The notes under the pieces were generated by a model, which worked only from the letters and a program-made list of their open reading frames with translations, did not search any database and was not told the origin of the DNA. Below, piece after piece: positions 1-64,000 of a DNA stretch of 64,000 nt (its first letter is position 1; every line of letters begins with the position of its first letter). Source of the DNA: a bacterium (GTDB lineage Bacteria; UBP15; UBA6099); contig JAKQPS010000037.1 of assembly GCA_029564595.1 (NCBI GenBank), positions 1-64,000 on the forward strand, in the 5' to 3' direction. A program made the translations under genes and the position numbers.

Positions 1-102
1 CACATGCTTGTCTATCAATTTCAGGATGTGACCGTCGGGAATCATGCGGTGCATCACAAAGCAGTGCACAGCCTCCGTGTCGCATTCCTTTCTTCCCATC
101 AT
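1..102 (-). CDS. Transposase N-terminus (IS1182-like), partial
   Basis: The first 34 codons of a frame that is open to the window edge. It begins MMGRKE and continues with IPDGHILKLIDKHV, which resembles the N-terminus of IS1182-family DDE transposases (MMGRKE followed by a VP-DH-L--I--vDF pattern). The start is supported by AGCGGAG about nine bases upstream of ATG ATG and by a TTGACA promoter further upstream. The catalytic DDE domain would lie outside the window, so whether the element is intact cannot be judged. The family call rests on remembered motif similarity over a short stretch. Confidence 0.55.
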   Translation of the reverse strand, partial: MMGRKECDTEAVHCFVMHRMIPDGHILKLIDKHV

Positions 103-125
103 CGCCGCATCTCCGCTGGTTTTCC

Positions 126-157
126 ATTATGCTATCACAAAAGTCGCTTATTGTCAA
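126..157 (-). promoter_or_regulatory. Promoter for the IS transposase
   Basis: On the minus strand, TTGACA (157-152) is followed after 17 bases by TAGCAT (134-129), which overlaps CATAAT (131-126). It sits about 25 bases upstream of the transposase start. The perfect -35 box and spacing make this a credible sigma-70-type promoter. Confidence 0.5.
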
Positions 158-983
158 CCTTATTGCGAAAAATTAGTTTTTCAACAGCCTGTCTCGGCCT
201 GACCCTAGAACTCTTTTTGCTTAAACTTGCGCTTGGTGTTGGCAGTACTGTGCCGACTTTAGGTCCAACGCCTGCAAAAACAACGTAGCCAATTGGTTTC
301 GAAGTCTTTGGATCGATAATTGCAGAAACACCCCCTTCAACAAGATTTTTGCCATATGAACCGCCTGCATTTACTGAATATTCACAGTCATCATTTATGA
401 AGTCAGCAACAGTCGCATCTTTTCCAGTCAAATGCATAAATGATCCTTTTCCTGATAAACCCAAGGCAGCTTCTACTGTTAACGAATCACTTCTTAAAAG
501 AGCCGAATTTCCTTTATCATCCCAAGCATAGTAATAGTCTCTGGCAACGCCGAAGCCAGCGGAAGCAGATCCCCCTGCTCCAACAGCATATGCTTCTTCT
601 CCGTAAGGATCCTTTGCGAAGTTTGGATTATTGCCGACGTAGGTGTAGGGGTTGGAGTTCCAGACGGGGTCTTCTTGGAGGAAGGAGGCGAGGGTTGGGT
701 CGTAGAAGCGGGCGCGGTTGTCGGAGAGGCCGAGGGAGGAGGAGGCGCTCCAGTCGAGGGAGAGCCATTCGCGGGCGGCGTAGCGGTAGGGGTTGAGGCG
801 GGCGAGTTTGAAGGGGGAGGCAGCGGTCTCTGCGGCGGGGGCGTCGCAGTGGCGGACTTGGTTGCCGAAGCTATCGTAATGGCCTCGGCTTGACTGGCCA
901 TTCTGTGATAGGAAATCGCACCCACAAACGAGTTTGTGGGTGGCACCCGGATATTCAGCCGCTGTTCGCAATGCATTCATCAT
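135..983 (-). CDS. Rhs-core fragment with an alternative C-terminal tip (orphan module)
   Basis: The frame carries the Rhs repeat-associated core: NPYRYAAREWLSLDW, then LSDNRARFYDPTL, QEDP and NPYTYVGNNP. This is followed by a tip of about 150 residues that is unlike the tip of the second Rhs gene. Only the core half (624-882) matches that gene, with about nine mismatches in 259 bp. Upstream of 882 the sequence is unrelated and contains a palindromic repeat, so the first 34 codons are probably not native. The last 18 or so codons are IS sequence. It lacks YD repeats and any export signal. It looks like a displaced Rhs tip module rather than an expressed toxin. The tip, rich in Gly, Ser and Ala near its start, is not a toxin family I recognise. 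Confidence 0.7.
   Translation of the reverse strand: MMNALRTAAEYPGATHKLVCGCDFLSQNGQSSRGHYDSFGNQVRHCDAPAAETAASPFKLARLNPYRYAAREWLSLDWSASSSLGLSDNRARFYDPTLASFLQEDPVWNSNPYTYVGNNPNFAKDPYGEEAYAVGAGGSASAGFGVARDYYYAWDDKGNSALLRSDSLTVEAALGLSGKGSFMHLTGKDATVADFINDDCEYSVNAGGSYGKNLVEGGVSAIIDPKTSKPIGYVVFAGVGPKVGTVLPTPSASLSKKSSRVRPRQAVEKLIFRNKVDNKRLL
624..882 (-). repeat. Duplicated Rhs-core segment (partner 2367-2625)
   Basis: These 259 bases align without gaps to 2367-2625 at a constant offset of 1,743 bases. I count about nine mismatches. Similarity stops sharply on both sides: at GTAATGG on the upstream side and at the codons for NNP on the tip side. This is the pattern expected when Rhs tips are exchanged by recombination in the conserved core. 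Confidence 0.9.
919..942. repeat. Perfect palindrome of 11-bp arms
   Basis: CACCCACAAAC, a two-base GA loop, then GTTTGTGGGTG. It lies where the upstream part of the first Rhs module stops resembling the second one, so it probably belongs to an interspersed palindromic repeat that was joined to the Rhs fragment. Confidence 0.7.
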
Positions 984-1025
984 GTTGCTAAACCGTCATA
1001 CCTCTCCGCCAAATCTGTCAATATT

Positions 1026-1103
1026 CTCGGTCTGACCCCAGAACCTGCCAGAACCTGCGGCCTGACCCCAGATACATAGTCTCGGCCTGAATCCAGAACT
1101 TGC
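1026..1103. repeat. Three closely spaced GGGTCAGGCC-type motifs (fourth at 192-212)
   Basis: Three variants of CTCGGYCTGACCCCAGAAC begin near 1026, 1055 and 1081. A fourth copy lies at 192-212 beside the IS end. On the other strand the core reads TTCTGGGGTCAGGCC. From memory, such motifs often accompany REP-associated tyrosine transposases in environmental genomes, but no such gene is visible here. Together they fill most of the gap between the first Rhs module and the next gene. Confidence 0.7.
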
Positions 1104-1116
1104 AGAACTTGTGATT

Positions 1117-1842
1117 CTATTTATTCCAAAGCTCCTGTAGTTCCTTTGTAACCTGCTCTCTTTCTTTCGTGAGCCTATTTAGCTTGACGCGGTTCTCTTT
1201 AATGCATATTGTGGACATGTGGCATGAAATAAATAGCTTTAATGGTTTTGACAGAGCTATTTCCAAGCTTTCTATTGTCATATTTAGATATTTTTCTTCA
1301 TCATGTATTAAAAAATAATACATTGAAAGGTCATAGCTTATATTTATTTCGTCTGCCAACTGCTTATCATTCTCATAAACGTATAAATAATATTTATACG
1401 CTTCATCTACAAGTTTATGTTCTGAGACATATGAATCGCCTATCAAGTATGTGAAAAGTAAGCTATCTGGATAGAGTCTCTGGTAAAAAGATAATTCGTC
1501 TCGAACTTTGATTAGATAATCGAACACTTCACCGTTTACTAAAACGCGAGGATAATAGTCATCTTCCAAATATTCTAGAAGCAGTTCGCCTGCGTGAAAG
1601 TTTTTAGGATTATAAAACAACGATTTATTTATAAACGAATGAGATGCTGCCCAGTCTGCTTCACATCCGAGATCGTTCTTACTATTTTTCGAACAATATT
1701 TATATTCACTATAATGCTTCCTTGCTTTTAACTGATAATATGTGGAAAGAATATGTTTTCCGTTTATGCTTGCATATACGAGAGAAGACGCAAATATTGC
1801 GACGATTGATATGAACAACGCACATTTGAGTTTCTTTCGCAT
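1117..1842 (-). CDS. AT-rich membrane-anchored or exported protein downstream of Rhs; possible immunity partner
   Basis: The start at ATG 1842 (MRKKLKCALF) is preceded by GAGAGGTC and lies 20 bases after the stop of the second Rhs gene, so the two are probably co-transcribed. The 241-residue protein has an N-terminal hydrophobic segment (about residues 8-26), consistent with a signal peptide or membrane anchor. The rest is Tyr-, Lys- and Leu-rich, apparently helical and perhaps TPR-like. Its base composition is clearly more AT-rich than the housekeeping genes nearby, which is usual for polymorphic-toxin tips and immunity genes. Position and composition suggest an immunity role; no family is recognised and the assignment is inference. 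Confidence 0.65.
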   Translation of the reverse strand: MRKKLKCALFISIVAIFASSLVYASINGKHILSTYYQLKARKHYSEYKYCSKNSKNDLGCEADWAASHSFINKSLFYNPKNFHAGELLLEYLEDDYYPRVLVNGEVFDYLIKVRDELSFYQRLYPDSLLFTYLIGDSYVSEHKLVDEAYKYYLYVYENDKQLADEINISYDLSMYYFLIHDEEKYLNMTIESLEIALSKPLKLFISCHMSTICIKENRVKLNRLTKEREQVTKELQELWNK

Positions 1843-1862
1843 ATTGCTTGACCTCTCAATTA

Positions 1863-3518
1863 TCAAGGCAGCGACTTTAAAGTATCCATAATTGCTTGCA
1901 ACTGCTCTGACGTGAATCCAAAAAGTGCGAGTCTGGATTTTGTCCAATTGCCAGACGACACAAGCCAATCAGTGACTTCCTTTGCGGTAGCTTTCATAAG
2001 ACCACTTCTGCCTGTCAAGACTTCTGTTGAGCCATCTTCAAATGTTCTTGTATAACGAAACTCATTCCAATTGATAGCAGCCAACTCATTTTTCACACCT
2101 TCAGTCGGAGCATTGTTTGTAAACATTTCCCATTCTTCATCGCTACAACTGGCTGCCATTCGCATAGCAGTTTTAATTTGACTTTGATTGATTTCATTAT
2201 TGGGATTATCCATTAAATCCTTGCCTAAATCGATACCTAACTGGATTGCCCTGTTATTAAAATAAGACCCTATTGCAGAGCCAGAGTATTTTTTTGAAAT
2301 ACCGATATACAAATTACCTAGTTTCTCTCTAATTTTATTCTCTCCATCAGGATCCGAGAAATCAAGTGGATTATTGCCTACGTAGGTGTAGGGGTTGGAG
2401 TTCCAGACGGGGTCTTCTTGGAGGAAGGAGGCGAGGGTTGGGTCGTAGAAGCGGGCGCGGTTGTCGGAGAGGCCGAGGGCGGAGGTGGCGCTCCAGTCGA
2501 GGGAGAGCCATTCGCGGGCGGCGAAGCGGTAGGGGTTGAGGCGGGCGAGTTTGAAGGTGGAGCCGGAGGTCTCTGCGGCGGGGGCGTCGCAGTGGCGGAC
2601 TTGGTTGCCGAAGCTGTCGTAATGGTAGGAGGAGGCGAGGCCTTGGACGGGTTTGGGGGCGGCGGGGTAGTCTGCGTTGGCGGTGAGGCCGGTTATGCTG
2701 CCTAAGCCGTCTGCGAGAAGGAGGACGGGTTTGAGGCGGTGGGAGCCGGAGGAGTCTGTCCAGAGGGACCACCAAGCGAGGGGTTCGTCGACGCCGGGGC
2801 CGTGGAGGTAGAGGTTGGCGAGCGCGGGGGCTGGGGAGGAGCCGATGACGTCGGGGTCGGGGATGGGGGCGGGGCCGGTGGTGAAGTCGGCGAAGGCGTC
2901 GTCGCCGTCGAAGGCGCGCCACAGGATGTGGACGGGGGGAACGGAGCCGGAGGAGAGGTAGGTTTTTGTGTGGAAGCGGCGGCCGAGGGGATCGTAGCGG
3001 ATGGCGATGGAGAGGGATTGGGGGATGTTGTGGGCGGCGGTCATTTTGTTGTCTTCGTCGTGAGAGAAGAGGAACGAGGGCGTGGCTTCTGATGACGATT
3101 CGTCGAGGCAAGGGGAGTGGACGTCTTGGGCGCGGGAGGAGGCGCAGGTTTCGCGGAGGTATTTGTGGGTGAGGTTGCCGTTGAGGTCGTAGCGGTATTC
3201 GAAGAGGTGGTCGCGGATGATTTGGTTGCGGAGGTTGAACTCGGCGGCGGGGGCTGGGGCGGGGTCGGAGAGATGTGAGGCGACGCGGTTGCCGTCGGGG
3301 TCGTAAGAGTAGTCTTCGTCGGTAAGGGAGGGGATGGGAGAGGTCTTCTGGTAGGCGGCGGCCGAAAGGCGGTCGATGTCGTCGTAAGTGTAAGCGGCGG
3401 AAAGGGCCGGGGAATCAAATGCGACGCGGCGGCCTGCGGGGTCGTATCCGAAGGCGGTCGGGTCGGGATTGCCGCGACCGAGGTGTTGGGGCGGATGTGT
3501 GGCGTTGCTTAGATTCAT
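1863..3518 (-). CDS. Rhs-family protein, 5'-truncated shell with C-terminal tip
   Basis: The 551 residues from ATG 3518 contain several YD-type repeats (FGYDPAGRRVAF, YSYDPDGNRV, YRYDLNGN, IRYDPLGRR). The Rhs-associated core follows (LADGLGSITGL, then RARFYDPTLASFLQEDP and YVGNNP), and then a tip of about 155 residues after DPDG. Complete Rhs proteins are usually far longer and carry N-terminal targeting domains, so this is probably the 3' remnant of a larger gene. The frame stays open upstream to 3755, but only through repeat sequence. The tip is AT-richer than the core and of unknown activity. The gene at 1117-1842 follows 20 bases downstream. Confidence 0.8.
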   Translation of the reverse strand: MNLSNATHPPQHLGRGNPDPTAFGYDPAGRRVAFDSPALSAAYTYDDIDRLSAAAYQKTSPIPSLTDEDYSYDPDGNRVASHLSDPAPAPAAEFNLRNQIIRDHLFEYRYDLNGNLTHKYLRETCASSRAQDVHSPCLDESSSEATPSFLFSHDEDNKMTAAHNIPQSLSIAIRYDPLGRRFHTKTYLSSGSVPPVHILWRAFDGDDAFADFTTGPAPIPDPDVIGSSPAPALANLYLHGPGVDEPLAWWSLWTDSSGSHRLKPVLLLADGLGSITGLTANADYPAAPKPVQGLASSYHYDSFGNQVRHCDAPAAETSGSTFKLARLNPYRFAAREWLSLDWSATSALGLSDNRARFYDPTLASFLQEDPVWNSNPYTYVGNNPLDFSDPDGENKIREKLGNLYIGISKKYSGSAIGSYFNNRAIQLGIDLGKDLMDNPNNEINQSQIKTAMRMAASCSDEEWEMFTNNAPTEGVKNELAAINWNEFRYTRTFEDGSTEVLTGRSGLMKATAKEVTDWLVSSGNWTKSRLALFGFTSEQLQAIMDTLKSLP

Positions 3519-3595
3519 GTCGGTTATGTTGGCATTATGATCGAAAGAGGGCGGTTTGGCAACGGGGCTGTATGTGGAATGTTTGTTGTGTGTGT

Positions 3596-3615
3596 GGGGG
3601 GGGGTAGGGTAGGGG
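3596..3615 (+). other. G-quadruplex-prone tract
   Basis: A run of nine G, then TA, GGG, TA, GGGG. It is just upstream of the second Rhs gene and on the strand opposite to it. It satisfies the usual four-tract G-quadruplex pattern if the long run is split. Confidence 0.5.
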
Positions 3616-3651
3616 TGGCGGAAAGAGGGGAATGGGGGAAGAAGAAAAAAA

Positions 3652-3682
3652 TTAACCACAAAGGCACGAAGGCACGGAGAAG
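3652..3682. repeat. Interspersed ACCACAAAGGCACGAAGGCACGG motif
   Basis: This phrase, with its internal GGCACGAAGGCACGG duplication, resembles a short intergenic sequence I know from many environmental bacterial genomes. It forms part of the repeat-filled gap 3519-3914, which contains no credible gene. Confidence 0.4.
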
Positions 3683-3705
3683 AGGAAAAAGAGGGAGAAT
3701 GTTTT

Positions 3706-3833
3706 GCCGCCTGCGGCGGCTTGGGGAAAACCCTTTGAAAAGGGTTGTTCCCCAAACCCCTTTCCTAAATCTTTCGTGTCAGCGCCGATGTCGGGGGCTG
3801 CGCCTCCGGCTTTGGCGCGTGTTATGGGAAAAG
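3706..3833 (+). repeat. Two-hairpin repeat, copy A
   Basis: The unit begins with a GCCGCCTGCGGCGG mini-hairpin. A long stem follows at 3721-3756 (TTGGGGAAAACCCTTT, GA, then AAAGGGTTGTTCCCCAA), then a CCCCTTTCCTAAATC spacer. A second stem at 3782-3818 starts GCGCCGATGTCGG and ends CCGGCTTTGGCGC, and the tail is GGGAAAAGATA. It lies just beyond the 3' end of the YhcC-like gene. Relatives are at 4971, 16423, 24047 (reverse), 51426 (reverse) and, structurally, 23840. Confidence 0.85.
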
Positions 3834-3914
3834 ATAGAAGGGAAAGACGTGTTGGCATGTCCGGGCGGTTCGCGAATCGACTATATGTTTGCGATGATGA
3901 TTAAGGGGGCAGTT

Positions 3915-4859
3915 TCAAAAGGCGTTGTGAGGGGCGTCGGGCAGAGAGGCGCGAGCGCCTTGTCGCGTGTCGCGTTTAAGCAATTCTTTTTCGATGGCGT
4001 CGATGGCGCGTTTTTTTTCCATCGCCCAAGCAGGGGCGATCAGGAGGTCGGAGGGGCCGTCGGCGGTGAGGCGTTGTATGACGATGTCGGGAGAGAGGAG
4101 TTCCAGATAGTCGCAAACGAGGGAGACGTATTCTTCGAATTTGAAGACAGGGATTTCGCCGCGGGAGTGGGCGTCGGCGAGAGGGGTGTCTTTGAGGATG
4201 TGGAGGAGATGGATTTTGACGCCGTGAACGCCGAGGTTAGAGAGGAGGCGGGCGGAGTCGAGCATCATGTCGCGCGTTTCGCCGGGAAGGCCGAGGATGA
4301 TGTGTCCGCAGATTTTGAGGGAGCCGCGATCGATGGCGCGTCGAGAGGCGTCGATGAAAGAGGCCACATTGTGCCGTCTGTTGATGAGTTCGAGAGTGCG
4401 GTCGTGAGCTGACTGAAGGCCAAGTTCAATCCAAGTCTCTTTGTTTTGACCGATGGAGGCCAGAAGGTCGAGAACGTCGTCTGGAACGCAGTCCGGCCTA
4501 GTGCCGACGGAAAGGCCGACGATGTCTTCGCAGGCGAGGGCTTCGGAGTAAGAGCGACGGAGGGTGTCGAGGGGAGCGTAAGTGTTGGTGAAGGCCTGAA
4601 AATAGGCAAGAAACTTTTCGGCTTTATATCTGGCCCGCATGAATTCGGCGCCTCTGCGGGTTTGTTCGGAGATGGAGGCGCGCTCTCGTCTGGTGTTGGG
4701 GCTGAACCCCTGATTGTTGCAGTATATGCAGCCGCCTTCGCCCATAGAGCCGTCTCTGTTCGGGCATGTGAACCCGGCGTCTATGGATATCTTATAGACT
4801 TTGCAGCCGAACCTGCCTTTCAGGTAGTCGCTGAATGCATAGTAGCGTTTATCAGACAT
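3915..4859 (-). CDS. TIGR01212-type (YhcC-like) radical SAM protein
   Basis: A 314-residue protein starting MSDKRYYAFSDYL. This start was chosen because YhcC-family proteins begin shortly before the KVYKISIDAGFTCPNRDG motif. The cluster pattern CPNRDGSMGEGGCIYC supplies three cysteines for the SAM-binding [4Fe-4S] cluster, in the spacing characteristic of this subfamily rather than plain CxxxCxxC. Further family motifs are YFQAFTNTYAP, SVGTRPDCVPD, ELGLQSAHD and HIILGLPGE. The substrate of this family is not well established; a role in RNA or cofactor modification is often suggested. It stands alone, bracketed by direct repeats A and B. Confidence 0.9.
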   Translation of the reverse strand: MSDKRYYAFSDYLKGRFGCKVYKISIDAGFTCPNRDGSMGEGGCIYCNNQGFSPNTRRERASISEQTRRGAEFMRARYKAEKFLAYFQAFTNTYAPLDTLRRSYSEALACEDIVGLSVGTRPDCVPDDVLDLLASIGQNKETWIELGLQSAHDRTLELINRRHNVASFIDASRRAIDRGSLKICGHIILGLPGETRDMMLDSARLLSNLGVHGVKIHLLHILKDTPLADAHSRGEIPVFKFEEYVSLVCDYLELLSPDIVIQRLTADGPSDLLIAPAWAMEKKRAIDAIEKELLKRDTRQGARASLPDAPHNAF

Positions 4860-4970
4860 AAGTTTCCGCCGCTCCCGGCCAAGTCCCGGATAGTATAAAC
4901 CTGAATGAGGCATAGGGAAAGACGAGGAAGAAGGGAAGAGGAAAAAAGAGGAAAGGCTAGGGGATGCTTT

Positions 4971-5100
4971 GCCGCCTGCGGCGGTTGGGGAAAACCCTTT
5001 GAAAAGGGATGTTCCCCAACCGCCTTTCCTAAATTTCTCCTGCTAGCGCCAAAGTCGGGGATGGGCTTCCGACTTTGGCGCGTGTTCATGGGGAAAGATA
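4971..5100 (+). repeat. Two-hairpin repeat, copy B
   Basis: Same layout and orientation as copy A, about 1.27 kb away. There is a CCGCCTGCGGCGG mini-hairpin, a stem at 4985-5019, a spacer CGCCTTTCCTAAATT, then a second stem at 5046-5081 with arms GCGCCAAAGTCGG and CCGACTTTGGCGC (13 perfect pairs). Copy A has G and T changes in the same stem that largely keep pairing. A purine-rich tract (GAGGAAAAAAGAGG) precedes it, as in copy A. It lies 3' of the small membrane protein gene at 5448. Confidence 0.85.
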
Positions 5101-5124
5101 AAAAACGGGGGGGGAAACGAGGGG

Positions 5125-5320
5125 AAAATGGGTTCCCGCTTTCGCGGGAATGACGGCGGAGGGAGGGAATGGAATGACGGCAAGAAGGAAAGAGGAATGA
5201 CGGCGGAGAGAAGTAAAGGAATGACGGTAAAAAAGAAAAGAAGAATGAGGGCGCGATGGGTTGAAAATGGGTTCCCGCTTTCGCGGGAATGACGGCAAGA
5301 AAAGAAAAGGAATGACGGCG
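5125..5320 (+). repeat. Tandem array of about 23-bp units with two 33-bp palindromic blocks
   Basis: GGAATGACGG recurs at 5147, 5171, 5194, 5218, 5286 and 5309, mostly 23 or 24 bases apart, separated by purine-rich GCRGAGAGAAGWAAA-like sequence. Two identical blocks (5125-5157 and 5264-5296) carry TTCCCGCTTTCGCGGGAA flanked by AAAATGGG and TGACGGC. The palindromic core matches a TTCCCGCGAAAGCGGGAA sequence widespread in bacterial intergenic regions. No gene is credible between 4860 and 5447. Confidence 0.85.
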
Positions 5321-5447
5321 GAGAGAAAAATGTTCGGTTTGCCAAATAAATAAGAAGCAACTTGCTGATGAACAGCAATAATCACACGCGCGGAGGAAAA
5401 AGCTTTGTGAAAGGCGCGCGAGTGAAAGTAAAAATTTGACAAGAAGG

Positions 5448-5942
5448 CTAATTTTTTCCGCAGGCGTTTCTGACTGAAATAAAGGCGAAGATGCCGAGCA
5501 GTATAGCGCCTGCGGATAGAAGAAGGGCGGGCCAGAGGTCGTCGGTCCGGTAGACGGCGTTCATCCGATGCAGTGTTAGGGCCATGCGGGGATAGGCCTC
5601 GATGACGGGGGCGATCCAGTGGTTAATGAGCAACAGCAGGAGGCCCATCGCCCAAGAAAGGCCGCCGTACAGGGCCAGTTGGAACAAGCCGCCGGGGCCG
5701 CGCGTTTTGATTGCGTAATCGCAACAAATCACGACGAGGAAAGCCGCGCCCAAGCTGACAGCCGCCGCGGGAGCGGCGAGGCGGGCGAGAACGGCTCCGT
5801 TCCCGGTTGCCAAGCAAACGGCGGCTAAGCCGATCAGCCAACCTAGAGAGCCGATGATTATTCCTATATAGCCGCCTATTGCGCCCCATCGAGCGGCGCG
5901 GTCGGAGGGATTGGGATTATTCTTGTTTTCATTGTCCGCCAT
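5448..5942 (-). CDS. Small four-helix integral membrane protein, unknown
   Basis: 164 residues from ATG 5942 (MADNENKNNPNPS), chosen because GGGAG lies eight bases upstream and the preceding codons are not protein-like. After a hydrophilic N-terminus there are about four membrane segments: GGYIGIIIGSLGWLIGLAAV, a second from VSLGAAFLVVICC, a third around WAMGLLLLLINHW, and a C-terminal one around ALLLSAGAILLGIFAFISV. No conserved domain is recognised. It has no evident operon partner; the next minus-strand gene upstream ends about 300 bases away. Confidence 0.7.
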   Translation of the reverse strand: MADNENKNNPNPSDRAARWGAIGGYIGIIIGSLGWLIGLAAVCLATGNGAVLARLAAPAAAVSLGAAFLVVICCDYAIKTRGPGGLFQLALYGGLSWAMGLLLLLINHWIAPVIEAYPRMALTLHRMNAVYRTDDLWPALLLSAGAILLGIFAFISVRNACGKN

Positions 5943-6249
5943 AGCGAGATCTCCCGGTTTTGAGCGGATCGAAGCGTTTAGACAACGCGTAGGCGTCCGC
6001 AGGTTGTTTATGCCGCCGCCGCCGAGACAATCGAAAGAGTCAGCGGCGGAAGCATTTTGCAAAAAGGTTCGCTTGCGACTTTTCAAAAAATTGGTTCAGG
6101 CGCTTGGGATAACTGAGATCGAGACGATATGGGATGATGTCCAAGCGCGCGCGACGCATTGTGAAAGATGAGAGCGTTTAGGTTTTTTTCGCGCTCATTG
6201 ATGAGCGAAGAAAAGCGAGTTGAGGCCGGCGACGAAAAAGCGGCCGGCA
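5943..6249. other. Intergenic region without a recognised gene
   Basis: About 300 bases between two minus-strand genes. It holds a small inverted repeat CGCTCAT-TG-ATGAGCG near 6198-6213, without a U-run in the direction of transcription, and a GCCGGC repeat pair nearer 6240. A frame on the plus strand (5911-6171) has no ribosome site and an unlikely composition. I see nothing else. Confidence 0.5.
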
Positions 6250-6849
6250 TCAGAGGCGCTCGTTCATCCATAACTTGAGAGTTTCGGGGCTGTCGAACTC
6301 GGACATTTCGAGAGGGGAGGCCGAAAGAAGCGTTTCCGCCGCGCGCGACAACTCGGTTGCGCGGGAGTTGCCAACGGATTTGTCGAGGCCGAGTTCGATG
6401 CGCCAAAGTTCGTTCTGGATGGAGTCGAGAGCATCGCGCCGGGCCGACCAAGCGAGGGACTTAGGGGGGGAGAGTTTTTCGGCGACGGCCCGCGCGACCT
6501 TTCTAACGCCTGATTTGAACATGAGGGTTCGCTCGTCGCCGCCGCCCCAGCCAAGTCCTTCGGGTCTGAAGCACTCGTAGAGGAATGTTTCGACGCGTTG
6601 TAGGCAAGCGAACAGGTAGATGTCCGGATCGGGGTAGGCGTCCATCGGGGTGGACAGCACGATCATCCTTGCCTCGTTGATCCCGCGCCGCTCGATGTGA
6701 GGAGACCTCTCGAAGTCGAACACGGCGGCGCGGTATCTTTCCTGCGACATGCCGATTGGAGGCCCGCCTAGCGCGGACTGGAACTCTAGCCGCGTGTACG
6801 GCCTCAAAGCAGTCAGGTCTTTTTCCATCGCTTCCATGCGGTTGCTCAT
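6250..6849 (-). CDS. Conserved-looking soluble protein of unknown function
   Basis: About 199 residues if started at ATG 6849 (MSNRMEAMEKDL). The frame is open to a TTG at 6912, and neither start has a clear Shine-Dalgarno sequence. The protein is soluble and mixed alpha/beta in appearance, with LEFQSALGGPPIGMSQERY near the N-terminus and an aromatic stretch DIYLFACLQRVETFLYECF in the middle. The C-terminal half looks helical. I recognise no family. Codon use matches the neighbouring chromosomal genes, so it is likely a real resident gene. Confidence 0.6.
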   Translation of the reverse strand: MSNRMEAMEKDLTALRPYTRLEFQSALGGPPIGMSQERYRAAVFDFERSPHIERRGINEARMIVLSTPMDAYPDPDIYLFACLQRVETFLYECFRPEGLGWGGGDERTLMFKSGVRKVARAVAEKLSPPKSLAWSARRDALDSIQNELWRIELGLDKSVGNSRATELSRAAETLLSASPLEMSEFDSPETLKLWMNERL

Positions 6850-7162
6850 AAAGCCGGTGATTTGCTTTTTGCCGACGGCGGGTCCGGCAACGCCATATAT
6901 TATTGGGGACAATGTTCGTTTGTTCCCGGAGTATGATCGGCGTCCCGCTTCGGCTCTCCCTTGCCGCTACATTAATAAGTATCCGGTTTTCCATGATTTT
7001 TTGAACCTGCGGAGGCATCGTTTGCTGCGCAGCCATGTGTGCGGAGTGGTTGCGGGTTTAATAAATTTCACTTTTCCTATAAAATTAGGCGTGGTTCGCG
7101 GGATCTAGCGGCGAATTCGAGTTGAAAGCCGTCGCGGGAGACCGGCGAATGGGAGGCAAAGG

Positions 7163-8143
7163 ATGTCAGGGCTGAGCATGATAACGGGCGGAAGCGGAAT
7201 GCTGGGGCGAGAGCTGGCGAATCGGCTGGCGTCGCTGGGCCGACCGGCGCGCCTGTTTGATGTAGTCCCGCCGCGAACGATGCCGGAAGGCGCGGAGTAT
7301 GTGAAGGGCGACCTGCGCAAGCCGTCGGACACGGATCCGGCGTGCGTCGGCGTGAGCGTTATATATCATCTAGCGGCGCTCGACGCAACCGCATCGGGCG
7401 ACGAAATCCGGGCGGTGAACATAGAAGGGACGGCCAGCCTGATTGAGAGCGCGGCCATAGCCGGCGTTCAAAGAATTGTGTTCGCGTCTTCGTCGGATGT
7501 TTACGGTTCGCCGCCGCCCGAATCGCCCTGCCACGAAGAGTCGCCGCTTGTTTCCACGGGGCCGTTCTCGATGTCCAAGATCGCCGGAGAGGAGTTGTGC
7601 CTGTCGGCGGCAGCCGGGACTGACATGAAAGCGTCGGTAATAAGGATGCCGATTGTCATCGGCCCGGGACTGAAAGACCCGCACATAATGAGATGGATAG
7701 TGAACCGGGCGGTCGAGCACAAGCCGATCTTCCTCGGAGCCGGAGGCAGCGCGGTCAGGCACTATGCGGATTGCGGGGACTGCGCGGACGCGTTCATTGC
7801 CGCGGCTGACAACGACGTCGCCGCCGGACACTGTTTCAATGTTGGATACGACAGGCCGCATACGGACGAGGAGTTCGCCCGCGCGGTCGTGCGCGCGGCA
7901 AAATCTTTTTCAATAATCGTGCCCGCCCCGCGCGCCGTGTCAGACGCGGCGCTGCGGATCGCGCGCGCCGCCGGCGAAGACCCTGTTCCCGCGGATTACA
8001 GGGACGGAGTTTTCGGCGACTCATGGCTCGCCACGGATAAAGCGCGCGCGCTCCTCGGCTGGCGGCCTCAAAAACGACTCCCGGTCTCTCTGCACGACTT
8101 TATGCGCTGGCATAAACGCAACCTCCTGAAAAATCTCGGCTGA
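7163..8143 (+). CDS. NAD-dependent epimerase/dehydratase (extended SDR), catalytic Tyr replaced by Phe
   Basis: A 326-residue extended short-chain dehydrogenase with GGGAGG seven bases before ATG. The Rossmann fold starts ITGGSGMLGREL (NAD-binding GxxGxxG), followed by GDLR, YHLAA, FASSSDVYG (catalytic Ser region) and RMPIVIGPG. This is the nucleotide-sugar or sterol-dehydrogenase-like layout. Where the family has YxxxK, this protein reads GPFSMSK, putting Phe at residue 135 and Lys at 139; the codon is TTC. Loss of the tyrosine hydroxyl normally abolishes or greatly slows SDR catalysis. It may be a binding protein or use another acid. It stands alone, ending towards a convergent gene. Confidence 0.88.
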   Translation: MSGLSMITGGSGMLGRELANRLASLGRPARLFDVVPPRTMPEGAEYVKGDLRKPSDTDPACVGVSVIYHLAALDATASGDEIRAVNIEGTASLIESAAIAGVQRIVFASSSDVYGSPPPESPCHEESPLVSTGPFSMSKIAGEELCLSAAAGTDMKASVIRMPIVIGPGLKDPHIMRWIVNRAVEHKPIFLGAGGSAVRHYADCGDCADAFIAAADNDVAAGHCFNVGYDRPHTDEEFARAVVRAAKSFSIIVPAPRAVSDAALRIARAAGEDPVPADYRDGVFGDSWLATDKARALLGWRPQKRLPVSLHDFMRWHKRNLLKNLG

Positions 8144-8188
8144 GCATTTCCACGCCGCAGCTAATAATGCAGATAAAATGAGCGCTTC

Positions 8189-8242
8189 ACCCGGATTCGT
8201 CTAAAGAGCCGACGAACCGGGGGCGGTTTTCATGGCGGCGAA
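8189..8242 (+). repeat. CCCGGATTCGTC hairpin repeat, copy 1
   Basis: CCCGGATTCGTC, a nine-base loop, then GACGAACCGGG forms a hairpin (8190-8222), followed by CGGTTTTCATGGCGGCGAAC. A close copy is at 57691-57743. A second small hairpin CCAAGC-TGC-GCTTGG follows at 8256-8270. The element fills the gap between two convergent genes (8143 and 8336). Confidence 0.8.
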
Positions 8243-8335
8243 CATCTTCTCGCCTCCAAGCTGCGCTTGGGGACGTTCTGCCACGAAGAATGGCGCCGAT
8301 GTTCAGTTGAACTATGGCAAAAAAACTAGGCGGGG

Positions 8336-9295
8336 TCATCGAGAGCATGCGGAAAGGTGGAGGATCGAGGTTGAGTTTGTGAGCGCGCAACCGAGGATGC
8401 GGGGCGACGACAGGAAAATGCCGGAAGCGGAGGCGATTTCAAAGGAGGTTGAGCGGGCAAGCTTGATTCTTTTAAGGGCGTCGCGGGCGGAGTCGGGGCC
8501 GGGCGATTTGGATGGCGGGACGTTGTGTCCTCGCTCGAGCCGGAGCAGAGCGTCGAAACAGTGTCCGCGAACTACGCCGCGAAAGTATTTGAGGAACATG
8601 TCTCTGTTTGCGAAGATGTCTGCGAACCAGATGTCTTTGTCGAGGAAAGCGATTAGGCCGGTCTGATTGTGAAAGGCGCTGAAACGAGCGCAGAAAGAGC
8701 GTATAGGGGAGTCCCAATGCTCGTAGAGGTCGTGAAGGTCGAGCGCGCGGGATGCCGCGCCGGATTCACCGAAGAGTCTGACGATGTGTTCCCAGACATC
8801 TTTCTGATTCGGGGCGAAAAGGCCGCCTGAGCCGGCGGACTTGGCTGCGGAAGCCATGCGGGCGCGCCGCAGGCTTCCCATTGAGAAATCGGCGCGGCGG
8901 AAGGTTTTTTTGTCGTCCGGTATCGGGTCTGCGGCTCCGGGCCGGCAGTCCCAGCGGCGGACTTCGACGCAGCAGGAGGGCAGTTCCGCCTCGGCGCCCG
9001 GAGCGACGGCCGCCCCTGCGGAGATCAGCCTGCTTTGCGCGCCGCCTTCGAGCGTCTCTCCCTCAAGCGCGGCGAGCGGGCGCGGACCGTTGTTGACAAT
9101 CAGCATACGTTCCATCGAGCCGGTTTCGAGCGCGCGCGCCGTCCCTCTCGCGATGCCTTCTGACAACGGCGAGAACTCCGTCCCGTTTTTCTCAAATTCC
9201 GGAGAAATCAGGCAGACTGGAAAAATCCAAAGGCCTTGCCACGAGGAGCCGTTTTTCACTGTCAGCCCGTCTAGGAAAGCGGCGGCGGAAATCAT
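8336..9295 (-). CDS. ARPP-1/DUF6569 family protein
   Basis: A 319-residue protein with GGAG five bases before ATG. The pattern LDGLTVKNGSSWQGLWIFPV, then LIVNNGPRPL, GETLEGGAQSR and the hallmark LPSCCVEVRRW matches the ARG/PARG-associated ARPP-1 (DUF6569) domain. That domain was described by comparative genomics in association with ADP-ribosyl and phosphatase domains. The C-terminal part (from about residue 155) has the FAPNQKDVWEHI segment also seen in that family. The biochemical role is unknown. It is 29 bases from the membrane protein gene upstream and could be the last gene of that minus-strand operon. Confidence 0.75.
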   Translation of the reverse strand: MISAAAFLDGLTVKNGSSWQGLWIFPVCLISPEFEKNGTEFSPLSEGIARGTARALETGSMERMLIVNNGPRPLAALEGETLEGGAQSRLISAGAAVAPGAEAELPSCCVEVRRWDCRPGAADPIPDDKKTFRRADFSMGSLRRARMASAAKSAGSGGLFAPNQKDVWEHIVRLFGESGAASRALDLHDLYEHWDSPIRSFCARFSAFHNQTGLIAFLDKDIWFADIFANRDMFLKYFRGVVRGHCFDALLRLERGHNVPPSKSPGPDSARDALKRIKLARSTSFEIASASGIFLSSPRILGCALTNSTSILHLSACSR

Positions 9296-9324
9296 TCGGA
9301 CTCCTTCGGCGGCGGCGGGATTCT

Positions 9325-11205
9325 TCAGGGCAGCAGTATCGAGAAGTTTTCAGGCGGGTCGGTTATCCTGATGAATCCGACGGGGTCATCGGGAGTTTCG
9401 AACCTTGATATGTCGATGGCGGGAACGGTTCTGTGCGGAGACATCCAGTGATACTTGAGGATGAGTACGCCGTTTTCGGCGCGTGCGTTGCGCACATCAA
9501 TGCGCCCGTATCCGGCAGAGACATCGCCGCCGCCGCGAATGAAGTATGAAGGCTCGAAACCGGAGACCTCGAATATGTCGAACCTGCCGGCGCGGTCGAT
9601 AAGAGCATAGTAGCCGCTGAATTTCGAGAAGTATTCCTTTGCCGTGCCGGACCAGCATACGATCCATTTCACGTTGTAAAGCTTGAGTCGGTTCAGCAAC
9701 TCGTCAGGCCGGGAATCGGACAGAAGGGAGCCGAACGCGCGGGCGTCGTAGAAACCGGCGCGCCTGTGTTTGAGGAACACGTAAGGGTAGGGGCCGCCGA
9801 TGAATTCGCGTCCCGTCCAGACTCCGAAGAGCGCGGGGAGTTGCGATTTGCCGAATATCTGGCCTTCGCTTTCCTCGTCCATGGAGCCGGAGTCTTCGAG
9901 CATAACGCGGGCGCCGGGGGGCAGTTGTTTCAATACTTCGACGAGTTGGAGCGCGTCGGGCGGGGCGGGTTGGCGCAGGAGGTTGTCGTAGAAGAAATGG
10001 GCGCGGGCCGAGCCTATGACCATGAGAGCGGCGCAGACGAGCGCTACGATCAGGGCGGCGGCGCGGCCCGCGGAACGGCGCGACCGGGACTCCGCCCATG
10101 AGGCGATGCAGACCCCGCCTGCCGCGGCCAGCGCGAACTGAGAGAGCGGGAAGTATCTGGACGGGTTGAGGGTCTGCCCTCCGGGGAGGAACGCGCCGTA
10201 GTAAGAGTAGAGCCAGAAGAAAGCGGCGAAGGCGGCGAGGAAGGCGGCGGAGCCGCGCGCGCCTCTGCGGCGCAGAGCGACAGCGCCCGCCGCGCCTGTT
10301 CCCAGCAGCAGCCAGAGCGTGGCGGCGTGCGCCGCTCCGAACGCGCCGCCGAACTCGTGGTTGTTCATCGAGACCGACGCCGTGAAGTAGTCTTTAAATG
10401 GCCGCCAGATGTCGAGGTTCATCCAGAAACGAGCTTCGGGAACGCTCTCCATGTCGGGCATGAAGCGGAACATGACGGCCAGCCACTGGATGTTGGCGAG
10501 AAGCATGGCGGCGGGGATGGCGGCGACAAGGACCGCCCTGAGGAAGCGCCGCCGCAGGAGCGCCCATGCCGCCGCCGCGAGGAACGCGGGAGCGAGAGCG
10601 ACGGCGGATGTTTTGTGGACGAACAGCGCCAGAGCGCACGCGGCCGCCGCTCCAGCCCACGACGCCGCGCGGCCTTCTTTAGCGAATTTGAACACAAAGG
10701 ACGCGGCGAGGAGTGACAGACAGGTTCCCGCGCCTGCGGTCGGCATCCCGCCGAGGAAAAACAGCATGGGCATCCCCGCCATGAAGTAAGCGCCGCCGAG
10801 GGCCATGCCGAACGCGGCCTCGCTCCGGGTCAGCCCGAAATTCCTCAGAGAGACCCACCAGACGGGGGCGAAAAGAAGCAGCCCGATGGAGATAAAGGCT
10901 TTCAGGACGGAATCGACGGAGGCGTCCGGGAAGAGGACGGCTAGGCGCTGAAGAGCGATGTTGCTGTTCCAGACGAAGCCCAGAGGGAAACCGGCCATGA
11001 AATGCGGGTCGTATCCCCAGATCGCGCCGGACGCCGCGTGGAACTCGCGCGCGGCTTCGCACTGGTATTTCAGCGCGGCGAAATCGTTGAACAGCAGAGG
11101 GGCGTCCTTCATCCGGAAGCTGCGCTCTGCGTTGCCGGTAAGCAAAACAACCGCCAAGCCCCCGGCGAGAACATATATCCACGCTTTCGACATTTTTTTA
11201 ATCAT
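9325..11205 (-). CDS. Polytopic membrane protein, GT-C/YfhO-like architecture
   Basis: 626 residues with an N-terminal signal-anchor (WIYVLAGGLAVVLLTG), then FNDFAALKYQCEAAREF, about ten further membrane segments to roughly residue 400, and a soluble C-terminal domain. The first loop followed by many helices and a soluble tail is the layout of GT-C glycosyltransferase-like and 6-pyruvoyl-tetrahydropterin-synthase-related membrane proteins. Its start overlaps the end of the radical SAM gene by eight bases, so the pair is translationally coupled. With the DPM1-like glycosyltransferase two genes upstream, a lipid-linked sugar transfer role is plausible but not shown. Confidence 0.7.
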   Translation of the reverse strand: MIKKMSKAWIYVLAGGLAVVLLTGNAERSFRMKDAPLLFNDFAALKYQCEAAREFHAASGAIWGYDPHFMAGFPLGFVWNSNIALQRLAVLFPDASVDSVLKAFISIGLLLFAPVWWVSLRNFGLTRSEAAFGMALGGAYFMAGMPMLFFLGGMPTAGAGTCLSLLAASFVFKFAKEGRAASWAGAAAACALALFVHKTSAVALAPAFLAAAAWALLRRRFLRAVLVAAIPAAMLLANIQWLAVMFRFMPDMESVPEARFWMNLDIWRPFKDYFTASVSMNNHEFGGAFGAAHAATLWLLLGTGAAGAVALRRRGARGSAAFLAAFAAFFWLYSYYGAFLPGGQTLNPSRYFPLSQFALAAAGGVCIASWAESRSRRSAGRAAALIVALVCAALMVIGSARAHFFYDNLLRQPAPPDALQLVEVLKQLPPGARVMLEDSGSMDEESEGQIFGKSQLPALFGVWTGREFIGGPYPYVFLKHRRAGFYDARAFGSLLSDSRPDELLNRLKLYNVKWIVCWSGTAKEYFSKFSGYYALIDRAGRFDIFEVSGFEPSYFIRGGGDVSAGYGRIDVRNARAENGVLILKYHWMSPHRTVPAIDISRFETPDDPVGFIRITDPPENFSILLP

Positions 11206-12355
11206 CGCGGCCCCTCGCGGCGACGAAGTATCTCCGCCTGAATTCTTTGTCGGAAGCCGCCTTGCGGACGAACCATGGGACTACGGCTCCGGAGAAGAAA
11301 ACTGAAGGGTTGATGTCGCACTCGATCCAGCAGCCGGGGCAGGAGAGGACTTTGCGGCGGACGGCGTCCGCGCGCGGGCCGCGCCACAGAGAGGAGAACG
11401 GCTCTGCGGCGGCGTTTCCGGCGGTTTCGCCGCGCAGTCCGCTGCAGGGGAACACATCGCCGCCGGGGGACATCCTGAAGTGGGCGAACATCGCCATGCA
11501 CGGCGGGGCAGGCTCTGATTTGCCGCGCAGCAACCTGTTGGCTCCGCCCTCGTTGAGGTAGTCCTCGGAGACGTCGCGGAGGAAAGCTCCGGCGGAGCGG
11601 GAGCGGGCGCGCGCGGCGGCGCGCGAGCCTTTCGCGGCGGCGTGCGAGCGGTAGAAGCTCTCTATCTCCGCCCTCGTCATGTCCTCCTGCGTCTCGAACC
11701 CGCCGGGGGCGGCGTCCGTCTTGCCCTCGTGGTTCTTCGCGCCGAGGAAGACGCTGTGGCCGAGCCCGAGGCTTTCCGCCAGCCTGCCGACAGGCTCAAT
11801 CTGGTCTAGGTTGCTTTTCAGCGCCGTCTGGTTTATCCCAGCGTGGAATCCGAGGCGTTTTTTCAACTCGGACAGCCGGCGGAGCGTTTCCATAGCGCGT
11901 TCGGACGCTCCGGGGACGCCGCGCGCCTCGTCATGGACGTCATTGAGCGCGTCGAGGCTGACCTGAATATGCAGCAGGCGGGCGAGACTGCCCGCGCTCT
12001 CGACCAGCTCCGCCGCCCTGTCCGGCAGAAGCCCGTTGGTGGTGACGTAGAAGAATCGCAGCGAAGGCGCTCGCTCCGCCGCCAGACGGAAGAACTCGGG
12101 GAGGTCGTCCCTTAGGAACGGCTCGCCGCCCGTGACTCGGACGACTTCAAGTTTCGAGAGGGCGGGGTCGCGGACGATTTCGCCGAGCCGAGCCGCGGGC
12201 AGTTCATCGCTCTGAGGCCAGCCGTGAATGTCGCACATTTTGCAGCGGGCGTTGCAGCGGTTGGTGATGTTGAGGGTCATCAGGAACGGAGGAGATGGCC
12301 GCCCGAAGGCTCTGCGCGCGCGCGCCGCCGCTATGTCCGCCAGCGTTCTAATCAT
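11198..12355 (-). CDS. Radical SAM protein with SPASM-like C-terminus
   Basis: A 385-residue protein. ATG 12355 overlaps the stop of the upstream glycosyltransferase by four bases (ATGA). The motif ITNRCNARCKMCDIHGW gives the canonical CxxxCxxC cluster, followed by RVTGGEPFLRDDL and YVTTNGLLPD. The C-terminal region has cysteines in PPCMAMFAHFRMSPGGDVFPCSG and SCPGCWIECDIN, in the style of SPASM or twitch auxiliary clusters. Such enzymes modify peptides or sugars, or make lipid or cofactor links. The tight coupling to a glycosyltransferase and a membrane protein suggests envelope-related chemistry. The substrate is unknown. Confidence 0.88.
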   Translation of the reverse strand: MIRTLADIAAARARRAFGRPSPPFLMTLNITNRCNARCKMCDIHGWPQSDELPAARLGEIVRDPALSKLEVVRVTGGEPFLRDDLPEFFRLAAERAPSLRFFYVTTNGLLPDRAAELVESAGSLARLLHIQVSLDALNDVHDEARGVPGASERAMETLRRLSELKKRLGFHAGINQTALKSNLDQIEPVGRLAESLGLGHSVFLGAKNHEGKTDAAPGGFETQEDMTRAEIESFYRSHAAAKGSRAAARARSRSAGAFLRDVSEDYLNEGGANRLLRGKSEPAPPCMAMFAHFRMSPGGDVFPCSGLRGETAGNAAAEPFSSLWRGPRADAVRRKVLSCPGCWIECDINPSVFFSGAVVPWFVRKAASDKEFRRRYFVAARGRDD

Positions 12356-13077
12356 CCCTTGCCGCTCCCGCGCCCGGCTGCCGATATCTCTTTCCTGAAA
12401 CGTTTGAGGTCTTGATAGAGGATTTTCAGGTTGGCGGAGCTGATGGAGCTTGAGCGGCCTGAGCGCCGGGGGGCGCAGGACACCGTGGACTCCGCCACCC
12501 GCCGACCCGCGAGGCTCATCCGTATCACAAGCTCGCCCTGCATAAAAATCCCGTCGGTCGATGGCGGGGCGACGCTTTGGAGCGCGTCTTTTTTCAGCGC
12601 CTTGATGCCGCAGCCGAGGTCTCGCGCGGGAGAGCGGAAGAGCGCGCGTGCCATCGCGTTGTACGCCCAAGACATTGCGGACCGCGCCGGGCCGTTGGGG
12701 TAACTCGCGCGGCGACCCTGAACGACGTCCGCCCCCGCCAGCAGCATGTCCAGCATTGCCGGCAGGTCGCCGGGGTCGTACTGTCCGTCGCCGTCCATCA
12801 CCGCGATTAGCGGGTGAGCCGCGCGCGCCAGCCCGGTGGAGATCGCTCCGCCGTGCCCCCTGTTCTTTTCGTGATGCAGAGCGGTCACTTCGGGATGCCG
12901 CGCCGCCAGAGCGTCCGCCGCAGCAGCCGTGCCGTCCGGGCTGCCGTCCTCGACGATGATGATTTCGAGCGCGCCGCACATCGGGCCTAGAACGTCCAGA
13001 CACCGCAGAACCAGCGGCCCGATGTTCGCCTCGTCATGGTACGCCGGACATATAACGCTCACCGCCTCGTATCTCAA
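12352..13077 (-). CDS. Family 2 glycosyltransferase, dolichol-phosphate-mannose-synthase-like
   Basis: About 241 residues if started at TTG 13077 (MRYEAVSVICPAYHDE), which has GGAG seven bases upstream. The frame is open to a GTG at 13125. GT-A fold motifs are VICPAYHDEANIG, IIIVEDGSPDGT, NRGHGGAISTGL and the metal-binding VMDGDGQYDP. There are no C-terminal membrane helices, so it is the soluble DPM1 type, expected to load a sugar onto polyprenyl phosphate at the cytoplasmic face. It is the first gene of a three-gene minus-strand operon with overlapping starts. Confidence 0.88.
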   Translation of the reverse strand: MRYEAVSVICPAYHDEANIGPLVLRCLDVLGPMCGALEIIIVEDGSPDGTAAAADALAARHPEVTALHHEKNRGHGGAISTGLARAAHPLIAVMDGDGQYDPGDLPAMLDMLLAGADVVQGRRASYPNGPARSAMSWAYNAMARALFRSPARDLGCGIKALKKDALQSVAPPSTDGIFMQGELVIRMSLAGRRVAESTVSCAPRRSGRSSSISSANLKILYQDLKRFRKEISAAGRGSGKG

Positions 13078-13200
13078 TACCCTGCTCCGTTTGATTATCT
13101 GTCTGCCATGAATAAATCTTAACACAAACGGATAAGCGCGCCACCCGCGCGGAGAAATTGGGTTGCCGCCTCGCCCGCGCCGTCCCCCCTGCCGCCGCGT

Positions 13201-13229
13201 TTGACTCAGTTTTTTTTTGCCGATATACT
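13201..13229 (+). promoter_or_regulatory. Sigma-70-type promoter
   Basis: TTGACT (13201-13206), 17 bases, TATACT (13224-13229). It lies about 27 bases before the ATG at 13256, which has GGGAGGAG upstream. One of the best consensus promoters in the window. Confidence 0.75.
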
Positions 13230-13255
13230 AATAACGTTCGCGGGAGGAGAGAGAC

Positions 13256-13810
13256 ATGTATTTCAAGGAACCGGGACCGAAGAACACGGACGCCACGCTA
13301 GACATCGCGCTAAAGGAAGCGATGGCCCGCAAGATCAACCACATCGTCGTGGCGTCGACGAGCGGCGAGACGGGAGTAAAAGCGGCGCGCAAGTTTCAGG
13401 ACTGCCCGGCCCGCGTCGTGGTCGTCACCCACAACACAGGCTTCTCTCAAGAGGGCGTCAATGAGTGTTCCGAGGAGAACGCCGAGTTGATCCGGCGCAT
13501 GGGCGGTCGCGTCCACACCGGGACCCACATCCTGCGCGGTCTCGGCAACGCCATCCGCCAGCGCTCCGGCAACTACAGCGAAGAGCAGATCGTCGCCAAC
13601 ACCCTGCGCATCCTCGGCGAAGGCGTCAAAGTCTGCGTCGAGATATGCGCTATGGCGTGCGATTCCGGGCTGATTGATTTCGAGGACGTAATCGCCATCG
13701 GGGGAACAGGCCGGGGAGCGGACACCTGCGCGGTCGTCGCCGCCAACTCTTCAAACAAGTTTTTCGACATAAGAGTAAGGGAGATACTCGCGAAACCCAG
13801 CGGGTTCTAA
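13256..13810 (+). CDS. Pyruvate kinase C-terminal (alpha/beta) domain-like protein
   Basis: A 184-residue stand-alone protein that resembles the C-terminal allosteric domain of pyruvate kinase. It has HIVVASTSGETGVKAARKF at the N-terminus, VVVVTHNTGF, and a Gly-rich segment AIGGTGRGADTCAVV near the end. Stand-alone homologues of this type are found in archaea and bacteria and are usually annotated as pyruvate kinase alpha/beta domain proteins without a known reaction. The catalytic barrel of pyruvate kinase is absent. It has a strong promoter and ribosome site and is followed 27 bases later by a small gene likely to be co-transcribed. Confidence 0.82.
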   Translation: MYFKEPGPKNTDATLDIALKEAMARKINHIVVASTSGETGVKAARKFQDCPARVVVVTHNTGFSQEGVNECSEENAELIRRMGGRVHTGTHILRGLGNAIRQRSGNYSEEQIVANTLRILGEGVKVCVEICAMACDSGLIDFEDVIAIGGTGRGADTCAVVAANSSNKFFDIRVREILAKPSGF

Positions 13811-13837
13811 TAACACACACACGGGGAAACCAAAGCC

Positions 13838-14131
13838 ATGCCAAAAGCGGCGAAGGTGTTGATATCGTTCATAGACGGCTCATATCTGTACGCGCTGTTG
13901 TCGAAGAAGCTCGAGCCGCATGACGCGCTCCTGATGTGCCACACGATAATTGGGCTGCCGGAAGGTTCCCCGACGGACAAGCCGACCATCGCCGCGGCCA
14001 TCGTCAGGCAGACAAAGGCCGCCCCCCCCGTCGATTTCGCCATTCCCATGTCCCGCATCAACGGCATAAGCGTCATCGAGGAATACCTCGGCAAAGACGT
14101 CCCCAGCGACATGCAGGACATGTGGAAATAG
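13838..14131 (+). CDS. Small conserved-looking protein, unknown
   Basis: 97 residues from ATG, 27 bases after the pyruvate-kinase-C-like gene and probably in the same transcript. The N-terminus is KVLISFIDGSYLYALLSKKL; the middle has IIGLPEGSPTDKPTIAAAIV. It is soluble, Ile- and Pro-rich, with no membrane segment and no recognised domain. The upstream sequence (GGGGAAACCAAAGCC) is a poor ribosome site, which would fit translation coupled to the gene before it. Confidence 0.6.
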   Translation: MPKAAKVLISFIDGSYLYALLSKKLEPHDALLMCHTIIGLPEGSPTDKPTIAAAIVRQTKAAPPVDFAIPMSRINGISVIEEYLGKDVPSDMQDMWK

Positions 14132-14266
14132 CAACAATATCCGCCATGGATGTTGACGTAATTGACAAATACTGTGTTTTATGATAGTTTTTGCTCGGAA
14201 TTAGCGAAAGGAGGCGTAAAGCGGGAAAAATCAGCGCTAAAATGCTGTTTTTAACGCGCGACTGGC

Positions 14267-14272
14267 TATAAT
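14267..14272 (+). promoter_or_regulatory. Possible -10 box (TATAAT)
   Basis: A perfect TATAAT about 48 bases upstream of the small gene at 14321, at the left edge of an AT-rich island. No convincing -35 box at 16-18 bases. Confidence 0.35.
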
Positions 14273-14320
14273 TATCAGCACATATGTTGTTCGGGAGCAG
14301 GAGAAGGAAAGGTCTTGAGA

Positions 14321-14515
14321 ATGACGGAACAGATGGCGAAAATTCTTAACAAAGATTATAAAGTTGCAGAAAAGCAAATGACGTCGAGAGAGCTTAACGC
14401 AATCCTTGCAAGGTTTAACAAGTTTATAACTGGCAGCGTTAGGATGAAGAATCAGAAAGTCGCCACAAGGGACAGCCTTGAAAAAAGGCGGCAAAAAGTT
14501 TCGATTTTGCCATAA
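14321..14515 (+). CDS. Small basic protein, unknown
   Basis: 64 residues starting MTEQMAKILNKDYKVAEK, with AGGAAAGG eight bases before the ATG. A TTG two codons earlier is an alternative. It is rich in Lys and Arg, predicted helical, with RELNAILARFNKF in the middle. A TATAAT lies upstream. The sequence is AT-richer than its surroundings, like the next gene. The good ribosome site argues that it is translated, but there is no homology I recognise. Confidence 0.45.
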   Translation: MTEQMAKILNKDYKVAEKQMTSRELNAILARFNKFITGSVRMKNQKVATRDSLEKRRQKVSILP

Positions 14516-14621
14516 TAATTCTTGTCGTTACATTTTTTGTGTTTGTGTGATCGTTGCTGGGGCAATGCCGGCTGATGTTGCGGTTTGATTCGGGCTTTTA
14601 TGGCAGCGGGGAGATATTACG

Positions 14622-15284
14622 GTGTCTGACAAAAACAACGAAAAATGGAATGTCCTCTTAGCGCTTTATATCCAAACTAAAGAATTGCTGATTAAGGCCG
14701 AAGAGCTTGATGTCGGCCATAACACATTCATTCAAACGCTTCAAGAACTCAAGGCTCTTCTTGATCACACAATGAGAATCAAAGCAGCGGAACTAGACAT
14801 CTCCGCAGTTCCGAACAGCGCCGACAAGACAGAATATATTTCTATGAATTTAGATAAAGCTTGCGGACACGCATATAGAGCGTTTTTCGACACTGCGGAT
14901 TGGTTCAGCATAATAATCAGAGAAAAAATCATCGAAATATTGAATCCCTATAGCAGAACGGCGATTATTGCCGCGATTCCCAGTTATTACTCTGAAATAC
15001 GACCTAATATTGATGCGCTTAGCGCAGAAGTTGCTAACTTGAGACTTAAGAAGGACGTCGCAAACAACCAAATGCTGGCTAGCGTCCAAAAGTACGCCGC
15101 TACAATCGATGAAATGTTTGACGCGGCGATGGATATGCAACGGAAGATCGGCGCGTTGGAGGAATACAAATTCAAAGAAAAACGAAGTTCAATAAAGTAT
15201 TGGGCCGTATATATAGGCGTGACCGTTTTTATCGGCATTGCATGCGTAGTTTTAGGTTGGATTCTTCAAACAAAAATAGGATGA
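14622..15284 (+). CDS. Helical, C-terminally membrane-anchored protein, unknown
   Basis: 220 residues from GTG (MSDKNNEKWNVL), with GGGGAG upstream. The body is a long helical region, probably coiled-coil between about residues 120 and 185 (many heptad-like Leu, Ala and Lys positions). It ends with one membrane segment, AVYIGVTVFIGIACVVLGWIL, giving a tail-anchored layout with the bulk in the cytoplasm. The gene is AT-rich compared with the rest of the window, which suggests a horizontally acquired or recently inserted segment (about 14.2-15.4 kb). No domain is recognised. Confidence 0.6.
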   Translation: MSDKNNEKWNVLLALYIQTKELLIKAEELDVGHNTFIQTLQELKALLDHTMRIKAAELDISAVPNSADKTEYISMNLDKACGHAYRAFFDTADWFSIIIREKIIEILNPYSRTAIIAAIPSYYSEIRPNIDALSAEVANLRLKKDVANNQMLASVQKYAATIDEMFDAAMDMQRKIGALEEYKFKEKRSSIKYWAVYIGVTVFIGIACVVLGWILQTKIG

Positions 15285-15312
15285 ACCGGATTTATGCCAT
15301 CGCAGGCGGATC

Positions 15313-15336
15313 CGGATTTTTTTTGTGAAAAATCCG
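15313..15336 (+). terminator. Possible terminator hairpin
   Basis: CGGATTTTT, six-base loop, AAAAATCCG, starting 29 bases after the stop at 15284. The T-rich arm resembles a terminator, but there is no following U-run, so this is weak. No credible gene lies between 15285 and 15517. Confidence 0.35.
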
Positions 15337-15517
15337 AGAATTCGAAAAAAGGGCGATCTACAACGTTGACTCATCAACTCGAACTCGGACACATGCGCAA
15401 CTGTATGTTCCATCGTTCTCGCTCAATAAACATAGTATCTTTTCCCTTTCTTCAATTTCAGCCTGCATTTGTGAAATAGGCTGGCTAAACGCAAAGAAAT
15501 GAGGATGCTGAATAATC

Positions 15518-16402
15518 ATGGAGCTTGATTCCCGGTTCGCCGGAACCGCGCTGAAGGACTTTTTCATGGATGTCGAATGGCGCGACACCATGAACTACGC
15601 GGCGTCCGTGGCGGACGACAACCCGGCGTATTTCGACGACACGCGCCCCGGCGGCGTTATCGCTCCGCCGATGTTCTGCGAGGCCGCCGCGTGGCGCGTC
15701 TCCGAACGCATCCGGGATCACATCGACGTCCCCGGATTCCCCTTCCATCTGCTGATGACTCAGGTGCACTACAGCGAGCGCGCCGATTTCCACCGTCCGG
15801 TCGTCCCCGGAGACAAACTCAAAATTTCAGGCCGCATCGCCGCCATCCTTCCGCACAGGGCCGGAACTCACGTCGTTATCCGGTACGACGCGACGGACAA
15901 AAAAGGCGAGCCGGTGTTTACCCTCCACTCCGGGGCGATGCTCAGGGGGGTCAAATGCGCCGGCGGCGGCGCGGGGCAGGATGCCCTGCCGGTCGTTCCG
16001 CCTGCGCCTCAGTCGGAATCTCCCGCTTGGGCTGTCCCGGTAGAGATAACCCGTCTGGCCCCGCACATCTACGACGGTTGCGCCCGAATATTTTTTCCCA
16101 TCCACACTTCCGAACGGTTCGCGCGCGGCGTCGGCCTGCCCGGAACTATCCTTCAGGGAACCGCCACGCTCGCCATCGCCGCGCGGGAGATTGTGAACCG
16201 GGAGGCGGGGGGCGACCCGCGCCTGCTCAAATCTCTCGCCTGCCGCTTCAGCGGCATGGTACTTCCCGGAACAACTATCAGCGTCCGCGCGTTTTCCCGC
16301 GAAGAGTCCGCCGGCGAGATAATCCTCCGTTTCGAAGTCCTCAACGCCGCCGGCGACAAAGCTGTCTCCCACGGCTTTGCCCGCGTCGCAAAAAACTGTT
16401 AA
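15518..16402 (+). CDS. Double-hotdog MaoC-like hydratase/dehydratase
   Basis: 294 residues with two hotdog domains. The N-terminal one (about 1-150) has YAASVADDNPAYFDDTRPGG followed by VVPGDKLKISG, as in FAS1-like or MaoC N-terminal dehydratase domains. The C-terminal one (about 165-290) has IFFPIHTSERFA, GVGLPGTILQGTATLA and SGMVLPGTTISV. In the second domain the usual D-x-NPIH motif is reduced to FFPIH: the histidine is kept but the Asp/Asn position is altered. It should act on enoyl- or 3-hydroxyacyl-thioesters. The nearest ribosome-site match (GAGG) is further away than usual. Confidence 0.8.
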   Translation: MELDSRFAGTALKDFFMDVEWRDTMNYAASVADDNPAYFDDTRPGGVIAPPMFCEAAAWRVSERIRDHIDVPGFPFHLLMTQVHYSERADFHRPVVPGDKLKISGRIAAILPHRAGTHVVIRYDATDKKGEPVFTLHSGAMLRGVKCAGGGAGQDALPVVPPAPQSESPAWAVPVEITRLAPHIYDGCARIFFPIHTSERFARGVGLPGTILQGTATLAIAAREIVNREAGGDPRLLKSLACRFSGMVLPGTTISVRAFSREESAGEIILRFEVLNAAGDKAVSHGFARVAKNC

Positions 16403-16422
16403 GAATAAATTGAAGAAATGCA

Positions 16423-16536
16423 TTAAGGGAAAACTTTTGAAAAAGTTTTCCCTTAAAATCCCTTTCAAAATCTTTCAATCTAGCGCCGAAGTCGGGGCTG
16501 CGCCTCCGCCTTCGGCGCGTATCATGTGAAAAGATA
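16423..16536 (+). repeat. Two-hairpin repeat, copy C
   Basis: The first stem is TTAAGGGAAAACTTTT, a two-base loop, then the full complement (16423-16456, 16 pairs). The spacer is ATCCCTTTCAAAATCTTTC. The second stem (16483-16518) starts GCGCCGAAGTCGG and ends CCGCCTTCGGCGC, with tail GTGAAAAGATA. Compared with copy A, the CCC/GGG block of the first stem has become CTT/AAG on both arms, so pairing is preserved. It lies between two convergent genes and could act as a bidirectional terminator. The rest of 16537-16664 shows nothing. Confidence 0.85.
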
Positions 16537-16664
16537 TTGGGAAAGGTTTATCAGGAGAAACGCATTCAGAATGGTTCTTTTTTCAGGCTGGAGTGATAAA
16601 CAGCAATAATAAAAAATGCCAAACAAACGGGATATCGTGGAAGGCAAGGTCGGAGGCGGAGCGG

Positions 16665-17330
16665 TCAGTACATCTTCTTTTTTCGGAGGATGCGTTGTTT
16701 GTCGAAGATGTATTTGACGATTTTGTCCTGTTCGCCGGGGCGGATGATGTCGTATTTGACGCGGGTCTCGTATGAGACTTGCGCTCCGCTTTTGACTTCG
16801 TTGATGTCGGTGACTTTCCCGACGAGCGACACTTGAACGTCTCCGGGGAGCATGTAGGTAAGCTCGACGTAGCTGTCGGGGTTTATCTTGGCGATGGTGG
16901 CGATGACGGCGTCGCTCTGGCTGATGGAGACGGTCTCGCCTTTCTTGACGTCTGAGATGGGGGTGACGGGGTCGCGAAGGATGCGGTAGGTGAGGGGCAC
17001 TTTGTCTTTGAGTCCGTAGGAGCTTTCTTTGGAGGAAGCCCTGAGCTGGTCTTCGACGGGCCGGTTCACCTGAATGGTGGGCGGGTTTCCGGGATGTATG
17101 GCGCTGACTTCGCCGACAAAGGATATGTAGCAGTCGTCCGCGTGTATGGTGATGTTGAGCGGGACCCCGCGTTTGAGGGCCGCGCTCGAATGCTGCGAGC
17201 CGGGCATCGGGAAGTAAACGGAATTGTCATTTTTTCTGACAATCATGCTTCCGAAGTTGTAGTCCTGCTTCATCACGGACACGGACATTTCAATCCGTTG
17301 CTTTATATGTATCTGATCCCATACTGACAT
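16665..17330 (-). CDS. YcgR-like PilZ-type protein with degenerate c-di-GMP motifs
   Basis: 221 residues from ATG 17330 (MSVWDQIHIKQ), with GGAG nine bases upstream. The N-terminal half resembles the YcgR N-domain (FGSMIVRKNDNSVYFPMP). The C-terminal half resembles a PilZ barrel, ending with IVKYIFDKQRILRKKK, a typical PilZ C-terminal helix. The c-di-GMP signature RxxxR and D/NxSxxG is not intact: near the expected places I see TYRILRDP and SISQSDAV. It may be a structural or non-binding PilZ relative. It is divergent from the EF-G-like gene and shares a 106-bp promoter region with it. Confidence 0.6.
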   Translation of the reverse strand: MSVWDQIHIKQRIEMSVSVMKQDYNFGSMIVRKNDNSVYFPMPGSQHSSAALKRGVPLNITIHADDCYISFVGEVSAIHPGNPPTIQVNRPVEDQLRASSKESSYGLKDKVPLTYRILRDPVTPISDVKKGETVSISQSDAVIATIAKINPDSYVELTYMLPGDVQVSLVGKVTDINEVKSGAQVSYETRVKYDIIRPGEQDKIVKYIFDKQRILRKKKMY

Positions 17331-17349
17331 AACTTTCTCCCCAGTCTTA

Positions 17350-17378
17350 TTGACCGCAAGGGTTTTATGTAATAAAAA
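17350..17378 (+). promoter_or_regulatory. Candidate promoter for the EF-G-like gene
   Basis: TTGACC (17350-17355), 17 bases, TAAAAA (17373-17378). It is weaker than the opposing promoter and physically overlaps it, so the two genes may be expressed alternately. Confidence 0.4.
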
Positions 17379-17404
17379 ATAGCAATGCCTAGGCAAAAAG
17401 TCAA
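17376..17404 (-). promoter_or_regulatory. Promoter for the PilZ-like gene
   Basis: On the minus strand, TTGACT (17404-17399), 17 bases, TATTTT (17381-17376), about 46 bases upstream of the start at 17330. It overlaps the plus-strand promoter candidate at 17350-17378. Confidence 0.6.
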
Positions 17405-17436
17405 GGCGACAGCTTCAACAAGGAGGAAATGTCGTT

Positions 17437-19506
17437 ATGGGCGTCATTCGCAGCGTGGGCCTTATCGCCCCGAAGGGAACAGGAAAAACATCACTGGCTG
17501 AAGCCATTCTTTTCAACGCCAAGGTTATAAAAAGGCTGGGCAGGGTGGAAGACGGCAACACGGCGATGGACTTCGATCAGGAGGAGATCGACCGGGGCAT
17601 GACTCTTATGCCGTCGGTTTTCTCGTTCGACCTTAAGGGCGCGAAGATACACATGATCGACACGGCGGGGTATCCGGACTTCATCAACGAGACCCGCATG
17701 ATGACCGGGATTTTCGACAACGCGATATTCGTGTTGAACGGGGCGGAGGGCGTGAAATCTCAGAGCCTGAAGCTGTGGAAGATGCTCAACGACCGGGGTA
17801 TGCCCCGGATGATTTTCATAAGCAGCATGGACAAGGAGCTTGCCGATTACGGTTCGGTTCTGGATTCGATATCGAATGTGTTCGGGATGCCGGCGGCTCC
17901 GGTGACTATGCCGGTGACGAAGGACAAGAAGCTGGTCGGGGTAGTCGATCTGGCAAAGATGAAATATTACGCGGACAAAGGCGGCGGGGCGGTCGAGGAG
18001 TCGGACATCCCGGCGGATCTGGCCGACGAAGCCGCAGAGTACAGGGAAAAGCTGGTGGAGTCCGCCGCCGAGCAGAGCGACGAACTGATGGAGAAGTATC
18101 TGGACAGCGGGGAGTTGTCTCCGGACGAGGTTGAGAAGGGGTTGCGCGGCGGGGCGGCGGCGGGCAAGATTTGCCCGGTGTTCGCCGGTTCGTCCACGCT
18201 CAACATAGGCGTGTCGAACCTGATGAGCTATCTGGCCGAGCTGACGGCAGGCCCGGAGAGCGCGGCGAATTTCGAGGCGAAGGACACTGACGGCAATCCG
18301 GTAACGGTCGCCGTCAGCCCGAAGGAGCAGTTCGCGGGGATAGTGTTCAAGACGATGGTGGACCAGTACGCTGGAAAGATAAGCGTGTTCAAAGTGCTGA
18401 CGGGGACGCTGAAGCCGGAGACGCCGATAACGCTGCCGAGGGTGAACCGGAAGGCTCGCGTGGGCAACCTGTTCCTCGTGAACGGCAAGACGCAGACTCC
18501 GACGGACAAGGCGGAGCCGGGCGACATCGTGTGCGTTGTGAAAGTGGACGACCTTCTGACGGGGGAGACTCTTTGCGATCCAGCCAGACCTATCATATTC
18601 GAGCTTCCCGCGATTCCGGAGCCGGTCATCGCTCTGGCCGTCGTGCCGAAGGAGAGAGGCGAGGAAGACAAGCTCAGCCGCGGCCTCGGAAGCATTCTTG
18701 AAGAGGACCCGCTGTTGAAGACCCGCCGGGACGAGCAGACGAAGCAGCTTACCGTGTGCGGCTCCGGGCAGATACATCTGGACTCGGTGGTGAGCAGGCT
18801 GCGCAGGCGTTTCCAAGTGAATGTTGACGTGGCTCCGCCGGAGATTCCATACAGGGAAACGGTGACCAAGTCGGCTAAGTACGTGGAGTACACGCACAAG
18901 AAGCAGACGGGCGGGGCGGGGCAGTTCGCCCGCGTGTTCATCGACCTAGAGCCGGTTGCGCGCGGCGAAGGCTACGAATTTGCGGACAAAATTTTCGGCG
19001 GGGTGATAGACCAGAATTTCCGCCCGTCGGTGGACAAGGGCGTGAGGGCGAAGATGGCCGAAGGAATCCTCGCCGGGTATCCGGTGGTGGATGTCCGGGT
19101 GTCGCTGGTGGACGGCAAGACGCACCCGGTGGACAGCAAGGACATAGCGTTTCAGGTGGCAGGCCGGGAAGTGTTCAAGAAAGCGGCTATGATGTGCAAC
19201 CCAATCCTGCTGGAGCCGGTGATGTCGGTGGAAATCGAAGCTCCCGACGAGTGCATGGGAGACGTGATAGGCGACATCAACAGCCGCAGGGGCCGTGTGA
19301 ACAGCACCGAACAGGCCGCCGGAGCAACCATAATCAAGGCGCAGGTTCCGTTGGCCGAGATGCTCAGGTACGCCCCCGACCTCGACGCGATGACTTCGGG
19401 GCGCGGCACGTACACCATGGAGCTGGGCCATTACGAGGAAGTGCCGAAAAGGGTCGCGGACGAGATCGTCGCCAAGTATAATAAACAGAGGCAGGACGCG
19501 GAATAA
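17437..19506 (+). CDS. Elongation factor G-like GTPase (EF-G2 type)
   Basis: 689 residues, preceded by AAGGAGG. It has all EF-G domains: a P-loop APKGTGKTS (residues 11-19), RGMTLMPS as the G2 region, DTAGYPDF as G3 (residues 75-82), then domain II, domain III, domain IV (YVEYTHKKQTGGAGQFARV) and a C-terminal EF-G-V domain. The histidine of the DTPGH motif is tyrosine (residue 79), as in the EF-G-like paralogue family. The G4 NKxD motif reads SSMD (129-132), so the usual Asn and Lys are both missing. The canonical fusA must be elsewhere; paralogues of this group are of unclear function, with some GTPase or ribosome activity reported. Confidence 0.9.
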   Translation: MGVIRSVGLIAPKGTGKTSLAEAILFNAKVIKRLGRVEDGNTAMDFDQEEIDRGMTLMPSVFSFDLKGAKIHMIDTAGYPDFINETRMMTGIFDNAIFVLNGAEGVKSQSLKLWKMLNDRGMPRMIFISSMDKELADYGSVLDSISNVFGMPAAPVTMPVTKDKKLVGVVDLAKMKYYADKGGGAVEESDIPADLADEAAEYREKLVESAAEQSDELMEKYLDSGELSPDEVEKGLRGGAAAGKICPVFAGSSTLNIGVSNLMSYLAELTAGPESAANFEAKDTDGNPVTVAVSPKEQFAGIVFKTMVDQYAGKISVFKVLTGTLKPETPITLPRVNRKARVGNLFLVNGKTQTPTDKAEPGDIVCVVKVDDLLTGETLCDPARPIIFELPAIPEPVIALAVVPKERGEEDKLSRGLGSILEEDPLLKTRRDEQTKQLTVCGSGQIHLDSVVSRLRRRFQVNVDVAPPEIPYRETVTKSAKYVEYTHKKQTGGAGQFARVFIDLEPVARGEGYEFADKIFGGVIDQNFRPSVDKGVRAKMAEGILAGYPVVDVRVSLVDGKTHPVDSKDIAFQVAGREVFKKAAMMCNPILLEPVMSVEIEAPDECMGDVIGDINSRRGRVNSTEQAAGATIIKAQVPLAEMLRYAPDLDAMTSGRGTYTMELGHYEEVPKRVADEIVAKYNKQRQDAE

Positions 19507-19563
19507 GCTCGCATCGAAAAATGCGGAATAATGATTTCTGTCGCGCCCGGAGCTGTTTGGCTG

Positions 19564-19569
19564 TATAAT
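19564..19569 (+). promoter_or_regulatory. -10 box (TATAAT), short leader
   Basis: TATAAT ends 13 bases before the ATG at 19583, implying a leader of only a few bases. No clear -35 element and no clear ribosome site. Confidence 0.45.
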
Positions 19570-19582
19570 GTAGCCGGACAAT

Positions 19583-20614
19583 ATGAAAACAAAAGTAGTT
19601 TTCCTGATAATGCTGATCGTGGCGGCGCTGACGCCGGGGGCGGCGCGCGCTCAGATTGCAGCCGCCGAACTGATGTCGCTCGCCGTCAAACAGAATCAGG
19701 ACGTCCTCAAGATAAAAATGTCGCAGACGCGCACGCCGACCGTCAGCAGGTTCGGCGCGAGGAACAGAATCGCGTTCACATTCGAGGACTCCGCCGCGAT
19801 GTCGTCCCTGAAATCTCTGGCGGGCAAATCGAGGGGAAGCTGCGTCGAGAAATACGAGATACAGATGTTTATGAGGGGGGCGGCGACGATTCCCGGAGGC
19901 GGAGTATACGCTCCGGCGGCGCGCCCGACTCTGATACTCATCGCTTATGTCGAGAACGACGTGGACGCCGAAGTCTCCGTCGATTACGACGAGGTGACGA
20001 TACAGTTCTTCCGAATCGGAGCCGAGCCGGCGCAGAACCGCCCGCTGCCGTTCATATCAATCGACGAGTTCGGGTTTTCCAGAGAAGGCGCGCACGAGGT
20101 CATCTCCATCTTCACTTCCGCGCCCATCACGCCTTCGATATTCGAGGCGTTCAAACCGCGCCGCCTTATGCTGACGTTCGACAGCGCGACCATGACCGAC
20201 CGGGCTAGGAACCAGATGAAGAGCTACATGCAGACTCCGAAGCTGGCGCGCGCCGAGGCGTTCGACATCGCCGCGCTGCCGAAACCGTATGATTCGGCTG
20301 CTCCGGGCCGCGAGTTCCATTTCGTCGGATACCCGCCCCCGCTGCGCGCGGACGATTTCAGCATGTTCGAGACCGGATATCAGTCCAACTCGGCGGCGGT
20401 TTCTTTCTTCCTCGAAAAAGACGTGGACTACGCGATAACCCGCAAGGGCGGGCGCGTGTTGGAGATAATATTCACCAAGCCGCCGAAGGTCGAGCCGGAC
20501 GCCTGTCTCGCGGTTCCTTCCTCCGACAATGACTACGCCCGCCCCGGCGCCCTGCCGGAGATTTATCCGGTCGAAGACGAAGAGGGCCGCAAGTTCAACG
20601 TGCCTCTCGACTGA
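19583..20614 (+). CDS. Exported protein with possible AMIN-like repeats
   Basis: 343 residues with a classical signal peptide: MKTKVVFLIMLIVAALTPGA, then a cleavage site after ARA. The mature part is beta-rich. Segments such as NRIAFTFEDSAAM and VSFFLEKDVDYAITRKG followed by LEIIFTKPP resemble AMIN-type beta repeats, which bind cell wall or secretin partners, but the match is loose. It has one pair of cysteines or fewer per domain and no anchor, so it is probably periplasmic. It sits alone between the EF-G-like gene and dcd, each with its own promoter-like sequence. Function unknown. Confidence 0.65.
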   Translation: MKTKVVFLIMLIVAALTPGAARAQIAAAELMSLAVKQNQDVLKIKMSQTRTPTVSRFGARNRIAFTFEDSAAMSSLKSLAGKSRGSCVEKYEIQMFMRGAATIPGGGVYAPAARPTLILIAYVENDVDAEVSVDYDEVTIQFFRIGAEPAQNRPLPFISIDEFGFSREGAHEVISIFTSAPITPSIFEAFKPRRLMLTFDSATMTDRARNQMKSYMQTPKLARAEAFDIAALPKPYDSAAPGREFHFVGYPPPLRADDFSMFETGYQSNSAAVSFFLEKDVDYAITRKGGRVLEIIFTKPPKVEPDACLAVPSSDNDYARPGALPEIYPVEDEEGRKFNVPLD

Positions 20615-20625
20615 CCGCTCCTTTT

Positions 20626-20654
20626 TTGACACCTCGAATCCTTTTTGTTAAACT
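20626..20654 (+). promoter_or_regulatory. Sigma-70-type promoter for dcd
   Basis: TTGACA (20626-20631), 17 bases, TAAACT (20649-20654), 28 bases before the dcd start, which has GAGAGG upstream. Confidence 0.65.
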
Positions 20655-20682
20655 TCACCGAATTCGCTGAGAGGAATAGCGC

Positions 20683-21234
20683 ATGGTTAAAAATGACGAA
20701 TGGATAATTAAGACGGCGACGGAGAAACGGATGATAGAGCCGTTCGAGCCGGGACAGGTCCGAGACGGCGTCATCTCATACGGCGTGTCGTCATACGGCT
20801 ACGATATGAGGCTGTCGGATATTTTCATGGCTCCCGTGTTCGACGGTCGCTCGGAGCTTGACCCCAAGAACAGGGACAGCGTCAGATTCGAGGAAGTGAC
20901 GACGAGTTGTTTCGCGTTGCAGCCGGGCTGTTACGTTCTGGGCCGCAGCGTGGAATATTTCCGCATCCCGCGCGACGTGCTGACGCTTTGCTCCGGCAAG
21001 TCCACATACGCGAGGTGCGGCGTATTAATAAACGTCACTCCCTTCGAGCCTGAGTGGGAGGGGCATGTGACCATCAGCGTGGCGAACACGGCTCCTGTTC
21101 CAGTGCGGCTGTACGCGGGGGAGGGCATCGCGCAGGTGGTGTTTCTGGGAGCGGAGAAGGAATGCCGGACGTCGTACGCGGACAGGCAGGGGAAATATCA
21201 GGCGCAGCAGGGAATCGAGCGGGCGAAACTGTGA
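20683..21234 (+). CDS. dcd: dCTP deaminase homologue lacking the catalytic glutamate
   Basis: 183 residues, the length of the longer bacterial Dcd type. It has MIEPFEPGQV, SYGVSSYGYDMRLSD, SVEYFRIPRD, the nucleotide-binding GKSTYARCG and a C-terminal YADRQGKYQAQQG lid motif. Dcd normally deaminates dCTP to dUTP to feed thymidylate synthesis. The active-site strand reads GHVTISVANT, where known enzymes read VTLEFSNT or IVLEFYNSG. The residue aligned with E. coli Glu138, the general base, is Ser132 here (codon AGC). Everything around it is conserved, so the fold and nucleotide binding should persist while deamination may be lost. It has a good promoter and ribosome site. Confidence 0.88.
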   Translation: MVKNDEWIIKTATEKRMIEPFEPGQVRDGVISYGVSSYGYDMRLSDIFMAPVFDGRSELDPKNRDSVRFEEVTTSCFALQPGCYVLGRSVEYFRIPRDVLTLCSGKSTYARCGVLINVTPFEPEWEGHVTISVANTAPVPVRLYAGEGIAQVVFLGAEKECRTSYADRQGKYQAQQGIERAKL

Positions 21235-21255
21235 GGCGCGCGGCGCGCGCGCCTT

Positions 21256-21261
21256 TATAAT
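21256..21261 (+). promoter_or_regulatory. -10 box (TATAAT) for pepA
   Basis: TATAAT lies just after dcd, 29 bases before the ATG at 21291. It makes that ATG, preceded by AAGGAGAG, the likely start rather than the one at 21264. No -35 box is seen; the upstream sequence is an alternating GC tract. Confidence 0.45.
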
Positions 21262-21290
21262 GAATGAATAGAGCACAAGGAGAGAATGGA

Positions 21291-22805
21291 ATGAAAATCA
21301 AAGCCGTAGCGGGGGACATAGCGGGACACAAATGCGAGGCGCTGATTGTCAATTTGTTTGAAGGGGTGAAAAAGCCGGGCGGGGCGACCGGGGCGGTCGA
21401 CTCCGCGCTGGGCGGGGCGATATCAAAGCTGATCGCGCGCGGGGAGTTTTCGGGCAGGAAAGGCGAGACCGCCGCGCTGCCCGGAGGAGGGAAACTGGCG
21501 GCCGGGCGCGTGATAGTGGTCGGGCTGGGCAAAAAGGAGAAGTTCGACGCGGAAGCGGCGCGGGCGGCGGCGGCGGCGGGCATGGTTCGCGCGCGCTCGA
21601 TGAAAGTCCGCGGCGTCGGAGCCGCGCTCACGGGAGCCGGGTCCGGAGGGCTTGACCCGGAAACGGCGGCCTGCTCGTTCGCCGAAGGCGCCATCCTCGG
21701 CCTCTACAAATTCGACAAATATAAAACCAAGGACGCAAAAGACAAAACCTCGGAGGTCGGGATTTCCGAGTTGGCGATAGTGACGAACGACGCGGCGGCG
21801 GCGCGCGCGGCGGGCAAAGGGATTAAACTGGGCGAGATTCTTGCGAACGCCGCGAACGCGGCGCGCGACCTCGTCAACGAGCCGCCGAACGTTTTGAACC
21901 CGGCTGAGCTTGCTTCTCGCGCCCGCGCGATGGCGAGGAAGCGCGGACTCAAGACAACCGTGTTCGGCAAGAAAGACATCGAAAGGATGAAGATGGGGGC
22001 GTTGCTGGCTGTCAACCAAGGCTCGGTCAACCCGCCAGCGTTCATCGTCATTGAATACAAAGGCGACCCGAAATCTAAAAAGACCGCCGCGTTCGTCGGC
22101 AAGGGAATCACGTTCGACTCCGGCGGGCTGTCCCTCAAACCGCCCAACTCGATGGAGGACATGAAGTCCGATATGTCGGGCGCGGCGGCGGCGATAGAGG
22201 CGATGGATGCCATATCGCAACTTGCCCCCAAGATTAATATAACCGCGATTATTCCCGCGACGGAAAACATGCCGGACGGCGGCGCGGTCAGGGTGGGCGA
22301 CATCGTGCGCGCGATGAACGGGCGCGCCATCGAGATTCTCAACACGGACGCCGAGGGCAGGCTCATTCTTGCGGACGCGATATGCTACGCGGTAAGCAAA
22401 GGGATGTCGCCGATTGTGGATTTGGCGACTCTGACCGGGGCGTGCGTGGTCGCGCTGGGGAGCGTCAGGGCCGGACTGTTCTCGACAGACGACAAGCTGG
22501 CGGCCAAAGTGGAGGCGGCGGCGGAACTGGCGGGCGAACGCGTCTGGCGCATGCCCACGGACGACGACTACAAAGAGTTCATCAAGAGCGACATAGCGGA
22601 CATAAAGAATGTCGGCAACAGATACGCCGGAGCGACCACCGGCTCGCTGTTCCTCGAATATTTCACGGACGGAACGCCGTGGGCGCACTTGGACATCGCC
22701 GGAACGGCGTACATGGACAAGAAGACGGGCTACTACGTCAAAGGCGGAACGGGGACGGGGGTCAGGACGCTGGTCCGGCTGGCGCTCGACATGGCGCGCG
22801 GATGA
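21291..22805 (+). CDS. pepA: Leucyl aminopeptidase (M17 family)
   Basis: 504 residues starting MKIKAVAGDIAGH; AAGGAGAG sits six bases upstream. The N-terminal macro-like domain (about 1-165) is followed by the catalytic domain with LVNEPPNVLNP, FVGKGITFDSGGLSLKP (active Lys near residue 271), DMKSDMSGAAA and NTDAEGRLILADA (residues 351-363, metal ligands). All the dinuclear metal ligands I expect are present. The enzyme releases N-terminal amino acids in the cytosol and acts as a hexamer; some homologues also bind DNA in site-specific recombination. The C-terminus ends LVRLALDMARG, normal for the family. Confidence 0.95.
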   Translation: MKIKAVAGDIAGHKCEALIVNLFEGVKKPGGATGAVDSALGGAISKLIARGEFSGRKGETAALPGGGKLAAGRVIVVGLGKKEKFDAEAARAAAAAGMVRARSMKVRGVGAALTGAGSGGLDPETAACSFAEGAILGLYKFDKYKTKDAKDKTSEVGISELAIVTNDAAAARAAGKGIKLGEILANAANAARDLVNEPPNVLNPAELASRARAMARKRGLKTTVFGKKDIERMKMGALLAVNQGSVNPPAFIVIEYKGDPKSKKTAAFVGKGITFDSGGLSLKPPNSMEDMKSDMSGAAAAIEAMDAISQLAPKINITAIIPATENMPDGGAVRVGDIVRAMNGRAIEILNTDAEGRLILADAICYAVSKGMSPIVDLATLTGACVVALGSVRAGLFSTDDKLAAKVEAAAELAGERVWRMPTDDDYKEFIKSDIADIKNVGNRYAGATTGSLFLEYFTDGTPWAHLDIAGTAYMDKKTGYYVKGGTGTGVRTLVRLALDMARG

Positions 22806-22845
22806 CGGCGACCGGGGGAAAGACGGGGCGCGGAGGATGGGGCGC

Positions 22846-23769
22846 ATGAAATCAGGCTCGCCCGGCGGCGCGGACCCGGCGCATCCGCCCTACCTCAAAT
22901 GGTCTCTCAAAGACCGGCCCGACCCTCTGCGAAAAATTCTCATGGGCGCCTACATGGGCCGCGCCATCGACGTCATCGATTTCTACGAATTCCTCGCGCG
23001 AACCGTCAGAATACCGCTAATCGGCAAATATTTCTTCAAACCTATCATCAACCTTTACGGGGCGAAATATCACTCCGGCAGGGCGACGCCGCTCAGGGAC
23101 GTTCTGCCGCTGCTGGCCGAGGCGAAATCGCTGGCGGTTTCCGAGTGCTCGTGCCGGGCGCGTATGGGGGCCTGCTCCCACTCGACCCGCACATGCCTGA
23201 AGATTAACACCGGCGCCGAGGTCGAGGAGCGCAAAGGGCAGCTCAAGAGCGAAAGAGTCGACGCCGCAGAGGCCGCCCGCATCGTCTCTAAGGCGTTCGA
23301 CGACGGCCTTATGCTTCAGGTCGAGTGGTGCATCGAGCCTTACACCTACTGCGTGTGCTGCTGCTGCGAGTGCTGCTGCGTGACGCGGCGGCTGCGGTTC
23401 GACAGCGGGATCGAGAGCGGGGTGTCCCCGAGCGAGTATCTGGCCGAGATAGACGCTGCGGCCTGCTCGCGCTGCGGCGCGTGCGAGCGTCTGTGTCCGG
23501 GCCGCGCGATAACGATTCCGCAATTCGGAGCCGGCGACCCTTCCGTGCGCGAAAAAGACTGCGTGGGCTGCGGGCTGTGCGAACACCACTGCCCGGCGGG
23601 GGCGATTTCGCTGCGCTCCGTCCGCCCGCCCGCCGTCGCTCGCGACCGCGGCTGGTTCCACCACTTCATCATTTACCTTTCGTGCTACCTCGTTCTGGCC
23701 CCGCACTTCTACGTCTACCTTTTCCTCAAAGGCGGCCCCAGCGACCGCTCCCGCCCCCTCGACTGGTGA
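22846..23769 (+). CDS. Fe-S protein with cysteine cluster, two [4Fe-4S] motifs and a C-terminal membrane segment
   Basis: 307 residues from ATG 22846, with GGAGG nine bases upstream. The first half has scattered cysteines (SECSCRARMGACSHSTRTC). It is followed by YCVCCCCECCCVTRR, eight cysteines within eleven residues, in the place where related ferredoxin-like proteins have NCCxCCC. Two ferredoxin motifs follow: CSRCGACERLCPG and CVGCGLCEHHCPA. The protein ends with one hydrophobic segment (FHHFIIYLSCYLVLAPHFYVYLF). It is expected to carry at least two [4Fe-4S] clusters at the membrane, with possibly an extra centre in the cysteine run. It faces a convergent HdrD-like gene. Confidence 0.82.
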   Translation: MKSGSPGGADPAHPPYLKWSLKDRPDPLRKILMGAYMGRAIDVIDFYEFLARTVRIPLIGKYFFKPIINLYGAKYHSGRATPLRDVLPLLAEAKSLAVSECSCRARMGACSHSTRTCLKINTGAEVEERKGQLKSERVDAAEAARIVSKAFDDGLMLQVEWCIEPYTYCVCCCCECCCVTRRLRFDSGIESGVSPSEYLAEIDAAACSRCGACERLCPGRAITIPQFGAGDPSVREKDCVGCGLCEHHCPAGAISLRSVRPPAVARDRGWFHHFIIYLSCYLVLAPHFYVYLFLKGGPSDRSRPLDW

Positions 23770-23839
23770 CGATCAAAGAGCGCGATCCAATGTTATGCAA
23801 TAGCAACGAAGCAGCATTAACGATGTTTTCTGCAAGTTG

Positions 23840-23939
23840 GCGGGGAAACCATTTTTTGCAAAAATAGGTTTCCCCGCGCCCCTTCCAAAAAAACACCCGG
23901 ACGCCGATTTTGCTGAACTTCGTTCATTGCAAAATCGGC
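23840..23939 (+). repeat. Two-hairpin repeat, structural variant F
   Basis: The first stem is GCGGGGAAACCATTTTT, a GC loop, then AAAAATAGGTTTCCCCGC (23840-23877). The spacer CCCCTTCCAAAAAAACACCCGG follows. The second stem is GCCGATTTTGC with GCAAAATCGGC (23903-23939), with an inner TGAAC-TTC-GTTCA pairing. Layout and spacing match copies A-C, but the stem sequences differ almost completely. It lies in the convergent gap 23770-24163, which holds no gene. Confidence 0.75.
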
Positions 23940-24046
23940 TCTTGTTTGTTTATCGGAAAATCACAGACAAGGTCGGTGGTCGTTTATTTGCAAAAACGCG
24001 TATAGGCTAGCGGGCCTAAACCATACTTTGATAATCACTAAACAAA

Positions 24047-24120
24047 CGTGAAAGATTTGGGAAAGGGGTTTGGGGGACAACCCTTTTCGAAGGGTTTTCC
24101 ACAACCGCCGCAGGCGGCCG
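24047..24120 (-). repeat. Two-hairpin repeat, copy D (first hairpin only)
   Basis: In reverse orientation: CCGCCTGCGGCGG, then TTGTGGAAAACCCTT, CGA, AAGGGTTGTCCCCCAA, then ACCCCTTTCCCAAATCTTTCAC. The second hairpin is not found beyond it. It is just downstream of the HdrD-like gene's stop. Confidence 0.8.
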
Positions 24121-24163
24121 CATCATTCCTCGTATTGCTGCTCGTCAACAACGCGCATCGCGT

Positions 24164-25363
24164 TCATTTTATTTCCGGGAGGAAGAAGCGGTCGCGGGAG
24201 AGCATGGCGGGGGCGGCGGCGACGGCGATTCCGGCGAACACCTGACGGGAGCGTTTTGCGGACAGGCCGAGGTCGGGGTTTTCTCCTATGGCTTTCTGGA
24301 CGAGTTGTATCAGGGGGAGCGGGGGAGGGGCCCACGGGGCGAAGTTTCGCATGCCGGCCAGCGTCAGCAGGCATCCGTTGCAGTAGCAGACAGTGGCGTC
24401 GGAGCGCGGCACGGCTGACTCTAGGGTTCTGCGAAATCCAGCGCGGGCGAGGTCTATCATCGCGTATCTGGAACACCCGGCGGCCACGCCGCAGCAGCCG
24501 GACTCTTTTTTCGTCAGCTTCATCTCGACCACCTTCGCGCCGAGTCTTTTCAGCAGCGCGCGCGGCGAGTCGTACATCCGCTCGTCCATCGTTTTCAGGT
24601 GGCACGAGTCCTGAATTGATACCGTCATGTTGAGAGGAGCGCGGACTTCCAGTTCTCCGGAGTCGAACTTCTCGGCGAGCCAGTCGGTTATGAGAACGGC
24701 CTCGAAGTCGAACTTCACGCCGAATTCCTTAGGATAGATGTTCGAGAGCATGTTCATGCAAGCGGCGCAGGGGAAGACGATTCTGCGGGCGTTGAGGCCG
24801 CTGAAGACGCGGCGCATCTTGAGCGCCGACTGTCTCGCGGCGGCGAACAGGCCCATGCGGTAGAACATCTCGCCGCAGCAGTATTCGAAAGAGCCGAAAG
24901 CGGGCAGGCTGTCGAACGCGCGCGATTGGAGGGTTTCGGCGATGACGAGCGTGTTGCATCCTGTGAACAGGATTTCGTCGGCGTCTGGCGGGTTCTTGAT
25001 TTTTTCCAAGATGGATTTCTGCGCGCGCGATTGCGGGACGGACGTCCTGAAATTTGGGAATTCGGTTGGAATGAGGTTGCGCGCTTTTTCCGGCAGACCT
25101 TCTTCGGCGTACCTCTCGCCCCAGCGAGTCCGGATGAGGGAATAGGGTCGGCAGCCGTTCGGGCACGCCGGGTCGCACGACCAGCAGCCCGCGCACAAGT
25201 CCAGAACAACAGAGGGGCGGCCTTCCTTGAGATTGCGCATCTCCGCCGCCGCGCGTTTGGGGGTCAGGCTCATGTATGAGCATTTCGACAGGCATTCTCC
25301 GCAGGTTTCGCACTTTGAGAAGTCGAAAACTTCGGAAGGGTCGTTGTAGGTTTTGTCCGTCAT
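24164..25363 (-). CDS. HdrD/GlpC-like iron-sulfur protein with CCG domains
   Basis: 399 residues from ATG 25363 (MTDKTYNDPSEVF), with GGAG eight bases upstream. The N-terminus has two ferredoxin-type motifs, CETCGECLSKC and CAGCWSCDPACPNG. Two cysteine-rich CCG domains follow (FEYCCGEMFYRMG with PCAACMNML; SCHLKTMDERMYDSPRALL with SGCCGVAAGC and CYCNGC). This layout is that of heterodisulfide-reductase subunit D, GlpC and related oxidoreductase subunits, which handle electron transfer to thiols, quinones or flavoproteins. No flavoprotein subunit is adjacent. It converges on the Fe-S gene at 22846; they may form one complex, but that is inference. Confidence 0.85.
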   Translation of the reverse strand: MTDKTYNDPSEVFDFSKCETCGECLSKCSYMSLTPKRAAAEMRNLKEGRPSVVLDLCAGCWSCDPACPNGCRPYSLIRTRWGERYAEEGLPEKARNLIPTEFPNFRTSVPQSRAQKSILEKIKNPPDADEILFTGCNTLVIAETLQSRAFDSLPAFGSFEYCCGEMFYRMGLFAAARQSALKMRRVFSGLNARRIVFPCAACMNMLSNIYPKEFGVKFDFEAVLITDWLAEKFDSGELEVRAPLNMTVSIQDSCHLKTMDERMYDSPRALLKRLGAKVVEMKLTKKESGCCGVAAGCSRYAMIDLARAGFRRTLESAVPRSDATVCYCNGCLLTLAGMRNFAPWAPPPLPLIQLVQKAIGENPDLGLSAKRSRQVFAGIAVAAAPAMLSRDRFFLPEIK

Positions 25364-25455
25364 GCCGCGCTCTCCGGGAGAAACCGCGCGGCAACCGCTC
25401 CCGCGCTTCTCCATTTTGATTTTCACAATATTAACGTAAAAGTGTCATGGTCGGT

Positions 25456-25461
25456 ATAATA
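25456..25461 (+). promoter_or_regulatory. -10 box (TATAAT) upstream of the tamB-like gene
   Basis: TATAAT about 100 bases before ATG 25559, in the divergent gap with the Fe-S gene. No clear -35. Confidence 0.4.
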
Positions 25462-25558
25462 TTTCTATTAATGTGGCGAGGGCCGCGAAGCAACGCGGTC
25501 GATGTTTGCGCGCGCGCATGAGCGGATAACGGCGCGCGGCGCGGGCGACGGCTCGACT

Positions 25559-28500
25559 ATGAAGAAAAAAAAGTCGCTTAAAAGGAAACTATTCGCGTTC
25601 GCCGCGTATGCGGCGTTGGCTTTTGCTTTGTCGTGGGCTGTCGGGATATACGCGTTGAGCCGGATGGAAGTTCCCGTCCGCGCGGTGAAGGAGATTGAGA
25701 CGCGCCTTTCGGGCGTCCTGAAGTCCCCGTTGGTCATCGGCAAAGTCAGGATAAATTATTTCGGGCAGATAGTGATAGACGAAGCGAGGCTGGGTTCGGA
25801 AGAAGACCCGATTGTTTCCATTGAGAAGATAACCGCGTCGCTTAGCCTTGCGCGGCTGCTGAAGGACAAGGGCAGCCCGGCCAACATCGTGCGAAAAGTG
25901 TCGCTGGAATCGCCCCGGATATGCATACGGAGGCTCGACGACGGAACATTCAACTTCGACGCGCTGATATCCGGCGGCGGCGGGGGCGCGGAAGCGGCCA
26001 TGCCGGATTTCCCCATAATAATCAGAAACGGATTTCTGGAGTTTACGGACGCGTTCGACGAGGCTCCGTTGCCAGTGCGCGCCGCCGCGCTCAGGGACTT
26101 CGAGGGAAGCGTTGAACTGCGAGGCGAGCGGGTTATCGCCATAAAGATACGTTCCTCCGAAGCGAGCCTCGCGGACGCGCTGGAGGCGGAATTCGAATTC
26201 GACCTGCGGGCCGGGTGGCGGCTGGACACGAAACTGACAGGAGCGCCGCTGGCGATGGTAGCGGAAATTGCGGGGATGAAGGGCGCGCGGGTAGGAGGCA
26301 AGGCGGACGTCCTGACGTTCCGCGCGACGTCCACATACACCACAGTCGGGAATCCGCCCCGTTACTCTTGGGGCGGAGAGATCGAGGTGTCGGACGCGTG
26401 GCTGACCACTGCGGACGGCGCGCATGAAATCACTGACATAAGAGGCAGGGCGACATATTCGGAGACGGCGGCTGCGATAGAGCGGGCCGGGTTCTCGATG
26501 CACGGAGGGGAGTTCAGGGCGACCGGCGCGGCGTTGCTTGGCGGCAACCTTGAGTTCAACGGCAGGACGAGTTTCAAGGGGGTTTCGCTAGGGATGGCGG
26601 CTGCGGCTTTATCCGTTCCGGCTGGCCACATCCCGGCGGGGCGGGCGGACGGGTTCGCCTATCTCAAACTTGGGGGCGGCGCTACGGCGGTCTCCGCGTG
26701 GGCGGCGGCGACGGGCGTTGAGTATCGCGGCCTTTCATTCGACAGTCTGGACGGCCAGTTGGCGTACGACGGCGAAAGGGCGGAATACGGATTTGACGCG
26801 AGCGGCCCCAGCGGGTCGCTGGAGGCGCGCGGAACCGCGGTCATAGTTCCCGGCGGCGCTCCGACGGTGAAGGCGGCCGTCGAGTTCTCAGGATTCGAGC
26901 TGGCGGAAGCGTTGGCGGCGGCGGAAATCGACCCCGGCGTCACCGCGAGCGGTTTGCTGGAAGGCGAACTGTTCATAGGCGGCGGGATTTCCGCCAAGCG
27001 GCTGCCTGACGCGTTCGGCACGGCGAGGGGCGCGGACATGAGCCTCGCGGACGCGAGCGGGGTGTCCGCCACTTTAAGTTTCAGGCATTCGGCGGGCGTT
27101 TTCACAATCGAGAACCTCGTGGCGGAAGCGGAAGACGAGTTGCTGATTGCCGACGGCACAATAGGCGCGGACGGCGCGCTGGACATATCGGTCGACGCGG
27201 CGGTGGCTAGAGTGACCACGGCGCTGGCGCTCGCCAGACGCGAGGACATTCCCGGGGCCGGCGCGATAAAGCTTTCAGGAGCCGTCGGAGGCTCTATTTC
27301 AGCTCCCACATTCCGGGGTTCCGTCGAAGGCCGCGACATAATGGTCAGCGACATGGCCGCCGACAGAGTGACGGGCGGCGTGGCGTACTCGGCGGACGTG
27401 GTCAGGCTTTCCGAACTGAAAATCCACACAGGAAAGAACGTTCAGGTGGTTGACGGCAGCTTGGACTTGGCGCAAAGGACGGCGAACCTCGAAGTGAGGA
27501 TGCGCGACGCGTCCGTCGCCGGGCTGGCCGGGCTGGCGGCGGACACCTTCCGCTCCGATTTCGAGCCGCCCGCGGACCTAGACGGCTTCATTGACGTCGA
27601 CGCGCTCGTTTCCGGCTCTTTCGACTATCCCGTGATTTCGGTCAAGGTGTCGGCGCGGGACATCGTGGCGTACGGCGAGAAGATAGACCGCGCGGCCGTC
27701 TGGATGGAATACGACAGATTCCTGCGGATAGTCGAGGGGTCCACGGTGTCGGCGTTCGGAGGCGAGACGAAGGTTTCTGGGCTGCTGGACCCCGAAGCGA
27801 TAGACCTGATGTTCGAGGCGTCCGGGATTCAGGCTGAAAAGATATCGCGGGGCAAGGACTTCGGCGTTTCGGGCAAGATAAAAGGTTTCTGTTCAGTCAC
27901 AGGCTCTTTCAGGTCGCCTCTGGCGAGGATGAGTTTTTCATCCTCCGCGCTGGACATACTCGGCTCCCGGTTCAAGCTGGAGAGCGCGGGCGTGGAGCTG
28001 AGGCAGTCGAGCAGGGTTACGATAGACGGAGTGGAGTTGTCGCGCGGCTCGGAGAGGTACAGGATCGACGCGACTTACGAAGCCGAGACAGGCGGGCTGG
28101 ACATGACGGCGACTCTGGCTGGAGCCGAGTTGAGGACGCTGGCGGACATGTTCGAGGGAGCGGCGCGGCTGGAGGCGTACTCCGGCGGACAAAACGCGAC
28201 TCTGCGCATCGACCTGCCCGGCGGAATGTCGGGCGCGATCGACGGCAGCGTCCGCGTGTTCTCCGCCGCTGACGGACTTGCCGGGGCCATCGACCTGTCG
28301 GGCGAAGAGCTTGCTCTCGGCGCGTATCCGATAGACGAAATGGAATTCTCAGGCGGCTTCATCGGCAAATCCATAGAGATACGGAAGTTCGAAGCGCAGA
28401 ACGAGCTGGCTCTCGTGGAGGCGAACGGCAAGCTCAACCTTGAGCGCGCGGAGTCATCGCTGCTCAAAGTGAGCGCCACCGGCATCGAGCTTAAGCGGCT

Positions 28501-30175
28501 GTCCGACTCCGGCGTGGTGTCAGCGCCAGTCAGCGGGATGCTCGACCTCGACATAGACATCGTTTCGGAGTCCGGCAGGCAGAAGATGGAAGGCTCGCTG
28601 TACGTCTCCGAGCCGTCCGCGCTGGGAGTCAGGATGGACAGGATGAGGGGGCAGTTCGAGTTCGACGGGAAAGCCCTTTCGCTGAAGAACCTGCAGGCGC
28701 AGCGCGGCTCGGACCTGCTGGCGATATTCGCAGTGTTGCCGGTCAGCAAAGACTACGGCGACAGGTTCTCGATGTCGCTGAACTCCGCGGGGATGGACCT
28801 CTCGCCGCTGAACCCGCTGCTGGGCGGGGACATAACGGTGACGGGCCGCGCGGCGGTCGAGAACGTGCGCGTCTCCGGCGGGCTTGAGAACCCGTCCTTT
28901 TCAGGCGCGGTCAGGCTGCTTAACGCGGGCCTGTCGGCTTCGGTTCTCAAACCCGCGCTTACGGCCATAAACGGCTCGCTCGTGTTCTCGAAGGACTCGC
29001 TGCGCTCGCAGGATTTGCGAGGAATGATGGGCGACCGCGCCGTGACCGCCGCGTTCAGCGCCAAATTTAAAGGCGTATCCGTCGAGACCGCTTCGCTCGA
29101 TATCGGAGACATCGAAAATCTGAACGTGGAATATTCGAACATATACAAAGGGCGCGCGACCCTGACCGGAATAGCGCTGAGGTACTCTCCCGGCAGGCTG
29201 GATGTCGGAGGCAGGGAAGGAGCGACGCCAACGCTCAAGGCTCACAACGGCTCGTTCATGATACCGAGTTTCAGCGCGGGCGGCGCTCCGGCCAAACCAG
29301 CCCTCGCCGTCCATTTCGGCCCGCAGCCGCTCAACATCGTCGTAGGCGGCGGCTTCCAAGTGCAGAGCGCGTGGAGGAACATGCGGCTCACTCCGACCGG
29401 TCGCGTTCAGGTGTCCGGAAGCATTGACAATCCGCAACTTAAAGGATGGCTCTCCGCCACGCGCGGCCACATCGGATTCTACACCACCACTTTCAGGACG
29501 ACCGAGACGATAATCGGGTTCAACACAATCGAGGGCGTCGGGGTGGTTCCGATATTCTATACCGAGGCGGTGGCGAACGCGCAGGGCACGGAGATAACGA
29601 TGCGCGTGTCCGGCCCGATGGTGGACATCGCGCTGTATCCGGCGTATCAGGAACTGTGCGGGACTGCGGGAGGAGACGCCGGGGTCGGAGCCGCCGACGC
29701 CATCGGCGCTCCGACAATAGCCATGGGCGACGCCGGCGACATAGTCGTCCCGGTGTGTCCGCGGGCGAGGTTCGAGGCGTATGAGGACAACGACATCGCG
29801 GGCCGCCCGCTGACCGAGGAGCAGATACTCATGCGGCTCGGCATGGTGGACGCCCTAACCGGCGACCGCTCCGCCGCCGACGCGCTTGAAACTCTCGCCG
29901 TCGGCGCCGTCTCCCCCTTCGTCGGCTCCGTCATCGAGAGGGGCGTAAACCTTGAAAACTTTACAATTAACCTTGACCCTAACAAAGATGTGCTTGTAAA
30001 ATTGGAAAAACGTCTCACGGACAGTGTTTCTATCCGTTATGAAAGACTGTTCTCAGAAGACGAAACAGAACTATTAGAACTGCGGTACGAATTCAGGAAA
30101 CGCAGCTTCCTGAAGTGGGGGATAGATCAGGATAGCGAAACCGACTACCAAGTCGAGTATCGACTTAGGTTTTGA
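25559..30175 (+). CDS. TamB-like translocation and assembly protein (DUF490)
   Basis: 1,538 residues. ATG 25559 (MKKKKSLKRKLF) was chosen because basic residues then lead straight into one membrane segment (about residues 12-33, ending AVGIYAL). An ATG 57 bases earlier is possible. The rest is a very long series of beta-rich AsmA/TamB-like repeats. The C-terminal DUF490 region has GHIGFYTTTFRTTETIIGFN, VVPIFYTEAVANAQG and TEEQILMRLGMVD, and the end is YQVEYRLRF. TamB-type proteins span the periplasm and are implicated in phospholipid transport and outer-membrane protein assembly. No tamA-like BamA homologue is adjacent. A sigma factor gene follows nine bases after the stop. Confidence 0.9.
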   Translation: MKKKKSLKRKLFAFAAYAALAFALSWAVGIYALSRMEVPVRAVKEIETRLSGVLKSPLVIGKVRINYFGQIVIDEARLGSEEDPIVSIEKITASLSLARLLKDKGSPANIVRKVSLESPRICIRRLDDGTFNFDALISGGGGGAEAAMPDFPIIIRNGFLEFTDAFDEAPLPVRAAALRDFEGSVELRGERVIAIKIRSSEASLADALEAEFEFDLRAGWRLDTKLTGAPLAMVAEIAGMKGARVGGKADVLTFRATSTYTTVGNPPRYSWGGEIEVSDAWLTTADGAHEITDIRGRATYSETAAAIERAGFSMHGGEFRATGAALLGGNLEFNGRTSFKGVSLGMAAAALSVPAGHIPAGRADGFAYLKLGGGATAVSAWAAATGVEYRGLSFDSLDGQLAYDGERAEYGFDASGPSGSLEARGTAVIVPGGAPTVKAAVEFSGFELAEALAAAEIDPGVTASGLLEGELFIGGGISAKRLPDAFGTARGADMSLADASGVSATLSFRHSAGVFTIENLVAEAEDELLIADGTIGADGALDISVDAAVARVTTALALARREDIPGAGAIKLSGAVGGSISAPTFRGSVEGRDIMVSDMAADRVTGGVAYSADVVRLSELKIHTGKNVQVVDGSLDLAQRTANLEVRMRDASVAGLAGLAADTFRSDFEPPADLDGFIDVDALVSGSFDYPVISVKVSARDIVAYGEKIDRAAVWMEYDRFLRIVEGSTVSAFGGETKVSGLLDPEAIDLMFEASGIQAEKISRGKDFGVSGKIKGFCSVTGSFRSPLARMSFSSSALDILGSRFKLESAGVELRQSSRVTIDGVELSRGSERYRIDATYEAETGGLDMTATLAGAELRTLADMFEGAARLEAYSGGQNATLRIDLPGGMSGAIDGSVRVFSAADGLAGAIDLSGEELALGAYPIDEMEFSGGFIGKSIEIRKFEAQNELALVEANGKLNLERAESSLLKVSATGIELKRLSDSGVVSAPVSGMLDLDIDIVSESGRQKMEGSLYVSEPSALGVRMDRMRGQFEFDGKALSLKNLQAQRGSDLLAIFAVLPVSKDYGDRFSMSLNSAGMDLSPLNPLLGGDITVTGRAAVENVRVSGGLENPSFSGAVRLLNAGLSASVLKPALTAINGSLVFSKDSLRSQDLRGMMGDRAVTAAFSAKFKGVSVETASLDIGDIENLNVEYSNIYKGRATLTGIALRYSPGRLDVGGREGATPTLKAHNGSFMIPSFSAGGAPAKPALAVHFGPQPLNIVVGGGFQVQSAWRNMRLTPTGRVQVSGSIDNPQLKGWLSATRGHIGFYTTTFRTTETIIGFNTIEGVGVVPIFYTEAVANAQGTEITMRVSGPMVDIALYPAYQELCGTAGGDAGVGAADAIGAPTIAMGDAGDIVVPVCPRARFEAYEDNDIAGRPLTEEQILMRLGMVDALTGDRSAADALETLAVGAVSPFVGSVIERGVNLENFTINLDPNKDVLVKLEKRLTDSVSIRYERLFSEDETELLELRYEFRKRSFLKWGIDQDSETDYQVEYRLRF

Positions 30176-30184
30176 TGGAGAGCC

Positions 30185-30832
30185 ATGATTGAAGCGTATC
30201 TAAACGAGCTCTCCAAGGTTCGGTGTCTTGAGCCTAACGAGGAAGCCGAACTTTGGAAGCAGTACAAGAACCACGGAAGCGTCGCCGCCCGAGCAAAGAT
30301 AATCGAAAGCTATCAGCCCCTTGTCTATAAGATCGTCTCCGGAGCCAAGGCCGGGCCGGACGTCATGCTTGATCTTATGCAAGAGGGGACGGTCGGCCTC
30401 ATCGAGGCCGTCGAACGGTTCGACCCGGACAAACAGATAAGGTTCACCACCTACGCGCCTTTCCGCATTCGGGGCCGCGTCATCAACTATCTCGACAAGA
30501 ACAAGAATAAGGACATCGCGCTCGACGGCGGCGCCCAAGCCATGCAGGAACTCCTCGGCATGGCCAGCATGTTCGCCGACCCCACGAACACCGTCAAAAA
30601 TGTCGAAAAACTCGCCGAAGACGAGATGCTCCTCAATGTCGTTCTCAAAAGCCTTTCTCGTCTCACCGAGAAAGAAAAACAAGTGGTCATCGGCATTTAT
30701 ATCGAAGACAAAAAAGCCACCGATCTGGCAAAAGAACTCGGCATCAGCAATTCGTACCTGAGCAGGCTTCAGAAAAAAGGCATCCGCCGCTTGCGAGGCA
30801 TGCTTACAAGGGTTATGAAAGAGATGAAATGA
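30185..30832 (+). CDS. Sigma-70-family RNA polymerase sigma factor (group 3-like)
   Basis: 215 residues with GGAGAG upstream. Region 1.2 is IEAYLNELSKVRCLEPNEEAEL. Region 2 has QPLVYKIVSGAKAG, DLMQEGTVGLIEAVERFDP and RFTTYAPFRIRGRV. Region 3 is very short or missing. Region 4 ends in an HTH (ATDLAKELGISNSYLSRLQKKGIRRLRG). This fits an alternative sigma factor related to the FliA/SigF/WhiG range. It lies nine bases after the tamB-like gene and is probably in the same transcript, so it may control envelope or surface genes. No anti-sigma gene is seen beside it. Confidence 0.9.
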   Translation: MIEAYLNELSKVRCLEPNEEAELWKQYKNHGSVAARAKIIESYQPLVYKIVSGAKAGPDVMLDLMQEGTVGLIEAVERFDPDKQIRFTTYAPFRIRGRVINYLDKNKNKDIALDGGAQAMQELLGMASMFADPTNTVKNVEKLAEDEMLLNVVLKSLSRLTEKEKQVVIGIYIEDKKATDLAKELGISNSYLSRLQKKGIRRLRGMLTRVMKEMK

Positions 30833-30923
30833 GGCGAAATAGGTGGATATCGCTAGATATCGGGAATAATATGGGCACATATTCCGCCAACCGTCCGCAT
30901 TCGCCCGAACCGCATGGTTATTT

Positions 30924-30953
30924 TTGATTTATTTGCTTGATATTAGTTATAAA
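30924..30953 (+). promoter_or_regulatory. Candidate promoter
   Basis: TTGATT (30924-30929), 18 bases, TATAAA (30948-30953), about 42 bases before the ATG at 30996. Confidence 0.5.
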
Positions 30954-30995
30954 AGCAGAACTACTATTAGAAGAGCAGTAAACGGGGGAACGGAA

Positions 30996-31646
30996 ATGAA
31001 CCACCAAGACGTCGACACCGACAAAATTCTTAAACACATCGAGTACACGAAACACTGGCTCGATAAGGCGAATAAGAATTACGAGGAAAAAAGCTTCGCC
31101 AACGGAGGCGTGACCTTGAACTTGGCGCGCGCGGAACTCACCGCCGCGTGGGAAGAGGCCATGCAGCTTAAAACCCGCATTTTTAGAACCATTCCGAGCA
31201 AGGCGAAAGCGAACTGGAAACCCATGACGTCCGTCGGCATGCTCGCCAGCGGATTTCTTATCGCGTTTTTCATGATAAGGTTCACAAACAATAACGTTCC
31301 CGAACCCGGAGCGTCGGTGGAGACGCAGTTGCCGGCCGCCATCGTTGAAAGCGCCGCCGAGCCTCAGGCTGATGCGCCGGTTGTCGTCGTGCCCGCGCTG
31401 GACTCGATTGAAAAAGCCCCAGTTCCCAAGCCACGTCCCGCCGCCGCGAAAGTTCCCGCCCCAGACGCTCAGCCCGCCGCCGCCGAATCCTCCGAGCCTC
31501 AGACCGAGGCAGTTTCAACCGAGCGCGAAACGGTTGAAATCCAGCCCGCTCCCGCCGCATCCCCATCCGCTCCCGCTCAACGCGAACTCAGTCAGTCGGA
31601 AATAATCGACCTGATGAAAGCCGCCGAACGCGCGCTTGTGAAATAA
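30996..31646 (+). CDS. Single-pass membrane protein with Pro/Ala-rich tail
   Basis: 216 residues starting MNHQDVDTDKILKHIEY, preceded by GGGGGAACGGAA. The N-terminal ~75 residues look like a helical TPR- or coiled-coil-type cytoplasmic domain (SFANGGVTLNLARAELTAAW). They are followed by one membrane segment (SVGMLASGFLIAFFMIRF) and a long Pro/Ala/Val/Glu-rich linker. A short helical C-terminus ends with SQSEIIDLMKAAERALV. The topology would place the linker in the periplasm. No family is recognised. Its position after the sigma gene leaves open an anti-sigma-like role, but a typical anti-sigma motif is not visible. Confidence 0.7.
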   Translation: MNHQDVDTDKILKHIEYTKHWLDKANKNYEEKSFANGGVTLNLARAELTAAWEEAMQLKTRIFRTIPSKAKANWKPMTSVGMLASGFLIAFFMIRFTNNNVPEPGASVETQLPAAIVESAAEPQADAPVVVVPALDSIEKAPVPKPRPAAAKVPAPDAQPAAAESSEPQTEAVSTERETVEIQPAPAASPSAPAQRELSQSEIIDLMKAAERALVK

Positions 31647-31764
31647 TTCATCGCGATGGTTGTTAATTATTAAGAATTTCCCATCTCCGAAGCGAAAACC
31701 TATTCCTATTGTTTTTTTCGGGTTTATACAGGAGTTCCCGGTTTATATTCCTTCCGGCGTCGGA

Positions 31765-31770
31765 TATAAT
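31765..31770 (+). promoter_or_regulatory. -10 box (TATAAT) for the polysaccharide operon
   Basis: TATAAT lies 33 bases before the nine-codon leader ORF and 63 bases before the first methyltransferase. No convincing -35. Confidence 0.45.
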
Positions 31771-31803
31771 GGTTTCGTCCGACTCTGTTCAGAGGGGAAA
31801 GAG

Positions 31804-31833
31804 ATGAATGTTTTTTATGCAGGCGGAGGCTGA
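31804..31833 (+). CDS. Nine-residue leader peptide
   Basis: ATG 31804 encodes MNVFYAGGG and a TGA, and that stop is immediately followed by the ATG of the methyltransferase gene. AGAGGGGAAAGAG gives it a stronger ribosome site than most genes here. The Gly-rich codons (GCAGGCGGAGGC) double as the Shine-Dalgarno sequence for the next gene. It may couple or regulate translation, or it may be chance. Confidence 0.4.
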   Translation: MNVFYAGGG

Positions 31834-32592
31834 ATGCGCGAGGATATTTACGGCCACGCGAAAAGGTTTCGCTGGATAGCCTCCCGGTTGAGCAGGGAAG
31901 ACCGGATTCTGGAGGTCGGCTGCGGCACGGGATACATGATTACGTATCAGCTTGCCCTGCTAGGGTGGGATGTAAGGGGATTGGACTCGCACGAGGATAG
32001 CGTGGCGCTGGGCAGAGAGATGTTCAAGAATGCGGGGCTTGATCCGGACAGGCTGTCGTCGGGGGACATCGCGGATGTCGAAGGCGATTTCGACGCGGTC
32101 ATAGCCTCGGAAGTCTTGGAGCATATCCCGGACGGGGAGCTTGCGTCTTTTCTGGCCGCTGTAAGAAGCAAGCTGCGCCCGGCGGGGAAACTGCTCGTCA
32201 CCGTCCCCAACGGGCGGCGGTGGGCGGATGTGGAAAACTTCTTCTGGAAGAAGCTCGGACTGAGCGCGGCGCTCGAAAAAATCAAATTCGTCGCCGCTGT
32301 TAACCGCTTGAAAGCCTTCCTGTTCGGGCGCGAAGCCGCGTTTCCGCACGAGTTCCCTTCAACGCTCTCAAGCTCGCCGCATGTCCAGCGGTTCACTCTC
32401 GACGGGATAGTCGGGTTGCTGTCCGACAGCGGGTTCGATGTCGAGGAGACGGACGGATCGGTCGTGTTCAGCGGGCCGTTCAGCAACCTGTTTTTCACCG
32501 GGGCCGGGCCTGTCATGCGGCTAAATATTTTTCTGCGCCGGATATTTCCGTCGTTGTCGGCCAATTTCTACATATCGGCCCGGAGGAGATGA
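31834..32592 (+). CDS. Class I SAM-dependent methyltransferase
   Basis: 252 residues with GGCGGAGG seven or fewer bases before ATG. SAM-binding motif I is LEVGCGTGYMITY. Further motifs are GLDSHEDSV, DAVIASEVLEHIPDGE and LLVTVPNGRRWADVE, in the style of UbiG/Methyltransf_11/23 enzymes common in polysaccharide loci. The C-terminal ~100 residues are aromatic and hydrophobic (FSGPFSNLFFTGAGPVMRL), perhaps binding a lipid-linked substrate. Its stop overlaps the next start by four bases (ATGA), so it heads a coupled three-gene run with a GT4 and a heparinase-like protein. Confidence 0.85.
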   Translation: MREDIYGHAKRFRWIASRLSREDRILEVGCGTGYMITYQLALLGWDVRGLDSHEDSVALGREMFKNAGLDPDRLSSGDIADVEGDFDAVIASEVLEHIPDGELASFLAAVRSKLRPAGKLLVTVPNGRRWADVENFFWKKLGLSAALEKIKFVAAVNRLKAFLFGREAAFPHEFPSTLSSSPHVQRFTLDGIVGLLSDSGFDVEETDGSVVFSGPFSNLFFTGAGPVMRLNIFLRRIFPSLSANFYISARRR

Positions 32593-34238
32593 AGCCGCGC
32601 GGGAGACCGGCGCGGCGGCGGATGAAAAAGAAACTGATTGTCAATATGACATACGCGCCGCAGGCTGAGCGCGAGGACGCGGAAGTCGTGTCGCGGGATG
32701 AGTTCGCGCGGATGGCGCGCAGCGGGGAGTTGTTGCGCGGGGCGCTCAAACGCGGCGGGGCGGAGATCGTCGCCGCGGACGCCGAGCGGATTCCGAGGGC
32801 GGCGTTTCACGCGGCGGCCCTGAGGCTGTCGACTCTGGGGCCGTGCCGCATCAGCGAGCCGGGAGGCGGGTCGGTCGCTATAGGCCCCGCTTACGTGGCG
32901 CGCGCGGCGGCGAGGATGGCGCGGGACTTCGCGAGGACGCCCGCGCTGCTGGCAAGAGTCAGAAGGGATATCGCCGCGCTCGAATCCGAGAGGCCCGGAG
33001 AGGGCGCGCGGAACCGCCCGCTCGACCTGTCGCTGACTCCGGTTTACCTGCGGACGGACCCGTCCGTCGGGGTGGTCAGCGGCGGCTCTGTCAGCCACAT
33101 CACGGGAGTTCTGAATTCTCTGGACGCGTTCGCGGCCCGTCCTGTCTTCATCTCGACAGACGACACGCCCGGCGCGCGCGCGGATATCGAAAAGTTCATC
33201 GTGCGCGCTCCCGCAGACTTCCTTGATTTCAACGAGCTTCCTGCCTTGTTCTCAACATATCACTTCAGAGACGCGGCGCGAAAAGCGTTGGGCGAGAGGC
33301 GGATTTCTTTCATCTATCAGCGTTCGAGCCTGAACAACTTTTCCGGGCTTCTGCTCGCGCGGCGTTTCGACTCGCCCTTCATCCTCGAATACAACAGTTC
33401 AGCGGTTTGGGTGGGAAACAACTGGGGGAAAGGCCTGAAATATCCGGACATCGCGGCGGATATCGAGGCTCTCAATCTTCGCGCGGCGGACGTCATAGTG
33501 ACGGTCAGCGCGGCCCTGCGGGACGAGATTGCCGCGCGCGGGATAGACGAGAAAAAAATACTTGTGAATCCGAACGGGATGGACCCGGACGTTTACCGCC
33601 CGGACATCGACGGCTCGCGGGTCAGGGAAAAGTTCGGGTTCGGTGACAGGGTGGTGGTCGGTTTCATAGGCACGTTCGGGCCGTGGCACGGGGCGGAGGT
33701 TCTCGCCGAAGCCTACGGCGCGCTGCTGGAGCGGAGGCCGGAACTGCGGGAGCGGACGCGGCTGTTGCTGATAGGCGACGGCGCTCGCATGCCTCAGGTC
33801 AGGGCGGCTCTGGAGAGGCGGGGCGCGGCGGGTTGTTGCGCGCTCGCCGGGACTGTCCCTCAGGCGGAGGGGCCGGAGTTCCTTGCGGCGTGCGACATAC
33901 TGGTTTCGCCGCACACGCCCAACCCCGACGGGTCGCCCTTCTTCGGCTCGCCCACGAAGCTTTTCGAGTATATGGGGATGGGCAGAGGAATCGTGGCGTC
34001 TGCGCTCGATCAGATAGCGGAGACGCTGGAGGACGGGCGCACGGCTCTGCTGGTCGAGCCGGGAGACGCCTCGGCGCTTGCCGCCGGAATTGAAAGGCTG
34101 GTCGACGACGAGGCTCAGAGGGCCGCTCTGGGCGCGGCGGCGCGCGCGGCGGCGGTCGAACGCCACTCTTGGATGCTGCACGCTAAGAAAATCGTCGAAA
34201 AGATAAAAGAAACCTGCGAAGGCGGAGGCCGGGGCTGA
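32589..34238 (+). CDS. GT4-family glycosyltransferase (GT-B fold)
   Basis: 549 residues, coupled to the methyltransferase by ATGA. A second possible start, MKKKLIVN, lies 11 codons later. The N-terminal half is longer than usual for GT4 enzymes (an extra ~150 residues before YLRTDPSVGVVSGGSVSHI). The C-terminal half is standard: VVGFIGTFGPWHGAEVLAEA, LLLIGDGARMP, ACDILVSPHTPN, SPTKLFEYMGMGRG with the EX7E-type acidic residues, and TALLVEPGDASAL. It should transfer an activated sugar at the cytoplasmic face during glycan assembly. It overlaps the heparinase-like gene start by one base. Confidence 0.88.
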   Translation: MKPRGRPARRRMKKKLIVNMTYAPQAEREDAEVVSRDEFARMARSGELLRGALKRGGAEIVAADAERIPRAAFHAAALRLSTLGPCRISEPGGGSVAIGPAYVARAAARMARDFARTPALLARVRRDIAALESERPGEGARNRPLDLSLTPVYLRTDPSVGVVSGGSVSHITGVLNSLDAFAARPVFISTDDTPGARADIEKFIVRAPADFLDFNELPALFSTYHFRDAARKALGERRISFIYQRSSLNNFSGLLLARRFDSPFILEYNSSAVWVGNNWGKGLKYPDIAADIEALNLRAADVIVTVSAALRDEIAARGIDEKKILVNPNGMDPDVYRPDIDGSRVREKFGFGDRVVVGFIGTFGPWHGAEVLAEAYGALLERRPELRERTRLLLIGDGARMPQVRAALERRGAAGCCALAGTVPQAEGPEFLAACDILVSPHTPNPDGSPFFGSPTKLFEYMGMGRGIVASALDQIAETLEDGRTALLVEPGDASALAAGIERLVDDEAQRAALGAAARAAAVERHSWMLHAKKIVEKIKETCEGGGRG

Positions 34239-36409
34239 TGGGCGCGGCAAGCTTTCTGTCATTCGCTATTAAGAATCCTCCGGCAGCGACTCTTAAAAAG
34301 GCGCGCGAGTCGTTCGCCCGCGCGGCGGAGCGGCGGAAGTCGCGCTTGCGCGACGCGCGTTTTTCGACATTCGGCCCGGAAGAAAAGCCGTGCGCGGCGC
34401 TCAACCGCTTCCTGTCCGAAATCCCGCTTGAAAGTCTTTGCCCGCGCGCGCGGTTAGCGGCCGCCGAAGCGCAGTTGCTTCTCGACCACAGATTCGACCT
34501 GCTCGGCTCCGGGCCTGTCCGGGTAGAGAGAGGAATGAGATGCGCCGGCCTCGAAGGAATCGTCTATCCGCAGGGGGCCGAAGCGAAACCTGACCCCGAA
34601 GGCCTCTGGCTGAAGGAGGTCGTCAATCCGGCGAACTTCTCCGATAGCGCCCGCCTGTGGCGCATGGTCTCGCCCGGATACGTTCCCATCGATTGGCAAC
34701 TTGATTTCAAATCGGGCTACAGGTGGAGCGAGAGGACATGGTCGCCGGACATAGAATACGGAAACGCGCGCGGCGCGGACATTAAGGTTCCGTGGGAACT
34801 GGCCCGGATGCAACATCTGCCCCGTCTCGGCTTCGCTTTCGCGCTCGCGTCCGACGGCGCGGAAGGCTTCGCCCCGCCCGATGTTTACGCAAGAGAGTTC
34901 CGCAACGTCCTGCTGGACTTCGCGGCCTGCAATCCTCCCCGCTTCGGCGCGAACTGGGTCTGCGCTATGGACGCCGCCATCCGCGCCGCCAACATGTTGC
35001 TGGCGCGCGACATATTCCTAGCCGCCGGGGCGCTTTTCGACGATGATTTCGAGAGAGCGCTCGCGCGCTCCATCCGCTCGCACGGCGAGTTCGTCGCGCG
35101 CAACCTAGAATGGCAGCCGACTTTCAGAAGCAACCACTATCTTTCAGACATCGGCGGACTGCTGTTCATCGCGGCCTATCTGCCTCAGGACGCCGAGACG
35201 GACGCTCGGCTTGCCTTCGCGGCGCGCGAGCTTCGCGACGAGTTTCTCCTGCAGTTCAACGCCGACGGCTCTAACTTCGAGGCGTCGACGTGCTACCACA
35301 GGCTGTCGCTGGAAATCGTTCTGTTCTCTGCCGGACTGACGCTCGGACTGCCGCAGGACAGGGCGTCTGCGTTGTGGCGCGGGGGAGATTCTCGCTCCTC
35401 GCATCCGAATCCGCGCGTCGAGCCTATGGAGTCGCACAAGCTTCCGTCAGGCCGCCTCAGTCCGTTCCCGCCCGCCTTCTTCGAGAGGGCGGCGAAAGCG
35501 GTCGCCTTCTCAATGGCAGCGACTCGGCATGACAACCGCGCCGCTCAAATCGGAGACAACGACAGCGGGCGCTTCTTCAAGCTGTCCCTCGCGGGACGCG
35601 CGCAGGTTTCCGGCGGCGCGGAGATATTCGAAGAAGACCATCTCGACCACAGACATCTGGCGGCGGCGGCGGCCGGCATTTTCGACTCGGACGCGCTGAG
35701 AAGTTTCGGGGCCGGACATGAAATAGAAACGGAAATAATGAAAGCTCTCGCCGGGTCTCCCGGACTCAAGTTCGCTCCTTCGCCGCCACCGTCTTCGGCC
35801 GGCGATCCCGGAGCGCTCGAACGCGCGCTTGCCGAGTCGAGAGGGGTTCCGGCCTCCCGGAGAATCGTGTCCGTCTTCGAATCCGGGGCGAACCTTCGAG
35901 ACGGCTTTGAGGCGCGCGCGTATCCCGATTTCGGGCTGTACATTCTCCGCTCTCCCGCGCTCTTTCTGGCCGCGCGCTGCGGCGCGGTCGGACAACTTGG
36001 GAACGGCGGCCACGCGCACAACGACCAGCTTGCGGTCGAGCTTGTAATCGAGGGACGGAACATCTTCGCCGATCCCGGCTCTTTTCTGTACACCCCGCTG
36101 CCGGAGAGGCGGAACGAGTACCGTTCGGCGAGGGCGCACGCCGCGCCGCTTGCGGCGGGCGGGGGCGAGCCGGGCCGTCTGGACCTCGGCCTGTTCAGGC
36201 TGGAAGACCTCGACAAAGCGGAATGTCTGCATTTTAGCGAAAACGGGTTTGTCGGCGTTCGGCGCGGGTTCGGCGCGCCAGTGTTCAGATGCGTCGAAAT
36301 CCTCGAACGCGCGGTAAGAATAACTGACTTCTCTCCGACGCTCGATTTGGAAAAGAATCCGCCGCCGCCGCCCTTCTCTCCCGGATACGGGAAGAGAGAA
36401 ACGGACTGA
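34238..36409 (+). CDS. Heparinase II/III-like protein
   Basis: 723 residues, start overlapping the previous stop (TGATG). The N-terminal alpha/alpha-toroid portion has a DWQLDFKSGYRWSE motif and NHYLSDIGGLLFIAAYLP. The C-terminal beta-sandwich domain has the family signature GNGGHAHNDQLAVELVIEGR, FADPGSFLYTPLPERR and EYRSARAHA. No signal peptide is visible, so unlike secreted lyases it may act inside the cell. Such proteins are common in exopolysaccharide clusters, where they may trim or release polymer. The RSxxAHxx part is slightly altered (HAAP rather than HNTV-like), so activity is uncertain. Confidence 0.88.
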   Translation: MGAASFLSFAIKNPPAATLKKARESFARAAERRKSRLRDARFSTFGPEEKPCAALNRFLSEIPLESLCPRARLAAAEAQLLLDHRFDLLGSGPVRVERGMRCAGLEGIVYPQGAEAKPDPEGLWLKEVVNPANFSDSARLWRMVSPGYVPIDWQLDFKSGYRWSERTWSPDIEYGNARGADIKVPWELARMQHLPRLGFAFALASDGAEGFAPPDVYAREFRNVLLDFAACNPPRFGANWVCAMDAAIRAANMLLARDIFLAAGALFDDDFERALARSIRSHGEFVARNLEWQPTFRSNHYLSDIGGLLFIAAYLPQDAETDARLAFAARELRDEFLLQFNADGSNFEASTCYHRLSLEIVLFSAGLTLGLPQDRASALWRGGDSRSSHPNPRVEPMESHKLPSGRLSPFPPAFFERAAKAVAFSMAATRHDNRAAQIGDNDSGRFFKLSLAGRAQVSGGAEIFEEDHLDHRHLAAAAAGIFDSDALRSFGAGHEIETEIMKALAGSPGLKFAPSPPPSSAGDPGALERALAESRGVPASRRIVSVFESGANLRDGFEARAYPDFGLYILRSPALFLAARCGAVGQLGNGGHAHNDQLAVELVIEGRNIFADPGSFLYTPLPERRNEYRSARAHAAPLAAGGGEPGRLDLGLFRLEDLDKAECLHFSENGFVGVRRGFGAPVFRCVEILERAVRITDFSPTLDLEKNPPPPPFSPGYGKRETD

Positions 36410-36442
36410 CGCGCTCCTTCCCCGCCAGCCGAGCGTAGGCGC

Positions 36443-36463
36443 TATAATGTTGTCGAACGACAA
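36443..36463 (+). promoter_or_regulatory. -10 box followed by an operator-like inverted repeat
   Basis: TATAAT (36443-36448) is followed after one base by TTGTCG-AA-CGACAA (36450-36463), a perfect 6-bp inverted repeat at the likely transcription start. It is 18 bases before the ATG at 36482. A regulator binding here would block transcription. Confidence 0.4.
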
Positions 36464-36481
36464 ACAACCAGAGAGGCTTTC

Positions 36482-39049
36482 ATGAAAATATTCAAGGACG
36501 GGAAAAAGACGGTCGCCGAAGGAAAAGAGATAAAGGTCGTCGCGACCGAGCTTGAGAGCGGCGGGGCGATAGCGGACGTGTTCGCGCGGGGCGCGCGGGG
36601 ATGGACGCTTGTGGCAGGCTCCGACCGCACGACCGCCGCTCCGCATCCCCGCACCGAGGCGGGCGGACCTTCCCTGCGCTGCAAAAACAGGTCTCTGATG
36701 TTCCCCCAGCGACTAGCCGGGGCCGAGGCGCGCGCGGGCCGCGCGAAAATCACCCTTATCGGCGAAACAGCCGGGAACTCCGCATCGCAGACGTTGTCAT
36801 TCAGCGATAACGACCTCTTCGTCAACATCGCCGTGACGATAAAACTCGGAAAACCCGCCCGCGTGTCGTCAGCAGGCTCTTACTACGCGTTCCTTCCCGG
36901 CGGCAGGATGTATTCCCAGTATGAGCCGCTAGACCACATCTGGATACCCCATCTGCGCCGCGCCGCCGAGCACGTTATAGGCGACCAGATATTCAGGTCG
37001 CCCGCCGTCATATACGTGAAAGGGGAAATCGGGGCGGCGCTCATCCCCGATCTGGACATATTGAAAGCGAACAGGCGGCTGCCGACCGCGCTCGACGCGA
37101 AGGTCGAGAACCCCGGCCTCGACGCTCCATTGTTCGGATTCGGGTTCAGGCAATACGAAATTGACGGGCACGTTTTTTTCAAGGCGAAAGCTCCGGGCGG
37201 CTCCCCGATTTCCGGCGAACTGAAATACGGATTCGACATACTCGCGAACGCGCGCGAAAAGGAGCGCCGGATAACTCGCATGGTCAACGAGCATCTGTGG
37301 CGCAGATACGGCGCGCCCCTGTTCAAGAGAACCGACCCGCAGGCGCTTCCATACGAGGAATGCGCTCGCAGAGTGTTCGGATTCGCGTTCGAGCGGGGGA
37401 ATATCTGGCGCGAAGTGGAGACCGGCGGCGCGCCGGCGGGGGGAACGATGGCCCTGACCTTCGCAGGCCCCGCGCCCGCTTTGTTCATGAAGGACGCTCA
37501 ACTCAAGGCATCCCTGAGCGCGCAGCGCTTCATACCGAAAATTCACTCGATAGCAACCGAGAAGCTGTTGAACAAACCGGCCATAAACGACCTCGGCGAA
37601 CTGCTGGTTCACCACGCGCCTATGAGCGCGCCCCCGCAGGTCATGTATCAGTCATGGTTCTGCAACATGAGGACGGCGCACGGCGTTTATTCGTGGGCGG
37701 AGCGGCTGGGCGACGAAGAGCTGAAGAAAAAAGCGCTCGCCATGAAGGAACTGGCGCTCGCCGCTCCCGTCGAGCGAGGCTTCATGCGCTCGGCGTGCTT
37801 CTGTCCGGAGGACGCCCCCCCGTTCTGGTTTCAGGGAACGAAGGCTTTTCAGGCGGTCAGGGAGTATCACCTGCCTGACAACGCATGGACGGGATGGTGG
37901 ATGCTCCGCTGGCACGAGGAACTGGAGCCTGACAAAAGGCTGATGGAGAGGTCGGTCGCGCTCGGCGCGGCATTTGTCGAAGCGCAACTCAGCTCCGGGG
38001 CGATTCCCGGTTGGGTTAGAGTCAGAAAATCCGGCCCTATCGCCTGCTCAACTCTTAGGGAGAGCGCTCAGACGGCCGCGCCGGGGATGTTCCTCGCCCG
38101 CCTCGGAGCCGCCACCGGCGACAAACGCTTCTCGCGCGCCGCCCGCCGCGCCGCCGATTTCCTCATCTCTGAAATCTTCCCGAAAAACAAATGGTGGGAC
38201 TTCGAAACGTTTTTCTCCTGCTCGAAAAAAGATTTCGGCATGCGAGACGCCGGGACGGGCGTCGAGTGCATGAACAACCTGTGCGTGTTCTGGACGGCTG
38301 AACTGATGCGCGAACTGGCCGCCGCAGGCGCGGGCGCGAAATACCTCGAACACGGACTCAGGGCGGTTGACATCCTGACCATGTGGCAGCAGGTCTGGGA
38401 CGCCCCTTACATTTCCATAAACACTTTCGGCGGGTTCGGCGTGATGAACACGGACGCGGAATGGAACGACGCGCGGCAGAGCATGTTCGCCGAATGCCTC
38501 GCCGGATACTACGAGCTGACTGGGAACGGCGAATACATGGAGCGGGCGGCGGCGGCGCTGCGCTCCTCGTTCACAACCATGCTCGCGCCGGAACACAGGC
38601 GCGTCGCCCCCGGCAACATGGGCATGTACATCCCAAAGGACGATGGCGCGGTGTATGAGAACTACGCCCACATGGGGTTCGACAGGCGCGCGCCCGGCTA
38701 CATCATGTTCGACTGGGGCGGCGGCGGAGCGTGCTCGGCCGCGGCGAATATGACTCGCAAATACGGAGACGCTTTCATCGACGCTTCCGCCCGCGCGGGC
38801 TTCGGCCTCGACCTCTGCTCGGTGACGTCCGTATCCGTCCGCGCCGGAAGGCTGGAAATTGGGCTGGAATCGCCGGACGCGGCATCGCGCCCGCTCCGCG
38901 TCAGGGTGGTCAATCTAAAACCGGGCGACTGGAAACTTCTCGTAAACGGAAGCTCTCAGGGCGTGTTCTCAGCCGAACACCTCGAAGCAGGGGCGACATT
39001 GTCGCCGGAGCGAAAATCAGCCGCGTGCGCCCGCGGCGGAAAACGATAG
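36482..39049 (+). CDS. Large cytosolic protein, six-hairpin-glycosidase-like
   Basis: 855 residues, GAGAGG upstream, no signal peptide (MKIFKDGKKTVAEGKE). The first ~320 residues are beta-rich. The middle and C-terminal part (about 370-760) looks like an alpha/alpha toroid: many Trp- and Gly-rich helices, such as TGWWMLRWHEELEPDKRLME, TAAPGMFLARLGAATGDKR and SMFAECLAGYYELTGNGEY. A small beta-domain with LLVNGSSQGVFS closes the protein. This is the layout of six-hairpin glycosidases and lyases. I cannot name the family or substrate. It lies between a heparinase-like gene and a GT-C gene and is likely part of the same glycan pathway. Confidence 0.6.
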   Translation: MKIFKDGKKTVAEGKEIKVVATELESGGAIADVFARGARGWTLVAGSDRTTAAPHPRTEAGGPSLRCKNRSLMFPQRLAGAEARAGRAKITLIGETAGNSASQTLSFSDNDLFVNIAVTIKLGKPARVSSAGSYYAFLPGGRMYSQYEPLDHIWIPHLRRAAEHVIGDQIFRSPAVIYVKGEIGAALIPDLDILKANRRLPTALDAKVENPGLDAPLFGFGFRQYEIDGHVFFKAKAPGGSPISGELKYGFDILANAREKERRITRMVNEHLWRRYGAPLFKRTDPQALPYEECARRVFGFAFERGNIWREVETGGAPAGGTMALTFAGPAPALFMKDAQLKASLSAQRFIPKIHSIATEKLLNKPAINDLGELLVHHAPMSAPPQVMYQSWFCNMRTAHGVYSWAERLGDEELKKKALAMKELALAAPVERGFMRSACFCPEDAPPFWFQGTKAFQAVREYHLPDNAWTGWWMLRWHEELEPDKRLMERSVALGAAFVEAQLSSGAIPGWVRVRKSGPIACSTLRESAQTAAPGMFLARLGAATGDKRFSRAARRAADFLISEIFPKNKWWDFETFFSCSKKDFGMRDAGTGVECMNNLCVFWTAELMRELAAAGAGAKYLEHGLRAVDILTMWQQVWDAPYISINTFGGFGVMNTDAEWNDARQSMFAECLAGYYELTGNGEYMERAAAALRSSFTTMLAPEHRRVAPGNMGMYIPKDDGAVYENYAHMGFDRRAPGYIMFDWGGGGACSAAANMTRKYGDAFIDASARAGFGLDLCSVTSVSVRAGRLEIGLESPDAASRPLRVRVVNLKPGDWKLLVNGSSQGVFSAEHLEAGATLSPERKSAACARGGKR

Positions 39050-39055
39050 TATAAT
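39050..39055 (+). promoter_or_regulatory. -10 box (TATAAT) six bases from the start codon
   Basis: TATAAT ends six bases before the ATG at 39062, inside the one-base-scale gap after the previous stop. If used, transcription would begin at or near the ATG and give a leaderless mRNA. No -35 is seen. Confidence 0.35.
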
Positions 39056-39061
39056 AAAACT

Positions 39062-40753
39062 ATGAAAAGAATCAGCGGATGGCTTCCCGAAGCGGCGGTG
39101 TTGTTAGCGGCCTGCGCGGCTAGGCTGCCGGGAGCGGCGCGCGCCGCGATCTCCGAGTCCGAGGCCCGGCTCTGGATGTTCGCCTCCGAGCCGTGGAATT
39201 CCCTGTGGAACATCTTTTCGCTCCGCGCCGAGCATCACTCCGGCGACTCGTTCGCGTATGTCGTCCTGCTCAAACTATGGATGGCCGCCGGAGGGGACGG
39301 GTTGCTGTGGATGAGGATTCCGTCCATAGCGGCCGGGATAGGCGCGGTGGCTCTAACGTACGCGCTCGCGCGGCGCTTGTTCGGTCGCCCCGCCGGTTGC
39401 GTCGCCGCCCTCATGCTCGCCCTCATGGCGTCCCACATCGGAGGCAGCCGTCTCTCAGGCGCGGCGTCAATATCCATCTTCCTATGCCTGCTGACTCTGT
39501 TGCTGTTTCACAAGATATTCGAGAGCGAAGCCGGGCGCGCGGCGTCCGCCGCCTTCGCGGTATCCGCTCTGGCGGGCCTCTGCTTCGGCGTCCAGACCGC
39601 CATGCTGCTTGTCCCGATAAACATACTCTTTTTCGGGTTCGCGAAGGAACGGCGGCGGCGGCTTGTCTGGTGGATTCCCCTCAATATTTTCCTGTTCGCG
39701 GCGGCCGCATATTGGATGACGAGATGGGCCGCGCCGTTTTTCATGCCCGCCGGCGTAGACCCCGAAGAAGCTATATTTCACATATTCCCGAAGGAAAGCT
39801 TCCTGTCCATGAACTTCAGGTTGGTGTTCATGATGAAATACGTGTCCGCATTGTACACGATAGGCGGGTTGCCCGGCGGGGCGTCCTCGCTGTCCAACGG
39901 CTTCGCTTTCATCGGCGCGGTTCTGCTTCCGATCGTCTATCACTATTTTCCGTTCGTCGGGTTCAGGGAATACCCGGAAGGATACCGGCCGAGGCTGTTC
40001 GCGTTTGTGACGCTGGCGGGACTGCTGGCGTTCGCCGGGCTTTTGAGCATGACGGTGTATCAGGCAAGACTTTGGGAAGCTCTGGTTCCGGGAGCGGTCA
40101 TGCTGTACGCTGTGTGCGCGAACGGGGCCGCTAGATTCGCCGGATGGCGCGCCCGCGCGCTGCTCGCCTTGATGCTGCTGTGCGCGGCGGCGGGATTCGT
40201 TCCCATGCAGCGCGCGACAGAAAACGCGCGCCCCGACTGGGCGGGCGCTTCGGACGCCGTAGCTTCTGTCCCCGGCGCGTCCGTTGTGTTCATCGACGGC
40301 TCAATCGCCGCCCCTGCATATTACGCAACGCGCTCCCTCCCGGATTGCCGAGACCGGATAATCGCTCTCTGGCACAATTTCGACCTGACACAAACTAAAG
40401 ACGGCGGATACAGGCAGAGCGCGGTCGCCCCGGCTCTAGGCGCGACCATAGACTCGCATCCGCCCGACGGAGCCGCAGAGGCTCTCAGCGACTACCGCGC
40501 GATTTCCGCCAGCGGAGCTTGGTTCGCTTTCAAAGGCTCCATCAATATCGACGAGAACATGGGCGGCTACGTCGTAGACCCGCCGCAGAAGCCGCGTTGG
40601 GCGCGCGAGTACGCGATCTGGCTCATCAAAAACGCCCGCATAATAAAAGCATACCGCATGGACGGCGGGTTCAGGGACGCAGAAGCGGACGCCTCGGACG
40701 TCGTTGAAAACCCTGACAAATATTATCTTCTCTGGATGACCGCGCCGCGCTGA
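39062..40753 (+). CDS. GT-C glycosyltransferase, ArnT/PMT-like (family 39 type)
   Basis: 563 residues with an N-terminal signal-anchor-like segment and about ten membrane helices to residue ~385, then a soluble C-terminal domain. The first periplasmic loop has ISESEARLWMF followed by HHSGDSFAYVVLLKLWM and LWMRIPSIAAG, the pattern of ArnT/PMT enzymes that use polyprenyl-phosphate sugars. The usual acidic DE pair of that loop is represented by ESE. Family members transfer the sugar to lipid or glycan on the outer face of the inner membrane. The DPM1- and ArnC-like enzymes at 12352 and 47480 could supply the donor. Confidence 0.82.
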   Translation: MKRISGWLPEAAVLLAACAARLPGAARAAISESEARLWMFASEPWNSLWNIFSLRAEHHSGDSFAYVVLLKLWMAAGGDGLLWMRIPSIAAGIGAVALTYALARRLFGRPAGCVAALMLALMASHIGGSRLSGAASISIFLCLLTLLLFHKIFESEAGRAASAAFAVSALAGLCFGVQTAMLLVPINILFFGFAKERRRRLVWWIPLNIFLFAAAAYWMTRWAAPFFMPAGVDPEEAIFHIFPKESFLSMNFRLVFMMKYVSALYTIGGLPGGASSLSNGFAFIGAVLLPIVYHYFPFVGFREYPEGYRPRLFAFVTLAGLLAFAGLLSMTVYQARLWEALVPGAVMLYAVCANGAARFAGWRARALLALMLLCAAAGFVPMQRATENARPDWAGASDAVASVPGASVVFIDGSIAAPAYYATRSLPDCRDRIIALWHNFDLTQTKDGGYRQSAVAPALGATIDSHPPDGAAEALSDYRAISASGAWFAFKGSINIDENMGGYVVDPPQKPRWAREYAIWLIKNARIIKAYRMDGGFRDAEADASDVVENPDKYYLLWMTAPR

Positions 40754-40775
40754 CGCAGGCGCGCGACCCTCTCTC

Positions 40776-41690
40776 ATGGGCGCTCTCAACGACCTCATAG
40801 ACGATTTCCTCGCGAGCCTCGATGTCGAGAAGGGATACTCGCGCAACACGCTCGACGCTTATGCCCGCGACTTGGCGGATTTCTCCGCCTTCCTCGAAGA
40901 AAAAGGCCTCGCGGACATCTCCCGCGTCGACGCCGAATCGGTGAGCCTCTTCAACCAGCGGCTTCGCTCCAAGGGCGTCTCGCAAAACACCGTCGCGCGC
41001 AAAATTGCCTGCATCCGCTCCTTCATGAAATTCGCGTTCCGCGACTCCGCCAGAGGCAGCCAAGCGGTGGAGGACGTCGAGCGGCCCCGCGTCAGAAGAG
41101 GACTCCCGCGCGCACTGCCGGAAAACGAAGTCGCCCGCGTCATCGACGCAATGCCCGCCGACACGCCTGTCCGAATCCGCGACCGCGCCATGCTGGAACT
41201 TCTCTACGCCTCAGGCATGCGCGCAAGCGAACTGACAGGCGCTCGTCTGTCAGACCTTAACTGGAGCGAAGGACATATCCGCTGCGTCGGAAAAGGCTCC
41301 AAGTCCCGCGTCGTCCCAGTCGGCTCGAAGGCCCTGCAATGGCTGAAACGGTATCTCGAAGAGGCGCGCCCCGCCCTCGACTCCGGCAAATCCGACAGGC
41401 TGTTCATCAACACGCGCGGAACCCCCGTCTCCCGCTCCACACTCTGGCGCGTCGTGGACAAAGCCGCCGCCGGAGCCGACCCCGCAAACCACGTTTCGCC
41501 CCACACGTTCCGTCACTCTTTCGCAACTCACCTCCTCGAACATGGAGCCGACCTGCGCGCCGTTCAGGAAATGCTCGGCCACGTCGATATCTCCACCACC
41601 CAGATTTACACCCGCGTCACATCCTCCCGCCTCAGAAGCGTCTACGAACAGCATCACCCCCGCGCCCGCCTCGACAACCCGGATGAATAA
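40776..41690 (+). CDS. Tyrosine recombinase, XerC/XerD type
   Basis: 304 residues, the normal Xer length. The N-terminal SAM-like core-binding domain (YSRNTLDAYARDL, then VARKIACIRSF) is followed by the catalytic domain. The catalytic set is complete: Arg149 (SGMRASEL), Lys176 region (GKGSKSRVVP), His243 and Arg246 (HTFRHSFATHLL), His269 (EMLGHVDIS) and Tyr278 (QIYT). It probably resolves chromosome dimers at dif with a partner, although a second role in integration cannot be excluded. It follows the GT-C gene by 22 bases, an unusual place in the middle of a polysaccharide locus. No dif-like site was recognised nearby. Confidence 0.93.
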   Translation: MGALNDLIDDFLASLDVEKGYSRNTLDAYARDLADFSAFLEEKGLADISRVDAESVSLFNQRLRSKGVSQNTVARKIACIRSFMKFAFRDSARGSQAVEDVERPRVRRGLPRALPENEVARVIDAMPADTPVRIRDRAMLELLYASGMRASELTGARLSDLNWSEGHIRCVGKGSKSRVVPVGSKALQWLKRYLEEARPALDSGKSDRLFINTRGTPVSRSTLWRVVDKAAAGADPANHVSPHTFRHSFATHLLEHGADLRAVQEMLGHVDISTTQIYTRVTSSRLRSVYEQHHPRARLDNPDE

Positions 41691-41815
41691 TCTCAAATGT
41701 TTTAATGACGCGTTCAAGCTGTCCCCGGTCGGAACGATAAGAACAGACGCTCCCGCGCGCGCGTGAAACTATTTTAGTTGCGGAATCGAAAATACGGGCC
41801 GGGGACGCCTGTGTG

Positions 41816-43120
41816 TCAGTCGGTTTCTCCGCCGGACGCGCCCGCGCGCCGCATCTTTCTGTCGGTAGAGAAGATGATGAAAAGGATGGCTGCGCTCAGA
41901 GCAATGAGGGCGGCGCTGAACGCGATTGCCGCTCCCGGCAGACCCATTCTAGGTATCAGCGTGATGTTTAGTCCGAGGTTGACTGCCAGCGCGGCAAACC
42001 ACGCGACCACTATCTTTCCGCTGTATCCGTCCGAAATCAGGATTTTCCCGACCACGCTCTGAAGGTTCCAAGCGAATATGCCGGGCAGCGTCAGCAGGAA
42101 AGGAACGGCCGCGGGCGCGAAGGCTTTCCCGTAGAAGAGAACGATTAGGGGTTTTGCAAGCAGGGCGGCGGCGGCTATCGCGGGCAGCGTGGCGGCGGTT
42201 ATGCCGAGCGCTGTTTTTTTCGTCAGCGCAAGTTTTTCATCCCAACTGTCCATTCCGCACAGTTTCGGATGCACTATCTGTCCTGCCACTTGCGGAAGTA
42301 TCCGAAGAAGTCCGGCGAGAGCCACCGATATTGAATATATCCCGGCCTCTGCCGCTCCCAGATATTTAAATATGAGAATGATGTCCACTCTGAAGACAAG
42401 GAAGGCGGGGAAGGCGGCGGCGTAAGCGCGCGCGCCGTAGCTGAACATTTCCTTGAGAAGCGCTGGAGAAAATTCCGGCCTGCCTGAAGCCTGCCTAGCG
42501 ATTCTCGCGGTTCCCCACGCCGCAAGCGGTATCATGCTGACTATCGCCATAGCGAGCGCTGACACGGGCGTCGCTCCGCCGGTGAAATACGCCGCGCACA
42601 GCAGAGCTAGCAGAATGACAGGAGGCCCGATTGTGGAGATGTTGAATGCCCGGACGTCCTTCATGCCGAGCAACATGTTGGAAGCCACGGTGATGGTCTG
42701 CCCGACGGGGATGTAGAGGAGGGCGAGGAAAAGAAGAGAGCCGTCGATGGAAAATAAGTCGGGCCGAAAGCGCGCCACAGCGGCCGCGCCCGCCGCAGAA
42801 ATCAGACCCGCCGCAAGGCACACCGCCATCGCGTTTGCCAGAACCGGCCCGATAAGCGTTCGGTCCCGCGCCGGGAAATACACGCTCGACGTGTGAAGCC
42901 CGAGGCCTGAAAGCTGTATGCCGACGGAGCCGATGAACATCGCCACCGCCAGAAGCCCCCGGCCTTCTTCCAGCAGCATCCGGGCGGTGGCGACTGAGAC
43001 GGCGAAGTTCACGCCCAACAGAAGCGCCCTCGTGCCGAACGTCTCGGCGATATTCCTGAGCATTTCCCCTCGCGGGGCGGACGCCGCGGCGGTTCCGAGG
43101 TTTTCTCCGCTTTCTTCCAA
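41816..43120 (-). CDS. Polysaccharide flippase (Wzx/MATE-like)
   Basis: About 434 residues if begun at TTG 43120, which has AAGGG nine bases upstream; ATG 43063 (MLRNIAETFG) is the main alternative. About 12-14 membrane helices. The N-terminus reads GTRALLLGVNFAVSVATARMLLEEGRGLLAVA, the typical first two helices of Wzx-like oligosaccharide flippases with the conserved GxGxxA-like turn. The C-terminal portion has ISDGYSGKIVVAWFAALAVNL. It should move lipid-linked repeat units to the periplasmic side. It is transcribed opposite to the xer gene and away from the next methyltransferase. No Wzy polymerase is obvious in the window. Confidence 0.85.
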   Translation of the reverse strand: MEESGENLGTAAASAPRGEMLRNIAETFGTRALLLGVNFAVSVATARMLLEEGRGLLAVAMFIGSVGIQLSGLGLHTSSVYFPARDRTLIGPVLANAMAVCLAAGLISAAGAAAVARFRPDLFSIDGSLLFLALLYIPVGQTITVASNMLLGMKDVRAFNISTIGPPVILLALLCAAYFTGGATPVSALAMAIVSMIPLAAWGTARIARQASGRPEFSPALLKEMFSYGARAYAAAFPAFLVFRVDIILIFKYLGAAEAGIYSISVALAGLLRILPQVAGQIVHPKLCGMDSWDEKLALTKKTALGITAATLPAIAAAALLAKPLIVLFYGKAFAPAAVPFLLTLPGIFAWNLQSVVGKILISDGYSGKIVVAWFAALAVNLGLNITLIPRMGLPGAAIAFSAALIALSAAILFIIFSTDRKMRRAGASGGETD

Positions 43121-43180
43121 TTGCCTGTCCCTTCGATACGCTTCCGCGCGTTGCGTGGGCAGAAACCCGCGTTCCGCTGT

Positions 43181-43186
43181 ATTATA
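43181..43186 (-). promoter_or_regulatory. -10 box (TATAAT) for the flippase gene
   Basis: TATAAT on the minus strand, 60 bases before the TTG start. A TACAAT on the plus strand (43241-43246) may serve the divergent methyltransferase. Neither has a clear -35. Confidence 0.4.
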
Positions 43187-43294
43187 CAGGACGCGCGGCG
43201 CGATAGAAACCGCCCGCTTTCGCCACAGGCCGCATGCTGATACAATATTAGAAATCGCGCGCGGCGCGCCGGAGCACGGCGCGGACATAAAAAA

Positions 43295-43990
43295 ATGGCC
43301 GACATCTATTCTGACGGGACATACCTGACGAACAACCCCGGCTGGGGCGCGGCGGACGCCGCGTGGAAGGCCTGCCACGCAGTTGATATGCTTAAACGCA
43401 ACAGCATCAGTCCGCGCTCGGTCTGCGACGTCGGTTGCGGCTCCGGAGAGACCATCGCCGCGATGTCCCGCCTAATGGGGCCGGACGTCAGCTTCGCGGG
43501 CTATGAGCCGTCACCGCAGGCGTTCGAAATCTGCGCGGCTAAAGCGGGCGGCCCTCTGTCATTTTTCAACGCCGGGCTGGAAGCCGTCCCGGACGGAGGC
43601 TTCGACGTCGTCATGGCCCTCGACATCGTCGAACATGTCGAAGACTGTTTCGGATTCCTCAGAGAGCTTGGAAAAAAAGGCAGGCACAAAATCCTGCATA
43701 TCCCTCTGGACATGACGGCGCTGTCGGCGGCGCGCCCGGCGGCGCTTGTGGAAACGCGCAGGACGTTCGGCCACATCCATTTCTTCTGCAAAGACACCGC
43801 GCTCGCCGCCCTCGAACGCGTCGGGCTTCGGACGGTCGATTGGGCGTACACAGGCTCCTCGACGGATTTCCCCGCGCCGGGCGCGAAGATGAAACTTCTC
43901 AACGCCGTAAGAAAGGCCGCGTTCAGGGTCAGCCCGGACGCGGCGGTCAGGCTTCTTGGAGGCTGGTCGCTTCTTGTTCTCGCCGAATGA
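43295..43990 (+). CDS. Class I SAM-dependent methyltransferase
   Basis: 231 residues. Motif I is VCDVGCGSGETIAAM. It is followed by FAGYEPSPQAF, FDVVMALDIVEHVEDCFGFL and a HFFCKDTALAALERVGL segment, typical of Methyltransf_23/UbiG-like enzymes in polysaccharide clusters. No strong ribosome site is visible; GGAG is about 20 bases upstream. It starts divergently from the flippase and leads into a GT2 gene 45 bases later. The substrate is probably a sugar or sugar-lipid. Confidence 0.85.
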   Translation: MADIYSDGTYLTNNPGWGAADAAWKACHAVDMLKRNSISPRSVCDVGCGSGETIAAMSRLMGPDVSFAGYEPSPQAFEICAAKAGGPLSFFNAGLEAVPDGGFDVVMALDIVEHVEDCFGFLRELGKKGRHKILHIPLDMTALSAARPAALVETRRTFGHIHFFCKDTALAALERVGLRTVDWAYTGSSTDFPAPGAKMKLLNAVRKAAFRVSPDAAVRLLGGWSLLVLAE

Positions 43991-44035
43991 CACGGCGGGC
44001 GGAGACGCGGGAAACATGATGGACAACGCGGGAAA

Positions 44036-45004
44036 ATGAAAACAGTAACAGTCGCCATAGGGACGCATAACCGCAGGGAAATCCTGCGCAAATGCCTCTC
44101 CGCGCTCGCCGCCCAGACCTATCCCGCCGAACTGATAGAGGTTGTGGTGGTGGACAACGAAAGCTCCGACGGCTCTCGCGAGATGGTAGAATCATTCAAA
44201 GCTCCGTATAAGTTGAAATACGCGTGGCAGAAGAACCGAGCGGACGACTCGTCGAATGTGGGCGCGCGGCTGGCTTCGGGCGAAATTGTCATATTCATCG
44301 ACGACGATGTCATCCCGCATTCGGCGATGGTCGAAGAGCACGTGAAGACGCACGAGCGGAACGAGGGGCCGGCGGCTGTCATCGGTCGCTTGGACTGGCC
44401 CGCAGGAAAACCAATGTCGCCGTTCGAGGAATACGCCTGCAGCTCCGGCGCGCTTATGGCCTGCCACAAAATTAAAGACCCTGAAAATGTCGACTTCAAA
44501 TACGCTCTGCACGGCAACATCTCTTTCCGCCGTGAAGATTTTCTCAAGACGGGCGGATACACCGGCGAGTACTACATGGCCGACACAGTGTTCGCGCACA
44601 GAGCCAAGACCGAGTTCGGGATGGCGCTGAAACACAACCCGGCGGCGTCCGCCGACCATGTGGAATGCGCGCCGTTCCCTCTGTATCTTGATAGGCGGGA
44701 GCTGTGCGGCGCGGCGGCGGTCTCATACGTCCACCGGCATCCAGAGCTTGCGGGCGCGTTGCGGACCACGCTGGCAGGCGGCGGCGGCGCGGGCGCGCGC
44801 TCTCTCAGGGCCGCGCTCTTCATCGCCCACAACGCTCTTCGCCCTCTCATCCCGGCCCTTGAAAAACTTTATCCAGCCTCAAAACCCCTGTTGTTTTTCA
44901 GCTACAGGGTTTGCGCGTTGCACAGATACTTAAAGGGCGCCAGAGACAGGATGCTCGACGCTCAAAAACACGGCCTCAAGGAGTTCGTGGACCCGCTTGT
45001 GTGA
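44036..45004 (+). CDS. Family 2 glycosyltransferase
   Basis: 322 residues. GT-A motifs are VTVAIGTHNRREILRKCL, VVVVDNESSDGSREMV, the metal-binding IVIFIDDDVIPH and GNISFRREDFLKTGG with YMADTVFAHRAK. The C-terminal part (about 225-300) contains hydrophobic helices but no strong membrane anchors. It should add a sugar in the cytoplasm to a lipid-linked acceptor. CGGGAAA lies just before the ATG, and the gene ends 12 bases from the convergent SGNH hydrolase gene. Confidence 0.9.
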   Translation: MKTVTVAIGTHNRREILRKCLSALAAQTYPAELIEVVVVDNESSDGSREMVESFKAPYKLKYAWQKNRADDSSNVGARLASGEIVIFIDDDVIPHSAMVEEHVKTHERNEGPAAVIGRLDWPAGKPMSPFEEYACSSGALMACHKIKDPENVDFKYALHGNISFRREDFLKTGGYTGEYYMADTVFAHRAKTEFGMALKHNPAASADHVECAPFPLYLDRRELCGAAAVSYVHRHPELAGALRTTLAGGGGAGARSLRAALFIAHNALRPLIPALEKLYPASKPLLFFSYRVCALHRYLKGARDRMLDAQKHGLKEFVDPLV

Positions 45005-45016
45005 AGCCGGGGCGCG

Positions 45017-46219
45017 TCAGCGGCGTTTGCGTTCAGAGATTTCGCGCGCCGAGCTTTCTATCCCGTCGGCGACGAACTCCGCAAGACGCTCTTCCCCCGA
45101 CACGGTCAGATGCACGGAATCGGAAAAGAAATCATCTCGAGGAACAAATTCGGAGAGGCTCCAACTGGCGGCGTCCAAGAGGGCGCAGCCTTCCTTGCGC
45201 GCGGTCTCGCGCAGCAGCTTGTTGTATCTGTCGGTGAGAGCGGCAAGAACAAACGGGTTGTCCGTGAATTCCGGCAGATGGCCCTTTTTTAGGGCCTCTT
45301 CCGAGGGAGCCGCGCCGGGCGCGTACAAACCCGCCAGCGTCATCAGCGCGGTCTCGCTTCCCGCTGATTTCATTTCAGAAACAATCCGCGACACATCGTC
45401 CATGAAAGACACGCTCATGGTGGAAACGGTTTTTATCCGAGGGTCGCGCGGATTCGGCCGCTTGGGTTTTTTATACAGCCACAACGCCGCTTCCACAGGG
45501 TCGGAAGGCCGTCCCGCCATGTTTATCAGCTTCCGGACGACCTTTGCCGAACCCAGTCGCGCGGACAATCCGAAATATATCTGTTCGGCGTATAAACCGT
45601 TCCAGCCGATGTACACGACCGCGATGTCAGGCTTAAGAGCCTTCAGCTTGTCTATGTTGTACAGCGTGTTTCGAGGTGCGTGGCCGGGAATCCCGGCGTT
45701 TATCACCTCGACGTCCACTCCCCGCGCGCGGAGGGCCTTCTCGAGCGAGCGCGGATACGACAGCTTGTCAATAAAAGAGCCGAACGTGCATGAATCCCCG
45801 ATTGCCACTATCCTGACCTTCAAGGGATCGTCTCCTATTTCCGGCCCCTTGAAGCCGAGGCTGTTAATCGCAAGAACCGTTTCGTCCGAGTCGATCCCGC
45901 GTTCGCGTTGTATTTCGAGCATGGACTCGACCGCCAGAACGCGGCCTTCCGCTTTGTGTGTTTCAAGCAGTTCGTTAAAAGTGAAAGAGACGCCCGGGCG
46001 AAGGACGAAGTTGCCGGGATGCTCCGGGTCCGGCATTTTGTGAGGGCCAAGGCCCTGAGCGGAAGACGGGGTCCGCCGCTCGTTAATGCTTTCCTTGAAC
46101 AGCAACAGGGCGCGCGCTCCCGCCTCGACGACCGCCGCCGCCAGAAGAAGCGCGATCGCCGCGAACAACAGGTTTCCGCGCCGGGGCGCGCCGCCTTTTT
46201 CCGTCCTGCTGTTTTTCAT
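45017..46219 (-). CDS. Membrane-anchored SGNH/GDSL hydrolase
   Basis: 400 residues from ATG 46219 (MKNSRTEKGG), with GGAG eight bases upstream. There is one N-terminal membrane segment (NLLFAAIALLLAAAVVEAGA), so the catalytic domain is outside the cytoplasm. SGNH blocks: AIGDSCTFGSF (Ser), NAGIPGHAPRNT (Gly), YIGWNGLYAEQ (Asn) and FFSDSVHLTVSGEERLA (Asp and His). The layout matches the enzymes that add or remove acetyl or other acyl groups on surface polysaccharides. It is in the same direction as the methyltransferase at 46320, 100 bases downstream of it. Confidence 0.87.
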   Translation of the reverse strand: MKNSRTEKGGAPRRGNLLFAAIALLLAAAVVEAGARALLLFKESINERRTPSSAQGLGPHKMPDPEHPGNFVLRPGVSFTFNELLETHKAEGRVLAVESMLEIQRERGIDSDETVLAINSLGFKGPEIGDDPLKVRIVAIGDSCTFGSFIDKLSYPRSLEKALRARGVDVEVINAGIPGHAPRNTLYNIDKLKALKPDIAVVYIGWNGLYAEQIYFGLSARLGSAKVVRKLINMAGRPSDPVEAALWLYKKPKRPNPRDPRIKTVSTMSVSFMDDVSRIVSEMKSAGSETALMTLAGLYAPGAAPSEEALKKGHLPEFTDNPFVLAALTDRYNKLLRETARKEGCALLDAASWSLSEFVPRDDFFSDSVHLTVSGEERLAEFVADGIESSAREISERKRR

Positions 46220-46319
46220 TGTCGTCGCTCCATTTCGCGCGCGGTTCTCTTCCAGCCTCTCAAAAGCATGGGCGGGAACCGATAGCGCGCGAAAAACGCG
46301 CCCCCGCCGGATTCCGAGC

Positions 46320-47195
46320 CTACGCGCGCGGCGGTTTGCGCGCCGCGACAAGAAGCGAGCCGCCGAAAGGCAGCCGCGCTCCAGCCTTCAACGCCGCTCT
46401 CTCCGCCCCCATGATTTTTTCCATCGCCGCGTTCATCAGCCCCGGCCTCAACTCGGTCGATATTTCGCGTCCGCTCGATATCATCCAAACCATTCTTGAC
46501 GCCAACATTGCCGGGAACAGCAGCGTCATGAACGATGTCATGCGCTCGATCGCGAATCCGGCGGCCTCGATTTTTTCTTTCAACTCCCTCGCGCCGTATC
46601 TTCGCCTGTGAAAACTCATCTCGTCATATTTCGACCACAGCCACTGGTGCTGAGGGACTGTGACAAGAATCCCCCCGCCCGGCTTGGCGGCCTCGAACAT
46701 CCCCGCCAGAGCGCCCGTGTCGTTTTCTATGTGCTCAAGAACGTCGAACGCGCATACTACGTCAAATTCTTCATAGAAAGGAACGCGTGTCGCGTCCATC
46801 TGTATCAACTCCGCGCGAGGCGAAAGCCTTTTTGCCGCGAACTCCAGCCCGCGCGAAAACGCCTCCGCTCCGCACACCCTTATCCCCGGAAAAGACCTCT
46901 CGATGTGCGACAGCACAAAGCCCGTGCCGCAGCCCGCCTCCAGCAGGCTTTCCGTTTCAGGAAAAAACTTCCTTAATCCCCACTCTATCATTTTGTTGCG
47001 CGACGCAAACCAGAAACTTCCCGCCTCGCGTTCGGCCAGAAACTCGAACACGGAAGAATCGAATCCTTCGCAACTTTCGTCCAGTTCAGGCGCTAAACGG
47101 ACGACTCCGCCGACGATAGGCGGGACAACTCCGCACGATGGGCAGCCCCATGCGACGCTTTCGTATACGAAATCGCAGTTCAGACACTTTTTCAT
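46320..47195 (-). CDS. SAM-dependent methyltransferase with N-terminal zinc ribbon
   Basis: 291 residues from ATG 47195 (MKKCLNCDFVYE). The N-terminus has two CxxC knuckles (CLNC and CPSC), a small zinc ribbon often found on methyltransferases in polysaccharide and aminosugar clusters. Motif I is LLEAGCGTGFVLSHI. It is followed by VCGAEAFSRGLEFA, FDVVCAFDVLEHIEND, ILVTVPQHQWLWSKYDE and a C-terminal hydrophobic stretch (MTLLFPAMLASRMVWMI). The ribosome site is weak. It is the first gene of a two-gene minus-strand unit with the SGNH hydrolase. Confidence 0.87.
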   Translation of the reverse strand: MKKCLNCDFVYESVAWGCPSCGVVPPIVGGVVRLAPELDESCEGFDSSVFEFLAEREAGSFWFASRNKMIEWGLRKFFPETESLLEAGCGTGFVLSHIERSFPGIRVCGAEAFSRGLEFAAKRLSPRAELIQMDATRVPFYEEFDVVCAFDVLEHIENDTGALAGMFEAAKPGGGILVTVPQHQWLWSKYDEMSFHRRRYGARELKEKIEAAGFAIERMTSFMTLLFPAMLASRMVWMISSGREISTELRPGLMNAAMEKIMGAERAALKAGARLPFGGSLLVAARKPPRA

Positions 47196-47479
47196 TCCAA
47201 CCGTCCGCTCTCGTTGCAACCGCGAAAGAATGCCGCTCTTGTTCTATGCTCAATCAACGGCAGACATTCAGCATTCACGCCGCCTGAAAGCCGGAGCGCG
47301 GTTAAAGCCCGCGCATGCGTATTATTTTACTTCATTTTATTATCCCCAAAGGAATCGCTGGGCTAAAAACTTCAATGCCGCGCGGCCCCGGCGGTCAATT
47401 GGGCCTCGGTGTTGCCTGTTTTCTGTTTTTAAGTTATTTTTTTCATAGAAGAATATTCATTGCGGACGTCGGACTGCCA

Positions 47480-48460
47480 TTGAAAACTTGCGGAACACAA
47501 ATCGAAGGATTCAGGAAAGGCGTTTCCGTCGTCGTTCCCGTTTACAACAGCGAGGGAATGATACGGACGCTGGTGGAGCGAGCGCGCGCGGCGCTCGACT
47601 CGATTGGCCGCGAGTATGAGCTGATACTGGTCAACGACGGAAGCGCGGACGGAAGCTGGAAAAAAATCCGCGAAGCCGCCGCTGAACACGGCTGGATAAC
47701 CGGCATCAACCTCATGCGCAACTACGGCCAGCACAACGCCCTCCTGTGCGGCGTCAGAAAAGCGCAATACTCCGTCACCGTGACGATGGACGACGACCTT
47801 CAGCATCCCCCGGAAGAAATCCGCAAGCTTATCGACAAGCTGGATGAAGGCTTCGATGTTGTTTATGGAGTTCCGGAAGAAGAAAAACATGGATTCTGGC
47901 GCGGCGTCGCGTCAAGATTCACAAAAATCACGATGCGGAGAGTAATGGGCGTAAAAAGCGCGGAAGATATTAGCGCGTTCAGGGCGTTTCGAACCAATAC
48001 CAGAGCCGCATTTGCCGACTACAACGCTCCCTTTGTTGTCATAGACGTGTTGCTGACATGGGGAACGACGCGTTTTGCCTCGATGACAGTAAGACGCGAC
48101 TGTAGATCATTTGGAAGGTCCAACTACACATTCCGAAAACTTATTTATCACGCGCTTGTCATGATAACCAGTTTCAGCGTCGCGCCCCTTCAACTGGCCA
48201 GCGTAGCCGGGTTCGCGTTTACGGCATTCGGAGTGTTTTTGTTGGCATACGTATTGGCCGTTTATTTTATCAACAAGGGCAGCATTCCGGGATTTCCCTT
48301 TCTTGCTTCAATCATATCGATATTTTCCGGAGTGCAATTGTTTGTTCTCGGCATTATCGGAGAATACTTGGCGCGCGTTCATACCCACAGCATGAAAAGG
48401 CCGCCGTTTGCCGTCAAAGAGATTAGCGGACGCGCCGGACGCGAAGAAGACGGTGATTGA
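47480..48460 (+). CDS. Family 2 glycosyltransferase, ArnC/polyprenyl-phosphate type
   Basis: About 326 residues if begun at TTG 47480; the frame is open to 47315 and an ATG at 47375 would add 35 residues, so the start is uncertain. GT-A motifs are VSVVVPVYNSEGM, LILVNDGSADGS, NYGQHNALLCGV and the metal site VTMDDDLQHPP. Two C-terminal membrane helices (SVAGFAFTAFGVFLLAYVL and FLASIISIFSGVQLFVLGII) are the mark of ArnC/GtrB-like enzymes that charge polyprenyl phosphate. It could supply the GT-C enzyme at 39062. The region 47196-47479 before it is AT-richer and holds no other gene. A GNAT gene starts two bases after the stop. Confidence 0.87.
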   Translation: MKTCGTQIEGFRKGVSVVVPVYNSEGMIRTLVERARAALDSIGREYELILVNDGSADGSWKKIREAAAEHGWITGINLMRNYGQHNALLCGVRKAQYSVTVTMDDDLQHPPEEIRKLIDKLDEGFDVVYGVPEEEKHGFWRGVASRFTKITMRRVMGVKSAEDISAFRAFRTNTRAAFADYNAPFVVIDVLLTWGTTRFASMTVRRDCRSFGRSNYTFRKLIYHALVMITSFSVAPLQLASVAGFAFTAFGVFLLAYVLAVYFINKGSIPGFPFLASIISIFSGVQLFVLGIIGEYLARVHTHSMKRPPFAVKEISGRAGREEDGD

Positions 48461-48462
48461 AC

Positions 48463-49203
48463 ATGGAATTCGGCGCATTCAGCGTGTCTCTTTCAGCGAT
48501 AGACGAAGAACGCTTCGGTCACAAGGCTGCCAGAGCTTCGATGGTGTCAAAAGATGTCATTCCGGAGCTTATGGATTTTTGCGCGAAGAACGATGTGAAA
48601 TTTCTCATCGCCCGTTGTCAATCTTCCGAGATAAAAGCCGCGCAAGAGATGGAGCGCGCGGGATTCCTTCTGATGGACACTCTGATTTACTACTCGCGCG
48701 ACCTTCATCGGACCCCCATTCCTGAAGACGATGGCAGCGTGACTATCCGTCCCTTGCATCCCGGAGAGGAAGGCCGAATCAAAGAGCTTGCCCAGCGGAT
48801 GTTCCACAAATACGTGGGGCATTATCACATGGATGAACGGCTGGACGGCGACAAATGCGACGAGGCGTACGCTTCTTGGGCCGCCATATCTTGTGTCAAT
48901 CGAGGGCCGGACAGCGAAGTGATAGCCGCGCTCTCGGAGGGGTCTATTCTGGGATTCGCTGCGCTTCGAATGAACTCGCCCCAAGAAGGCGAAGGAGTTT
49001 TAGTCGGCGTGTCGCCAGAAGCTCAAAAAAAAGGCATATCCAAGTCGCTTATGATCGGCGGGTTGGACTGGTGCTTGTCAAAGGGCGCTGATCAAATGTT
49101 GATTTCAACTCAGATGATCAACACGGCGGCGCAAAAAGTTTGGACGCGTCTCGGATTTGAACCAGCGAGAGCCATGTACACATTCCATAAATGGTTCGAT
49201 TGA
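48463..49203 (+). CDS. GNAT-family N-acetyltransferase
   Basis: 246 residues; ATG 48463 lies two bases after the glycosyltransferase stop, so they are translationally linked. The N-terminal half is a degenerate GNAT-like region ([22 protein letters not shown]). The C-terminal half has the acetyl-CoA site ([20 protein letters not shown]) and [21 protein letters not shown]. The two-part layout resembles dTDP-fucosamine acetyltransferase WecD-like enzymes, which N-acetylate aminosugars. The neighbouring glycosyltransferase and oxidoreductase support a sugar-modifying role. Confidence 0.82.
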
Positions 49204-49219
49204 CCGGAGGTTCCGCAGA

Positions 49220-51358
49220 ATGAAACAGGTTTTCATGTCGCAGGGCGGGGCGGTAGTCAAGGAAGTCCCGGCTCCGGAAGCGCGGCCCGGCTGCGTCCTC
49301 GTGCGGGTTTCCCATTCGTGCATCTCCGCCGGAACAGAAATGAGCGGTCTGGCGGCGACCGCCGGCGAGCCGCTGGTTAAGCGCGCGCTCAGGCAGCCCG
49401 ACAAGGCGGCCAAAGTTCTCGGCATGGCCCTGCGCGAGGGCGTGGGCGCGGCCCGCAGCTTCGTGTCCGACCGCCTGTCAGTCGATTCCCCAGCCGGTTA
49501 TTCCGCCGCCGGAGTGGTGGTCGCGCGCGGCGAGGGCGTCTCCGAATTCGCTCCTGGCGACACGGTGGCATGCGCGGGCGCTCAGTGCGCCCATCACGCC
49601 GAATTCATCTGCGTCCCCCGCAATCTCGCCGTCCTAGTTCCCGGCGGCCTCGACATCAGGCGCGCCAGCGCGGTCACCCTCTGCTCTATCGCCATGCAAG
49701 GCGTCCGCCGCGCCGCGCCGTCCCTCGGCGAAACCTTCGTCGTCATCGGCCTCGGCATTCTCGGCCAGCTAACGGCCCAACTGCTCAAAGCGTCCGGCTG
49801 CCGCGTCATCGGCGCGGACTTCGCCCCCGAACGCGTCCAGCTGGCTCTCTCCTGTGGCATGTTCTCCGGCGTCGTCCCGGCGGATGAAGACCTCGCGGAA
49901 AAAACTCTCCGCCTCACTGCCGCGGACGGCGCGGACGGCGCAATTATTGCCGCCGCCTCTTCTTCCAACGACATCGTTTCCACCGCCTTCAACGTGTGCC
50001 GCAAAAAAGGCCGCGTTGTCCTTGTCGGCGACGTCGGCCTCAACTTGGTCCGCGAGGATTTCTACGGCAAGGAAATCGATTTCCTCATATCCTCCTCTTA
50101 CGGCCCCGGCCGCTACGACCCGCAGTACGAGGAGAAGGGCCTCGACTATCCTATCGGCTATGTTCGCTGGACGGAAAACCGCAACATGTCTGAATGCCTC
50201 CGGCTCATGGAGTCCGGCGCGCTCGACATTGACCCGCTGATATCCGCCGAGTTCCCGGTGGACGACGCGGCGGCGGCGTACGAATCGCTGCGCGCGGCGG
50301 AGAACCGCCCGATGATGGTTCTGCTTTCGTATCCCGGCGCTGAATCGAAGCCCGCGCCCGCGCGCAAGACTCCCAACCCGGCGCACAAGCCTTCCGGGCC
50401 GGGAGCCGTCCGGGTCTCGCTCATCGGCTCCGGCTCTTTCGCCAAGGCAGTCCATCTGCCGATTATCCGCTCCATGCCGGACAAGCTGGCTCTCAAAGCG
50501 GTCGTTTCCACCAAAGGCCACGAAGCCGCCGCCGTCGCAAAACAGTTCGGCGCGGAATATTCGGCCACGGACTACCTCGAAACGCTCGCCGACCCTGCGG
50601 TGGACGCCGTAGTAATCGCCACCCGCCACGACTCTCACGCTCCTCTCGCTCTTGCCGCCCTCGAAGCTGGCAAACACGTCTTCGTTGAAAAACCGACCGC
50701 TATTGACAGACCGCAACTTGAAAAAATTCGCGAATTCTACTCCGCCGAAGACGGCTGCCCCCGGCCCATCCTTATGACGGGCTACAATAGGCGGTTCTCC
50801 CCGTTCGCGCGCCGATGCTCCGAACTTCTGGCCGCAAGGACAAGCCCTGTGATTATCAACTACAGGATGAACGCGGGCCGCCTGCCTCAAGGCCACTGGG
50901 CCAACGGAGAGCAGGGCGGCGGACGCAACATCGGCGAGGCGTGCCACATTTACGACCTCTTCACGTTTCTCACAAACAGCCGCGCGGCTAAGGTGTCCGC
51001 CACCCCCGTCCGCCCGCTTCCCGACTTCTGCTCTCCCTCTGAGAACTTCGTCGCAACCATTTCTTTCGAGGACGGCTCTCTTGCCACCCTGACGTATACC
51101 TCCCTCGGCTCGACCGACCACCCGAAGGAAACTATGGATATATATTTCGACGGAAAAGTTATTTCCCTTTTTGACTACGAGCGTCTGGAAGTCGCGGGCG
51201 CGAAAGCTCAGGGCTTCTCTCTAAAAGAAAAATCAAAAGGCCACAAGGAAGAACTCGACGAGTTCGCCTCCGCCGTCCGCGATGGCCGAATGCCCATCCC
51301 TCTGTGGCAGATTTTTCAGGCGTCCGAGATAAGCTTCCAAGTCGAGGACGCTCTGTAG
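49220..51358 (+). CDS. Bi-domain oxidoreductase: zinc-type alcohol dehydrogenase plus Gfo/Idh/MocA
   Basis: 712 residues from ATG 49220, with GGAGG ten bases upstream. The first ~375 residues are an MDR-type dehydrogenase ([30 protein letters not shown], nucleotide site [16 protein letters not shown]). The second part is a Gfo/Idh/MocA domain ([36 protein letters not shown], the catalytic-site EKP in [12 protein letters not shown], and [10 protein letters not shown]). This two-domain protein is characteristic of polysaccharide clusters, where it commonly neighbours a heparinase-like protein, as here. It probably oxidises or reduces a nucleotide or lipid-linked sugar. It ends the locus before repeat copy E. 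Confidence 0.92.
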
Positions 51359-51425
51359 GGGCCGCTTTTTCTCCCAACGCCTATAGCGCCACGAATTCTC
51401 AATAGCCGATTTCAATTTAGACCCA

Positions 51426-51500
51426 AGTTTGAAAAGTTTGGGAAAAGGGGCTTTGGGAAAGAACCCTTTCCAAAGGGTTTTTCCCCAACCGCCGAAGGCG
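51426..51500 (-). repeat. Two-hairpin repeat, copy E (first hairpin only)
   Basis: In reverse orientation: CGCCTTCGGCGG, then TTGGGGAAAAACCCTTT, GG, AAAGGGTTCTTTCCCAAA, then GCCCCTTTTCCCAAACTTTTC. Pairing is kept despite changes against copy A. It lies in the convergent gap between genes ending at 51358 and 51546. Confidence 0.8.
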
Positions 51501-51545
51501 AAAACTTCTTCTATTCGGTTTTCAGTTTTTATCTCGCGTTGCGAT

Positions 51546-52112
51546 TTATGACAGCAGGCAATACAGGGCGATAGCCGCCGCGACGCATATCAGAATCGGC
51601 AGCGCCCACAGAGGCCGTTGCGCCACAGCCGGCTCCGCCGCCAGCGCTATCTCTCCCGGCTCAATCTTTCCGTCACCCGGCTCGTCTCGAATAAGATCAA
51701 ACTTCAGATGCTTGTTCAATTCCTCTATTATCTCGCCGGGTTTTTCAAACACGAAAGGATTAAACTGAATCGAAACGTCCGGAGACGCGTAAAGGTCGAT
51801 GAAAAAGTCGCGGCCCGGCGGGGCGGACGACCTGCGCACTCTCGTTATCTCATCCCACGAAATCCGCCGCGCGCCCATCAACGGCCATCTTAGGAAAACC
51901 CCCGATTCGCCCACGCGCAACAATATGCTTTGAAGGTAAACCCCGGCCATAGCCGAGAAAAACGCTACGACGCAGGCGGCCCGGAGCGCGTCGCCGTCGC
52001 CGGACACCTTGGCGCGAAAGGCCGCCGCCGCTAGCACGGCCAGCCCCGCCGCCGGATACCCCAGACGCCGGTATATCGACAACCTGAACTCTTTCTCCCC
52101 AGCCTGCTTCAT
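51546..52112 (-). CDS. Membrane protein with PH-like (bPH2-type) domain
   Basis: 188 residues. Two N-terminal membrane segments (YPAAGLAVLAAAAFRA and RAACVVAFFSAMAGVYLQSILL) are followed by a small beta domain (GVFLRWPLMGARRISWDEITRV, then FFIDLYASPDVSIQF) of the bacterial PH type. There is then a charged linker and a final membrane segment (LWALPILICVAAAIALYCLL). No ribosome site is clear. Function unknown. It is divergent from the large outer-membrane protein. Confidence 0.65.
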   Translation of the reverse strand: MKQAGEKEFRLSIYRRLGYPAAGLAVLAAAAFRAKVSGDGDALRAACVVAFFSAMAGVYLQSILLRVGESGVFLRWPLMGARRISWDEITRVRRSSAPPGRDFFIDLYASPDVSIQFNPFVFEKPGEIIEELNKHLKFDLIRDEPGDGKIEPGEIALAAEPAVAQRPLWALPILICVAAAIALYCLLS

Positions 52113-52309
52113 GATTGAATTCTATTCGCCGCGCCGCAAGCGCGCAAGCGAGGCGATGTCGCTCACAAAACATTTTCTCAACGCCGGCAGGCCGCTTCTT
52201 TTTTGTGATATGGCGGACGGGCGGGCGTTGTGCTAAAATTGTGCGATGAAATTCAGCCGGAGACGGCGATAAAGGAATGTCTACTAACTATTCTAACTGG
52301 AGAAACAGT

Positions 52310-55300
52310 ATGAGAATCAGGACAACGGCGCTCGTCGCGGCGTCGCTAGCGGTTTTGATGTGCATGGCGCAGCCGCCGCAGGCTGCTTTCGCGCAATCGG
52401 AAACGCCCGCTCAAGAAGAGACAGTCGTCACGGAGACGGCCGGCGCGGCGGAAGAGGCGGCGCAGCCACAGGCCGCCGAAGAAGCTTCCGAACAGACCGA
52501 GCCCCCCCCGGACCTGATCGAGCTTGGAGACATTAAGCTCAGCGGTTACAGGAAGGTCAAATGGCGCGACTACAGTTCGTCCGGCGACTTCGAGATGTTC
52601 AGGTCGGCAAACGGATTCAGCTACCGCGACGCCAGATTCGAGCAGACGTCGTTCATCATGCTCAAGGGCGATCTGCCGAGGAATCTCAAGATCGACGGGA
52701 CGTTCTCGGAGATGCCGTATCAGGATAGGACGCTGTTGCTGAACGTGACGGGGAACAACGGCCGGGCGCGGCTGGGCGACTTCTCGACCAGTTTCCCCGG
52801 AGGCTCTCTCGTTTCATTCCACAAGAACATCCGGGGCATAGACTACGTTTACGACACCGGCTCTCTGCGCGTCAGCGCCATTATGTCCAAAGAGAAAAGC
52901 AAAACCGAAACGATAACATTCAAAGGACAGAACAAGCGCGGTCCGTACACATTGAACGCGTTCCAGATAGTGGAAGGGACAGAGCAGGTGAAGATAGACG
53001 GCGCGCCGGTTTCCGCCGGACAGTATTACATAGACTATTTCAGAGGGGACATAACCTTCGGATTCGTCGTCAACGCCGCGCAGACGGTGGAGATAACGTA
53101 TGAATCGACTCTTCTGTTGAGCATGAAGACGGGAAACATGAACGCGTTCGGAGTCGAATACACTCCGCTCAGCAAAAAGTTCACTATCGGCGGCTCGTTC
53201 ATGTCTGAAGGGGCAAACGCCGTTTCGCAGTCGGTCCTTATATACAATTCAATAGATTTCGAGGTCGGGCCGTTCAACATAGACGAGACGCGCTCGCTGT
53301 TCGCCGGCTCGATGAAATCTCCTTACGCGTTCATCGAGAAGGATACCGAGCTTGTGCTGAGGGACGGGACGCCGCTGCTGCGGAACACGGATTACTTAAT
53401 CGACTACGTGAGCGGCGAGCTGGACTTCATCGCGCCGATGGCCTCCTCGACGGTGTCGGTGAGGTATCACTACTTCAACCCCAAGCACATAGGGCGGCAG
53501 AGGGACTATCTGACCGAGCCAGCCATGTCCCGGTTCACGCTTTCCAAGAGCGCGGTGTACAGCGGCACGGAGACAGTGTGGTGGTGCGAGACATACGGAG
53601 AAGGCCCGCACACCGACGAGAACATCACCTGCTTGGAAATGATGACCCCCTGCTCGGACGTGAAGTACGGAGCCGCGCAGACGACATGCGAAGAAGGCTC
53701 GGACTATTTCATAGACGAGGTGGCAAACCAGATAATAATCCTAAATCCGAGCTATATCCCCGACCACAACCACGTTATCAGAGCGCAGTACGACTTCGTC
53801 CAGAAGACCGCCGCCGAGGAAAAGGCGACGGATAAAAAGATAGTCGACGTGTATTTCATGACCAAGCTGTTCGACAAGCTGAGCGTGGAGGCGGAAGTTT
53901 CGACTACGGACGCCGACATGTCGAACCGGCGGATAAAGGTTCTCGAGGAGTATGTGGCGACCGTGATAGTCCCGACGCAGAGAGAGTACTGTCTGCAGCG
54001 AGACCCGGCGACGGCCGCTGAGGTCGAGGTTTTCTTCGATGACCTCGTGACGTCCCGAGGCAGGAAGAGCTATCCGGGCGATTTCACAATCGAGACCGAC
54101 GCGGGCAATGCCTGCCCCGGCGAAAAGATTCTGGTGTTCAAATACGACATCCCAGCCGGGACGACAATCATCGCCAACTACAGCGTGGCTCCCGACCTCG
54201 GAACGGACACCACGAAGTCCGCCTCGGCGGTCAGGACCAAAATCGGCTACTCCGGCAAGAAGGCCTCTTTCAACATCGAGACCATCAGCAAGGACATGGC
54301 TTTCTCTCCCCTGAACGACTACAGCAACAACGAGGAGAAAAGACTCTCCGGAGACGTCAAGCTGAATCTCATGGACAACCTGACTCTGTTCGGCGACTAT
54401 CTGACGTACGACAACATGCACAACTTCAACACCACGGACAAGGACGACTATGACCGCATAGGCGCGGGAGCCACTTTCCGCAAAGGGCGCATCAAGGAAA
54501 TAACTCTCAAGAAAACCCGGTTCGACGCGAGCGACAACCTGAATGTTTCCAAACTGGACAACACCAGAACGGTGGACGAACTTTTCTTCAAGTGGGATCC
54601 GAGAGGAAAGAACGTCTTCACCGTGAACGCGGAACTGTCGAACTCCGAGTTCGAGGACAACACGGGCGCGTTAACAGACAAGGACACGGACAGGAGACTT
54701 GTCGGATTCGGATACACGCCGAGCGCGAAACTCAACGTGAGGGGGTATCTCGAACTGACGGACACAGACGTGATCGCGCCGGCGGGATTCGGCGCGGACG
54801 CGAGCTTCGGAACCAAGACATTCGCCAAGAACCTCGACGCTAGCTGGACGCCGGACGATATTTGGTCCTTCAACAGCAGGATATTGCTGCAGAAGAAGAC
54901 GCATAGCCGGGCCGACTATGACGACGAGAACTGGGACTCGATAATGCTGGGGGCGGCCGCGAGGCCATTCGGAAGAATAACTTTTGTGAACATCTCGGCG
55001 TACCGCCGCGACCTGCCGAACAACATAACCGGCAGCGCCCGAACAGACACCGCCAACGCTTCCTTCGGATACAAGGCGGCTCCTATGTGGGTCGTAGAGC
55101 CTTCCATCGACAAGGTCAAAGCCGCCGTCGGGGAGACTTCCAGCAACAAGTCGGACGGCTACGGGCTTTCTTTCCTTTACGATCCTGACAACAGGAGCAA
55201 GTGGGACGGACGCTTTTCTTGGAAGACCACGGACAAGACCAACAGCACGCAGACTGCCTCAACCGATTCCGAAGAGAACCAGTACATACTCAAACTGGGA

Positions 55301-55630
55301 TATGTCGCGTCTGAAAGGATCGAGTGCGCGATGTCATACGACGTCAGAAGGACATCGCCGACGCCCTCCGACACGGACATACTCGGATTTGAAGTCAGGC
55401 ACAAAACTTCCAAACGGATGAACAGCAAAATCGGTTTCGCGCGCACGGAGAGATCGTCAGCGACGACTGAGACGACGCGAGACGAATACATCGCCGAAGC
55501 GGTCTACACGATTAACAGGACATTTTCTGTGACGATGAACATAAAGAAGGACAAGTATTCCGCCGGAGCGGCGGCGGCTAACGACTATTCGGGCACGGTG
55601 GGCAGCCTAGAGGTGACCGCGAACTTCTGA
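52310..55630 (+). CDS. Very large outer-membrane beta-barrel protein
   Basis: 1,106 residues from ATG 52310, with TGGAG eight bases upstream; an ATG at 52277 has its ribosome site too close. A signal peptide (MRIRTTALVAASLAVLMCMA, then AFAQS) leads into a Glu/Ala-rich linker. A beta-rich body follows in which the pattern G-D-Y-x-I-D-Y-x-x-G-x-I recurs near residues 220, 343 and 462. After about 640 the sequence alternates in the way of amphipathic strands, with Asp and Asn turns every 10-15 residues, to a C-terminal SLEVTANF, which fits a BAM-recognised beta-signal. I recognise no family. Size and turns suggest a barrel of many strands with a repeated exposed N-terminal region. Confidence 0.75.
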   Translation: MRIRTTALVAASLAVLMCMAQPPQAAFAQSETPAQEETVVTETAGAAEEAAQPQAAEEASEQTEPPPDLIELGDIKLSGYRKVKWRDYSSSGDFEMFRSANGFSYRDARFEQTSFIMLKGDLPRNLKIDGTFSEMPYQDRTLLLNVTGNNGRARLGDFSTSFPGGSLVSFHKNIRGIDYVYDTGSLRVSAIMSKEKSKTETITFKGQNKRGPYTLNAFQIVEGTEQVKIDGAPVSAGQYYIDYFRGDITFGFVVNAAQTVEITYESTLLLSMKTGNMNAFGVEYTPLSKKFTIGGSFMSEGANAVSQSVLIYNSIDFEVGPFNIDETRSLFAGSMKSPYAFIEKDTELVLRDGTPLLRNTDYLIDYVSGELDFIAPMASSTVSVRYHYFNPKHIGRQRDYLTEPAMSRFTLSKSAVYSGTETVWWCETYGEGPHTDENITCLEMMTPCSDVKYGAAQTTCEEGSDYFIDEVANQIIILNPSYIPDHNHVIRAQYDFVQKTAAEEKATDKKIVDVYFMTKLFDKLSVEAEVSTTDADMSNRRIKVLEEYVATVIVPTQREYCLQRDPATAAEVEVFFDDLVTSRGRKSYPGDFTIETDAGNACPGEKILVFKYDIPAGTTIIANYSVAPDLGTDTTKSASAVRTKIGYSGKKASFNIETISKDMAFSPLNDYSNNEEKRLSGDVKLNLMDNLTLFGDYLTYDNMHNFNTTDKDDYDRIGAGATFRKGRIKEITLKKTRFDASDNLNVSKLDNTRTVDELFFKWDPRGKNVFTVNAELSNSEFEDNTGALTDKDTDRRLVGFGYTPSAKLNVRGYLELTDTDVIAPAGFGADASFGTKTFAKNLDASWTPDDIWSFNSRILLQKKTHSRADYDDENWDSIMLGAAARPFGRITFVNISAYRRDLPNNITGSARTDTANASFGYKAAPMWVVEPSIDKVKAAVGETSSNKSDGYGLSFLYDPDNRSKWDGRFSWKTTDKTNSTQTASTDSEENQYILKLGYVASERIECAMSYDVRRTSPTPSDTDILGFEVRHKTSKRMNSKIGFARTERSSATTETTRDEYIAEAVYTINRTFSVTMNIKKDKYSAGAAAANDYSGTVGSLEVTANF

Positions 55631-55652
55631 TTTTAACGAAAGCGCTGGAGAG

Positions 55653-56240
55653 ATGACGGGAGAAGAGAAAACAGAGGGGGCGGCGCCGGGCGGGCTGGAG
55701 ATGTTGGACCGCATGGCGACCCTCTTCCTGTACTCGCGGTTCCGCAACCCGGTTTTCGACGCGCTGATGCCTGTTTTGTCCGTCGGGGCGAACAAGGGGA
55801 TAGTGTACATCGCGGCAAGCGTGGCGATGATGATTTTCGGAGAGCCGAGGGTCAAAGCGGCGGGGCTGGTGATGCTGGCGGGCGCGGGAGCGGCGGGCGT
55901 AATCGCGGAAATGACCGTCAAGATGTTCTGGAAACGCAAGCGCCCCTTCATGGTGATGCCTGAGATAACTCCCAAAGTGCCGCACCTCAGGCTGCTCAAG
56001 AGGCCGTCGTTTCCGTCGGGGCATTCGGCGGGCTATTTCGCCGCCGCGATGTCGCTTGCGGTGTTCTTCCCGTCGATGGCGGCCCCTCTTGCGGTCGTGG
56101 CCGCGCTCGGCGCTTATTCCAGAATCTACAACGGCGTTCATTTCCTCTCCGATGTGGTGGTCGGCTCGATTGTCGGCATCGCGTTTTCGGGGCTTATGGC
56201 GTGGCTGCTCGCCGAACGCGCGGTAGGCCTGTTCTCATAG
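55653..56240 (+). CDS. PAP2-family phosphatase
   Basis: 195 residues, GGAGAG immediately before ATG (short spacing). All three phosphatase motifs are intact: KMFWKRKRP (KX6RP), PSFPSGHSAGYF (PSGH) and SRIYNGVHFLSDVV (SRX5HX3D). Five or six membrane helices. Enzymes of this type dephosphorylate undecaprenyl or lipid phosphates on the outer side of the inner membrane, which fits the neighbouring glycan genes. It follows the barrel gene by 22 bases and may be co-transcribed. Confidence 0.9.
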   Translation: MTGEEKTEGAAPGGLEMLDRMATLFLYSRFRNPVFDALMPVLSVGANKGIVYIAASVAMMIFGEPRVKAAGLVMLAGAGAAGVIAEMTVKMFWKRKRPFMVMPEITPKVPHLRLLKRPSFPSGHSAGYFAAAMSLAVFFPSMAAPLAVVAALGAYSRIYNGVHFLSDVVVGSIVGIAFSGLMAWLLAERAVGLFS

Positions 56241-56294
56241 AAGCGCCGCGCTCCCGGCATGCTTGAAAGGCGTTTTCCAAGAAAGGCGGATATC

Positions 56295-56708
56295 ATGGAC
56301 GACAATATCGAAGAATCGATTAAATACGCAAGAGAAACGGTGGGCGGAGACCCGCTTGCGCGGCATCTGGGCATCGTAATCGAGGAAGTGTCCGAAGGGT
56401 TCGCCAGAGTGTCGCTAGAAGCGAAGCCTGAATATATGAACGCGGTGGGAAGGGCGCACGGGGCGGCGGTGTACGCCGTCATCGACCAGTCGCTGGCGGT
56501 GGCCGCGAACTCTCGCGGCGTCCGAGCCGTCACTCTCGACGTGAACGCCAGATATCACTCCGGCGCGCCAGGCGGCGATGTTCTGGTGGCAGAAGCGTCT
56601 CCCATCGAAATCAAGAAAAGAATCAGCGTGTGGAAAGTGGAAGTGCGCGCCAGAAACGCGGGCGCTCTTGTGGCCACGGCGACTGCCACAGCCTACCATC
56701 AAGCCTGA
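56295..56708 (+). CDS. PaaI-family hotdog thioesterase
   Basis: 137 residues from ATG 56295 (MDDNIEESIKYAR). A frame upstream to 56259 is open but less likely. Motifs: MNAVGRAHGAAVYAVIDQSLAVAAN, the PaaI active-site helix (N--G--HG--------D), then ALDVNARYHSGAPGGD-like strand pairs and VWKVEVRARNAGALVATATATAY. It should hydrolyse acyl- or aryl-CoA thioesters. It may belong to the catabolic set that follows. Confidence 0.87.
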   Translation: MDDNIEESIKYARETVGGDPLARHLGIVIEEVSEGFARVSLEAKPEYMNAVGRAHGAAVYAVIDQSLAVAANSRGVRAVTLDVNARYHSGAPGGDVLVAEASPIEIKKRISVWKVEVRARNAGALVATATATAYHQA

Positions 56709-56766
56709 ATCTTTTTTCTGAATATGCAGCGCGCTCTATTGAGCGGCGGAAATGAGGGTTTTAACT

Positions 56767-57690
56767 ATGAAATCAAACACTAAGCGCGTCGAAATCGAAC
56801 GGGGAATTTTTAGCAGCCGCGCGGTTTCGCGGTTTGTGCTGGCGCTTGCGTGCGCGGCGCTTGTCATCTCGGCGGGACGCGCGATGGCGGATTGGCCCGG
56901 CGTCGCAGTGTCAGTGGACGGAACTCCCATCGCTTACGAGATTTGGGGAGAGGGAGAGCCGACTCTGATCTTTATTCACGGATGGAGTTGCGATTCCAGA
57001 TACTGGCGCGCGCAGATAGAGCATTTCTCCCGGAAGCGCCGCGTAATAGTCCTCGATATGGCCGGACACGGAAACTCCGGCATGGCGAGAGAGATTTACA
57101 CCATGAAGGCCTTTGGCGAAGACGTCCGGGCGGTGGCGGACGCCGCGGGCGCGCAGAAGATGATTCTCATAGGCCATTCTATGGGCGGCCCGGTGATAGC
57201 GGAAGCGGCGGCGCTTATGCCGGGGCGCGTGATCGGGCTTGTCGGCGTAGACACGTTTGAAGACGTGGAATACATGTTGACGAACGAGGAAATGGAGCGG
57301 ATGCTCGGCCCGCTGGAGGCGGATTTCAAAGCCGGGGCGCGCGCGTTCGTAACCTCGATGATGCGGCCCGGAGAGGACGCCGCTCTCGCCGAGTGGATTC
57401 TTGCGGACATGTCGTCCGCTCCCCCGGCCGTAGCCATGAGCGCGATCAGGGAAATGCTGAATCAGTATATAACGGGCGAAACCGCCTCCATTTTCGATCG
57501 CGCCCGGATTCCCGTCGTGACGGTTAACGCCGACATGTGGCCGATCAACTTCGAGTCGAACCGCAAACACATGTTGTCGTTCGACGCGATTGTGCTGAAG
57601 GACGCGGACCATTTTCTGATGATGAACAAGCCGGATGAATTCAACGCGGCGCTCGAACGGGCGATAGATATGCTGATGGGCAATCAATAA
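56767..57690 (+). CDS. Exported alpha/beta hydrolase
   Basis: 307 residues from ATG 56767 (MKSNTKRVEIERG). AGGG lies about eight bases upstream; an ATG at 56752 is possible. An N-terminal hydrophobic segment (SRFVLALACAALVISAGRAMA) looks like a signal peptide or anchor. The catalytic fold shows FIHGWSCDSRYW (oxyanion), GHSMGG (Ser138), Asp256 in NADMWP and His282 in DADHFLMMN. All three triad residues are present. The substrate is unknown; periplasmic placement is unusual for a CoA-related hydrolase. Confidence 0.85.
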   Translation: MKSNTKRVEIERGIFSSRAVSRFVLALACAALVISAGRAMADWPGVAVSVDGTPIAYEIWGEGEPTLIFIHGWSCDSRYWRAQIEHFSRKRRVIVLDMAGHGNSGMAREIYTMKAFGEDVRAVADAAGAQKMILIGHSMGGPVIAEAAALMPGRVIGLVGVDTFEDVEYMLTNEEMERMLGPLEADFKAGARAFVTSMMRPGEDAALAEWILADMSSAPPAVAMSAIREMLNQYITGETASIFDRARIPVVTVNADMWPINFESNRKHMLSFDAIVLKDADHFLMMNKPDEFNAALERAIDMLMGNQ

Positions 57691-57870
57691 ACCCGGATTC
57701 GTCGATAGAGCCGACGAATCGGGGCGATTTTCATAGCGGCGAACTGCTTTGTTGCCGCCGCATTTTTTTGTTAATGAACCATAAGTTCTATTCACTGCAA
57801 AAATGCGCTTTGCGCCTCGCATTTCATCCGCTCTGAACAATCGCTCCCGAATCTTAACGACGGATTCGGG
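57691..57870 (+). repeat. CCCGGATTCGTC hairpin repeat, copy 2, and two further hairpins
   Basis: CCCGGATTCGTC with CGACGAATCGGG (57692-57723) and CGATTTTCATAGCGGCGAAC match copy 1 at 8189. Next comes CGCATTTTT with AAAAATGCG (57759-57807), enclosing a TGAAC and GTTC pair like that in repeat F. Then CCCGAATC with GATTCGGG (57846-57870). Three hairpins thus follow one another in the 318-base gap before 58009, and nothing else is recognised there. Confidence 0.75.
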
Positions 57871-58008
57871 ATAAAAGGCGAAGAATCGGACAAGGCTGAA
57901 GCGGCGGAGAAGCTTCCTGCCGCAAGGCAATTGTGATAGACTATCGTAAGTTAGCGGAAGGGCGGAACGCGGGAGACGCGGCCCGCGTCCCGCGCAGAGG
58001 TGATGGGC

Positions 58009-59637
58009 ATGGCGGAGAAGAAAAGGCGTTACACCAGAGAGATGGCCGAATGGGCTGCCGGGTTGACGTTCGGCGACATTCCCGCGCGGGTGGTCGAGCA
58101 GGCGAAGATGCAGACGATGAGCGTTCTGGCGGCGATATTCGCCGGATCGCGAACGTCCTCAGGCGGCAAGACGATAGCCGCGGCGCTGCGCGGGTCCGAC
58201 CCCGGCCCGGCGAGGCTTATTCCATCAGGCGAGAGCGTCACCGTAAAGGACGCTCTAGCGGCGGCATCCTCGCTATCGATGGCGCTGGACTACGACGACT
58301 ACACGTTCGCGGGGCATCCCGGACATTCCGCCGCGCTGGTTCCGCTCCTGATGGCGGCCCGCGAAGATATTTCCGGCGAACAGATATTGCTCGCTCAGAC
58401 GGTTGCCAACGAGATAGAGTCTCGCATCGGCGGCTCTGTGATGGTCGGGCCGCTGAACGGGCAGATGTGGTCGTTCATCCACGCCGCCGGCGCGGCATGC
58501 GCAGCGGGAAAAATCTACGGGCTGGACTCCGACCGGATGGCGTCAGCCCTCGGAATGGCTCTTTCGCAACCCGCTTCCCCTCTCGCCCCCGGCTTCATGG
58601 GCGCGGACTCGAAGCTCCTCACCGCCTCCGCCGGAATCGCCTCGGGACTGTTCGCGGCTCAACTCGCCGCCGAAGGACTCAAAGGCCCTCAGGACATACT
58701 CGAAGCGGAAGACGGCTTTTGCGAGACTCTATCCTTCGTTCCCATCTACCCGATGCTCACAAGGCTCGGCTCATGCTGGCTCTCTGACACCATGTCCGTG
58801 AAGCTGTATCCGGGATGCGCGTATATCAGCGCGACGATGGACGGCGTTTTTGAGATAATGCGAAACAAGGAAATAAACCCCGACGACATATTCAAGATCG
58901 ACGTTCACGCGTCAATCGCGACTGTTAAAATGGACGAGATGTCGCGCCCGCTGGTGACGCACCAGAACACGCGCCCGGTGACGCTGAACTTCTACACGCC
59001 ATACAACGTGGCGGCGGGCGTTCTCGACGGAAGGCTAGGCCCGGAGCAATTCGAGCCGGAGAGAGTGAGAGACCCGAAGGTGTGGGAGCTGGCGAGGCGG
59101 GTGCGCGTGCATCATGACATGTCGCTCACCAGCAATCTTATCGATTCGGCGACGGACCTGATAGACATCCGGTATCTGCTGAGCCGGATGCGGGCCGGCT
59201 CCCTCGGATCGATGCTCAAGAGGCTCGGTCCGGCGTCGCCGCTGTTGTGGCTGGCCGGCGGGCGGGAGATAACCGGCCTGATGTCGGAAGGCCGGCGCGC
59301 CCTCGAAAAAGTCTTCGGCGCTCCCGGCGACGACGACGCGGAACGGCGGCTGGCTCCTTCGGCTGAAAACTTCCGCATGGCTTTCGGGTCGCGCGTCGTG
59401 TTCGACATGAAATCGAAGGACGCGGTGTACGAGTTCGAGCAGAAGATACCGTTCGGCGCGGCGGGCTGGCCGCTGGAAGACCGCCGAAGCGACGCGTGCG
59501 GCAAGTTCGAGAAAGAGGCGCTAGCCGTACTGAAGCCGGAAGCCGCGACTGCCGCGCTGGACGCGGTGTCGAATCTGGAAAAGCTCGACAACGCTGGCGT
59601 ACGCTCCCTGCTCGACCTGTGCTGTTCGAAAAAATAG
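58009..59637 (+). CDS. MmgE/PrpD family protein
   Basis: 542 residues from ATG 58009, AGAGG nine bases upstream. The family pattern is present: an N-terminal helical domain with LSMALDYDDYTFAGHPGHSAALVPLL, WSFIHAAGAACAAGKIYGLD, then SVKLYPGCAYISATMDG and VTLNFYTPYNVAAGVLDG. MmgE/PrpD proteins include 2-methylcitrate dehydratase, aconitate-isomerising and cis-aconitate decarboxylase enzymes. The family spans several reactions, so the substrate is unknown. The C-terminal ~140 residues are longer than in many members. It opens a run with an HTH-cupin regulator, an acyl-CoA dehydrogenase and a PLP enzyme. Confidence 0.87.
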   Translation: MAEKKRRYTREMAEWAAGLTFGDIPARVVEQAKMQTMSVLAAIFAGSRTSSGGKTIAAALRGSDPGPARLIPSGESVTVKDALAAASSLSMALDYDDYTFAGHPGHSAALVPLLMAAREDISGEQILLAQTVANEIESRIGGSVMVGPLNGQMWSFIHAAGAACAAGKIYGLDSDRMASALGMALSQPASPLAPGFMGADSKLLTASAGIASGLFAAQLAAEGLKGPQDILEAEDGFCETLSFVPIYPMLTRLGSCWLSDTMSVKLYPGCAYISATMDGVFEIMRNKEINPDDIFKIDVHASIATVKMDEMSRPLVTHQNTRPVTLNFYTPYNVAAGVLDGRLGPEQFEPERVRDPKVWELARRVRVHHDMSLTSNLIDSATDLIDIRYLLSRMRAGSLGSMLKRLGPASPLLWLAGGREITGLMSEGRRALEKVFGAPGDDDAERRLAPSAENFRMAFGSRVVFDMKSKDAVYEFEQKIPFGAAGWPLEDRRSDACGKFEKEALAVLKPEAATAALDAVSNLEKLDNAGVRSLLDLCCSKK

Positions 59638-59692
59638 CCCGACCTCCACGCCGGAGGCTTGGGAACAAATAAACGCGAAGAGGTCAGTCAAA

Positions 59693-60238
59693 ATGGCAAA
59701 AGCAAAAAGCGCTCCTGATTTTTCAGACAAGATGAAGCGTCTGCGCAAGAAGAACGGCATAACGCTCGAGGCGCTCGCCGCCGCGACCGGGATGTCCGCC
59801 GATTACCTCGAAAAAATCGAGAACGGCGAGACTATGCCTCCGGTGTCGAACATCATCCAGATCAGCGCCGCGCTCACCGTCGACTCCGGCAAGTTCCTGT
59901 CCTCCGACGGGGCAAACAAGGAAAAGAAAGCGGAGAGCTTCAAGAAGCGCGCGGACGCGTACTATTACAAGACGCTCACGCCCGACGCCGAGCACAAGCA
60001 CATGAAGGGATTCCATGTCTCAATCCCCTCGAAGTCGGAACACGCCGGAGTGCAGTACAAACATGAGGGCGAGGAGTTCGTCTATGTGCTCGACGGCGTT
60101 CTCGACATTCAGGTCGGCGCAAAGAAACACAAACTGAAAAAAGGCCAGTCCCTCCACTTCGACTCCAACCACACGCACAAGCTGAGCAATCCGGGATCGA
60201 AGCAGACGGAGCTGTTGGTGGTCGTGTACACGCCCTGA
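59693..60238 (+). CDS. HTH-XRE / cupin transcriptional regulator
   Basis: 181 residues, AGAGG ten bases before ATG. The helix-turn-helix (about residues 11-65: MKRLRKKNGITLEALAAATG, then YLEKIENGETMPPVSNI) is of the XRE type. The C-terminal cupin domain (about 100-180) has YKHEGEEFVYVLDGVLDI and SLHFDSNHTHKLSNPG, with the metal-site histidines and glutamate. Such regulators sense small molecules and usually control neighbouring metabolic genes. Its place between MmgE/PrpD and the acyl-CoA dehydrogenase suggests it regulates them. Confidence 0.92.
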   Translation: MAKAKSAPDFSDKMKRLRKKNGITLEALAAATGMSADYLEKIENGETMPPVSNIIQISAALTVDSGKFLSSDGANKEKKAESFKKRADAYYYKTLTPDAEHKHMKGFHVSIPSKSEHAGVQYKHEGEEFVYVLDGVLDIQVGAKKHKLKKGQSLHFDSNHTHKLSNPGSKQTELLVVVYTP

Positions 60239-60310
60239 GCGTCGACGGCGACAGAGGCGTTCCGCGTCCCGAACACTACCCGCGCCACCGGCGCGATTGG
60301 AGCATCCATT

Positions 60311-61447
60311 ATGGCTATACCCCTCACGGAAGAGCAACACATGGTGCAGTTGATGGTGCGCGACTTCGCGCGCCGCGAGATAGAGCCGGTCGCGGCAAAA
60401 AACGCCGCCGCGAAAAAGTTTCCAGCCGACATCATTAAAAAAATGGGCGGCCTCGGCCTCATGGGCATGATGGTTCCAGAAGAATACGGCGGCTCGGCCG
60501 CGGGAGCAGTATCTTATGTTCTCGCGATTCAGGAGGTCGCCTTCTCCTGCGCGTCCACAGCCGTGACGATGTCTGTGAACAACCTGTCGTGCGGCCCCAT
60601 CCTCTCTCACGGAAACGAGGAACAGAAGAAAAAATATCTCGCGCCGCTGGCGTCAGGCAGACAGCTCGGCGCGTTTGCCATCACCGAACCGGATGCAGGC
60701 TCGGACGCCGCTTCGGTCGCCGCCCGCGCCGTCAAAAAGGGCGACTCCTACATAATCAACGGAAGCAAAAGCTTCATCACGAACGGCGGATACGCGGACA
60801 CGTTCATAGTGATAGCGCGCACCGGGAGCGAGCCGCGCGGGCGCGGCATGTCGGCGTTCATCGTCGAGCGCGGCGTTCCCGGCTTCGAGATCGGACGCGA
60901 AGAAGACAAGATGGGCCTCACCGCCTCCAGCACAGTTTCGCTTTCTTTCGACGATTGCAAGGTTCCGGCGCGCAACCTGCTTGGCGCGGAAGGGCAGGGA
61001 TTCGAGATAGCCATGACCGCCCTCGACAGCGGGCGCATCGGCATCGCCTCGCAGGGCGTAGGGATGGCTCGCGCCGCTCTCGCCGAAGCGGTCTCGTACG
61101 CGAACGCCCGAAAACAGTTCGGGCGCGCTCTCGCCCGCAATCAGGCCATCCAGTGGATGATAGCGGACGCCGCGCGCGATATTGAGGCAGCCCACCTGCT
61201 CACCCTCAGCGCCGCCACTTCCAAAGACCGGGGCGAGCCTTTCACCATCGAGGCCTCAATCGCCAAGCTGTTCGCCACAGAGGCGGCCAACCGCATCGCC
61301 TACGACGCCTTGCAGATTCACGGCGGATACGGCTACACCAAAGAATATAAAATCGAGCGCCTGTACCGAGACGCGCGCGTCTCCACCATCTACGAGGGAA
61401 CATCCGAAGTGCAACGCATGGTCATCGCCCGCGACGCGCTTCAGTAG
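60311..61447 (+). CDS. Acyl-CoA dehydrogenase
   Basis: 378 residues, GGAG ten bases upstream. Complete FAD-dependent fold: EEQHMVQLMVRDFARREI, MMVPEEYGGSAAGAV, FAITEPDAGSDAASV (FAD site), GSKSFITNGGYAD, MGLTASSTVSLSFDDCKVP, ARKQFGRALARNQAIQ and HGGYGYTKEYKIERLYRDARV. The catalytic base is Glu362 (IYEGTSEVQRM), as in short- and branched-chain enzymes. It introduces a double bond at C2-C3 of an acyl-CoA and passes electrons to ETF; no ETF genes are in view. It follows the HTH-cupin regulator by 72 bases. Confidence 0.95.
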   Translation: MAIPLTEEQHMVQLMVRDFARREIEPVAAKNAAAKKFPADIIKKMGGLGLMGMMVPEEYGGSAAGAVSYVLAIQEVAFSCASTAVTMSVNNLSCGPILSHGNEEQKKKYLAPLASGRQLGAFAITEPDAGSDAASVAARAVKKGDSYIINGSKSFITNGGYADTFIVIARTGSEPRGRGMSAFIVERGVPGFEIGREEDKMGLTASSTVSLSFDDCKVPARNLLGAEGQGFEIAMTALDSGRIGIASQGVGMARAALAEAVSYANARKQFGRALARNQAIQWMIADAARDIEAAHLLTLSAATSKDRGEPFTIEASIAKLFATEAANRIAYDALQIHGGYGYTKEYKIERLYRDARVSTIYEGTSEVQRMVIARDALQ

Positions 61448-61478
61448 CTCCAGACGCGACCTCTGACCGGAGGCGGCC

Positions 61479-62693
61479 ATGAGCGCCGTCGAACTGACTT
61501 ACGAAGACTGCAAAAGAATCCTCGCTCAAGAGCGGCTGCCGAGGGCGTTCGTCAATCTGGACGCTTTCGACTCAAACGCCCGCAAGATGTTTTCTATTCT
61601 CGAAGGCACGGGAAAAACGATGCGGATCGCGTCAAAATCGTTGCGTTGCGCCGATCTGCTAGGACGCGCGTTCGAACTTGGCGGAGCCGCCGCCAAGGGC
61701 GTGATGTCATTCACCGTCGAGGAAGCCGACTTCCTCGTCAGGCGCGGATTCGACGACATACTGGTCGCTTACCCCACCGCTCGCGCGAAGGATTTCGAGA
61801 TTCTTTGCGCGCTCGCGGAGCGAGGCGCGGACGTTTCCGTCGTGTGCGACAGCGAGGAAAACGCGCGGGCGCTCAGCGCGGCGGGCGTCGCGGCGGGCGT
61901 CGTTATCCAGCTTGTGGTCGAGGTGGACATGAGCCTGCGTCCGGCGGGCGGGGCCGCTCATCTCGGCGTCAGGCGCTCCACCGTCAGAACCGGAAGCGAC
62001 GCCCTGCGGGTCGCGCGCGCCGCCGAAAAGGCGGGCGGCGCGGCCGTCATCGGCATCATGGGCTACGAGGCTCAAATCGCCGGCATGGCGGACGAAAATC
62101 CGTTCTCCCGCGCTCTCAATCCAGCTCGAAAACTCATCCGCGAAATGTCCAAACCCGATGTCAGGCGGCGCAGAGAAAGCGTCGTCTCTTTCCTGAGAAA
62201 AAACGGAGTTGATTTGCGAATCGTCAACGGCGGCGGCACGGGCAGCTTGGACTTCACCTCCCGCGACGACTCCTGCACCGAGACCACCGCAGGCTCCGGC
62301 TTCTACTGCCCGCACCTGTTTTCCTATTACTCGAATCTGGACCTGACCCCGGCGGCGTTTTTCGCGCTTCAGGCGTCGCGGTTCCCCGCGCGCCGCATGG
62401 TCGCCTGCAACGGCGGCGGCTATGTCGCCTCAGGCGAAGCGGGCGAGGACAGGCTTCCTCTCCCTTGCCTGCCGAAAGGCGCGAGGCTGACCAAACTCGA
62501 AGGCGCGGGAGAAGTCCAGACCCCCGTCGAGTTGCCCCACGGCGTTTCAATTTCTCCGGGCGACCCGGTTATATTCCGCCACGCCAAAGCCGGAGAACTG
62601 ACCGAGCGATTCAACGAGTTGTTGTTGATAAGCGACAAGACCGCCGTCGGCTCCGTCCCCACCTACAGGGGCGAGGGCTTCAGCTTTCTGTAA
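61479..62693 (+). CDS. PLP-dependent amino-acid deaminase/aldolase (alanine-racemase fold)
   Basis: 404 residues, CCGGAGG upstream, 31 bases after the acyl-CoA dehydrogenase. The barrel begins PRAFVNLDAFDSNARKM, and KTMRIASKSLRC carries the PLP lysine. Further motifs are DDILVAYPT, VVCDSEEN, VEVDMSLRPAGG, GIMGYEAQIAG and NGGGTGSLDF. The C-terminal part belongs to the D-serine-dehydratase-like/D-threonine-aldolase group rather than alanine racemase (AGSGFYCPHLF, FRHAKAGELTERFNEL with the metal-site region). It should act on a D- or beta-hydroxy amino acid. It probably shares a transcript with the acyl-CoA dehydrogenase. Confidence 0.87.
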   Translation: MSAVELTYEDCKRILAQERLPRAFVNLDAFDSNARKMFSILEGTGKTMRIASKSLRCADLLGRAFELGGAAAKGVMSFTVEEADFLVRRGFDDILVAYPTARAKDFEILCALAERGADVSVVCDSEENARALSAAGVAAGVVIQLVVEVDMSLRPAGGAAHLGVRRSTVRTGSDALRVARAAEKAGGAAVIGIMGYEAQIAGMADENPFSRALNPARKLIREMSKPDVRRRRESVVSFLRKNGVDLRIVNGGGTGSLDFTSRDDSCTETTAGSGFYCPHLFSYYSNLDLTPAAFFALQASRFPARRMVACNGGGYVASGEAGEDRLPLPCLPKGARLTKLEGAGEVQTPVELPHGVSISPGDPVIFRHAKAGELTERFNELLLISDKTAVGSVPTYRGEGFSFL

Positions 62694-62738
62694 CCCGCCT
62701 GCAACGGATGTCAGGGAATATTTTAAGCTTTCCCTCTG

Positions 62739-64000
62739 TCAGCGGCGGTAGCTGTTGGTGATGGGCAGGCGTCGGTCTCGTCCGAACGCTTTCGGGGTGA
62801 TTTTGACTCCGGGCGCGGACTGGCGGCGCTTGTACTCGGCGGCGTCAACCATCCTTATCACGTCCGCAACGGCTGCGGGGTCGTTCCCCATCTCCACTAT
62901 CTCGTCCATGCTCAGGTCGTCTTCCACGTACGCGTGGAGAATCGGGTCGAGTACCGAATACGGCGGCAGGGAATCCTCGTCCTTCTGTCCGGGTTTCAGT
63001 TCCGCGGTGGGCGGCCGCACGATGGTGGCGCGCGGGATTATCTCCCGCCCGGCCGCGGCGTTGATGTGCTCCGACAGCCTGTAAACCGTCGTTTTCAGCA
63101 CGTCCTTTATCGCGTTGAACCCGCCCGCCATGTCTCCGTACAGAGTGCAGTAGCCGACGGCGACCTCGCTTTTGTTGCCGGTTGTCAACACAAGCCAGCC
63201 GAAACGGTTCGACAGCGCCATGAGAATGTTTCCGCGTATGCGCGCCTGCAGGTTTTCCCGCTCTATGCCGGGATCCCCGGGGCCGAAGGCTTCCTTGAGG
63301 TCTGAAGCGTACGCGGCGAGCGCGTTTCCGATGGGGATTTTTATAAGTTTTACGCCGAGGTTTGCGGCGAGGATTTCGGCGTCCGAGAGGGTCTCGGCTG
63401 ACGTGTATTCCGAAGGCATGGTGACGCACACGACGTTCTGTCTGCCGAGGGCCTCGACCGCCACGCAGGCGGAGAGCGCCGAGTCTATTCCCCCGCTGAG
63501 GCCGAGCACGATTTTCTTGAAGCCGTTCTTGCGGGCGTAGTCGCGCGTCCCGGCGATGAGCGCGGCGAGGATTTCGTCGATGTCCGACATCTGCGGGGCG
63601 ACGGTGTGAGAGGCCGGGGCCCAAGAGGCGGTGACTTTCGACGAGAGAGAGAGCCGGGGCTGCTGCGCGGATACGCGCGGCGCGCGCTTTGCCAACCGGG
63701 GATCGTCGGAATCGATGTCCACGACAAGCAAATTTTCCACGAACCGCTGCGAGCGCGCGAATACCGAGCCGCCCGGCTCGGCCGCTATCGCGCCTCCGTC
63801 GAACACAAGCTCGTCCTGCCCGCCGACGAGGTTGACATACAGCACAAACGCCCCCGCGCGCGTCGCCAGCCCGCCGACAAGCTCCTCTCTCACGTGCGCC
63901 TTGCCCGCGTGGAACGGCGAGGCCGACATGTTGATTATCAGCTCCGCGCCAGCGCGTCGCGCTTCCGTTTCCGCCCTGCCCCCCGTCACCCACAAATCCT
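62739..64000 (-). CDS. nadE: Glutamine-dependent NAD+ synthetase, partial (5' part outside window)
   Basis: The frame is open to the right edge. The visible N-terminal part is the end of the nitrilase-type glutaminase domain: DLWVTGG, then GAELIINMSASPFHAGK and FVLYVNLVGGQDELVFDGG. The Cys of its catalytic set normally sits just before the DLW, so it is just outside. The C-terminal ammonia-dependent synthetase domain is complete: the PP-loop VLGLSGGIDSALSACVA, TGNKSEVAVGYCTLYGDMAGG, and the end KITPKAFGRDRRLPITNSYR. The enzyme makes NAD+ from nicotinate adenine dinucleotide, ATP and glutamine. It converges on the PLP gene with 45 bases between the stops. Confidence 0.95.
   Translation of the reverse strand, partial: DLWVTGGRAETEARRAGAELIINMSASPFHAGKAHVREELVGGLATRAGAFVLYVNLVGGQDELVFDGGAIAAEPGGSVFARSQRFVENLLVVDIDSDDPRLAKRAPRVSAQQPRLSLSSKVTASWAPASHTVAPQMSDIDEILAALIAGTRDYARKNGFKKIVLGLSGGIDSALSACVAVEALGRQNVVCVTMPSEYTSAETLSDAEILAANLGVKLIKIPIGNALAAYASDLKEAFGPGDPGIERENLQARIRGNILMALSNRFGWLVLTTGNKSEVAVGYCTLYGDMAGGFNAIKDVLKTTVYRLSEHINAAAGREIIPRATIVRPPTAELKPGQKDEDSLPPYSVLDPILHAYVEDDLSMDEIVEMGNDPAAVADVIRMVDAAEYKRRQSAPGVKITPKAFGRDRRLPITNSYRR

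Follow-up and report, generated by a model that had tools for sequence, protein, structure and literature searches.

The DNA at 23840-23951 of the window (the 64,000-nucleotide stretch analysed, positions 1 to 64,000 of contig JAKQPS010000037.1) is a copy of a non-coding repeat with two hairpins that is dispersed in the genome and has to date been found in a single genus, and in which the 'spacer' CCCCTTCC-AAAAAAAC 3' of the first hairpin is a near mirror image of that hairpin. The 35-copy family to which it belongs is part of a wider structural superfamily, patchily distributed across several phyla. The most economical account is that of a two-part element at the 3' ends of genes, formed by a hairpin, the third strand of which co-evolves with it, and by a terminator-like hairpin. 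In its specific form, in which the first part would be an intramolecular strand-switching DNA triplex hairpin, this account is predicted from sequence and is assigned a probability of about 0.5.

The element lies between two convergent genes (plus-strand gene end, 23769; minus-strand gene end, 24164), its start 70 bases past the stop of the former and its end 212 bases from the end of the latter. Hairpin 1 (23840-23877, plus strand; GCGGGGAAACC-A-TTTTTT ... AAAAATA-GGTTTCCCCGC) is recognized in the sequence and in the RNA fold, and is kept in the alignment of the 35 copies. It is followed on the same strand by the mirror tail CCCC-TT-CC-AAAAAAA-C (23879-23894; CCCCTTCC at 23879-23886, then seven A and a C up to 23894), the run lengths and bases of which track the arm, and by hairpin 2 (23903-23939; GCCGATTTTGC-TGAAC-TTC-GTTCA-TT-GCAAAATCGGC), defined by covarying stem pairs and by the same alignment. 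The sequence-only reading had placed hairpin 1, CCCCTTCC and hairpin 2 correctly between the convergent genes, and the fold of the approximately 100-base element as RNA agrees with it (-52.3 kcal/mol; z -6.1, with none of 200 shuffles as low; z values of the two strands of the element stretch, -6.1 and -7.3 versus shuffles). The T-rich tract 3' of hairpin 2 (23940-23951, plus strand) is a possible terminator tail. The GC-hairpin and T-tract features of hairpin 2 amount to 59% T in the first 8 aligned nucleotides after it in the 35 copies, and a consensus terminator scan placed its two calls elsewhere and made none at hairpin 2. Assignment of the element to a known RNA family was rejected, as none of 4227 Rfam models matched the window above its gathering threshold. 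The same intergenic region also contains a family-1 hairpin 1 with its tail (24050-24109, minus strand; BLAST identity to copy A, 92%; covariance model E value, 2.9 only). Thus, within 23840-24118 each convergent gene has its own element in its own orientation, from the 35-copy family for the plus-strand gene and a family-1 hairpin for the minus-strand gene.

When 123 bases were compared by BLAST with the genome of origin (4.4 Mb, 203 contigs, 97% complete), 34 near-full-length places were found at E<1e-11, self included, the other 33 being 73-91% identical to the 23840 element; one further place (69%) brings the aligned family to 35 own-genome copies. A separate repeat family therefore matches the element end to end, an outcome that the sequence-only reading had itself named as refuting its interpretation. 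A 109-base consensus matched, at E<=1e-6, four of 60 genomes, namely all four of the genus, and none of the 56 beyond it, among which are one genome from the family and two from the order to which the genus belongs. Scanning named genomes for an exact 20-base string returned 60 loci, 36 of which, nearly all full-length, are in three metagenome-assembled genomes (MAGs; bacterium ADurb.Bin236, UBP15 bacterium UBA6099 and USCA_metabat.19) that are taken to be genus-mates. In 26 of the 38 MAG copies the long flanks match those of an own copy out of the 35, with 85-97% identity over at least 480 bases; those of nine match none, and three copies match little beyond the element itself, so that the family appears to have been mostly inherited in place, with some turnover. 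In three copies on UBA6099 contigs (L078, L092 and L119) NN gaps are found in or beside the element along with duplicated pieces, probably reflecting assembly joins at the repeat.

The element had been described as a sixth copy of the two-hairpin elements A-C, a statement that is wrong for the sequence family and right for the architecture. The two-hairpin structure was defined by hand because the consensus that RNAalifold found unaided in the 35-copy alignment was weak. With this structure, 92.0% of cells are paired, 31 cells have both sides changed (12.2 in shuffles, with none of 500 as high), and the covariation score is 0.084, as compared to at most 0.042 when the structure is slid. Covariation is mostly found in hairpin 2 (for example, A-U to G-C in seven copies), hairpin 1 hardly varying within the family. 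A covariance model (R1) built solely from these 35 copies, the E values of which are rough, matches copy A (3717-3831, plus strand, family-1; GGGG-AAAA-CCC stem and CCCC-TTT-CCT tail; E 3e-5), copy B (4981-5094, plus strand, family-1; with a different start of the tail, AACCGCCTTTCC; E 4e-7), copy C (16421-16534, plus strand, family-3; GGG-AAAA-C stem and CCC-TTT-C tail; E 2e-6) and a further family-1 element (51407-51493, minus strand; GGGG-AAAAA-CCC stem and CCCC-TTTT-CCC tail; matched over 51407-51491, E 0.0026), in all four cases over model positions 1-118. These full-length matches to A-C (E 4e-7 to 3e-5) confirm the order and spacing that had been noticed by inspection. The own-genome places listed by BLAST for the 23840 element and for copy A are different sets. 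Thus, the 35-copy family and copies A-C are distinct sequence families by BLAST and one architecture by R1. The claim that the stems share almost no bases with those of A-C holds for hairpin 2 and fails for hairpin 1, which has GGGGAAA(A)CC in common with copies A and B and, in the case of copy C, GGGAAA(A)C, within a G3-4 A3-4 C1-3 core common to all these first stems. The supposed recurrence of the inner TGAAC/GTTCA pairing at 57759-57807 looks like a 5-base coincidence, and recurrence of the element there was rejected: the fold z of 57735-57835 is -1.8, BLAST gives no match, and the nearest R1 match (57677-57764, minus strand) has an E value of 9.2. Other repeats were also noted in the window. 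Beside copy B, at 5130-5300, repeated TTCCCGCTTTCGCGGGAATGACGG and GGAATGACGG strings form a short palindromic repeat, and 624-882 and 2367-2625 are direct copies, 97% identical, of a 259-base stretch.

The own genome contains 85 GGGAAA...TTTCCC hairpins versus four of the reversed pattern. The corresponding values are 67-82 versus 1-6 for the genus-mates, 37 versus 2 for the genome of the same family, and 12 versus 2 and 5 versus 2 for those of the same order; in 19 other genomes counts are mostly near the control, with exceptions (e.g. 33 versus 6 and 21 versus 7). In unrelated genomes R1 matched 36 of 36 element loci at E 5e-4 or better (36 of the 38 such loci were given to it). With 16 loci that fit the DNA pattern and had been judged different, the best E value was 0.0044, four more were between 0.03 and 0.2, and 11 gave no match up to E 1. 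Since the loci had been preselected by hairpin pattern, this result confirms the layout rather than discovering it. INTERMEDIATES and swaps are represented by the orthologue of 51433-51493 in USCA_metabat.19 (L122), which is an element of the 35-copy family; at that site a family-1 hairpin is found in the own genome, together with GAAATCGGCTATTGAG, which resembles the 3' arm of hairpin 2 of the other element and looks like a remnant of it. At two other sites (L093 and L103) hairpin 1 is missing from the own genome, which has only remnants or unrelated sequence there.

Tail and 5' arm of hairpin 1 are complementary in the parallel sense, and the tail is thus the mirror image of the 3' arm (e.g. 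TTTCTG with AAAGAC, TTTCTTG with AAAGAAC, and TTTCTTTG with AAAGAAAC). The possibility that it is a Watson-Crick partner of the arm was rejected, its complementarity to the 5' arm being parallel and not antiparallel. Among the own-genome loci collected, 33 elements were read by a parser for which the tail had to contain two C-runs with a T-run of 1-5 between them, and in 32 of these an A-run of n in the stem goes with a T-run of n-1 in the tail (A3/T2 in 16, A4/T3 in ten and A5/T4 in six), with one exception. In family-1 elements with G4-C3 stems, A4 is found with T3 in eight of eight and A5 with T4 in six of six. In the window, A4/T3 is seen at 3723, A3/T2 in the 23840 element and A5/T4 at 51486 (minus strand). 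The search for intermediates proposed in the sequence-only reading has therefore been successful, with A3, A4 and A5 stem families in which the tails change alongside, and with the family swap at the orthologue of 51433-51493. Its conclusion that structure and spacer are maintained is supported for the architecture, kept across families as judged by R1, and falls for the spacer as such, which is a near mirror that follows the stem.

Beyond the genus, the 20-base scan had returned 24 loci, 12 of which have, by eye, the same hairpin and a similar tail, several with a second hairpin (carriers titled Clostridia, Oscillospiraceae, Eubacteriales, Verrucomicrobiota, Desulfarculus and Zipacnadia); in the other 12, three have the hairpin with no A-rich tail and the rest have neither. 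Desulfovibrio may carry such repeats as well. In a tail-selected set (n=39), for which the search required CCCTTCC, the C-run of the stem equals that of the tail in 37 elements. Because of that requirement, a tail-blind set of 66 hairpins from 13 unrelated genomes was collected regardless of the tail. A first parser, which demanded a G at the junction, read 54 of the 66 (49 distinct): the purine tract of the third strand was one shorter than that of the arm in 41 of 49 (permuted mean, 17.5, maximum, 30, in 20000 permutations), and the C-run of the arm equalled the third-strand G-run in 40 of 49 (permuted mean, 19.6, maximum, 33). When the junction G was made optional, 56 of 66 hairpins were parsed (48 distinct) and ten had no parsable third strand; the purine tract was exactly one shorter in 39 of 48 (permuted mean, 17.0, maximum, 31, again in 20000 permutations) and the C-run and G-run were equal in 37 of 48 (permuted mean, 18.1, maximum, 31), all these permutations ignoring kinship among copies within a genome. 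With this lax parser the junction G was absent in two of the 48, in one of them through a long A-run. The two sets pooled, the second having been selected for CCCTTCC, contain 69 distinct elements with an arm T-run: in 49 of 49 in which it has no interior C, the third strand has none either, and when an interior C is present (n=20) the third-strand match is in the same place in 13, elsewhere in three and absent in four. The turn linking hairpin and third strand measures 3 nucleotides in 43 of the 54 elements parsed; on visual inspection, pairing between the start of the linker and the 3' flank is frequent and would make the turn shorter.

On short time scales the coupling appears to be loose. 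Sixteen of 26 ortholog pairs of the 35-copy family could be parsed and six of these differ in run length; compensated changes were looked for and found in none of the six, with homopolymer errors in the MAGs being possible. The hairpin is not a universal motif of the Clostridia (strict pattern in two of 196 genomes) nor of the phylum of the Desulfarculus genome (eight of 247). Matches in two genomes (G232 and G428) were judged different by eye and left out of the coupling counts. Four of the G232 loci (L171, L172, L173 and L175) contain a different small repeat around GGGAAACGGGTTCGTTTCCC, which matches the pattern with another layout. Eleven stretches from viral carriers, none with a mirror tail by eye, were left out as well. 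Within the phylum of the Desulfarculus genome, one genome (G509; e.g. L220-L234) contains 308 GGGAAAC...GTTTCCC hairpins in 2.5 Mb, approximately one per 8 kb, and several of its contigs start near such a hairpin; at two of its loci (L206 and L207) hairpin 2 has GGTTTCCCCCTG...CAGGGGGAAACC, which echoes hairpin 1 in inverted form.

The mirror symmetry has no Watson-Crick meaning and is what a third strand would require, hence the triplex reading. Third-strand switching and the parallel G.G-C variant were included among the triad rules used. The same rules comprise the antiparallel purine motif and the parallel pyrimidine motif, as set out in PMC4666352. On the minus strand, 284 of 369 inner positions of the tail-blind set (41 distinct elements; permuted maximum, 69.9%) and 316 of 351 of the tail-selected set (permuted maximum, 75.8%) fit the rules. 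On the plus strand the fit is 61.0% and 62.7% (permuted maxima, 56.6% and 50.1%), values above the permutations that are to be expected because the coupling, if real, shows whichever strand uses it. A plus-strand triplex was rejected on account of this poorer fit and of its failure at the junction C-run. The usual breach of the mirror is indeed a third-strand G facing a C of the arm (seen at 71 of the 103 arm C positions of the tail-blind set, the first of which was guaranteed by the parser), and at the junction it is allowed by the minus-strand rules and disallowed by the plus-strand ones.

Along the minus strand the third strand comes first, then a turn of about 3 nucleotides and then the hairpin. 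When the minus strand is single-stranded or negatively supercoiled, during replication or in the wake of transcription, it could fold into an intramolecular triple helix. In this fold, the third strand would at first lie antiparallel along the 5'-arm purines (G.G-C and A.A-T), skip one base pair, and cross to the purines of the 3' arm. There it would run parallel, with the G-run read by G.G-C, the A-run by T.A-T and a lone G by C+.G-C. A skipped base at a purine/pyrimidine junction would suit a third strand that crosses the groove. In this alternate-strand reading the code would be a mirror copy in which, at the strand switch, one base is left out and G takes the place of C. Lying beside the terminator-like hairpin 2 at gene 3' ends, such a structure might stall polymerases and close off transcription units, to the possible benefit of the host. 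A broader proposition, to which somewhat less than even odds are given, is that of a cross-phylum class of natural DNA elements selected to fold as triple helices of the alternate-strand type. Third strand and mixed purine/pyrimidine hairpin would co-evolve in it according to a readable code, and repeat families would trade hairpin modules at fixed sites located 3' of genes. A third-strand relation kept across divergent families despite changes in length and bases is covariation evidence of the type used for RNA helices. The mirror code can be searched for in all genomes and provides oligonucleotides for testing; should the triplex fail in vitro, the coupling would need another base-by-base explanation.

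The position of the copies relative to genes bears on the alternatives. With neighbours assigned by a simple codon-usage gene caller, and with three close pairs sharing neighbours, 33 of the 35 own copies have one on either side (convergent in 14, co-directional in one sense in 8 and in the other in 10, divergent in one), and 32 of these 33 lie 3' of at least one gene. For the unrelated carriers a cruder ORF rule gave both neighbours for 39 of 59 elements (16 convergent, 17 co-directional, six divergent), its crudeness being apparent from the 24 of 59 elements that also lie within an ORF of 100 codons. This placement agrees with a function as RNA, in which hairpin 1, tail and hairpin 2 would serve in the 3'-UTR as terminator of the mRNA and protector of its 3' end, the tail pairing or binding as RNA. 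Such a function would also account for the T-rich sequence after hairpin 2 and the covariation of its stem, and for the sense ORF ending 5-28 nucleotides upstream of the hairpin in six of 12 unrelated loci (by the crude ORF rule). However, copies are found in both orientations to genes, ten of the 33 own copies having genes of the opposite strand on both sides, and the tail of a plus-strand RNA violates the triad rules at the junction C-run. Furthermore, according to PMC4666352, purine-motif triplexes do not form in RNA. The RNA explanation is regarded as rather unlikely.

It is unlikely, too, that the element is a selfish or non-autonomous mobile repeat of the MITE or REP type, the shape of which is read by a transposase or recombinase with no gain for the host. 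The high copy number and patchy occurrence over phyla, with the 308 hairpins of a single genome as an example, the sites filled in one species and devoid of hairpin 1 in another, and the swap of families at one site would all be explained in this way. Against it, a PF01797 (Y1 transposase) search, which covered Y1 alone and was positive in five of 14 control genomes, found no match in the own genome at 97% completeness, and 26 of 38 sister-genome copies are at sites orthologous to own copies. No constant target-site duplication is seen by eye in the flanks of the 35 copies, and the compared sites are decayed rather than clean. Finally, tail and arm are both low in complexity, so the mirror relation might be a by-product of simple sequence with similar G/A/C/T run lengths in the two. 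On average, permuted pairs still obey the minus-strand rules at 64-69% of their positions, and the uncompensated run-length changes between orthologs point the same way. Nevertheless, run lengths and the position of the lone interior C track each other per element beyond every permutation tried, and the own-genome sub-families shift in step, which makes this explanation highly improbable. The observation of a two-hairpin element made in the sequence-only reading is thus real and its interpretation partly supported, with the triplex hairpin joined to a terminator-like hairpin as the preferred reading.

Among known systems, REP/BIME sequences, associated with RAYT transposases, are palindromes located between genes, at their 3' ends, and at times closely paired, and are similar to the present element in these respects. 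To our knowledge, a mirror tail is no part of REPs, and a REP/RAYT origin was rejected as the PF01797 search found no Y1 transposase in the own genome. Intrinsic (hairpin and U-tract) terminators resemble hairpin 2, with its T-rich follow-up and frequent placement between convergent genes; they differ in that hairpin 1 has no adjoining T-tract on either strand and that the unit is a repeat family with similar sequences. Mirror repeats that form H-DNA have in common the mirror symmetry around a short centre. Unlike these, the element is not homopurine/homopyrimidine and also contains an inverted repeat, so that one strand alone could fold.

The results of the literature search, for which subscription papers and preprints were mostly outside the scope, led to the BoxC/PIT/TM element of E. 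coli and included no natural alternate-strand repeat. According to Holder et al. 2015 (PMC4666352), this element forms a triplex as a single strand but gives no triplex signal as a duplex or in vivo, the TM element has no terminator activity, and the authors' data do not support a stable triplex of these repeats in cells. TM_ECO is given there as a purine-motif triplex (CCCTCNCCCN3-6GGGNGAGGGN3GGGNGAGGG), and no match to the 35-copy consensus was seen when the two were compared by eye. The similarities are those of a short, dispersed intergenic repeat with two arms and a third segment over a 3-nucleotide turn, one strand of which obeys triplex rules, present in many copies and many genomes. 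The differences are that in BoxC/PIT/TM, as presented there, the whole third segment lies on one purine strand (class I-IV, single motif), whereas here the arms run from G-A to C-T, and that a second hairpin follows in the 35-copy family, the sequences being unrelated. Since arms that mix purine and pyrimidine tracts would force the third strand to switch strands midway, the single-motif feature fails, and the element is a variant, rather than a member, of the BoxC/PIT/TM kind of intrastrand triplex, the nearest one described.
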